From Melioribacter sp. (GTDB taxonomy: Bacteria; Bacteroidota; Ignavibacteria; Ignavibacteriales; Melioribacteraceae), in contig VEPI01000172.1 in assembly GCA_012026935.1 (NCBI GenBank), positions 51,986 through 86,883 of the forward strand: a stretch of DNA of 34,898 bases. The letters are read 5' to 3'. Under the pieces are notes generated by a model that saw only the letters and a program-made list of their open reading frames with translations, was not told the DNA's origin and did not search any database. A program made the translations under genes and the position numbers. This document shows, piece after piece, positions 1-34,898 of this stretch (positions are counted from its first letter, which is position 1; the number at the start of each line of letters is the position of its first letter).

Positions 1-14
1 AAGAAAGGGATCAC

Positions 15-1109
15 TTGAACGATAAGAGAGTAATAGTAGCAATGAGCGGCGGCGTAGATTCATCCGTAGCAGCAGCCTTGCTTCATAAACAAGGATATGA
101 AGTAATTGGCATTACAATGAAGACTTGGGGATTTATGGAAGTGGGCGGTGCGCCTAAACATGAATCCGGCTGCTGTTCATTAGATGCAATATTTGATGCG
201 AAGAACGTTGCAAACTCTTTCAATATCCCACATTACACAGTTGACTTCACCAAAGCATTCGAAGAAACAGTAATAGAAAATTTTGTTGATGAATATCTGA
301 ACGGTAGAACTCCGAATCCTTGTGTTGTGTGCAACAGAAAAATTAAATGGGAAGAACTTCTTAAGAAAGCAGATTCACTAGATGCAAAATATGTTGCCAC
401 CGGTCATTATGCAGTTGTAGAACACAATCCCGCTTTGAACAGATATTCATTAAAATATTCATTTGATCAGAAGAAGGATCAGACTTATGCGCTTTGGGGA
501 TTAACACAGGAAAGTTTAAGCCGTACACTTTTTCCTCTCGGCGGTTACACAAAAGACGATGTACGCAAACTTGCGGAAGAATTCGGTTTAAAAACAGCAA
601 AGAAACCGGATAGTCAGGAAATCTGTTTTGTTGCAGATGATAATTATGAAAGATTCCTACGCGAAAGAATTCCTGATGTAATGGATAAGGTTGAAGAAGG
701 AGATATTGTTTATCACGGAGAGAAAGTAGGCAAGCACAGGGGAATTCCGTTCTACACAGTTGGGCAGAGAAAAGGTTTGGGTTCTTTCGGTAAACCGGTT
801 TATGTTAAGAATATAGATCAAGAAACTAAAGTTGTTGAGCTTGGAGACAAAGAAGAACTGCTGGAAAGCGTCTGCGTTGCGGATGAGATCAATTATGTAA
901 GCAAATCATCTTTGAAAAAAGGTGAAATTGTTTTCGGAAAGATCCGCTACAGTGATAGAGCAGCTGCCGCAGAAATAATTTATGCAGATGAAAATCAAAT
1001 TAAAATAAATTTTGCAGAACCAAAAAACGCAATTACTCCGGGTCAATCATTGGTTTTGTACGATGAACAGGGCTATGTCCTTGCCGGCGGGATAATTAGA
1101 AAGTATTAA
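15..1109 (+). CDS. mnmA: tRNA-specific 2-thiouridylase MnmA
   Basis: This cytosolic enzyme installs the 2-thio group on the wobble uridine (U34) of tRNA Lys/Glu/Gln, using ATP and a persulfide relayed by sulfurtransferases. The PP-loop SGGVDSS is at residues 11-17. The expected catalytic pair is present: C103 in NPCVVCN and C204 in DSQEICFV. A GHY motif follows at 130-132. At 364 aa the length is normal for the family. The start is TTG, chosen because AAAGGGA lies just upstream at about 4-10 and the family begins only a few residues before the PP-loop. The gene is complete, but its upstream context is cut by the window edge. Identification is secure. Confidence 0.96.
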   Translation: MNDKRVIVAMSGGVDSSVAAALLHKQGYEVIGITMKTWGFMEVGGAPKHESGCCSLDAIFDAKNVANSFNIPHYTVDFTKAFEETVIENFVDEYLNGRTPNPCVVCNRKIKWEELLKKADSLDAKYVATGHYAVVEHNPALNRYSLKYSFDQKKDQTYALWGLTQESLSRTLFPLGGYTKDDVRKLAEEFGLKTAKKPDSQEICFVADDNYERFLRERIPDVMDKVEEGDIVYHGEKVGKHRGIPFYTVGQRKGLGSFGKPVYVKNIDQETKVVELGDKEELLESVCVADEINYVSKSSLKKGEIVFGKIRYSDRAAAAEIIYADENQIKINFAEPKNAITPGQSLVLYDEQGYVLAGGIIRKY

Positions 1110-1210
1110 CATTATACTTTCATTATTTGTATGTAATTACGATATTTGCAAAGTGTTTTAAGGTGAAATATTAAACCAACAACATTAAATCGTTTTCTAA
1201 TTGGAGGTAA

Positions 1211-1747
1211 GTCTTCGAACGGAAATTCGGAACAAATGGATCACTTAACGCTAAAGTTTTACTCCTCAATCAAAGCTACGAACCGCTTACAATCTGCAAC
1301 GTAAAAAAAGCAGTTGTATTAATTTTTCTAGGAAAGGCAGAATTAGTAGTTAATAACGAAAAAAAAAGCATTCATACGGTTTACAAAGCTTTTCCATGGC
1401 CAAGTATCATACGGCTTAATGATTATATAAAAGTACCTTACAAAAAAATTATTCTAACCAGAAGAAATATTTTAAAACGCGACGGACATAAATGCGCTTA
1501 CTGCGGCAGAGCCGATCTTCCATTGACACTCGATCATGTAATTCCCAGATCGAAAGGCGGAGATGATAGCTGGGAAAATCTTGTTGCCGCTTGTCTTCCT
1601 TGCAACAACCGGAAAGGAGACCACACTCCGGAAGAATCTCACTTAAAATTGAAAGTTAAACCGTACGCTCCGAACCATATCATGTTTATTAGGAATAACG
1701 CCGGGCGTTTAGATGATTCTTGGAAACAGTACCTGTTCCAATCGTAA
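1211..1747 (+). CDS. HNH endonuclease, 5' end apparently frame-broken
   Basis: The HNH nuclease core is in the C-terminal half: CAYCG (first Cys codon at 1493), DHVIPRSKGG, then CLPCNNRKG, giving the paired CxxC zinc ligands and the DH catalytic motif. The N-terminal part (NAKVLLLNQSYEPLTI, from 1247) matches the usual start of small Bacteroidota HNH proteins. The open frame runs from a stop at 1208-1210 to 1747 but contains no ATG, GTG or TTG before 1523, which would remove half the protein. An ATG at 1236 is one frame off; a single extra T near 1241 would give M-D-S-L-N-A-K-V and about 168 aa. I therefore give the whole open frame. It may be a pseudogene, a sequencing error or a gene with an unusual start. 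The cellular role of these stand-alone HNH proteins is unclear. Confidence 0.75.
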   Translation, partial: VFERKFGTNGSLNAKVLLLNQSYEPLTICNVKKAVVLIFLGKAELVVNNEKKSIHTVYKAFPWPSIIRLNDYIKVPYKKIILTRRNILKRDGHKCAYCGRADLPLTLDHVIPRSKGGDDSWENLVAACLPCNNRKGDHTPEESHLKLKVKPYAPNHIMFIRNNAGRLDDSWKQYLFQS

Positions 1748-1804
1748 CAAATTTCAAAAAACTAGAATTTGTCACTATACTTAAGATTCCATTTAGTGTA
1801 CAAA

Positions 1805-1837
1805 TTGAGAGACTGAGCTAATTTTTCATTATAATTG
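1805..1837 (+). promoter_or_regulatory. Candidate promoter for the trpS run
   Basis: TTGAGA at 1805-1810 is followed 19 bases later by TATAAT at 1830-1835, within TATAATTG, which approximates the Bacteroidota TAnnTTTG box. It lies in the 120-base gap before trpS, 33 bases upstream of the ATG. AT-rich sequence makes chance matches common, so this is tentative. Confidence 0.35.
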
Positions 1838-1869
1838 CACATCTAATTAAATTTCGATAAAATCCTATT

Positions 1870-2856
1870 ATGGCAAAGAAAAGAATTCTTAGCGGAATGC
1901 GTCCTACAGGCAAATTGCATTTAGGCAATTATGTCGGCGCATTAGAAAACTGGATAAAACTTCAGGATGAATATGAGAATTATCATCTTGTTGCAGATTA
2001 TCATGTTTTAACAACTGATCTATCAACCGATGAGATCTACCAGAATACGCTTGAAATGGTAGCAGATTGGCTGTCGGCCGGTTTAGATCCGGAAAAGTCA
2101 CCAATGTTCAGGCAATCGCAAATTAAAGAGCATACGGAGTTGTTCTTAATTTGTTCCATGCTGATTACAAAGGCACGACTTGAGCGTAATCCTACACTAA
2201 AAGAGCAGGTGCGCGATCTGAATATTGAAAATTTAGTTTACGGACATCTCGGTTATCCTGTACTTCAAGCAGCGGATATTTTATTATACAAAGGTGATGC
2301 TGTTCCGGTTGGTGAAGACCAGCTTCCGCATATTGAGATCACTCGTGAAATTGCAAGAAGATTTAATGCTCAGTACTCACCAAACAAACCGGTATTTCCT
2401 GAACCGGAAGGTTTTGTAACAAACTTTGCGCGTTTGCCAGGTTTAGATGGACATCGAATGAGTAAATCTCTTGGCAATGTAATTTTACTTTCCGATGATG
2501 CGGAAACCGTAAAACAAAAATTGCGTAAGGCTGTAACCGATCCTCAGAAATTAAGAAAGAACGATCCGGGAAGACCGGAAATATGTTTGGTCTTTACTTA
2601 TCACAAAAAATTTAATCCGGGAGAAATTCCCGCAATTGAAAAAGATTGCAGAAGCGGTGCACTCGGCTGTGTGGATTGTAAATTAAATTGTGCAGCAAAG
2701 ATCAATAACATTCTTGCACCGATACTAGAAAAAAGAAAAACTTTCGAAAAGAATTTTGATCTTGTTAAAGATGTTTTAAGTGACGGCGAGAAAAAAGCAA
2801 AAGTAATTGCACAGCAGACAATGAACGAAGTTCATCAAAAAATGAAAATGGGTTGA
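1870..2856 (+). CDS. trpS: Tryptophan-tRNA ligase, with candidate Fe-S cysteines
   Basis: This class I aminoacyl-tRNA synthetase charges tRNA-Trp in the cytosol. The HIGH-type motif is HLGN at residues 17-20 and the KMSKS loop is HRMSKS at 195-200. At 328 aa it is a typical bacterial length. C239, C260, C267 and C270 form C-x20-C-x6-C-x2-C, with an extra C274. This closely resembles the motif (C-x22-C-x6-C-x2-C) that binds a 4Fe-4S cluster near the anticodon-binding region of Thermotoga maritima TrpRS. Cluster binding here is inference. The stop codon is one base before the scpA GTG, so the two are very probably co-transcribed. Confidence 0.97.
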   Translation: MAKKRILSGMRPTGKLHLGNYVGALENWIKLQDEYENYHLVADYHVLTTDLSTDEIYQNTLEMVADWLSAGLDPEKSPMFRQSQIKEHTELFLICSMLITKARLERNPTLKEQVRDLNIENLVYGHLGYPVLQAADILLYKGDAVPVGEDQLPHIEITREIARRFNAQYSPNKPVFPEPEGFVTNFARLPGLDGHRMSKSLGNVILLSDDAETVKQKLRKAVTDPQKLRKNDPGRPEICLVFTYHKKFNPGEIPAIEKDCRSGALGCVDCKLNCAAKINNILAPILEKRKTFEKNFDLVKDVLSDGEKKAKVIAQQTMNEVHQKMKMG

Positions 2857-2857
2857 T

Positions 2858-3577
2858 GTGTATAAAATAAGTTTACAAGATTTTGAAGGTCCGCTCGATC
2901 TGCTTCTCTTTTTCCTACGAAGAGATGAATTGGATATTTATGATATTCCGATCTCGCGTATAACTCACGAGTTTATGGATTATCTTCATCTTCTAGAACA
3001 ACTCGATCTTGAAGTTGCCGGCGATTTTATTTTGATGGCTGCAACTTTAATGCAGATTAAAGTTAGAATGCTGCTGCCGAGAGAAGTTGATGAGAAAGGT
3101 GAAGAGATTGATCCGCGCGCCGAATTAGTTAAAGCTCTTCTTGAGTACAAAAGATATAAAGAAATGTCGGAAGAACTTTCTTTTATGGAAGCCAACCAGA
3201 GAAAATATAATTACCGGGGAAATTTTAATGAGGATCCGAAAGAAACGACTACAGATTACGGTGTGCTTCTTAAGAACATCACCATATATGATTTGATTAA
3301 AGCATTTAAAAAAGTTTTACTTGAAAAACCGGCTGAACCGGTACATCAAATTAAAAAGTGGAACATAACAATTGACGAACAGATGGATTATATAACTGCA
3401 AAGCTGGGAGAAAAAAATCAAATTGATTTTCTAGATTTGATGATAGATCTGCGTGAAAAAATTAAAATTGTTGTTACTTTTATTGCGATTTTGGAAATGG
3501 TTAAAGCGGGGAAGATCGGTCTTCGTGCATCAAATAAACTAAACGATTTTATCATTTACGGATTGGCCAATGGATAA
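2858..3577 (+). CDS. scpA: Segregation and condensation protein ScpA
   Basis: ScpA is the kleisin subunit of the bacterial SMC-ScpAB condensin, bridging the SMC heads on chromosomal DNA. The family opening is obvious: FEGPLDLLL at residues 9-17, followed by the helical region with LMQIKVRMLLP that contacts the SMC neck. The C-terminal winged-helix region ends the 239-aa protein, close to the family's usual length of about 250. The GTG start at 2858 fits the conserved N-terminus; the ATG at 2856 is out of frame and hits a stop at once. Its end overlaps scpB by 8 bases, which suggests translational coupling. No smc gene is in the window. Confidence 0.95.
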   Translation: MYKISLQDFEGPLDLLLFFLRRDELDIYDIPISRITHEFMDYLHLLEQLDLEVAGDFILMAATLMQIKVRMLLPREVDEKGEEIDPRAELVKALLEYKRYKEMSEELSFMEANQRKYNYRGNFNEDPKETTTDYGVLLKNITIYDLIKAFKKVLLEKPAEPVHQIKKWNITIDEQMDYITAKLGEKNQIDFLDLMIDLREKIKIVVTFIAILEMVKAGKIGLRASNKLNDFIIYGLANG

Positions 3578-4262
3578 TATTTATAATTCGGTTATAGAAG
3601 CATTGATCTTTGCTTCGGATGATCCTTTAACTCCGGCAGAAATTATTAATGCTGTTAAAGAAATTGACGGACCGGATACTGAGATCACTGAAGATGATAT
3701 AGAAAAAACCGTTGATGAGTTAAATATAAAATATGATGAAAATGGAATTGCATTTACCATTTTGAAAATCGCTCACGGTTATATCCACGCAACAAAACCG
3801 GACCATGCAAAGTATGTGGGATATCTCTCAACGGAAAAAACAAAAAGGAGATTAAGCCCTGCTGCTTTAGAAACGCTTGCGATGATTGCATATAAACAAC
3901 CGCTAACAAAACCTGAATTGGAATCAATACGCGGAGTGAATTCGGATTATACTCTAAACACTTTGCTGGAAAAAAATCTTGTTACAATTGCCGGAAGAGC
4001 TGAAACTGTTGGCCGGCCGCTTCTCTATGTAACAACGGATGAATTTTTAAAATATTTTGGATTGAAGCAGATAAGTGATTTACCTAAACCCCGTGAGATA
4101 GAAGAGATCATGAAGGATGAAGATTTTCTTGAACAGAAACGCAGAATTATGATGAGCGGTGTTGAAGAGAAAGCTGAAGAAGAAGAATTGCAGTCTGAAC
4201 TTGAGCAGGACAACGAAATAGAATCAGAATTAGAAGAAGATAATGAAAATACGATTGAATAG
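3570..4262 (+). CDS. scpB: Segregation and condensation protein ScpB
   Basis: ScpB dimers bind ScpA and regulate the SMC condensin. The protein has two winged-helix domains; the second contains the conserved LSPAALETLAMIAYKQPLT stretch at about residues 95-113 and GRPLLYVTT near 148-156. The last 30 residues or so are strongly acidic (runs of E and D) and probably disordered, as in many ScpB proteins. Length is 230 aa. It overlaps scpA by 8 bases upstream and the pseudouridine synthase gene by 20 bases downstream. Confidence 0.95.
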   Translation: MDNIYNSVIEALIFASDDPLTPAEIINAVKEIDGPDTEITEDDIEKTVDELNIKYDENGIAFTILKIAHGYIHATKPDHAKYVGYLSTEKTKRRLSPAALETLAMIAYKQPLTKPELESIRGVNSDYTLNTLLEKNLVTIAGRAETVGRPLLYVTTDEFLKYFGLKQISDLPKPREIEEIMKDEDFLEQKRRIMMSGVEEKAEEEELQSELEQDNEIESELEEDNENTIE

Positions 4263-4956
4263 GTTTCTCTCCGAATGCGGGATTGCCTCAAGAAGAAAAT
4301 CCGAAGAGTTCATTTTAGAAGGAAGAGTTCAGGTAAACGGAAAAACTGTAATTGATCTTGCTTTCTTTCTTGATCCTGATACAGATCAAGTTGCTCTTGA
4401 CGGTGAGAAAATAAAACCGCAGAAGAAAGTTTACTTCCTTTTGAACAAACCAAAAGCATTTATCACTTCAACGGAAGATGATAAAGGAAGAAAGACAGTT
4501 CTTGATCTTATAGAAACGAACCAAAAAATATTTCCGGTTGGAAGATTAGACTACGATACAACCGGCGTTCTACTTTTAACCAATGACGGTGATTTCACAA
4601 ATTTTCTAACTCATCCTAGTAATCATGTGCCGCGGGAATATAAAGTAACATTGAACAAACCGCTTCTTGAAGAGGATAAACTTAAACTGCTCAAAGGAAT
4701 TACTCTTGATAGAAGAAGAAGCCGTTTTGAAGCAATTAAATTTCCTATTCGAAACCGTTTTGACAAATTAGTTGTAACAACGGTGGAAGGAAGAAATCAT
4801 TTTGTAAAAAATATGTTTCTTGCACTCGGTTATTTTGTTGATGAATTAGACCGTGAAAGTTTCGGCGGATTTACGGTTAAAGGAATTCCAAAAGGCGGTT
4901 ATAGAAAATTATCTTATCAAGAAATAAAAAATATTTATGATAAATACGGTAAGTAA
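4243..4956 (+). CDS. Pseudouridine synthase, RluB/RsuA family
   Basis: This enzyme converts specific uridines in rRNA to pseudouridine. An S4 RNA-binding domain occupies about residues 1-60 (RLNRFLSECGIASRR). The catalytic domain carries GRLDYDTTGVLLLTNDG, with D103 as the catalytic aspartate. The 237-aa length suits the RluB/RsuA/RluE/RluF group. Position next to scpAB is the classic location of rluB, which favours 23S rRNA modification, but the exact target uridine cannot be read from the sequence. It starts inside the 3' end of scpB (20-base overlap) and overlaps dacB by 20 bases. Confidence 0.93.
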   Translation: MKIRLNRFLSECGIASRRKSEEFILEGRVQVNGKTVIDLAFFLDPDTDQVALDGEKIKPQKKVYFLLNKPKAFITSTEDDKGRKTVLDLIETNQKIFPVGRLDYDTTGVLLLTNDGDFTNFLTHPSNHVPREYKVTLNKPLLEEDKLKLLKGITLDRRRSRFEAIKFPIRNRFDKLVVTTVEGRNHFVKNMFLALGYFVDELDRESFGGFTVKGIPKGGYRKLSYQEIKNIYDKYGK

Positions 4957-6445
4957 AATATTTTTTGTTCTGCTGGTCTTTACAACTATTCTTTTTTCAC
5001 AGCAGAAAGATACTTTGAATGAGAGAAAGAGCGGCCAAAGTTTAAATTCTCTTGTTGAGCTGCGCGATCAGCTTGACGATTATTTCAACGATAAGAATTT
5101 CAGTGACGCTGTTTGGGGAGTAATGATAAAATCGTTGAAGACAGGAGAAGTCATCTATAAACGGAATGCCGATAAACTTTTCATTCCCGCTTCCAACATG
5201 AAATTATTTACAGGCGCTGCGGCTATAATTCTACTCGGTTCCGATTTCACTTATGAAACAAATTTTTATGTTAATGGTGATATCGAAAAAGGTTTGCTTA
5301 AAGGGGATCTGATAATTCAAGGTGCCGGAGATCCAACAATATCAAACCGGTTTTATGAAGGTTCACATACAAAAATATTTGAAGATTGGGCAGACTCGCT
5401 TAAAGCAAAAGGCATCTGGGCAATAACAGGAAATATATACGGAGATGATTCTTATTTCGATAATGTAGGGCTTGGAAAAGGCTGGACATTAGATTATGAA
5501 TCAAGCTGGTTCGAAGCTCCCAGCGGTGCGTTAAGTTATGATGATAACAGTATTGAGATAAAGATTGAGCCAACTGAAATTAATCATCCGGCAAAAATTT
5601 CTATTATTCCGGAAACTAAATTTGTTCAGCTTGCGCCAAAAGTAATTACTGTTGATGAAAATTCGGAACAATCTGTTTCTATACAAAGATTGCGCGGGAC
5701 AAATCTAATTAGTGTAACCGGTAATATTAAAAAAGATTCAAAACCGGTTAGCGAACATGTCTCTATAACTGATCCTACAATGTTTTTTCTAACAGTTCTT
5801 AAAGAAGTGTTCGAACAAAAGGGAATTATAGTTAAAGGAAAAATCGGCGGAATAGACACTGCAGAAAAAAATATTCAGTCGGATGACCTTACCCCCATAT
5901 TCACACACAGATCCGTTCCGTTAAAAATGATCCTTAAAGAATTAAATAAGAACAGTAATAATTTTTATGCTGAACAGATTCTCAAAACAATTGGTCTAGA
6001 GATTTATAATTTCGGAACAATTGAAAACGGAGTTAAAGCTTGTAATGATTTTTTTAATACGATGGGAATAAATCCGGAAAGTATGGTAATGGCAGACGGC
6101 TCTGGTTTATCACGTTTAAATTTGGTAACACCAAGGCAGATTGTAAATCTTTTATCATACATGAGCAAGAGCGATGAATTTTCGAAATTTTATGAATCGT
6201 TACCGATTGCAGGTGTTGATGGAACTTTAATTGACAGAATGAAAAGAACTTCAGCTGAAAATAATGTTAGGGCAAAAGCGGGATACAACAATAATGTTTC
6301 TGCGCTTTCGGGTTACTTAAAAACAATTTCCGGTGAACAGTTTGTTTTTTCTATGATGGTAAATAATTATTTAGTTCCACCGGCTCTTGCAAATTATATA
6401 GAGGATAATGTCTGCCACCGTCTTGTAAATTTTATTAGAAATTAA
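4937..6445 (+). CDS. dacB: D-alanyl-D-alanine carboxypeptidase/endopeptidase, PBP4-like (S13)
   Basis: This is a periplasmic low-molecular-weight penicillin-binding protein that trims D-Ala or cleaves peptide cross-links in peptidoglycan. An N-terminal signal peptide is visible (hydrophobic residues 8-20, then SQQ). Motif 1 SxxK is S86-N-M-K89 in PASNMK; motif 2 is S340-N-N342. The third motif, usually KTG, reads K447-A-G449 within VRAKAGYNNN, so the threonine is alanine. A large insert between motifs 1 and 2 is typical of S13 enzymes, and the length (502 aa) fits. The start overlaps the pseudouridine synthase gene by 20 bases; the following lysS begins 35 bases downstream. Confidence 0.93.
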   Translation: MINTVSKIFFVLLVFTTILFSQQKDTLNERKSGQSLNSLVELRDQLDDYFNDKNFSDAVWGVMIKSLKTGEVIYKRNADKLFIPASNMKLFTGAAAIILLGSDFTYETNFYVNGDIEKGLLKGDLIIQGAGDPTISNRFYEGSHTKIFEDWADSLKAKGIWAITGNIYGDDSYFDNVGLGKGWTLDYESSWFEAPSGALSYDDNSIEIKIEPTEINHPAKISIIPETKFVQLAPKVITVDENSEQSVSIQRLRGTNLISVTGNIKKDSKPVSEHVSITDPTMFFLTVLKEVFEQKGIIVKGKIGGIDTAEKNIQSDDLTPIFTHRSVPLKMILKELNKNSNNFYAEQILKTIGLEIYNFGTIENGVKACNDFFNTMGINPESMVMADGSGLSRLNLVTPRQIVNLLSYMSKSDEFSKFYESLPIAGVDGTLIDRMKRTSAENNVRAKAGYNNNVSALSGYLKTISGEQFVFSMMVNNYLVPPALANYIEDNVCHRLVNFIRN

Positions 6446-6480
6446 TTTTGTAATTATTAAGAAAGAATTTTGGAGGAATA

Positions 6481-8010
6481 TTGGAACCATTAAATCAAGA
6501 TTTAGATTTTAATGCGCTCATTCAACGAAGACATGACGAATTGAGAGAACTGCTTGCTAAAGGAATTCAACCGTTTGCTTACAGTTTTGACGTTGATCAT
6601 TATTCTGATGATATCAAAAATAATTTTGAAAAATATGAGAACAAAGATGTAAAAATTGCCGGAAGAATTATGGCAATACGCAGAATGGGCAAAGCGTCTT
6701 TCGCGCACATTCAGGATAAAGACGGTAAGATCCAAATCTATTTAAAGAAAGATGATGTTGGAGATTCTTACGAAGTATTTAAACTGCTTGATATAGGCGA
6801 CATAGTTGGAGTTGAAGGATTTGTTTTTAAAACAAAGACAGGTGAGATCTCTGTTCATTCTAAATCATTTACTCTTTTGTCTAAATCAATGAGACCGATT
6901 CCAATTCCGAAAGAGACAACTGATGAAAGCGGAAATAAAGTTGTGCACGATCAATTTGCCGATAAAGAAATGCGTTACCGCCAACGCTATCTTGATCTGA
7001 TATTGAATCCTGAAATTAAGGTTGTTTTTAAAACTCGATCGAAGATCGTAACAGAGATAAGAAAATATTTGGATGAAAACGGATTAGTTGAGGTAGAAAC
7101 ACCGATTCTACAGCCGTTATACGGCGGAGCTACCGCCCGTCCATTTTCTACACATCACAATGCTCTTGATATAGACCTCTTCTTGCGAATTGCCGATGAA
7201 CTCTATTTGAAGCGCTTAATAGTAGGCGGATTTGACGGTGTTTATGAAATATCTAAAGATTTCCGTAATGAAGGGATGGATAAAACACATAATCCCGAAT
7301 TTACTATGCTTGAACTTTACGTTGCTTACAAAGATTATTTCTGGATGATGTCGTTTGTAGAAAATATGGTTGCGAATATTGCAAAGAATGTTTTTAACAC
7401 CACCGAGTTCAACATTGAAGGAAATAAGATTAATTTTAATCCGCCATGGAAAAGAATTTCTATGGTTGACGAACTAAAAGAGAAAGTTGGTATAGATGTT
7501 CTGTTGGCTTCAAACGAAGAGCTCATAAAATTACTGAAAACAAAAAATGTTGATATGGAAGGCGGGGAGAGTAAAGGTAAATTAATTGATCTACTTTTCG
7601 AAGTAACAATTCAACCAACATTAGTTCAACCGACTTTTGTTACTGATTACCCAGTTGAACTTTCACCGCTTGCGAAAAAACACAGATCAAGAAAAGGACT
7701 TGTTGAAAGATTTGAAGGATTTGTTTTAGGACGTGAAATTTGCAATGCGTTTAGCGAACTGAACGATCCGATAGATCAACGAAGTAGATTTGAAGATCAA
7801 GCAAAGATGAAAGAAGAAGGCGATGAAGAAGCTCATCAGATTGATGAAGATTTTGTACGCGCTCTTGAATATGCAATGCCGCCGACAGCGGGACTTGGAG
7901 TCGGGATTGACAGATTAATTATGCTGTTAACAAATCAACCGTCAATCCGCGATGTTATTCTATTTCCACAAATGCGTCCTCAAAAGAAAGGATATAATGA
8001 AAAAGATTAG
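6481..8010 (+). CDS. lysS: Lysine-tRNA ligase (class II)
   Basis: This cytosolic enzyme charges tRNA-Lys. An N-terminal OB-fold anticodon-binding domain covers about residues 55-140. Class II motif 2 is at 261-280 (FRNEGMDKTHNPEF) and motif 3 near 471-479 (GLGVGIDRL). At 509 aa it matches bacterial LysRS. The start is TTG, supported by GGAGGA at 6472-6477 and by the reading frame beginning just ahead of the conserved N-terminus. The 3' end overlaps the protease gene by 14 bases. Confidence 0.97.
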   Translation: MEPLNQDLDFNALIQRRHDELRELLAKGIQPFAYSFDVDHYSDDIKNNFEKYENKDVKIAGRIMAIRRMGKASFAHIQDKDGKIQIYLKKDDVGDSYEVFKLLDIGDIVGVEGFVFKTKTGEISVHSKSFTLLSKSMRPIPIPKETTDESGNKVVHDQFADKEMRYRQRYLDLILNPEIKVVFKTRSKIVTEIRKYLDENGLVEVETPILQPLYGGATARPFSTHHNALDIDLFLRIADELYLKRLIVGGFDGVYEISKDFRNEGMDKTHNPEFTMLELYVAYKDYFWMMSFVENMVANIAKNVFNTTEFNIEGNKINFNPPWKRISMVDELKEKVGIDVLLASNEELIKLLKTKNVDMEGGESKGKLIDLLFEVTIQPTLVQPTFVTDYPVELSPLAKKHRSRKGLVERFEGFVLGREICNAFSELNDPIDQRSRFEDQAKMKEEGDEEAHQIDEDFVRALEYAMPPTAGLGVGIDRLIMLLTNQPSIRDVILFPQMRPQKKGYNEKD

Positions 8011-9604
8011 TAACCATCTTCCGTATATAATCTTTGCATTGCTTTTAGGATTATTAATAGGTTTGAAGATAAATGATGTCGTTTCATTTTCTGAAAAATC
8101 TAAACAACTGAAAAAAATCGGTGATATAATGGAATTCACCGAAGATTATTATGTGGATAAGGTTGATGAACAAAAATTAACTGAAGATGCAATAAAAGGA
8201 ATGTTCAGCAATTTAGATCCGCACACAGTTTATATTTCTGCAAAGGATCAAACAGCGGAAGAAGAATCTTTCAGAGGAAATTTTGAGGGAATTGGCGTCG
8301 AGTTTCAAATTATCAATGATACGATCACAGTTGTATCGCCAATTACAGGCGGGCCAAGTGAAATGGTAGGGATTATTTCAGGCGATCGTATTGTGAAGAT
8401 AGATGGTAAGAATAGCACCGGTTGGAAAAACGAAGATGTAATAAAAAAATTACGAGGCAATAAAGGAACAAATGTTGATCTGACTATTTTCAGACCGAGT
8501 TCGAAATCGGTAACAACATTTAAAGTTACGCGTGACAAAATAAATTTATTCTCTGTTGATGCTTCTTTAATGTATGATAACGAAACCGGTTACATAAATC
8601 TTACCCGGTTTTCCGAAACAACCACTGAAGAAATGGTAAATGCGCTTAATGATCTGGCATCAAAGGGAATGAAAAGATTAGTGCTTGATCTAAGAAATAA
8701 TCCGGGCGGATATGAAAGGCAGGCATCTAATGTAGCCGATCTATTTATTGACGGCGATAAAATGATTGTATATAATAAGGGAAGATTAAAACAATCAAGC
8801 GAAGAATATCATGCCGGTAAAACTTATCCATATGAAAAAATTCCGTTGATCATTTTAGTGAACCGGGGTTCCGCATCCGCCAGTGAAATTGTCTCCGGCG
8901 CCATACAGGATTGGGATAGAGGTTTAATAATCGGAGAAACAACTTTCGGAAAAGGGCTTGTGCAAACTCCAATACAATTAAAAGACGGTTCGGCCGTTAG
9001 AATAACAATTGCAAAATATTTTACACCATCGGGAAGACAAATTCAGAGAGATTATAAAGACAAAAATAAATACTATGAAGAGGTAATGGATAGACAAGAA
9101 ACTGAAGGGGACAATGTTGATCACAAAACTGAAAAAGATTCTTCTAAACCAAAATTTAAGACTAAGAACGGACGCACTGTATATGGCGGCGGAGGAATTA
9201 CACCGGATTATATAGTTGAGCCCGGTAAAGTCTCTAATTATTCATTAGAGTTAAGAAAAAATAATGTTTACTATCAATTTGTGAGAAAAATTCTTGATAA
9301 AGAAGGTTCGGCACTCAGAGAAAAATATTCCGGCAACCTTCAAAAGTTTGCAAATGAATTTCAGATCAGTAACGAACAGATGCAAAATTTTGTTAAGTAC
9401 GCAGAATCATTAAAAGTAAAATATGATGCAAAAGGTTATGAGGCGGATAAAGAAAGTATCCGGCAAAGATTAAAAGCATTTATTGCACGCGATCTTTATA
9501 AGAATAACGGTTGGTATTTAACTCTTTTAAAATCTGATCATCAATTTCAAAAAGCAGCGTCATTATTCGGGGAAGCTGAAAAACTAGCCGGTTTTTCAAA
9601 GTAA
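7997..9604 (+). CDS. C-terminal-processing protease (S41, CtpA-like)
   Basis: This is a membrane-anchored serine protease of the CtpA/Prc family acting outside the cytoplasm. One transmembrane anchor spans about residues 8-24. A PDZ domain follows at about 95-175 (GIGVEF ... GDRIVKIDG). The catalytic core has the Ser/Lys dyad S294 (GSASASE) and K319 (FGKGLVQ), spaced 25 residues apart as in the family. A C-terminal region of about 150 aa follows. I chose the ATG at 7997 because AAAGGA sits 5 bases upstream and the anchor then begins properly; a longer frame back to 7952 reads into lysS without a family-like N-terminus. Substrates are unknown. Confidence 0.93.
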   Translation: MKKISNHLPYIIFALLLGLLIGLKINDVVSFSEKSKQLKKIGDIMEFTEDYYVDKVDEQKLTEDAIKGMFSNLDPHTVYISAKDQTAEEESFRGNFEGIGVEFQIINDTITVVSPITGGPSEMVGIISGDRIVKIDGKNSTGWKNEDVIKKLRGNKGTNVDLTIFRPSSKSVTTFKVTRDKINLFSVDASLMYDNETGYINLTRFSETTTEEMVNALNDLASKGMKRLVLDLRNNPGGYERQASNVADLFIDGDKMIVYNKGRLKQSSEEYHAGKTYPYEKIPLIILVNRGSASASEIVSGAIQDWDRGLIIGETTFGKGLVQTPIQLKDGSAVRITIAKYFTPSGRQIQRDYKDKNKYYEEVMDRQETEGDNVDHKTEKDSSKPKFKTKNGRTVYGGGGITPDYIVEPGKVSNYSLELRKNNVYYQFVRKILDKEGSALREKYSGNLQKFANEFQISNEQMQNFVKYAESLKVKYDAKGYEADKESIRQRLKAFIARDLYKNNGWYLTLLKSDHQFQKAASLFGEAEKLAGFSK

Positions 9605-9630
9605 TATTTATAAGGTGAAATAATTATAAC

Positions 9631-10077
9631 TTGAAGAATTTATCTATATATGAAGAGAAGGGAATTAGAACACAAAAAAAATTGTTATATAAAATTGTTG
9701 ATTTAATTTGCAGTGAGCTTGATTTAAATATTTTATCATTGGAAATAAATTTTGTTTTATCTGAAACGATTCTGAGAATAAATAAGAAATATTTAAAGCA
9801 TAATTACAGCACAGACATAATCACCTTTGATTATTCAAACGAAAGAAATATTTTAGACGGCGAAATTTTTATCTCTATTGCAGATGCATTGCAAAACAGT
9901 AAAAAGTATCGTGTAACACTTAATAATGAAATACTAAGATTAATAATTCACGGAATTTTACACATGAGCGGATACGATGATAAAACAATATTTAAGAGAA
10001 AAAAAATGAAAATTGTTGAAGATATGTTTGTTCATAAACTAAAAAAACTTTCTAAAGGATTAGTAAAGAAAACATGA
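9631..10077 (+). CDS. ybeY: Endoribonuclease YbeY, Bacteroidota-type metal site
   Basis: YbeY is a metal-dependent RNase involved in 16S rRNA 3' maturation and ribosome quality control. The metal-binding signature is H107-G-I-L-H111-M-S-G-Y-D-D117, where the third usual histidine is aspartate; a GYKDKT-like form is what I recall for Bacteroidota homologues. Length (148 aa) is normal. The start is TTG with AAGGTGA about 12 bases upstream, and no other start fits better. It overlaps the next gene by 4 bases (ATGA). Confidence 0.9.
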   Translation: MKNLSIYEEKGIRTQKKLLYKIVDLICSELDLNILSLEINFVLSETILRINKKYLKHNYSTDIITFDYSNERNILDGEIFISIADALQNSKKYRVTLNNEILRLIIHGILHMSGYDDKTIFKRKKMKIVEDMFVHKLKKLSKGLVKKT

Positions 10078-10532
10078 CGGCAAAAATTGTTGAAGTATTA
10101 GCGAAAATATTAGAAGGATTGAGCAATAATTCTTCGATGGAAGAAATAAATAGTAAGTTGATGAAGAATAAACATTTCGATAAGAAAACTTTAGGCATAG
10201 CGTTTAGTTTAGTCTATGATAAAATATTAGCTCGAAAGACAGTTGAGGTCAATAAAGAGAATATTAATAATAAAAGTATCCGTTTATTGTCGGAACTAGA
10301 AAAAGAAATATTAGGTATCGAGAATTACAACTATATAATGCATTTATTGAATGTCGGTCTGTTGGATGTAGAAAATATGGAACTGATATTAGACCAAATA
10401 ACTATGTTTCCCGAGAATAAAGTATCAAAAAGAGAAATCAACTGGATAATTCTTTTATCTTTGGTCGAATATGAATCCGGTATATTACCGGGAAGCAGAT
10501 TAACACTGTACTCTTCAGATACTGTCAATTAA
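10074..10532 (+). CDS. Smg/DUF494 family protein
   Basis: This small all-helical cytosolic protein (152 aa) resembles the Smg (DUF494) family. The best match is the C-terminal half: RLLSELEKEILGIENYNYI, then a region like LLDVENMELILDQI and REINWIILLSLVEYE, which parallels the family's pattern ending in a tryptophan-containing helix. In gammaproteobacteria smg sits between dprA and topA; here it is also directly upstream of topA, which supports the call. Molecular function is not established. It is coupled to ybeY by a 4-base overlap. Confidence 0.75.
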   Translation: MTAKIVEVLAKILEGLSNNSSMEEINSKLMKNKHFDKKTLGIAFSLVYDKILARKTVEVNKENINNKSIRLLSELEKEILGIENYNYIMHLLNVGLLDVENMELILDQITMFPENKVSKREINWIILLSLVEYESGILPGSRLTLYSSDTVN

Positions 10533-10545
10533 AAGGTAATTCATA

Positions 10546-12774
10546 ATGAGTAAAGATCTTATATTGGTGGAATCGCCTTCAAAAGCCAAAACTATAAATA
10601 AGTACGTTGGTAAAAGTTATATTGTTGAAGCTACTGTTGGTCATATCCGGAATCTTCCAAAAACAAAACTTGGGATTGATCTTGAAAATGGATTTGAACC
10701 GAAGTTGGTAAATATCCGCGGTAAAGGTGATGTTATTAAGAAGATCAGGTCTTTGGCGGGAAAATCGAAAAAGATTTATATAGCAACAGATCCTGACCGT
10801 GAAGGTGAAGCTATTGCACAAGATGTTGTTGATATATTAACTGATGCACAAAAAGAAAAAATTGAACGTGTTATGTTCAATGAGATTACGAAGAAAGCGG
10901 TTAACGAAGCATTAACTCATACAATTAAAATTGATGATCATCTAGTTACTTCCCAAAGGGCCCGCCGAGTGATGGATAGAATAATCGGTTATCAAGTTAG
11001 TCCGTTTCTCTGGAGAGCAGTAATAGAAGCATATGGAAGCTCGCTTTCTGCCGGACGGGTACAATCGGTTGCACTGAGATTAATCTGTGAACGCGAAGAG
11101 GAAATTGAGAAGTTTATAGCAACTGAATATTGGTCTATAGTTGCAGTATTTAAAACAGAAAAAGGGGAAGAAATAAAAGCAAAGTTGTATGAGGTAAACG
11201 GAAAACAAATTAAAGTTCCGCCAAAACCTCAGATGACTGAGAATGATTGGGAAGAATTTTTAAAAACAAATTTTGCAATTTCGGGAGCTGAGTTAGCGAA
11301 TAAAATTGCCGAGACTCTTCGGTCAAAAAATAATTATGTTATAAGTGATCTTAATAAAAAAGAAAGTAAAAGAAATCCTTATTCACCTTTTATTACAAGT
11401 AGTTTACAAGTAGAGTCCTCGCGAAAGCTTCGTTACCGTCCGCGTAGAACAATGATGTTAGCCCAACAACTTTATGAAGGAGTTGACCTTGGCAGTGAAG
11501 GAACAACCGGATTAATTACTTATATGAGAACTGATTCGATGAGATTAAGCGAGGATGTTGTATCAGAAGCACGGAATTTTATTTTTGAAAAATACGGTCA
11601 AAATTATCTTCCGGAAAAAGCAAAGAATTACGAATCTAAAAATAAAAAAAACGTTCAAGATGCCCATGAAGCTATAAGACCGACATCACTAAAATACACA
11701 CCGGAATTTGTAAAAGAATATTTAGATGAAGCACAGTTTAAGCTATACGAATTAATTTGGAAAAGATTTATTGCATGCCAAATGGAATCAGCCCGATTGG
11801 AAACTACAACAGTAAGTATTTCTGCTGATGAATACGTATTTAGAAGTTCCGGTACAACAATTTTATTTGATGGATTCTTAACACTCTATGATGAAGATCT
11901 GGAAGACAGCGGTGATCAGAATGGAAACAGCGGATTAATTCCAGCCGGATTAGAATTAAATCAGAAAATGAAATTAGAAGAGTTAATACCAAATCAGCAT
12001 TTTACAAAACCGCCACCCAGATATACCGAAAGTTCTCTGATTAAAGAATTGGAAAATAACGGAATAGGCCGCCCGAGTACATATGCCATGATTATGGGAA
12101 CAATTATTGATCGCAAATATGTAGAACAACTGGATCGTAAATTGATTCCTACTGAACTTGGCAGAAAAGTAAATACAATTTTAGTAAAGAATTTTGGAAA
12201 TATTTTTAATGTGAACTTTACAGCCCAGATGGAAGGTGAGCTTGATCTTATTGCAGAAGGAGAAATCGGTTACCTAAAAGTTTTAAATGATTTCTATGAA
12301 CCATTTTCAAAAACTTTGGTTGAGGTTGAAGCAAATCTTGAAAAAATAAAGTGTGATAAGTGCGGTTCGGATATGGATATAAAAATGGGTCGCTTCGGAA
12401 AATTTTTGGCTTGCACAAATTATCCCGAGTGTAAGAATATAAAATCGCTTAAGGATTTCGCTCCAAACGGAGGTGCACCGGAAGAGACAGGTGAAATTTG
12501 TCCCAAGTGCGGCTCTAAGACAGTTTTTAGAGAAGGAAAGTTTGGAAGATTTATCGGATGTGAAAAATATCCGGATTGTGATTTCACAAAAGTTGTTACT
12601 CTAGGCTTAAAGTGCCCTAAATGCAGCGATGGGGAAGTAATAACAAGAAGAACAAAACGCGGGAAAATATTTTACGGATGTAATAAATATCCCGATTGTG
12701 ATTTTGCAAGCTGGACCATGCCAAAGGCAAAGGAAGAGGAAGAACCTGCTGAGACTTCGGAAGAAGAGTATTAA
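10546..12774 (+). CDS. topA: DNA topoisomerase I (type IA)
   Basis: TopA relaxes negative supercoils by transient single-strand cleavage. The Toprim domain is N-terminal (VESPSKAKTI at 8-17; TDPDREGE at 81-88). The active-site tyrosine is Y326 in TYMRTDS. Three C-terminal four-cysteine zinc ribbons begin at about residues 603 (CDKCG), 652 (CPKCG) and 690 (CPKCS), followed by an acidic tail. Length (742 aa) is usual. It lies 13 bases after the Smg gene with AAAGG upstream, and 27 bases before the recombinase gene. Confidence 0.97.
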   Translation: MSKDLILVESPSKAKTINKYVGKSYIVEATVGHIRNLPKTKLGIDLENGFEPKLVNIRGKGDVIKKIRSLAGKSKKIYIATDPDREGEAIAQDVVDILTDAQKEKIERVMFNEITKKAVNEALTHTIKIDDHLVTSQRARRVMDRIIGYQVSPFLWRAVIEAYGSSLSAGRVQSVALRLICEREEEIEKFIATEYWSIVAVFKTEKGEEIKAKLYEVNGKQIKVPPKPQMTENDWEEFLKTNFAISGAELANKIAETLRSKNNYVISDLNKKESKRNPYSPFITSSLQVESSRKLRYRPRRTMMLAQQLYEGVDLGSEGTTGLITYMRTDSMRLSEDVVSEARNFIFEKYGQNYLPEKAKNYESKNKKNVQDAHEAIRPTSLKYTPEFVKEYLDEAQFKLYELIWKRFIACQMESARLETTTVSISADEYVFRSSGTTILFDGFLTLYDEDLEDSGDQNGNSGLIPAGLELNQKMKLEELIPNQHFTKPPPRYTESSLIKELENNGIGRPSTYAMIMGTIIDRKYVEQLDRKLIPTELGRKVNTILVKNFGNIFNVNFTAQMEGELDLIAEGEIGYLKVLNDFYEPFSKTLVEVEANLEKIKCDKCGSDMDIKMGRFGKFLACTNYPECKNIKSLKDFAPNGGAPEETGEICPKCGSKTVFREGKFGRFIGCEKYPDCDFTKVVTLGLKCPKCSDGEVITRRTKRGKIFYGCNKYPDCDFASWTMPKAKEEEEPAETSEEEY

Positions 12775-12801
12775 AATATTTTTCATTTACTCGGTAGTTA
12801 A

Positions 12802-13695
12802 ATGAAGCAGTTTTTAATTAAAGAAATATTAACTCAAATGCTTTCCGAGCTTTCAGGTGTTAGCCGTGCATCTCAAAATACAATTGATGCCTATACACGA
12901 GATTTAAATGAGTTTATTACTTTCTGTAATGATAAAGAAATCTCATCGCTCAACCAGATAACTGAAAAGACAATTCGTCATTTTGTAATAAAACTTAGTG
13001 AAAAGGGTGTTACAAAAAGTACGATATCAAGAAAACTTTCCGCTTTAAGAAGATTATTTAATTTTGCTTTAAGAAACGATCTTATTGAAAAAAATCCCAT
13101 ATCCAAAATCCCCAATCCAAAGGTAAAACGAAAATTGCCTGAAACAATTAATCTTGACTCTTTTTTGGAAATTTATAGATTACTGGATGAAAAGGGAGAC
13201 GAATCATCAATTAAGATAAAAGCAATACTCGAATTGCTATATGGTTGTGCATTTCGTGTCTCTGAATTGTGTTCTCTCAATTATTCAGATATAGATTTTC
13301 ATAGTATGAGTATACGAGTTTTAGGTAAAGGATCGAAAGTTAGGATTGTTCCATTAGGATCAAAATCTGCTGTTGTACTAAAAGAATATTTTAAAAGTAC
13401 TGCCTCATCAAACGGATCTGAACCGTTATTTAAGAATGAATCCGGAGAAAGAATTTCGCGTCACACTGTTTATAATATAGTTAAACATTATTTGTCGCTT
13501 GTGACTGATATAGATAAAAAAAGTCCGCACATATTAAGACATAGCGCAGCAACACATATGTTAGATAGGGAAGCAGATATTATGGCCGTAAAAGAAATTT
13601 TAGGTCATGAAAATCTTTCAACAACTCAAATTTATACACACGTTAGTATCGAGAGACTAAAGAAGTCTTACAAGAAAGCACACCCAAAATCTTAA
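12802..13695 (+). CDS. Tyrosine recombinase, XerC/XerD-like
   Basis: This cytosolic site-specific recombinase probably resolves chromosome dimers at dif. An N-terminal SAM-like core-binding domain covers about residues 10-100. All catalytic residues are present: R152, K176, H243, R246, H269 and the nucleophile Y278 in TTQIYTHV. The 297-aa length is typical of housekeeping Xer proteins rather than phage integrases. Its place between topA and hpf, within a housekeeping run and without attachment repeats, supports this. I cannot tell XerC from XerD by eye, and no dif site was recognised. Confidence 0.9.
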   Translation: MKQFLIKEILTQMLSELSGVSRASQNTIDAYTRDLNEFITFCNDKEISSLNQITEKTIRHFVIKLSEKGVTKSTISRKLSALRRLFNFALRNDLIEKNPISKIPNPKVKRKLPETINLDSFLEIYRLLDEKGDESSIKIKAILELLYGCAFRVSELCSLNYSDIDFHSMSIRVLGKGSKVRIVPLGSKSAVVLKEYFKSTASSNGSEPLFKNESGERISRHTVYNIVKHYLSLVTDIDKKSPHILRHSAATHMLDREADIMAVKEILGHENLSTTQIYTHVSIERLKKSYKKAHPKS

Positions 13696-13705
13696 AGGAG
13701 AAGCT

Positions 13706-14011
13706 ATGAACATTCTAATCACATCCCGTAAGTTTAAAGCTAAAGATTCATTAAAGAATTTTATTCGTGATGAAGTAAAATCCTTAGAAAGGTTTAATGA
13801 TCAGATATTAGATGTAAAAGTTATATTGAGTTTCACGCATTTGAAGGATAGTATTAAAACGTCGGAAATCACTCTTCGAATTCCCGGAAAAACTATTACA
13901 GTATCAACGGAAAGTGATGAATTTGAGAAATCAGTTCCCTTGGCAGTAGAAAAAATAAAAAAGCAATTAAGAAAAATTAAAACAAAGCGTTTAGCAAGGC
14001 CAACAAAATGA
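13706..14011 (+). CDS. hpf: Ribosome hibernation-promoting factor, short form (Hpf/YfiA)
   Basis: This short (101 aa) ribosome-associated inhibitor has the family beta-alpha-beta-beta-beta-alpha pattern: NILITSRKFKAKDSLKNFI at the start, a central LKVSF-like strand region, and a basic C-terminal helix (KKQLRKIKTKR). It lacks the long C-terminal dimerisation domain, so it is of the short type. AAGGAG at 13694-13699 gives a strong ribosome-binding site. It overlaps hprK by 4 bases, implying coupled expression of the two. Confidence 0.92.
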   Translation: MNILITSRKFKAKDSLKNFIRDEVKSLERFNDQILDVKVILSFTHLKDSIKTSEITLRIPGKTITVSTESDEFEKSVPLAVEKIKKQLRKIKTKRLARPTK

Positions 14012-15018
14012 AAGTTGATGAAAAAAATATTACTAAAGCAGAAAATATTACTGTAGAATATTTCTATAACAACACAAAGAATAGGTTTAAGGTAAAACTT
14101 TTGAACGAACAGGTTGGCTTTGAAAAGCTTATTAAAGAACCCAACTTGCATAGGCCAGGACTTCCATTAGCAGGATTTCTCGAACTTTTTTCGCATAACC
14201 GTATTCAGGTTTTTGGTAATACTGAAATGAGATATTTAACAAATCTTTCTGAAGCTGAGAGAATGAAATCATTAGAAAGATTTTTTAAATACAATATACC
14301 CTGTTTAATAATTACAAATGATAACTCGCCAACTCCTGAGATGGTCTTATTGGCAAATAAATATAAGACACCGATTTTTGGCTCAGATTATACAACAACG
14401 AAATTGATGTATTTGATCACTGACTTTCTGGATGATCAGTTTGCACCGCGTTTGTCTATTCACGGATCGTTTGTAGATGTCTATGGCGTAGGCATGTTAT
14501 TTATGGGTAACTCAGGAATCGGTAAAAGTGAAGTGGCACTTGATCTTGTTGAAAGGGGACATAGATTAGTAGCAGATGATCTTGTGATACTGACTAAAAA
14601 AGGTGAAGGGATTCTCATGGGTTCCGGTACGGATTTAGTAAAACATTTTATGGAATTACGCGGTATAGGAATAATAGATATAAGAAGTATGTTTGGAGTT
14701 AGAGCAATTCGTTTTCAAAAAAGGTTAGAAGTTATTATTGAATTAGAATTATGGGATGAAAAAGCTGAATATACAAGAACCGGTTTGGATGATTCCTATA
14801 CAACATTAATGGATATTGAAATACCTTACGTAAAATTACCAATAATACCCGGTAAAAATATTACAGTAATCTCTGAAATTATTGCACTCAATTATTTACT
14901 GAAACATTATGGTTATGATGCTGCAAAAGTTTTAACGGATAGAATTTCAAAAAAGATTCAATTAAAGAATGAAGAAATGAATAGATCTATAGATTATTTT
15001 GAGCATGATTTTGAATAA
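14008..15018 (+). CDS. hprK: HPr kinase/phosphorylase
   Basis: In the known systems this enzyme phosphorylates and dephosphorylates a serine of HPr for carbon regulation. The N-terminal domain (about 1-140) is followed by the kinase core: Walker A G167-NSGIGKS-174, and the family signature ELRGIGIIDIRSMFG at 216-230. H152 in IHGSFVD is also conserved. At 336 aa it is slightly longer than the Firmicute enzymes. The ATG overlaps the hpf stop (ATGA). No PTS gene (ptsH, ptsI) is in the window, so the substrate cannot be confirmed. Confidence 0.94.
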   Translation: MKVDEKNITKAENITVEYFYNNTKNRFKVKLLNEQVGFEKLIKEPNLHRPGLPLAGFLELFSHNRIQVFGNTEMRYLTNLSEAERMKSLERFFKYNIPCLIITNDNSPTPEMVLLANKYKTPIFGSDYTTTKLMYLITDFLDDQFAPRLSIHGSFVDVYGVGMLFMGNSGIGKSEVALDLVERGHRLVADDLVILTKKGEGILMGSGTDLVKHFMELRGIGIIDIRSMFGVRAIRFQKRLEVIIELELWDEKAEYTRTGLDDSYTTLMDIEIPYVKLPIIPGKNITVISEIIALNYLLKHYGYDAAKVLTDRISKKIQLKNEEMNRSIDYFEHDFE

Positions 15019-15038
15019 TATTGTTCGGGTTTTTATTC

Positions 15039-15069
15039 TTGACTACAGAGAGATCATTTATTATCTTCG
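15039..15069 (+). promoter_or_regulatory. Bacteroidota-type promoter for the M23 peptidase gene
   Basis: TTG at 15039-15041 (in TTGACT) and TATCTTCG at 15062-15069 are separated by 20 bases. This matches the Bacteroidota sigma-factor pattern TTG-N19/23-TAnnTTTG with one mismatch. The start ATG is only 14 bases after the box, so the leader should be very short. It falls in the first clear gap after hprK. Confidence 0.6.
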
Positions 15070-15083
15070 CACCCTAATTTGAT

Positions 15084-16010
15084 ATGAAAAAATTTTACTA
15101 TTTTTCAAAGACTAAGCTGAAATTCGTAGAAATACGCAGTTTCTATAAGAAATTTGTATTTCTCGTCTTATTTTTCTCCGTATTGGTGTCTTTCTTTATG
15201 TTTGGCACTTTTATGGTATTCAATGAATTTATAAATCCCGACTCTGAAGTTAAAACACTGAAAAAGAATAATGCACTTCTAAAAGAAAAATTTGATAAAC
15301 TATTATTTGATTACAAGCAATTAGATGAAAGAATAACTGCAATATCAAATCAGAGCCATGATTTAAGATTAAAAGCAAATCTAGAACCTATTCAAACCGA
15401 TCAAAATCTTTATGGTGTTGGTGGAAGTATTTTTGAACCGATCAAAACATCGAGTGTAAGTAAAATTGATAATTATCTTGAAGATGTAGATGCTTTTGTA
15501 AATAAAATATCACTTAAAGTTAAACTCGAGAAAAATAATTACGAAGAAATAGAAAAGACATTAAAAGAAAATGAAAAGATGTATGATGCGCTTCCTGCAA
15601 TAAAACCATGCGAGGGTAGACAGGCAGATGACTTTGGGATGAGATTTCATCCTATACTCAAGATTATGAGAATGCATAATGGTATTGATATAATAACAGA
15701 CATTGGGACAAAGGTATATTGCCCTGGTGGAGGTACTGTTGATTTTGTTGGTTGGCGAAGCGGTTACGGACTTACATTAGAAATTGATCATGGTTATGGT
15801 TATAGAACTATATATGCTCATTTAGATGGAGTCAGTGTTAAGCAAGGGCAAAAAGTAAAAAGAGGAGATTTAATCGCAGCCTCAGGAAATTCTGGGAAAC
15901 TCTCTACAGGTCCCCACCTTCATTACGAAGTAAGACATAATGGTATCGCATTAGATCCACGAAATTTTATTTATGATGATGTAAATATTTTTGAAGTTGT
16001 CAAAAAATAA
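15084..16010 (+). CDS. Membrane-anchored M23 (LytM-type) metallopeptidase
   Basis: This is a cell-envelope protein that cleaves, or regulates cleavage of, peptidoglycan peptides. One transmembrane helix spans about residues 23-46, followed by a coiled-coil-like region (about 55-95). The C-terminal LytM domain (about 178-300) has the zinc ligands H198 and D202 (MHNGID) and H280 in HLHYEV, plus H246 (IYAHL) and H278. With all ligands present it should be active. The 308-aa architecture is common in Bacteroidota and Chlorobi. The substrate bond is not predictable. Confidence 0.93.
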   Translation: MKKFYYFSKTKLKFVEIRSFYKKFVFLVLFFSVLVSFFMFGTFMVFNEFINPDSEVKTLKKNNALLKEKFDKLLFDYKQLDERITAISNQSHDLRLKANLEPIQTDQNLYGVGGSIFEPIKTSSVSKIDNYLEDVDAFVNKISLKVKLEKNNYEEIEKTLKENEKMYDALPAIKPCEGRQADDFGMRFHPILKIMRMHNGIDIITDIGTKVYCPGGGTVDFVGWRSGYGLTLEIDHGYGYRTIYAHLDGVSVKQGQKVKRGDLIAASGNSGKLSTGPHLHYEVRHNGIALDPRNFIYDDVNIFEVVKK

Positions 16011-16034
16011 TAAACCATTTCAGGAGAATTGACA

Positions 16035-16265
16035 ATGATTTGGACCGTCGAATTAGCATCTTATCTAGATGACGCTCCGTGGCCGGCTACAAAAGAAGAA
16101 TTAATAGATTACGCAGAAAGAATTGGAGCTCCGCTTGAAGTAGTTGAAAATTTACTGGAGTTAGAAGATTCTGATGAACCATATGAGACAATAGAAGATA
16201 TTTGGCCAGATTACCCAAGTGATGAAGATTTCTTTTACAGTGATGATGACGAATTTAAATCGTAA
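16035..16265 (+). CDS. DUF2795-type acidic small protein
   Basis: This 76-aa protein is conserved in the Chlorobi/Ignavibacteria group and matches DUF2795 in its central part (WPATKEELIDYAERIGAP). It is very acidic, especially the last 20 residues, with many D and E. I chose the ATG at 16035 because AGGAG lies 8 bases upstream; a TTG six bases earlier is less likely. Function is unknown. It lies between the M23 peptidase gene and holB, 14 bases before holB. Confidence 0.82.
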   Translation: MIWTVELASYLDDAPWPATKEELIDYAERIGAPLEVVENLLELEDSDEPYETIEDIWPDYPSDEDFFYSDDDEFKS

Positions 16266-16279
16266 TAATCAGTAGAGTC

Positions 16280-17395
16280 ATGAATCAATTGTGGGATAAA
16301 ATACCAGGACAAATCAGGGCTAAAGAAATTTTAGCAAAAATATGTGAATCAAGGCGTGTTCCACACGCCTTTCTTTTTTGCGGAAATGAAGGAGTCGGAA
16401 AATTTTTTACTGCCATTCAATTTGCATGTATCTTAAATCAAAAATCAGATCAAACAAAATCAGATTCAATTTTTCATAAAATCTCTGCATTACAAGAACC
16501 GTACTTGAAATTAATAATACCACTTCCACGAGGAAAAGGGGAAACCGGTGATGATAATGCAACAGAAAAATTATCCAAGGACGTATTGCTTACTATAGCT
16601 GAAGAAATTGGGGAAAAAAGTAAAAATCCTTATCATAAAATATCAGTTGAGGATGCGAACAATATTAAAATAAATAGTATTAGAGAGATAACGAAATTCG
16701 TAAACACGACTATAGATGAGCTTGATTATCGTTTTGTAATTATAGAAGATGCGCATTTAATGAATGATCAAGCCCAAAATGCATTATTAAAAAACTTAGA
16801 AGAGCCTCCTGAAGGAATAATATTTATTCTTTTGACAACAAATAAAAATAAACTTTTACAAACGATTCAATCACGTTGTTGGCAAATTAATTTTGAACCA
16901 CTTTCAGCTGGATTGATTAAAACAGTACTTGTAAAATATTTTTTCATAGAGCAAGAAATTGCATCAAGAATATCATTTTTTGCAGAAGGTTCAGTTACCT
17001 CTGCAAAAAACTTACTTAATACTGATTTTAATGTTTTACTGGCAAAAACTATATCTTTTTTGAGATTTTCTCTTGGCAAAAAATACAATTTAGCATATAA
17101 TGAACTTAGTATTTTCTTAAAACAGAGTCCGGATGGCTCAATAAAGCAAATTACTCAACTAATTAAAATATGGTTCAATGATGTAGCACGTAATAAATAT
17201 TCTTTGATACAATACTTTTTTGAGGATTATAAAGAAACACTTGTAAAATTTAATGAACGGTTTAACAGGACAAGAATTTTGGAAATATTTAATTCCATAG
17301 ATAAATTGGAAGAAAGTGAAGATAAAAACATCAACTTGAATGTAGTATGTCTTAGTCTTATATTTGAGATAGCTTCTATTTCAATTAGGAACTAA
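16280..17395 (+). CDS. holB: DNA polymerase III subunit delta' (HolB-like)
   Basis: This is the clamp-loader subunit of the replicative polymerase. The AAA+ fold is visible: a degenerate P-loop GNEGVGKF at 35-42 (the S/T after GK is F), Walker B-like IIEDAHLM at 154-161, LLKNLEEPP at 169-177 and the sensor-type SRC at 198-200. The altered P-loop suggests it does not hydrolyse ATP, as known for E. coli delta'. The four zinc-binding cysteines of gamma/tau are absent, and the 371-aa length fits delta'. It is followed 3 bases later by ricT, an order also found in Bacillus. Confidence 0.9.
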   Translation: MNQLWDKIPGQIRAKEILAKICESRRVPHAFLFCGNEGVGKFFTAIQFACILNQKSDQTKSDSIFHKISALQEPYLKLIIPLPRGKGETGDDNATEKLSKDVLLTIAEEIGEKSKNPYHKISVEDANNIKINSIREITKFVNTTIDELDYRFVIIEDAHLMNDQAQNALLKNLEEPPEGIIFILLTTNKNKLLQTIQSRCWQINFEPLSAGLIKTVLVKYFFIEQEIASRISFFAEGSVTSAKNLLNTDFNVLLAKTISFLRFSLGKKYNLAYNELSIFLKQSPDGSIKQITQLIKIWFNDVARNKYSLIQYFFEDYKETLVKFNERFNRTRILEIFNSIDKLEESEDKNINLNVVCLSLIFEIASISIRN

Positions 17396-17398
17396 ATT

Positions 17399-18241
17399 TT
17401 GTTTCATATAGATTCTAAATACCCACAAAATTCTGTTTTATTAACTGATGATAACCAGCAAAATTCTTTTCATAATTCTCTCATTGAATCAATAGTAATT
17501 AATAATATTTACAATAAACATATAAATGTAAGCTCGTGCTTTACATGTGGTGTATGTTATAATGAAAAATTTGTAATTGATTATAGAAAAATAGTAGAAG
17601 TTTCTTGTAATGGATTACTCAATAATGGATTTGTCGAAATACCATCTAATGTAGAAATAAATATCTTTCCTGAAGACTTTATAATTGTTCAAAATAATGA
17701 TTCGCTTGAGATTGCACAGGTGAAACTAATTGGCGAAATGGTAAAACTTAAAAGACATTATCTTGGATTATATGAAGATTTTTTACCAATCTTGATTAGA
17801 AAAGCATCAGTGGAGGATCTCGAGAGAGTTAGAAAAAATATTCAAGATGAAGAACGGGCTGGTCCATTCTTTCGTAGATCAATAGAGAAATTTAATTTGA
17901 ATATGAAATTAGTTAGTATCCATTACCAATTTGACCGTAAGAAACTCTTTTTCTTTTATACTTCGGATGGAAGAGTTGATTTTAGAGAATTAGCAAAGGA
18001 ATTAGCCTCTGAATTCAAAACAAGAATTGAATTAAGGCAGATTGGTGTACGAGATGAGGCAAAAAAAGTGGGCGGGGTAGGTACATGTGGTAGAGAATAT
18101 TGCTGTATTTCTTTTTTATCTAGTTTTAAGAGGATATCTACACAGTTAGCCAATGAACAAAATCTCCTTTCAAGCATGGGAAAATTGAGCGGTCCATGTG
18201 GCAAATTAAAATGTTGTCTTTCATTTGAGGTAGAGTCATAG
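17399..18241 (+). CDS. ricT: PSP1 domain protein (RicT/YaaT-like)
   Basis: The C-terminal PSP1 domain (about residues 120-275) ends with the conserved cysteine clusters C230, C235-C236, C267 and C272-C273 (GTCGREYCC; GPCGKLKCC). In Bacillus, RicT joins RicA and RicF in an Fe-S-bearing complex that affects RNase Y processing. The N-terminus adds C47, C50 and C53, a possible extra metal site. The start is TTG, supported by AGGA 8 bases upstream and by the 3-base spacing from holB. No ricA or ricF partner is in the window, so the complex is inference. Confidence 0.88.
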   Translation: MFHIDSKYPQNSVLLTDDNQQNSFHNSLIESIVINNIYNKHINVSSCFTCGVCYNEKFVIDYRKIVEVSCNGLLNNGFVEIPSNVEINIFPEDFIIVQNNDSLEIAQVKLIGEMVKLKRHYLGLYEDFLPILIRKASVEDLERVRKNIQDEERAGPFFRRSIEKFNLNMKLVSIHYQFDRKKLFFFYTSDGRVDFRELAKELASEFKTRIELRQIGVRDEAKKVGGVGTCGREYCCISFLSSFKRISTQLANEQNLLSSMGKLSGPCGKLKCCLSFEVES

Positions 18242-18289
18242 AAGAAGTCTTTGAGAATTAGCGTTGCAATAATATATATAAGGTAAAGT

Positions 18290-19141
18290 ATGAGTTTGAT
18301 CAATAAAATTGCGATCATTGGAGCAGGCACTATGGGTAGTGGTATTGCCCATGTTTTTTCACAATATGGGTTTTAGATATTTTTGATTGATGCGGAGCAA
18401 ATTTATGTTGATAAGGGACTAAGTTCTATAAACAATAATATGGATAGGCAAGTTAAAAAAGGCTTAATAACTGCTGAAGATAAAAACAACTTTCTAAATA
18501 ATATTGTTCCCTTAGTCGGACATAAAAATATTGATCAAGATACAGATCTTATCATCGAGGCAATATATGAGAATAAACATGCTAAATTATCTTTATTAAA
18601 AGATCTAAACAATATACTTAATCCTGATTGTATTATTACATCGAATACATCTTCAATCTCTATAACTGAATTAGGAAAAAATATCCGCAGTGACAAATTC
18701 TTAGGCATGCATTTTATGAACCCAGTTCCTGTTATGCAATTAGTAGAACTAATAAGAGGATATTCTACTTCTGATGAAACTTTTAAAACTATATATGAGT
18801 TAGCAATAAAAATCGGGAAAAAGCCAGTAGAAGTATTTGATTATCCTGGTTTTATATCTAACAGAATCTTAATGCCTATGATAAACGAGGCTATATTTGC
18901 TTTGTATGAAGGTGTGGCTAAAGCTGAAGATATAGATAATGTAATGAAATTGGGAATGAATCACCCGATGGGTCCCTTGACCTTGGCTGATTTTATTGGT
19001 CTGGATGTTTGTTTAGATATTATGGAAGTATTATACGAAGGATTTCAAGATTCAAAATATAGGCCTTGTCCATTACTTAAAAAGATGGTAAATGCAGGGA
19101 GATTAGGCAGGAAGACAAAAAAGGGTTTTTTTGAGTATTAG
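18290..19141 (+). pseudogene. 3-hydroxyacyl-CoA dehydrogenase, interrupted by an in-frame amber codon
   Basis: The product would oxidise 3-hydroxyacyl-CoA with NAD, as in fatty-acid oxidation or butanoate metabolism. Reading from the ATG at 18290 (with AAGGTAAAG upstream) gives the Rossmann motif GAGTMGSG at 11-18, then TAG at 18374-18376 (codon 29), then the rest in the same frame: SNTSS, GMHFMNPVPVM and a C-terminal domain ending KKGFFEY. Total would be 283 aa, a normal length. A TTG at 18383 could restart translation but would lose the NAD-binding glycines. Everything after the stop looks intact, so the mutation is recent, a sequencing error, or suppressed. TAG ends other genes here, so the code is not generally reassigned. 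Confidence 0.8.
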
Positions 19142-19145
19142 TCAA

Positions 19146-19165
19146 TGCATAATGTATATTATGTA
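19146..19165. terminator. Weak bidirectional hairpin between convergent genes
   Basis: CATAAT (19148-19153) and ATTATG (19158-19163) pair around a GTAT loop, and outer bases extend the stem to 8 pairs including one G-T. It lies in the 38-base gap between convergent genes. The stem is AT-rich and has no clear T-run on either side, so terminator activity is doubtful. Confidence 0.25.
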
Positions 19166-19179
19166 AACTATATAATAAT

Positions 19180-20112
19180 TTAATTTAAAAAAGCATCAAT
19201 AAATAAGGTTGCATTAAATTCTTCAATATCGTCGATTGTCTCACCTACCCCTATATATTTAATTGGTAGTCTGTTCCTTAAACTTAGCTGCAAGATTGCA
19301 CCACCTTTAGCTGTACCATCCAACTTGGTTAGTATCATACCTGTAATTTTTGAACTCTTATTAAATGAATCAACTTGGGAGTTAACATTCTGGCCTGAAT
19401 TAGAATCGAGGACTAATAAAATCTCGTTGGGAGCATAATGTAATAATCTATTAGTAACTTTTAAAATTTTTGATAGTTCCTGCATTAGGTCCGAATTATT
19501 GTGAAGTCGTCCCGCAGTATCAATTAAAACAATGTCATAGCTGTTAACTATTGCAATATTTAATGTATCAAACACAACTGAAGAAGGATCATTTGAATTA
19601 ACTTCAACAAGTTCAACACCAATTCGATTGGACCATGTTTTAAGTTGATCATTAGCAGCTGCACGGAAAGTATCAGCAGAAGCAATAATTACCTTCTTCC
19701 CTTCTAATTTATATTTATAGGCAAGTTTTGCTAGTGTTGTTGTTTTACCAGACCCATTAACACCAACAATCATTATTACATACGGTCTAAATTTTTCAAT
19801 TTCTGAGTGATTATTAGAATTTAATTCTTTATGAAAAATATTAAGTAGTTCTTCACGCATTATTTTTTTTATATTTTCTAGAGACCTATCATTAGTGTTT
19901 AATAGCGAAGTTCGGGTCTTATTAATTATTTTCTCGGTGAGTTCACTCCCTAGATCACTACTAAGTAAAATTGCTTCTAATTCGTTAAATGTTTCGTCAT
20001 CTAAAATAACTTTTCGTGATATTACTTCTGTAATTCTATTGAAAAGGTTATTGCGAGTTTTCGATAATCCTACTTTTAATTTATCAATTGTTAATTTTTG
20101 TAATATTTTCAT
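19180..20112 (-). CDS. ftsY: Signal recognition particle receptor FtsY
   Basis: FtsY is the membrane-associated GTPase that docks SRP-ribosome complexes at the translocon. The N domain (about 1-95) precedes the G domain with GVNGSGKT at 117-124, DTAGRL, and TKLDGTAKGG near the C-terminus. At 310 aa it lacks the long acidic A domain of E. coli FtsY, as do many bacterial FtsY proteins. The start overlaps the end of pgsA by 29 bases, so the two are translationally linked. It converges on the dehydrogenase gene with only 38 bases between. Confidence 0.96.
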   Translation of the reverse strand: MKILQKLTIDKLKVGLSKTRNNLFNRITEVISRKVILDDETFNELEAILLSSDLGSELTEKIINKTRTSLLNTNDRSLENIKKIMREELLNIFHKELNSNNHSEIEKFRPYVIMIVGVNGSGKTTTLAKLAYKYKLEGKKVIIASADTFRAAANDQLKTWSNRIGVELVEVNSNDPSSVVFDTLNIAIVNSYDIVLIDTAGRLHNNSDLMQELSKILKVTNRLLHYAPNEILLVLDSNSGQNVNSQVDSFNKSSKITGMILTKLDGTAKGGAILQLSLRNRLPIKYIGVGETIDDIEEFNATLFIDAFLN

Positions 20113-20689
20113 TACTGTTCCACTTTATCATTTCAATTGCTCTTATTATATATCCAACAAATGAAGCTGCACAAAAAGAGCAACTTAAAATTAAAATTAG
20201 TTTGTAAAAAAGTTCTGAATGATTAATTTGGAATAAAGTTATAATAATAAATAAACCGATAGAAAAGACTGTCAATTTGCCTAGCAAATTTGATGGCAAT
20301 ACTTTCCCTATCTTTTGAGAAATAACAATCCCGCCAATAAATATTAATAAATCTCTTATTAAAACTATCCAGAAAAAAAATGCAGGGATTTCATTCAACA
20401 AATAAAGATTAATCACAATCAAAGCCACAAGAATTTTATCTGCAAGAGGATCAATTATTTTTCCAAGTTCTGAAATTGTATTTGTTTTTCTCGCTACAAA
20501 GCCGTCCAATAAATCTGAAACAAAAGCAATAAAAATTAATATTAAAATAAAAGTCCGGACATTTTCAATTGTACTGTAGTTATTAAATAAAAATAAGAAA
20601 GGAACAAATAATAAAAGTCTGAAAGAACTGATTAGGTTTGGCAGCAATAATATTTCTTTAAATTTTATTTTCATATTATTAATCTTCAT
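20084..20689 (-). CDS. pgsA: CDP-alcohol phosphatidyltransferase (PgsA-like)
   Basis: This is an integral membrane enzyme of phospholipid synthesis, most likely CDP-diacylglycerol-glycerol-3-phosphate 3-phosphatidyltransferase. The family signature DGx2ARx8Gx3Dx3D is complete: DGFVARK, then ELGKIIDPLAD. Several hydrophobic helices surround it. I start at the ATG at 20689 (AAAGAG just upstream, 11-base overlap with purF); the ATG at 20674 is equally possible and would avoid the overlap. Its end overlaps ftsY by 29 bases. Substrate specificity within the family is inference. Confidence 0.88.
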   Translation of the reverse strand: MKINNMKIKFKEILLLPNLISSFRLLLFVPFLFLFNNYSTIENVRTFILILIFIAFVSDLLDGFVARKTNTISELGKIIDPLADKILVALIVINLYLLNEIPAFFFWIVLIRDLLIFIGGIVISQKIGKVLPSNLLGKLTVFSIGLFIIITLFQINHSELFYKLILILSCSFCAASFVGYIIRAIEMIKWNSNENITKINN

Positions 20690-22163
20690 AAATCTCTTTT
20701 GTGATACCCATATCAACTTCAATAGGATATTTTCCGGAAAAACAAGCTGTGCAAAAATCATCCGGTGAATGGTCAATCATGGCTTCTAGCAATTCATCTA
20801 TTGTTAAATATTCAAGACTATCAACTTCTAAATATTTTCGTATCTCTTCTATATTACTTTTGAATTTGTTCGCAATCAATTCTTGTTTAGAAGGAAAATC
20901 CATTCCATAGTAACATGGGCTAATAATTGGTGGTGAAGAAATTCTCAAATGAATTTCTTTTGGTTTAGCTTCTCTCAACAATTTTACTAATTGCTTAGAT
21001 GTCGTCCCACGTACAATTGAATCATCAATTAGTACGACAGTTTTATTTTCAAGAACACCCTTAACTGTATTGAATTTAATTTTGACACCTATTTCCCTCG
21101 CCTTTTGGCCCGGTAGAATAAATGTTCTACCAATATAATGGCTTCTTATCAAACCAATTTCGAGTCGTGAATTAATTCCTTGCTTGGCTAATTGCGTTTG
21201 AAATCCTATCGCTGCTGTATTCGAACTATCTGGAACACTAATGACGATTATTTTATCACCATCTTTGTCTGTTACAGGATGTTTTTGAGCAAGTACCTTC
21301 CCTAATTTTCTTCTCATCTTATCTACGTTAGAACCAAATACTCTACTGTCGGGGCGAGAAAAATAAATATATTCAAAAATGCAGTGTTTTGGCTGAACAC
21401 AGTCATCAAAAATATATTGTGAATTATACTCCCCTGCTTTGTGAGACGCTTGATCAATTATGATTAGCTCACCAGGTTCAACATCTCTAATAAGTGTAGC
21501 AGAATTAATGTCTAATGCACATGTTTCAGAAGTAATGATGAATGAACCATTTAATTTTCCAATACTTAAAGGTCTAAAACCATTTGGGTCTCTTGCACCA
21601 ATTAATTTATCATTAGTTAGAATGACAATACTATAAGCCCCTTTAACTTTTTGTAAAGCTTCTTTTATCTGGTCTATTTGATTTTCTAATTTACTTCGTG
21701 CAATTAAATGTAATATTACTTCAGTATCGCTTGTTGTTTGGAAAATTGCACCATCGTTAACAAGTTCTTCTCGAAGTGATTTAGCATTAGTTAAGTTGCC
21801 GTTATGGGCTATTGCTAAATTTCCTAATCGGTAATTAACAGTAAAAGGTTGAATATTTTTAGAAGAATCAGAAGCTCCTGTAGTAGAGTATCTATTATGT
21901 CCAATTGCTGCAAATCCGGAAAGATGATTATCAAATATTTTCTCATCGTTAAAAATTTCCGAGATTAAACCTAAACTTTTATGAATATTAAATATCGGCT
22001 TCCCAAATTCACTTTTTGATAGTGTAACAATACCTGCAGCTTCCTGTCCTCTATGTTGTAATGCCAACAAACCGTAATACGTTGTTATAGCGGCGTCTTT
22101 CCCGCCATAAAATCCGAATACCCCGCAGTTACATCTTGGTTTATCAACTGTAAGATCAATCAT
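20679..22163 (-). CDS. purF: Amidophosphoribosyltransferase PurF
   Basis: PurF catalyses the first committed purine step, moving glutamine nitrogen to PRPP. A 12-residue propeptide precedes the nucleophile C13 (CGVFG), so the enzyme should be processed like the Bacillus form. The PRPP loop is VLIDDSIVRGTTSK (about 377-390). C261, C417, C471 and C474 correspond to the four 4Fe-4S ligands of the Bacillus-type enzyme. Length is 494 aa. AGGA lies a few bases before the ATG. It is separated from the upstream tRNA gene by a strong terminator, so it needs its own promoter within about 30 bases, and none is obvious. Confidence 0.97.
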   Translation of the reverse strand: MIDLTVDKPRCNCGVFGFYGGKDAAITTYYGLLALQHRGQEAAGIVTLSKSEFGKPIFNIHKSLGLISEIFNDEKIFDNHLSGFAAIGHNRYSTTGASDSSKNIQPFTVNYRLGNLAIAHNGNLTNAKSLREELVNDGAIFQTTSDTEVILHLIARSKLENQIDQIKEALQKVKGAYSIVILTNDKLIGARDPNGFRPLSIGKLNGSFIITSETCALDINSATLIRDVEPGELIIIDQASHKAGEYNSQYIFDDCVQPKHCIFEYIYFSRPDSRVFGSNVDKMRRKLGKVLAQKHPVTDKDGDKIIVISVPDSSNTAAIGFQTQLAKQGINSRLEIGLIRSHYIGRTFILPGQKAREIGVKIKFNTVKGVLENKTVVLIDDSIVRGTTSKQLVKLLREAKPKEIHLRISSPPIISPCYYGMDFPSKQELIANKFKSNIEEIRKYLEVDSLEYLTIDELLEAMIDHSPDDFCTACFSGKYPIEVDMGITKEIYED

Positions 22164-22193
22164 TATTATCCTAGAATTTTTTAGTTACTATGA

Positions 22194-22219
22194 AAAAGGC
22201 ACATACTTTATGTGCCTTG
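22194..22219 (-). terminator. Intrinsic terminator after tRNA-Pro
   Basis: A perfect 10-bp stem (AAGGCACATA at 22197-22206 with its complement at 22210-22219) has a 3-base loop. Read on the minus strand it is followed by a run of T (22194-22198). It lies 4 bases after the tRNA CCA end and before purF. Confidence 0.85.
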
Positions 22220-22223
22220 TAGA

Positions 22224-22300
22224 TGGTCGGAACGGCGGGATTTGAACCCGCGACCCCTTGAACCCCATTCAAGTGCGCTACCGGGCTGCGCTACGTTCCG
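22224..22300 (-). tRNA. tRNA-Pro (anticodon GGG)
   Basis: The minus strand folds into a full cloverleaf: 7-bp acceptor stem CGGAACG/CGTTCCG, D-stem GCGC/GCGC, anticodon stem CTTGA/TCAAG with loop ATGGGGT, T-stem GCGGG/CCCGC with TTCAAAT loop, and an encoded ACCA end. The anticodon GGG (22264-22266 on the plus strand as CCC) reads proline CCC and probably CCT codons. It begins 3 bases after the merR stop codon and is followed by a terminator. Confidence 0.97.
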
Positions 22301-22303
22301 GAT

Positions 22304-22681
22304 TTACATTGCAGCCTGTAAATATTGTAAAAAGTTTTTTAGCTCTTCTAAATCTTTTTTTAAAGGACGCGGTGAAATAATTTTTTGTTTATTCGATTCA
22401 CTTTCACTTTGTGTGTTTTGTAAATTAGGTTCTAGTACCAGATCACTTAAAATCTTTTTTGCACCTTCAATAGTATATTTTTCCTCACGTAATAATCTTT
22501 TAATCTGAAGAATTAGTTTAATATCCTTATTCGTATAGATTCTATTCCCGGCTCTATTCTTTCCTGGTTTTAATTGTTCAAATTCAGTTTCCCAATATCT
22601 TAAAATGTACTGCTCTAATCCTGCTAACTTGCTAACTTCACTTATAGAGTAGTATAATTTTTTTAGTCCAAAATCTTTCAT
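22304..22681 (-). CDS. MerR-family transcriptional regulator
   Basis: This DNA-binding protein of 125 aa has an N-terminal MerR winged-helix domain (about residues 8-76: YSISEVSKLAGLEQYILRYW, then NRIYTNKDIKLI). There is no recognisable ligand domain; the C-terminal 40 residues are short and polar. AAGGA is placed well before the ATG. The coding region ends 3 bases before tRNA-Pro and both probably come from one transcript. Its target is unknown; it belongs to the small MerR type (HTH only) common in Bacteroidota and Chlorobi. Confidence 0.88.
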   Translation of the reverse strand: MKDFGLKKLYYSISEVSKLAGLEQYILRYWETEFEQLKPGKNRAGNRIYTNKDIKLILQIKRLLREEKYTIEGAKKILSDLVLEPNLQNTQSESESNKQKIISPRPLKKDLEELKNFLQYLQAAM

Positions 22682-22705
22682 GGCTTTGTCCTTAAAATCT
22701 AATAG

Positions 22706-22736
22706 TTAAGATAGATTAAGAAAAATATAATCGCAA
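22706..22736 (-). promoter_or_regulatory. Candidate promoter for merR-tRNA-Pro
   Basis: On the minus strand TTG (plus 22734-22736) is followed after 20 bases by TATCTTAA (plus 22706-22713), resembling TTG-N19/23-TAnnTTTG with the same spacing as the M23 gene promoter. It lies 25 bases upstream of the merR ATG, with AAGGA in between. Confidence 0.4.
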
Positions 22737-22755
22737 TAATTGAGTTTACGCGTAA

Positions 22756-23187
22756 TTAATTTTTCTTTAATATTTTTGTTAATGTATAAACAGCAGAAAG
22801 AAAACTAATTTCCTTAAAACCGGAAATGTAACCATCACATTTTGAAGTTGTTAGAAAAGTATTTCTAAATATTTCTCTAGAAGCCAGGTTAGATAAATGA
22901 ACTTCAATTTTTGGAACTTTTACATTCTCAAGTGCATCGCGTATTGCTATAGATGTATGTGTAAACCCACCGGGATTGATGATAATACCGTCATAATTGT
23001 TAGCATTATTTATAGTATTGACTATCTCTGCTTCAGCGTTCGATTGGAAAAACGTAAAATTTACGTCATTAAATTCACTCTTGATGAGCGTATTAATTTC
23101 ATCTAAAGTCAGTGAGCCGTAATTTGTTTTATCTCGCACTCCTAACATATTAAGATTAGCGCCATTAATAACAAGTATCTTAATCAT
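22756..23187 (-). CDS. aroQ: 3-dehydroquinate dehydratase, type II
   Basis: This enzyme converts 3-dehydroquinate to 3-dehydroshikimate in the shikimate pathway. It has the type II fold markers: NGANLNMLG at 8-16, R18 and Y23 of the active-site lid, NPGGFTHTS at 71-79, and H97 in EVHLSN. Length is 143 aa, normal for the dodecameric family. It overlaps the upstream 89-aa gene by 4 bases and is the last gene of that minus-strand unit. Confidence 0.94.
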   Translation of the reverse strand: MIKILVINGANLNMLGVRDKTNYGSLTLDEINTLIKSEFNDVNFTFFQSNAEAEIVNTINNANNYDGIIINPGGFTHTSIAIRDALENVKVPKIEVHLSNLASREIFRNTFLTTSKCDGYISGFKEISFLSAVYTLTKILKKN

Positions 23188-23453
23188 TTCTCATTTATCT
23201 CTTCAATTATTTCTCTAATCCTTGGAGGAAGATACTTTTCTTCCACACCAAGATCTTTTAGTGCAGATGTAAGAATCATTACTTTTTTTTGTAGTGTTGA
23301 TAATTTATTTATAACTATTGTTTTATCTTCTTTAACAATACAATAACCGCCCTTAAAATCCCCTCTCTCAAATCTAACTTTTGCTCCAAGTTCTTGTGCA
23401 ATCTGTTTTAAATCCTGAAGAATTGTTTCGAATTCTTTTTCTTTAATTTTCAT
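23184..23453 (-). CDS. Conserved hypothetical protein, 89 aa
   Basis: I cannot name the family with confidence. The protein is cytosolic and mixed-charge, with an amphipathic N-terminal helix (about 1-22), a central beta region (AKVRFERGDFKGGYCIVKED) and a C-terminal helical part ending in PPRIREIIEEI. The pattern KVRFERGDFKGG resembles small proteins I associate with Bacteroidota genomes, without a known function. It overlaps aroQ by 4 bases and the upstream membrane-protein gene by 11, so it belongs to a tight three-gene unit. Confidence 0.7.
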   Translation of the reverse strand: MKIKEKEFETILQDLKQIAQELGAKVRFERGDFKGGYCIVKEDKTIVINKLSTLQKKVMILTSALKDLGVEEKYLPPRIREIIEEINEK

Positions 23454-23964
23454 TCGACTTCTGTAGAGGCTTAAATAATACTAGAATAATTATTGATATG
23501 TAAGAAAATATTTCTATTAAAGAAAAACTGCTCAATTTTGTAATTCGTTCTTTTATCAGTTCTATAATAGGACTAACTTCATTAATGTTAGCAAGTCCAA
23601 GCCTTATAATTTTATAATCAATCAAAGATAAGTATATTTCGAATGGAGCAGTAATAATTATTATTAAGGTTATAATAAATAACCACCCATTTCTTCTAAG
23701 GTTCAATTTTGAGATTACAATAAAAGTCAAAAAGAGTAATAGAAAGCATGCATATGTTATTAGATTTGAAATGATTAAAGGGACCAAAAGAGAAATTGCT
23801 GAAGATAAATTATTAGTATAGTAAAATGTTCTAAGATTTAGTTCAACCGGTTCAAATAGTTGGTACACTGCTATTTGACGGGCTATATATCCACCTAGCC
23901 AAACAGTAAAAAAAATAATTGTGAACAGTAAAACTGTTTTAGAGAAAATATTTAGATTCTTCAT
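23443..23964 (-). CDS. Hypothetical four-helix membrane protein
   Basis: This is a 173-aa protein with four strongly hydrophobic stretches, at about residues 10-30, 54-85, 93-112 and 148-166. It has no signal peptidase site and no motif I recognise. An extramembrane loop of about 30 residues (SLIDYKIIRLGLANINEVSP and following) lies between helices 3 and 4. It is the first gene of the unit with the 89-aa gene and aroQ, and is divergent from ppx with 35 bases between start codons. Function unknown. Confidence 0.7.
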   Translation of the reverse strand: MKNLNIFSKTVLLFTIIFFTVWLGGYIARQIAVYQLFEPVELNLRTFYYTNNLSSAISLLVPLIISNLITYACFLLLFLTFIVISKLNLRRNGWLFIITLIIIITAPFEIYLSLIDYKIIRLGLANINEVSPIIELIKERITKLSSFSLIEIFSYISIIILVLFKPLQKSNEN

Positions 23965-23971
23965 GTGAGAT

Positions 23972-23989
23972 TACTTTTGTACAAAAATA
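23972..23989. promoter_or_regulatory. Back-to-back -7 boxes of divergent promoters
   Basis: TACTTTTG at 23972-23979 (plus) and TATTTTTG (minus; plus 23982-23989) each match TAnnTTTG exactly and are only 2 bases apart. They share the palindrome TTTTGTACAAAA. Each would place a start shortly before its gene's ATG. No convincing TTG box exists on either side, so the call is tentative. Confidence 0.4.
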
Positions 23990-23999
23990 AATAAAAAAT

Positions 24000-24956
24000 A
24001 TGACTATTGCTTCTATTGATATCGGCTCAAATACGGTATTACTACTTATTGCAGAATACAATACACAAGGAAAAAATATTAAACCTCTAGCCAACTATTA
24101 TGAATCGCCTCGTATTAGTGAAGGCTTAAAGATTGGTGATAAACTTAGTAAATCTAAGATTGATCTTTTAATAACTGTTTTAAGTCTTTATAAAGAGCAA
24201 ATTATAAGATTTAATTGTGATAAAGTACTAATCACAGCTACAAATACCTTTAGAATAATTTCGAATAGTGATGAAGTCATTTATGAAATTGAAAAATTGT
24301 TTGATTGGAAAATCAAAATAGTATCGGGTGATGAAGAAGCACGTTTAACATTTCTTGGCTCTATCTTCCCTTTTCAAATTAATTCATTGAATAATGTCAT
24401 TGATATCGGAGGCGGCAGCACCGAATTTGTTCATGGAAACCATTCTTCCATACTTTTTAAGAAGAGTTTTAACATTGGAGTTGTATCACTGACTGAGAAA
24501 TATTTTAGTAGTTACCCGCCTAAAGAGAATGAAAGAATAAATGCCGTGGAATATTCTAAAAAGATATTTTCCGAATTACTTGGAAATTATTCCGGAAACT
24601 TTGATACCATTGCTGTAGCTGGTACACCTACAACATTATCTTGCATTAAACAAAACATTCGAACCTATGATGAAAGCAGAGTTGAGAATTTTATTTTACA
24701 ATTAAGCGATATTGAACTTATTATAAGTGAACTAGTTAAACTGAATAAATATCAAGTGTTGGAAAGATTTGGTGAAGTTGTTAGAGGTAGAGAAGATGTT
24801 CTATTAGCCGGTTGTTTAATTTTAGTATCGCTAATGAAGCAGATAAATATTAATCAAGTTAGAGTAAGTACGAAAGGATTAAGATATGGAGTTGTTGTTG
24901 ATTACTTAATTAAAAATAACTTACTAAATCCCGAAATAGATTATACCTATAATTAA
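24000..24956 (+). CDS. Ppx/GppA-family phosphatase
   Basis: This protein belongs to the exopolyphosphatase / pppGpp phosphohydrolase family, part of the ASKHA fold. Phosphate loop 1 is IDIGSNTVLLLIAE (about 6-19) and loop 2 is VIDIGGGSTEF (about 137-147). At 318 aa it is the short form without the C-terminal HD domain, so polyphosphate versus pppGpp specificity cannot be assigned. It is the only plus-strand gene in this part. Its last 33 bases overlap, on the opposite strand, the end of the zinc-ribbon/Yip1 gene. Confidence 0.9.
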   Translation: MTIASIDIGSNTVLLLIAEYNTQGKNIKPLANYYESPRISEGLKIGDKLSKSKIDLLITVLSLYKEQIIRFNCDKVLITATNTFRIISNSDEVIYEIEKLFDWKIKIVSGDEEARLTFLGSIFPFQINSLNNVIDIGGGSTEFVHGNHSSILFKKSFNIGVVSLTEKYFSSYPPKENERINAVEYSKKIFSELLGNYSGNFDTIAVAGTPTTLSCIKQNIRTYDESRVENFILQLSDIELIISELVKLNKYQVLERFGEVVRGREDVLLAGCLILVSLMKQININQVRVSTKGLRYGVVVDYLIKNNLLNPEIDYTYN

Positions 24957-25616
24957 CATCGTTAATATAACCCCTGTACAAGTAGAATAAATTTTATTTC
25001 TTGTTTGTGAATATGTAGCCGCTATGAAAAGAATACTGCTCCATAAGAAAAGTAATCCCTCAATTATTAGAAGAATCAATGAAGGTGTGGGTTTCATTAG
25101 TAACGGAGATGGATTAAAAGTAAACCAATATTCACCGAATAATGCAAATTGTATTGGTATTAAAACCACTAATCCGCCTATCATTGGAATAAAACTAAAA
25201 ATATAGATTGCAAAATTATCCTTAAACCTATTTTCGATTCCAAAGAATTTATTAGAGTAAGTAACTATCAAAGAAAAAAACGAAAGTAATATAATAGACG
25301 GCACTCCGCCCAATAGAAACGAATTAAAAAAAGTAATTGATACCCCGTTGGAATTATAGAACGCATTATGAATTATCATTGCTGCCAAAGATAATTTTAC
25401 ACAAACTAAAATCATCAAAGTCACAACAAAATTTTTATTTTCTGCTTGAATAATTCTATTAAAAGCTTGTATCGGTGTTTCTATTAGTTTACTTATGGTT
25501 TCCCATAAATCAATATTTGGTATTTTAGATCTAAGAAATGAATTGCAGTTCGAACAAATCATCGAATAAAATGGATTTTCTTTTTTACAATTATTGCAGA
25601 CTAAAACATTTTTCAT
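24924..25616 (-). CDS. Zinc-ribbon and Yip1-type membrane protein
   Basis: The N-terminus has a small zinc ribbon, C7-x2-C10-x10-C21-x2-C24. After a linker rich in polar residues come about five hydrophobic helices (from about residue 63 to the end), arranged like the Yip1 domain, with AFNRIIQ before the first helix. Length is 230 aa. Role unknown; such proteins are common in Bacteroidota-related genomes. It starts 10 bases after the DUF5683 gene and may be its operon partner. Confidence 0.78.
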   Translation of the reverse strand: MKNVLVCNNCKKENPFYSMICSNCNSFLRSKIPNIDLWETISKLIETPIQAFNRIIQAENKNFVVTLMILVCVKLSLAAMIIHNAFYNSNGVSITFFNSFLLGGVPSIILLSFFSLIVTYSNKFFGIENRFKDNFAIYIFSFIPMIGGLVVLIPIQFALFGEYWFTFNPSPLLMKPTPSLILLIIEGLLFLWSSILFIAATYSQTRNKIYSTCTGVILTMLIIGIIYFGI

Positions 25617-25626
25617 ATCGGATCAG

Positions 25627-26175
25627 TTATAACTTAATTTTTAGAGAGACTCTATAATTTTCATTTGTACCGAATTTTGAGACATCAAAATCAAATAAAT
25701 GTGCATCTACATAAGCATCAATTAAATTCAGTAAATATGCCAGACTAAAAAATACTGCAAATAGATCGCGTTGGTCCTTATAAAATTCTCTTAAACTCAG
25801 ATATGATGAATTACCTGTATTATTTTGGTTTAAGCTTCCGTTGTAGAGATCGCGGTAATTTATATACGAATTATTACTTGTGTTCCACTGATACGCGAAC
25901 CAGCCCAGAAATCCCCATACAACAGGTATCTTCCAATAAGATTCATTATAGAATTGGCCGAAGCCGGGTATTACTGCGCTTCTTAGCACAGCTCCCCATG
26001 CAGATTTTTTCATAACAAATTTACTTGTATCAATTTTGACGCTGTTGGAATCCAAAGGTTGCACTTGCGCAGAAGTTCTTTCAGCGGATAAATGCAGGAA
26101 TAAAATAAGTATGATTAACTTAATTATAATTTTTGCCGATAATTTCAAATAGTTCAAATAATCTTTCAAGCTCAT
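25627..26175 (-). CDS. DUF5683 membrane protein
   Basis: The protein has an N-terminal signal or anchor (about residues 15-34), then the DUF5683 pattern: SAWGAVLRSAVIPGFGQFYN and YWKIPVVWGFLGWFAYQ, followed by a region with repeated tyrosines and a second hydrophobic segment (AVFFSLAYLLNLIDAYVDAHL). Length 182 aa. The ATG at 26175 overlaps parB by 56 bases; internal TTG codons would shorten the overlap, so the start is uncertain. Function is unknown; it follows parAB in order, as often happens in this group. Confidence 0.82.
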   Translation of the reverse strand: MSLKDYLNYLKLSAKIIIKLIILILFLHLSAERTSAQVQPLDSNSVKIDTSKFVMKKSAWGAVLRSAVIPGFGQFYNESYWKIPVVWGFLGWFAYQWNTSNNSYINYRDLYNGSLNQNNTGNSSYLSLREFYKDQRDLFAVFFSLAYLLNLIDAYVDAHLFDFDVSKFGTNENYRVSLKIKL

Positions 26176-27067
26176 CTAATGAATAATATTCAATTATTAA
26201 TTCGCCGGTTCCATTTTTCTTTTGCTTGCAAATTACTTTAGTGCCTAAAATGTTTTGTAGTTTTTCTTCCAAATCTTTTTGTGATAAATTGCCTAAACTC
26301 TTTATATGAACAGAAACTTTTTTCTTCGAACCGCTTTTTGAACTTGTGTACTTACGTACGATATCTTCAACCTTTCTCACCGAAAGATTATGGCTAATAA
26401 TCTTATCAAGAATCTCCAATTGAATTATTTCACTCGGAATATTTATTAACGCACGCGCATGTCCCGCTGATATTTCATCTTTAATCAAACTTTGCTGTAT
26501 CCTCTGCGGTAATTTTAATAAGCGGATTGTATTGGTTACCGTTGTTCTATCCTTCCCCACTCTATCGGCAATTTCTTCTTGGGTAAGATTACATTCTTCC
26601 ATTAATCGCTTATATGCATTTGCAACTTCGATAGCATTTAATTCCTCTCTCTGAAGATTTTCGATAAGAGAAAGTGCAAGCATTGCTTCTTTAGTTTCAA
26701 CTTTGATTATATAAGCGGGAATTTCCTTCATTGCAACATCTTTACATGCACGAAGTCTTCGTTCACCGGAAATTAGTTCGTAGTGGTCTTTTGAAACTCT
26801 TCGAACGGTTACAGGCTGGATCAAACCATTCTCGAGTATTGATTTTCTTAATTCATCTTGTGCTTCAGGATCAAATTCTGTTCTGGGTTGATAGGGATTT
26901 GGTGCAATTGCACCTATTGGAATTTTTGCCAATACGTCGTAAGATGTACCGTCATCCTTTTGCAAATCTTTATTAGAAACTGCAACAGGTGCATCTATCT
27001 TATCTTTCATCTGAGGATTAATTAACGCATCTAATCCTCTTCCCAATCCTGGTTTCAAATTACTCAA
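26120..27067 (-). CDS. parB: Chromosome partitioning protein ParB
   Basis: ParB is a CTP-dependent DNA clamp that loads at parS near the origin and spreads. NPYQPR is at 57-62 and the CTP/arginine box GERRLRA at 101-107. The helix-turn-helix covers about 161-183 ([19 protein letters not shown]), followed by AGHARAL. A C-terminal dimerisation region ends the 315-aa protein. It overlaps parA by 4 bases, so the pair is coupled. I did not find a parS site by eye in this window. Confidence 0.96.
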
Positions 27068-27846
27068 TTAACTACACTCTTTTGTTCTAGATTATTTCTT
27101 TGAATTAATTCCGATGCGAGAGTTATATAATTTTGTGCGCCGACTGAACTTGCATCGTAAAGTATTACCGGTTTAGAATGACTCGGTGCTTCTGACAATC
27201 TAACATTTCTATGAATGATTGTCTGAAATACTTTTGTACCAAAATATTTTTTTACTTCTTCAACAACTTGATGTGATAACCGTAATCTTGTATCGAACAT
27301 GGTTAATAGTACACCCTCAATAGTCAAATCATTATTAAGATTTTTCTTAACGATATTAATTGTGTTCAATAATTGTCCCAATCCTTCCAATGCAAAATAT
27401 TCACACTGTACCGGAATTAAAACCGAATCAGCACAGGTCAAAGCATTTAATGTTAGCAAACCAAGTGAAGGCGGACAATCAATAAAAATAAAATCATATC
27501 GTGATTCTATTGTTGCTACAGCTTTCTTTAACAAATATTCCCTTTCTTCCATAGACACTAATTCGATTTCAGCACCGACTAAATCTATAGTTGAAGGTAT
27601 AATATCAAGATGCGGCATATAAGTGTTAATAATACAGTCTTCGGCATTTTCAATTCCGATCAAAGCTTGATAAACTGAAAGTTTATAATTCTCGATACCG
27701 ATTCCGGAAGTCGAATTAGATTGAGGGTCTATATCAATTAAAAGTGTCTTAAATTCTGCTGCAGCAACAGATGCTGACAGATTTATTGCAGTAGTTGTTT
27801 TACCAACTCCGCCTTTCTGATTTGCAATAACAATTTTTCTTGCCAT
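27064..27846 (-). CDS. parA: Chromosome partitioning ATPase ParA (Soj)
   Basis: ParA is a deviant Walker-type ATPase that partners ParB in chromosome segregation. The Walker A loop is KGGVGKTT at 11-18, and the switch/Walker B region is [10 protein letters not shown] (about 120-130). At 260 aa with no N-terminal DNA-binding extension it is the chromosomal (Soj) type. The ATG follows a candidate promoter that overlaps the upstream hydrolase gene. It overlaps parB by 4 bases. Confidence 0.96.
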
Positions 27847-27864
27847 AAATAGGATTTTTAATTA

Positions 27865-27897
27865 CAAAATTAAATTACAATAAAATTTCCTGTCCAA
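27865..27897 (-). promoter_or_regulatory. Candidate promoter for parA-parB
   Basis: On the minus strand TTG (plus 27895-27897, in TTTGGACA) precedes TAATTTTG (plus 27865-27872) by 22 bases. The second box matches TAnnTTTG exactly. It overlaps the 3' end of the hydrolase gene and lies 18 bases before the parA start, as short a leader as at the M23 gene. Confidence 0.45.
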
Positions 27898-28552
27898 ACT
27901 TAAGTACTATTACTTTTTTCCCAAGAGCCTCGACTCTTTTCTTAAAATCTTCGGGATCCGATTGAATCACCGGGAACGTATTATAATGCATAGGAATTGC
28001 AGTTTTAGGATTTGCCAGCTCAACTGCTTTTACAGCATCTGTTATTCCCATTGTATAATTATCTCCTATCGGCAGCAGCATATAATCAAGCGGTGTCATT
28101 TCTCCAATCAATTTCATGTCATAAAACAATCCGGTATCACCGGTATGATATAAATTTTTTCCGTCAATTGATAAAATCACCCCGGATGCTTCACCGGCAT
28201 AATAATTATCCGAAGTCATCGAACCATGGTGTGCAATTGTAAATTTTACTCTGCCGAATTCAAAATTATGACTTCCGCCAATATGCATATTATGAGCATT
28301 GAATCCTTTCGAAGAACAATAATTGGCTAATTCATTACAACAGATAAAAAGTGAGCCGCATCTTTTAGCTATACTAAATGAATCGCCAATGTGGTCGCCA
28401 TGACCGTGCGTCAATATAATAAAATCAGCATCAACATCTTTCGATTTTACCGGAGAGGTCGGATTTCCATCCAAAAAAGGATCAATCAATATTTTCTTAC
28501 CGGCATCAGTTGTAATCTGAAATGCTGAATGAGAAAAATATTTTAATTTCAT
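27875..28552 (-). CDS. MBL-fold metal-dependent hydrolase (UPF0173-like)
   Basis: This is a cytosolic metallo-beta-lactamase-fold hydrolase of 225 aa, most like the UPF0173/YtkL group. The metal site HxHxDH is H49-G-H51-G-D53-H54 (LTHGHGDHIGD). Further ligands are in IAHHGS, HTGDTG and AIPMHYNTF near the C-terminus. The start follows GAGGG at a suitable distance. Substrate unknown. It stands alone, with a repeat-bearing gap of 245 bases on its 5' side and parA downstream. Confidence 0.88.
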   Translation of the reverse strand: MKLKYFSHSAFQITTDAGKKILIDPFLDGNPTSPVKSKDVDADFIILTHGHGDHIGDSFSIAKRCGSLFICCNELANYCSSKGFNAHNMHIGGSHNFEFGRVKFTIAHHGSMTSDNYYAGEASGVILSIDGKNLYHTGDTGLFYDMKLIGEMTPLDYMLLPIGDNYTMGITDAVKAVELANPKTAIPMHYNTFPVIQSDPEDFKKRVEALGKKVIVLKFGQEILL

Positions 28553-28610
28553 TGCATCCCTCTTTCTTATTTTATTTGAAACCTACAGACGCTATTCAAA
28601 GCAAGATTTA

Positions 28611-28693
28611 TGTCACTCCCAAAAGTTTTTATCGGGAATCTATTTATGTAATTTGAGCCAAAATTGTTGATTCCCGCCTTCGCGGGAATGACA
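28611..28693. repeat. 83-bp repeat element with inverted ends (GGAATGACA family)
   Basis: The ends are inverted repeats with one mismatch: TGTCACTCCC at 28611-28620 and GGGAATGACA at 28684-28693. Inside the right end, TTCCCGC/GCGGGAA (28671-28688) forms a tight hairpin with a CTTC loop; the left end has a weaker TCCC/GGGA hairpin. It lies in the 245-base gap between cdaA and the hydrolase gene, which otherwise holds nothing I recognise. It is similar in its ends to the element at 32392-32465. MITE-like origin is inference. Confidence 0.6.
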
Positions 28694-28797
28694 CTACCTA
28701 TTTCAAAAATCACTCTGCTCAAATTCAAAAACTTACTAGTCTGTTATTGGTAATAAAATTAATCATTTCAATTTTAAGATGATGGATTTTATTCAAT

Positions 28798-29634
28798 TTA
28801 TTCCAGATCTGAAAAGATTTTTTTTCTTTTAAACATTTGAGATATTCCTTTCAAACCTTTTTCTTTTATATCAGTAAGCGAACTAGTTAAATAATTCCTA
28901 AGTCCCTCTTTAGATAAACCGGTTTTCATATGTCCGTCTTCAGCAACCGAAATACTACCCGTCTCTTCCGAAACTATAACACAAACAACATCAGCTTGTT
29001 CCGAAATACCAAGACCTGCCCTATGACGCATTCCAAGCGGTTTGCTGATTTTTGTTTGTTCGCTTGATAACGGTAATGTACATCTGGCAGCTTCGATTGT
29101 ATCATTCATTATGATAACAGCGCCATCGTGCAAAGGTGAATGGGGGAAAAAAATTGAACGCAGTAAATTTTTTGTAACCTTTGCATTTATTTCTTCACCG
29201 GTTTCAACTATATGGCGGATACCGACAGATTTTACAATAACAATCAAAGCACCGTGTTGATGCTGTGCTAATTCAAATGATGTCTCCGTTATTACATCTG
29301 CAAGATTTGATTCGTCGCTTTTTATAAACATTCTGAAAATCGGATTCTTGCCTACAAATACAAGTAATCTCCTGATTTCAGGTTGGAATAAAATCACAAA
29401 TGCAATTACCCAGATATCGGTAAGTAATCTAAGCAGCCAACCGAGTGCTTTGAAATTAGCAGCTTGCGCTAGGAAAGAAAGAATGAGAACTATGATCAAT
29501 CCGTAAAAAATCTGCGCTGCAATTGTTGCGCGGATAATTGTATAAACTTTATAAAAAATAAATGTGACAAGAAGAATATCAATCAGGTCGAGAAATGATA
29601 TTGACAGAAATCCTATTTTAACTATTTCAAACAT
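28798..29634 (-). CDS. cdaA: Diadenylate cyclase CdaA
   Basis: CdaA makes the second messenger c-di-AMP from two ATP, which controls potassium and osmotic balance and is linked to cell-wall stability. Three N-terminal transmembrane helices (about residues 16-32, 38-56, 68-84) precede the DAC domain, with D170-G-A172 (LHDGAVII) and R203-H-R205 (GMRHRAGLG). Length is 278 aa, as in CdaA. It overlaps folP by 8 bases; this folP-cdaA pairing differs from the cdaA-cdaR-glmM order of Firmicutes. Confidence 0.95.
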   Translation of the reverse strand: MFEIVKIGFLSISFLDLIDILLVTFIFYKVYTIIRATIAAQIFYGLIIVLILSFLAQAANFKALGWLLRLLTDIWVIAFVILFQPEIRRLLVFVGKNPIFRMFIKSDESNLADVITETSFELAQHQHGALIVIVKSVGIRHIVETGEEINAKVTKNLLRSIFFPHSPLHDGAVIIMNDTIEAARCTLPLSSEQTKISKPLGMRHRAGLGISEQADVVCVIVSEETGSISVAEDGHMKTGLSKEGLRNYLTSSLTDIKEKGLKGISQMFKRKKIFSDLE

Positions 29635-30808
29635 TCTGCAGTAATTCCGGATTATCTAAAAAACGGTTTAACTTAGATGCATATTTTGTTTTCTTTACTT
29701 CGTGTGTGCGAATAAACCGGGCGCCGTTTTTTATTGCAAGCGTTTCGGCACTAAGCGTCGGTTCATCGCGTTCTTCCATGTTTAGTTCAAGTGCTTTACC
29801 TATAAACGATTTCCTTGAAAGTCCCACAAGAATCGGCCGTCCAATTCCTTTGAATTCATTTAATCTCTTTATCAATTCATAATTATCCATTACTCTTTTT
29901 CCGAATCCTATTCCAGGATCTACAATAATATTTTTAATGCCTATTTTTTTTGCTGCTTCGACTTTAGCGGTTAGATAATCATAAATTTCTGAAACAACAT
30001 CTTCATAAAAAGGAGAAGATTGCATTGTCTTTGGAGTTTCTTTCATGTGCATTAAAATCATTGCTGCATTAAATTGTTTTACAACATCTAAAATCTTAGT
30101 ATCTAAAGTGAAGGAACTAATATCATTTACAATTTTAGCTCCGCGTTGTAATGCTTCACCGGCTACTTTGGATTTTGACGTATCAATTGAAATTAATGAT
30201 TCCGGTTTTAATTTAATAATTTCTTCGATTACCGGAATTACTCTTTTAATCTCTTCCTCTTCACTAATCGGATCAGCACCCGGTCTAGTTGATTCTCCGC
30301 CGATATCAAGAATATCAGCTCCATTCTCTAATAATTTAATCCCATGTTCAACCGCAGCTTCTTTGTTAAAATATTTTCCTCCGTCGGAAAATGAATCGGG
30401 TGTAACATTTAGGATGCCTATAGTGTATGCACGGTCTAAAGAAAAATTATTTTTCCCGATTTGGATAGAACTGTTTTCATAATCGGTAATATTCTGAAGA
30501 ATGCGTGAAACTTTCTGCCCCAAATCTTCATTACCGATCGAAATAATTTCTTTTGATAACTCTCTAAAAATTCCGTACGTGCCTATTACCAACAGATCGC
30601 ATAATAAATCACCTTTCTTACCTGTTGTATAGCAGATCTCTTTATTGGTTAGAATAATTTTTTTAATATTTTGTGCAAGTCTGAATTCAATTCCGCGTAT
30701 CTCGATTCCGACAAGATCTTTCTCGTATAATTCACGGAAAATATTATACTTCGCACTATATCTTCGAAAGACATTAGGATAAAAAATATCAACTAGCTGG
30801 ATTGTCAA
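29627..30808 (-). CDS. folP: Dihydropteroate synthase FolP with N-terminal extension
   Basis: FolP joins p-aminobenzoate with the pterin diphosphate in folate synthesis. The TIM-barrel core begins at about residue 128, with NVTPDSFSDGG at 134-144, GGESTRPGAD at 170-179 and IIVDPGIGFGK further on. About 125 residues precede it, including DLLVIGTYGIFRELSKEI; they resemble the N-terminal region seen in folP of Clostridia and Thermus. The start is TTG, supported by AGAGG about 8 bases upstream. Length 393 aa. It overlaps cdaA by 8 bases. Confidence 0.93.
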   Translation of the reverse strand: MTIQLVDIFYPNVFRRYSAKYNIFRELYEKDLVGIEIRGIEFRLAQNIKKIILTNKEICYTTGKKGDLLCDLLVIGTYGIFRELSKEIISIGNEDLGQKVSRILQNITDYENSSIQIGKNNFSLDRAYTIGILNVTPDSFSDGGKYFNKEAAVEHGIKLLENGADILDIGGESTRPGADPISEEEEIKRVIPVIEEIIKLKPESLISIDTSKSKVAGEALQRGAKIVNDISSFTLDTKILDVVKQFNAAMILMHMKETPKTMQSSPFYEDVVSEIYDYLTAKVEAAKKIGIKNIIVDPGIGFGKRVMDNYELIKRLNEFKGIGRPILVGLSRKSFIGKALELNMEERDEPTLSAETLAIKNGARFIRTHEVKKTKYASKLNRFLDNPELLQNV

Positions 30809-30886
30809 CGGTTAACCTCTTGCCAATCAGATTACAGAATTTCACAAATTTCGTATATAAATTAAAAAAAAATCTTGAATGGATTT

Positions 30887-30917
30887 GAGAAAAGAGTAAG
30901 AAAGATACTTTTCTTAC
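30887..30917 (-). terminator. Weak terminator-like hairpin at the end of rpe
   Basis: On the minus strand GTAAGAAA and TTTCTTAC (plus 30896-30903 and 30910-30917) pair around a 6-base loop and are followed by TCTTTTCTC. The stem includes the rpe stop codon. The T-run is interrupted, so this is a modest candidate. Confidence 0.35.
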
Positions 30918-31576
30918 ACCACCATATTTTTCAGTTCGATAGTAGCTGCCGTGATGTTATCTTGTCCGAATATTGAATTCCCGACAACAAATACGTCACA
31001 GCCGGCATTGGCAAGTTCTTTAATGTTATTTTTGCCTACACCGCCGTCAACTTCAATTACAAAATTAGAAGCAGTTTTTGATCTCATATCACTTAGCTCT
31101 TGGATTTTTCTAACTGAAGATTGAATAAACTTTTGACCACCAAAACCCGGATTGACCGACATAATCAAAACTAAATCGGCCAGGTTAAGCACATCTACTA
31201 ACGTTGTAATTGGTGTAGAAGGATTTATTGCCACTCCGGCTTTAGCACCTAACTCTTTGATTCTTGTCAATGTTCTGTTTAAGTGAACAACCTCTTCTTG
31301 ATGAACAGTTATGCTATTTGCACCGGCTTCAATAAATTTTTCAAGTAAGGCATCGGGATCTTTGATCATTAAATGCACATCAACCGGAAGTTTGGTAATT
31401 TTTCTTACAGCTTGTACTACAACAGGTCCAAAAGTTAAATTAGGAACAAACTTACCGTCCATAATATCGCAATGAATCCAATCAGCTCCGCCAAGCTCTG
31501 TAGAACGAATTTGCTGCGAAAGATTTGAGAAATCCGAGTTCAAAATTGATGAAGCAATTAATTTCTTGGAATTCAC
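30914..31576 (-). CDS. rpe: Ribulose-phosphate 3-epimerase
   Basis: Rpe interconverts ribulose-5-phosphate and xylulose-5-phosphate in the pentose phosphate pathway. The active-site residues are H35 and D37 (HCDIMDG at 35-41), H68 (DVHLM) and the aspartate in EVDGGV. The phosphate-binding loop NPGFGGQKF is present. Length is 220 aa. It lies 10 bases after the PASTA-protein gene, the usual neighbour of rpe in many bacteria being a PASTA kinase or related gene. Confidence 0.96.
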   Translation of the reverse strand: MNSKKLIASSILNSDFSNLSQQIRSTELGGADWIHCDIMDGKFVPNLTFGPVVVQAVRKITKLPVDVHLMIKDPDALLEKFIEAGANSITVHQEEVVHLNRTLTRIKELGAKAGVAINPSTPITTLVDVLNLADLVLIMSVNPGFGGQKFIQSSVRKIQELSDMRSKTASNFVIEVDGGVGKNNIKELANAGCDVFVVGNSIFGQDNITAATIELKNMVV

Positions 31577-31586
31577 TTGTATAACC

Positions 31587-32315
31587 TTATTTAGTTCTGG
31601 TTAAAGTAACAGTAACGCTGTCGCCGATTTTAGCCAAAGTATTTATACTAGGATATTGATCTACAACTGTATTCGGCAAATAATTTTGTGAAAAGATATA
31701 TACTTTATTACCGACTCTTAGAGAATTATTCTTAAGAATTTTTTCCGCTTCCGATAATGTCTGTCCGAATAAGCTTGGCACACGAACCATTCCAACCTGT
31801 GGTCCAATGCTTAGTTTAAAATTAACTGCTGATCCTTTTGATATTTCTTTTCCTTGAAAATATTGCTGCTCTACTATTATACCGGCTGGAAATTCAGATT
31901 CTATAGAATCAATTTTGCCGATAGAAAGACCAAGACGCTCTAAAGTTACAGTTGCATCTCTAATCGTCTTACCAATTAAAGAAGGCATCGGTATTTGCGG
32001 CTCGCCGCCGCTGATTGTTAAATAAATTCTCCGATTGCTCTTTACAATTAAATTTGGTGCGGGGTTTTGAAATATCACGTGATCTTTCTGATATTTTTGA
32101 TCATAGCGGGATGTTTGTACAACAGGATTAAGACCGGCATCTTCAAGAATTTTTATTGCTTCATCTTTTTGTTTACCAACAACATTCGGGACTTTATGTT
32201 CGCTCCCGCTTACATAAAGCGGCAAAAGGATGTAATCAATAACGAAAAGAAAAACAAAGATACCGCCAAGGATGTACAGTAATTTTTTCCAAGATATTTT
32301 TGAGGGCTTTTTCAT
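31587..32315 (-). CDS. PASTA-repeat membrane protein without kinase domain
   Basis: This 242-aa protein has a short cytosolic N-terminus, one transmembrane helix (about residues 12-34) and three PASTA domains outside the membrane, starting at KVPNVVG, PMPSLIG and RVPSLFG. PASTA domains bind muropeptides or sense cell-wall state in Ser/Thr kinases and PBPs. No kinase or transpeptidase domain is attached. I chose the ATG at 32315; a TTG at 32351 would add 12 residues. A box TATATTTC sits just before the ATG with TTG 21 bases earlier, so the message may be nearly leaderless (inference). Confidence 0.87.
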   Translation of the reverse strand: MKKPSKISWKKLLYILGGIFVFLFVIDYILLPLYVSGSEHKVPNVVGKQKDEAIKILEDAGLNPVVQTSRYDQKYQKDHVIFQNPAPNLIVKSNRRIYLTISGGEPQIPMPSLIGKTIRDATVTLERLGLSIGKIDSIESEFPAGIIVEQQYFQGKEISKGSAVNFKLSIGPQVGMVRVPSLFGQTLSEAEKILKNNSLRVGNKVYIFSQNYLPNTVVDQYPSINTLAKIGDSVTVTLTRTK

Positions 32316-32391
32316 AGCTGAAATATAATTAAAGTATGAACTCCTATACAATCTTTAGTTAAATATTTTTGAAACCTCTAAAAAATATATT

Positions 32392-32465
32392 TGTTATTTC
32401 GACCGGAGAGAGAAATCCTTTTTATTTATAAGATTTCACAGTCACTCCTCTTCTTCGGAATGACA
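32392..32465. repeat. 74-bp repeat element, GGAATGACA family
   Basis: The left end reads TGTTATTTCGACCGGAG and the right end CTTCGGAATGACA, imperfect inverted copies. In the middle GAAATC and GATTTC pair around an AT-rich spacer. The ends resemble those of the element at 28611-28693. It lies in the 363-base divergent gap between the PASTA gene and the NFACT gene. Confidence 0.5.
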
Positions 32466-32587
32466 TCTTAGAATTTTTCAGATGTCTCATTTTTTATAAA
32501 TATAATGACAGGCAAACTAAAACTCTCCCACTTTTGCTTATAGTTTAACTTTTTGATTAATTTAACTTGTTAAGTGAATTAGAATTT

Positions 32588-32690
32588 AAACAGTTGAAAC
32601 GGTTTGATTGTCTTGCTTTTTTTCTAACCATGCGATTAATCGCGGGGTTAAAGAAAATAGTAGTAATAGATTTAACTGTTTTAACAGTTT
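32588..32690. repeat. 103-bp REP/MITE-like inverted repeat
   Basis: The ends are inverted copies of AAACWGTTRAAACRGTT: AAACAGTTGAAACGGTT at 32588-32604 and its complement ending at 32690. The centre is the palindrome GCGATTAATCGC (32632-32643), flanked by AACC and GGTT and then TTTCT and AAAGAAA, so the whole segment can fold into one long hairpin. It occupies most of the space just upstream of the NFACT gene. This nested structure looks like a REP or MITE element rather than a terminator; no transposase is in the window. Confidence 0.6.
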
Positions 32691-32714
32691 ACCAAACTAT
32701 ACTCCTACATTTTT

Positions 32715-34325
32715 ATGTATAAAAACTATTTCTTCATTTTTAGATCTATCAAAGAATTATTTCCCGCAATTCACGGAAAGCAAATACTCGATGCCTATAC
32801 TCAAGAGAAAGACAAACTGTTTCTACACATTCCGTTAAAAGATAAACCGTTATTTCATGTAATTATTTCTACAAATCCTCAACAGCACTACATCACGACA
32901 AAAGATGAACATCATAAAGCAAAGAAGAACACGATTAGTTTTTTTGAAACCAATTTACCGGCTAAGGTTAACTCGATAAAAATTGCATTGGGAGACCGTA
33001 TAATTGAATTCACTCTCTCCAATTCAAAATTATATGTTGTATTCCGCGGCGGACAGAGTAATATTTATCTTTTTGATTCCAACAATAATTTACATCCTTT
33101 CAAGAAAGTTGAGAAAGAAGAAAGGGAAAGATTTCTAAAAGAGCTTCCGTTCATAAATTTTATTGATTCGTTCCCATTAATTAATTCATTTATAGAGAAT
33201 GAAGTTAATGAATCAATAATCCGGAAGTTACCTTTCATTGGTAAAGATATTGTAAGAGAAGCTGACTCTCGTACGAATACTTTTAGAAAAAATCTTTTTA
33301 GTGCGGTTGATGAAATTATTAACGAAAAAATTGCAGTTTACTACGATGAGAATCTCGGCAAGCCAAGTTTTCATCCGGCTGCGTTTATATCTCACACTCT
33401 GCCTCAAGAGCACTTCTTGTTTGATAATTACTTCAACGCGCTGAACAAATATTTCACACTCTCCTTCTCGGAAACGAAGGTGAAGAATGTTAGAAAAGAG
33501 ATTGAAAAATTTCTTACGAAAACAATTGAAGCATTAACGGGTAAGCTGAATAACTTAAAAGGACGCGTTGATGCCGGCACAAAAGAAAAAATCTATCATC
33601 AGTATGGTGATCTTCTGCTGGCAAATATTCAGTTATTGAGAAAAGGAATGAAAGAAATTGAACTGGAGGATTACTCTTCCGGTGAGATACATAAAATTAA
33701 GCTTGATGAAAAACTTTCTCCTAATCAAAATGTTGACCGCTATTACGATAAATCACGTGCGGAGAAGATTGAATTTCAAAGATCGAGCGAACTTCTCGAA
33801 TTAAATGCAAAAGAATATGAACGGTTAATTAAAATAAGAGATAAATTTGAGCGCACGGAAGTTCAGGAAGAACTTCTGCAAATAAAAAAAGAATTGAAGA
33901 TGAAAACGCAGTCACCACAAACGGACGACAAGAAAGATAAATCCTCATACAGACATTTCTTAATTGACGGCAAGTACAACATATATGTAGGCAAGGACAG
34001 CAAGAACAACGATATGCTTACAACAAAATTTGCAAAGCAGAATGATTTCTGGTTTCATGCGCGTTCTGTTTCCGGTTCGCATGTTGTTCTTAGAGTTGAA
34101 AACACAAAAGAAACAGTACCAAAAAATATTTTGCATAAGACGGCTTCCGTTGCCGCATTCTACAGTAAAGCAAAAACCTCTAAGCTTGTTCCCGTAACTT
34201 ATACGCTTAAAAAATATGTTGTAAAAAATGCTAGACACGAACCAGGACAAGTTACCGTAACAAAAGAAAAAGTTTTACTTGTCAAACCGGAAATACCCGT
34301 CGGGTGTGAGATGGTTACGGATTAA
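32715..34325 (+). CDS. NFACT family protein (RqcH/Rqc2-like)
   Basis: Bacterial RqcH binds obstructed 50S subunits and adds alanine tails to stalled peptides. The protein has an NFACT-N region (about 1-190), with D94-R95 in GDRIIEF aligning with the DR pair needed for tRNA recruitment in Bacillus RqcH, a coiled-coil middle (about 250-400), and the C-terminal NFACT-R domain (about 412-536) with FWFHARSVSGSHVVLR. Length 536 aa is a little short of the usual 570. It lies alone on the plus strand between repeats, so regulation is not clear. Confidence 0.9.
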   Translation: MYKNYFFIFRSIKELFPAIHGKQILDAYTQEKDKLFLHIPLKDKPLFHVIISTNPQQHYITTKDEHHKAKKNTISFFETNLPAKVNSIKIALGDRIIEFTLSNSKLYVVFRGGQSNIYLFDSNNNLHPFKKVEKEERERFLKELPFINFIDSFPLINSFIENEVNESIIRKLPFIGKDIVREADSRTNTFRKNLFSAVDEIINEKIAVYYDENLGKPSFHPAAFISHTLPQEHFLFDNYFNALNKYFTLSFSETKVKNVRKEIEKFLTKTIEALTGKLNNLKGRVDAGTKEKIYHQYGDLLLANIQLLRKGMKEIELEDYSSGEIHKIKLDEKLSPNQNVDRYYDKSRAEKIEFQRSSELLELNAKEYERLIKIRDKFERTEVQEELLQIKKELKMKTQSPQTDDKKDKSSYRHFLIDGKYNIYVGKDSKNNDMLTTKFAKQNDFWFHARSVSGSHVVLRVENTKETVPKNILHKTASVAAFYSKAKTSKLVPVTYTLKKYVVKNARHEPGQVTVTKEKVLLVKPEIPVGCEMVTD

Positions 34326-34354
34326 TATATCTCGTTTCTCAATGAAATGTTCAC

Positions 34355-34466
34355 TTGACAACCCCTTGTGTTCCTTCCTTAAAAAAAGAATTGATAATTT
34401 TATGCAAAAGAATTCCAATCATCCCCCTCCTCTGTTTGAGGAGGGGGAATTAAAGGGGGTGGTCAG
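34355..34466. repeat. Repeat with inverted ends, left copy beside the DUF559 gene
   Basis: The segment begins TTGACAACCCCTTGTGTTCC and ends in AAGGGGGTGGTCA, an inverted match to its start. Inside is a perfect stem, CCCCCTCCTC (34423-34432) with GAGGAGGGGG (34438-34447), around TGTTT. It lies in the convergent gap between the NFACT gene and the DUF559 gene, 21 bases from the DUF559 stop. A second copy begins at 34870 in the same orientation. Confidence 0.65.
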
Positions 34467-34487
34467 TTGCTTTCTACAATCTTTATT

Positions 34488-34850
34488 TTAGTCTTCCTTA
34501 AGTCTTTCTAATATTTTCTTAACAACTGAATCCCTTCCGAATATTACATCTGTGTTCTTAAATCGAATGACAGTTATTTTTAATCCATTCAGAAATTCTG
34601 TTCGCTTTTGATCATACTCTTTTTGTTTATTGTTCTCATGTTGTCCGCCGTCTAATTCTATTGCTAATCTTGCTTCCGGACAATAAAAATCTAAGATATA
34701 ATTCCCAACACTATGTTGTCTTCTAAATTTTCGTTTATCTAATTGGCTGTTTCTGAGTTCATACCAGAGCATTTTTTCTGCTTGAGTTGCATTGTTTCTT
34801 AACTGCTTCCTTTGTGTGATTAATATTTTTTTGTTGTGTAGTCTCGGCAT
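34488..34850 (-). CDS. DUF559 domain protein (PD-(D/E)xK endonuclease-like)
   Basis: This 120-aa protein is of the DUF559 family, related in fold to Vsr-type and restriction-like nucleases. Visible motifs are RNNATQAEKMLWYELRN near the N-terminus, FRRQHSVGNYILDFYCP, the catalytic-type AIELDGGQH, and ITVIRF. I start at the ATG at 34850, with GAGGGG upstream; a GTG at 34877 lies inside the flanking repeat and is less likely. The gene lies between two copies of a repeat, suggesting it travels with them. A nuclease function is family inference. Confidence 0.88.
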   Translation of the reverse strand: MPRLHNKKILITQRKQLRNNATQAEKMLWYELRNSQLDKRKFRRQHSVGNYILDFYCPEARLAIELDGGQHENNKQKEYDQKRTEFLNGLKITVIRFKNTDVIFGRDSVVKKILERLKED

Positions 34851-34869
34851 TATGTTTATCCCCTCGTTC

Positions 34870-34898
34870 TTGACCACCCCTTGTGTTCCCCTCCTTAA
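34870..34898. repeat. Right copy of the DUF559-flanking repeat, cut by the window edge
   Basis: TTGACCACCCCTTGTGTTCC followed by CCTCCTTAA matches the start of the segment at 34355 (TTGACAACCCCTTGTGTTCC, then TTCCTTAA) with few differences and the same orientation. The spacing between the two copies is 515 bases. The rest of this copy lies outside the window. Confidence 0.65.

Follow-up and report, generated by a model that had tools for sequence, protein, structure and literature searches.

The analysed stretch of DNA (the window, 34,898 nucleotides, positions 51986-86883 of contig 118, C118, in the source genome G000) carries a 3-hydroxybutyryl-CoA dehydrogenase gene whose reading frame is interrupted by a single TAG (Table 1). 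The frame is open on both sides of codon 29, no other internal stop is present, and the gene ends with a terminal TAG at 19139-19141. The initial annotation had described one in-frame amber codon, flanked on both sides by the same frame, in an otherwise intact 283-aa dehydrogenase, and this description was confirmed on the sequence. Read through with X at the stop, the 283-residue protein matched the NCBIfam model PRK05808 from residue 4 to residue 283 with 413.3 bits (cut-off 408), as well as the two Pfam domains 3HCDH_N and 3HCDH; the PRK05808 score is reached over the full length, but in a frame broken by the TAG at codon 29. The NAD glycines had been placed before the stop and the catalytic and C-terminal regions after it, and this arrangement also held: the NAD motif, GAGTMG (residue 11), precedes the stop, while SNTSS (118), MHFMNP (140), VELIRG (152), and SNRI (190), presumably the catalytic motifs of the dehydrogenase, all follow it. 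The best solved relatives of the protein are 3-hydroxybutyryl-CoA dehydrogenases, such as PDB 6aa8 and 4kug. Compared with these PRK05808/NF004474 enzymes, the G000 protein displays the same full-length match above the cut-off and both Pfam domains, but it differs in the stop at codon 29, which occurs in none of the 78 related copies.

Orthologues of ricT and ftsY also flank the dehydrogenase gene in G004 and G007, the two nearest, congeneric genomes used for comparison. The genus of the source comprises 12 genomes, its own included, of which nine gave a match, and the nearest other genome shows 84% DNA identity. The source draft amounts to 3.18 Mb in 176 contigs, with a completeness of 99.95 and a contamination of 0.11.

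Table 1. Features of the dehydrogenase locus and further TAG-terminated genes in the window
Feature	Position	Strand	Remarks
hbd/paaH-type 3-hydroxybutyryl-CoA dehydrogenase gene, 283 codons read through	18290..19141	+	PRK05808, Pfam, intact orthologues
In-frame TAG, codon 29, 3' of the NAD-binding glycine motif, at a variable position	18374..18376	+	Sense codon in 78/78 related copies
Open frame 3' of the stop, 252 aa, starting with TTG, without GAGTMG	18383..19141	+	
ricT/yaaT (PSP1), upstream neighbour	17399..18241	+	Ends with TAG
ftsY, convergent downstream neighbour	19180..20112	-	TIGR00064, 322.3 bits
scpB	3570-4262		Ends with TAG
lysS	6481-8010		Ends with TAG
Yip1-like gene	24924-25616		Ends with TAG; 28.3 bits, just below the cut-off of 28.6

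The gene and its codon 29 among relatives

Intact orthologues of equal length are present in G004 (87% identity) and G007 (84%), and since this homology crosses the stop, the dehydrogenase frame is not a product of chance. The comparison with the closest genomes that the initial annotation had proposed yielded a sense codon at position 29, encoding lysine in both. The wider set of 78 related copies (32-87% identity; 29 loci from relative genomes and 49 from a second homology search) carries 11 different residues at this position, which ranks 21st of 283 by number of residues, ties counted. For the sequence beyond the stop, the best match with a name was an Ignavibacteria MAG (67%), in a search that may omit the same or very near genomes.

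A copy at an identity of at least 60% was found in 46 of the 57 genomes, the source included: 44 of these copies are stop-free, that of G000 contains the TAG, and that of G047 is frame-broken. No copy at this level was found in 11 of the 56 relatives, six of which are at least 90% complete. The G047 orthologue, located on a 3.86-Mb contig (C1:3342000-3350000, at about 3430-3450 there), exhibits one frame change near residue 247, which could be real or a sequencing error. The second intact paralogue that had been suggested as a further check does exist in G000 (C60, 311 aa) and is indeed intact, but as a close counterpart it fell short, sharing only 41% identity with the interrupted dehydrogenase and scoring 332 bits against PRK05808, below the cut-off of 408 (a 279-aa piece was scanned). 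Full-length matches of this kind (39-45%) are present in 52 of the 57 genomes. Because the dehydrogenase gene is absent from 11 relatives, frameshifted in G047, and accompanied in G000 by an intact paralogue, it looks dispensable in the group, with gaps in draft assemblies possibly explaining part of the absences.

Constraint on the gene and age of the stop

The G000 dehydrogenase retained all 36 columns that are invariant across the 78 copies and 103 of the 104 that are invariant across the 30 closest, for which leave-one-out controls retained 104/104, 104/106, and 104/104. Among the columns conserved in at least 95% of copies, it kept 73 of 74 in the full set of 78 and 123 of 126 in the 30 closest. 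Residue 117 is T in the G000 dehydrogenase and A in 75 of the 78 copies.

Substitutions were assigned to branches using the ORFs of G004 as the reference, which renders any stops of G004 itself invisible; 76 ORFs were retained by filtering, of which 66 had a match in the contig and 55 a further one in G007. Two weak matches (29.7% and 44.8%) are among the 66, and a 60% identity limit left 64 orthologues; the branch sums cover the 55 genes that were matched in G007 as well, counting the one at 44.8%. The counts were restricted to codons shared by two of the three genomes, which places codon 29 outside the counts, as G000, G004, and G007 all differ there. On the G000 branch, the dehydrogenase accumulated 6 N and 36 S changes, compared with 427 and 1834 for the other 54 genes there (P 0.55). 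Its counts for the G004 and G007 branches, 11 : 25 and 17 : 44, did not differ significantly from those on the G000 branch (P 0.10 and 0.15, respectively), and its pairwise dN/dS with G004 was 0.08. With a neutral N:S opportunity of 3.25, a branch free of constraint for a tenth of its length would be expected to gain 11.7 N changes in that tenth alone (P(N<=6) = 0.055), and one free of constraint for 0.15 of its length would gain 17.5 in the unconstrained stretch (P = 0.001), a dating that is rough given a dS to G004 of about 0.9. On these counts, the stop would be recent, going back over no more than roughly a tenth of the branch that leads from the split with the nearest species, or else it would be not real or not disabling.

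The lack of decay in the rest of the gene leads to the same point, namely that the stop is either recent or a consensus error. An older decaying pseudogene was ruled out by the branch counts and the retained invariant columns, and the ordinary decayed pseudogene that the initial annotation had offered as an alternative fell away with it, as there is neither a second lesion nor relaxed constraint. Premature stop codons form one class of bacterial pseudogene lesion, according to the review PMC11078800. Set against the intact orthologues, the G000 gene carries a lesion that is presumably disabling, and neither a relaxation of constraint nor additional decay was seen in it, as would also be the case for a pseudogene of very recent origin.

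Stop usage, release factor, and tRNAs

TAG is in regular use as a stop in this genome. It terminates 5 of the 36 window ORFs (the 42 listed minus two end-open duplicates and four short overlapping ORFs) and 10 of the 64 orthologues on the contig, the dehydrogenase included, and 8 of these 10 also end with TAG in G004. The genes that had been named as TAG-terminated, scpB, lysS, the Yip1 gene, and the dehydrogenase, were all found to be so, as was ricT. In lysS, the TAG sits seven codons past the TAA of the G004 orthologue, constituting a small C-terminal extension. No further in-frame TAG was detected in the aligned parts of the 66 contig genes matched by G004, and prfA, encoding RF1, is intact (520.7 bits against a cut-off of 423.25).

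The proposed search for a tRNA with a CTA anticodon came back empty: none of the 40 tRNA genes, all of which were read by ARAGORN, carries it, in an inventory that was drawn from 150 scored candidates out of 217 and lacks Asp and Cys tRNAs. A CTA-tRNA-like pattern produced 28 matches, compared with 53 for a reversed control, and no such tRNA was present in the 27 loci read. An Asp tRNA pattern search of the G000 assembly gave 0 matches. PylS had no match at all in G000, in a search that reached E <= 0.001 in 13 of 14 control genomes and exceeded the cut-off in only one of them. Five or more tRNA genes are situated no further than about 20 bases from the end of a contig (C84, C92, C105, C144, and C148), and assembly breaks may fall at tRNA genes; a suppressor tRNA residing in the unassembled part of the genome is unlikely.

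Reassignment of TAG to sense in the G000 genome would have nothing in its favour beyond the single codon 29, and the ten TAG-terminated orthologues, the lack of a second in-frame TAG in 66 genes, the presence of RF1, and the failure to find a CTA tRNA among 40 tRNA genes render it exceedingly improbable. Genome-wide TAG recoding, against which the initial annotation had already argued, was ruled out by stop usage, the other genes, RF1, the tRNAs, and PylS. The G000 dehydrogenase is an ordinary case, with one nonsense allele and no sign of a changed code, and it illustrates, as a checked negative, that a conserved gene may contain a lone in-frame TAG without any recoding.

The only other in-frame stop among the 66 contig genes is a TAA in cvpA (Colicin V production family), located outside the window at C118:40375-40377 and corresponding to codon 163 of 183. 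The gene continues to 183 codons in G004 and 184 in G007. Because the TAA follows the Pfam domain, which in G004 ends at residue 144, cvpA would lose only its last 21 residues; the change, if real, is probably a harmless shortening. Stops in two more alignments based on G007 fall upstream of the corresponding G004 genes, and the remaining apparent stops, presumably due to out-of-frame ORFs that overlap longer ones, disappeared for G004 after removal of overlapping ORFs.

Origin and probable consequence of the stop

The options that had been listed for codon 29, namely recent mutation, base-call error, and amber suppression, proved to be the right set. In the reading that we favour, with a probability of about 0.63, a single-base change has recently created a nonsense codon in a 3-hydroxybutyryl-CoA dehydrogenase gene that this Ignavibacteria-like bacterium can do without. 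If the base is correct, codon 29 is a nonsense codon of recent origin. Translation from 18290 would end after 28 residues, leaving the NAD-binding dinucleotide fold incomplete, and any downstream restart would lack the dinucleotide-binding glycines, with a complete or almost complete loss of the enzyme as the predicted result. The allele is presumably null, and its tolerance may be attributed to redundancy or niche.

The alternative to be taken most seriously is a base-call, consensus, or strain-mixture error in the draft, with the gene of the organism itself intact, which we regard as possible though rather unlikely. The draft consists of 176 contigs, the lesion is a lone substitution with no other decay, and 44 of the 45 relatives holding the gene exhibit neither a stop nor a frame change; the in-frame stop in cvpA could be an error too, and continued constraint on the gene would be equally expected under an error or a suppressor. 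However, the completeness and contamination values of the assembly speak against an error, and the G000 branch displays no excess of amino-acid change (N/S 0.233, compared with 0.213 for G004 and 0.497 for G007). Furthermore, with the exception of one weak match (29.7%), every G004 ORF that has a match in the contig aligns in a single frame across 90% or more of its length. Stop-creating substitution errors are rare in short-read consensus, a general point that would apply here if the data are short-read. A recent mutation is favoured over an error because there is no general excess of amino-acid change and no evident frameshift in the contig. In our judgement, a pair of nonsense changes of which one does almost no harm fits real mutations, with the cvpA stop likewise taken from the consensus.

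Partial reading of the amber codon, through a suppressor tRNA or leaky termination, would yield some full-length enzyme and would account for the persistence of constraint along the full length of the gene; with 11 residues observed at position 29, insertion of nearly any amino acid might be acceptable there, and the tRNA inventory, with its missing Asp and Cys tRNAs and its unscored candidates, is incomplete. Against this stand the 40 tRNA genes devoid of a CTA anticodon, the empty CTA-like loci, the failure to find PylS, the intact RF1, and a stop common to none of the 78 related copies, and strong suppression would lengthen many proteins, given that 10 of 64 orthologues end with TAG. We consider such readthrough improbable, and its milder form, in which readthrough at a low level, or a weak suppressor tRNA that the assembly lacks, maintains a still-constrained enzyme at a reduced level, slightly more so. 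A shortened functional protein initiated at the TTG at 18383 or further in is highly improbable. The 252-aa frame is open from this TTG, but its product would lack the GAGTMG motif. In all 78 related copies, the matches start at residue 1 to 6, which makes the pre-stop part universal there, and its conservation matches that of the remainder (dN to G004 of 0.015 before the stop and 0.079 after it).

Young bacterial pseudogenes with a single nonsense lesion are a known kind, and a recent nonsense mutation in the G000 gene would resemble them in having one in-frame stop, no other decay, and a gene that is missing elsewhere in the group; no difference from them was seen, with the G000 base known from the assembly consensus only. 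A literature search found no paper on Ignavibacteri- that concerns a pseudogene with a premature stop codon. Feng et al. 2022 reportedly described "pseudo-pseudogenes" as bacterial pseudogenes with low protein expression. By comparison with these, a lone interruption at a tolerant position, considered here from the genes alone, could yield some full-length protein. If the nonsense mutation is real, it would represent a very recent loss step in a gene of the fatty-acid or butyryl-CoA pathway. G000 also encodes three proteins of ECH_1, the enoyl-CoA hydratase family, together with a thiolase, and all of these genes are stop-free.
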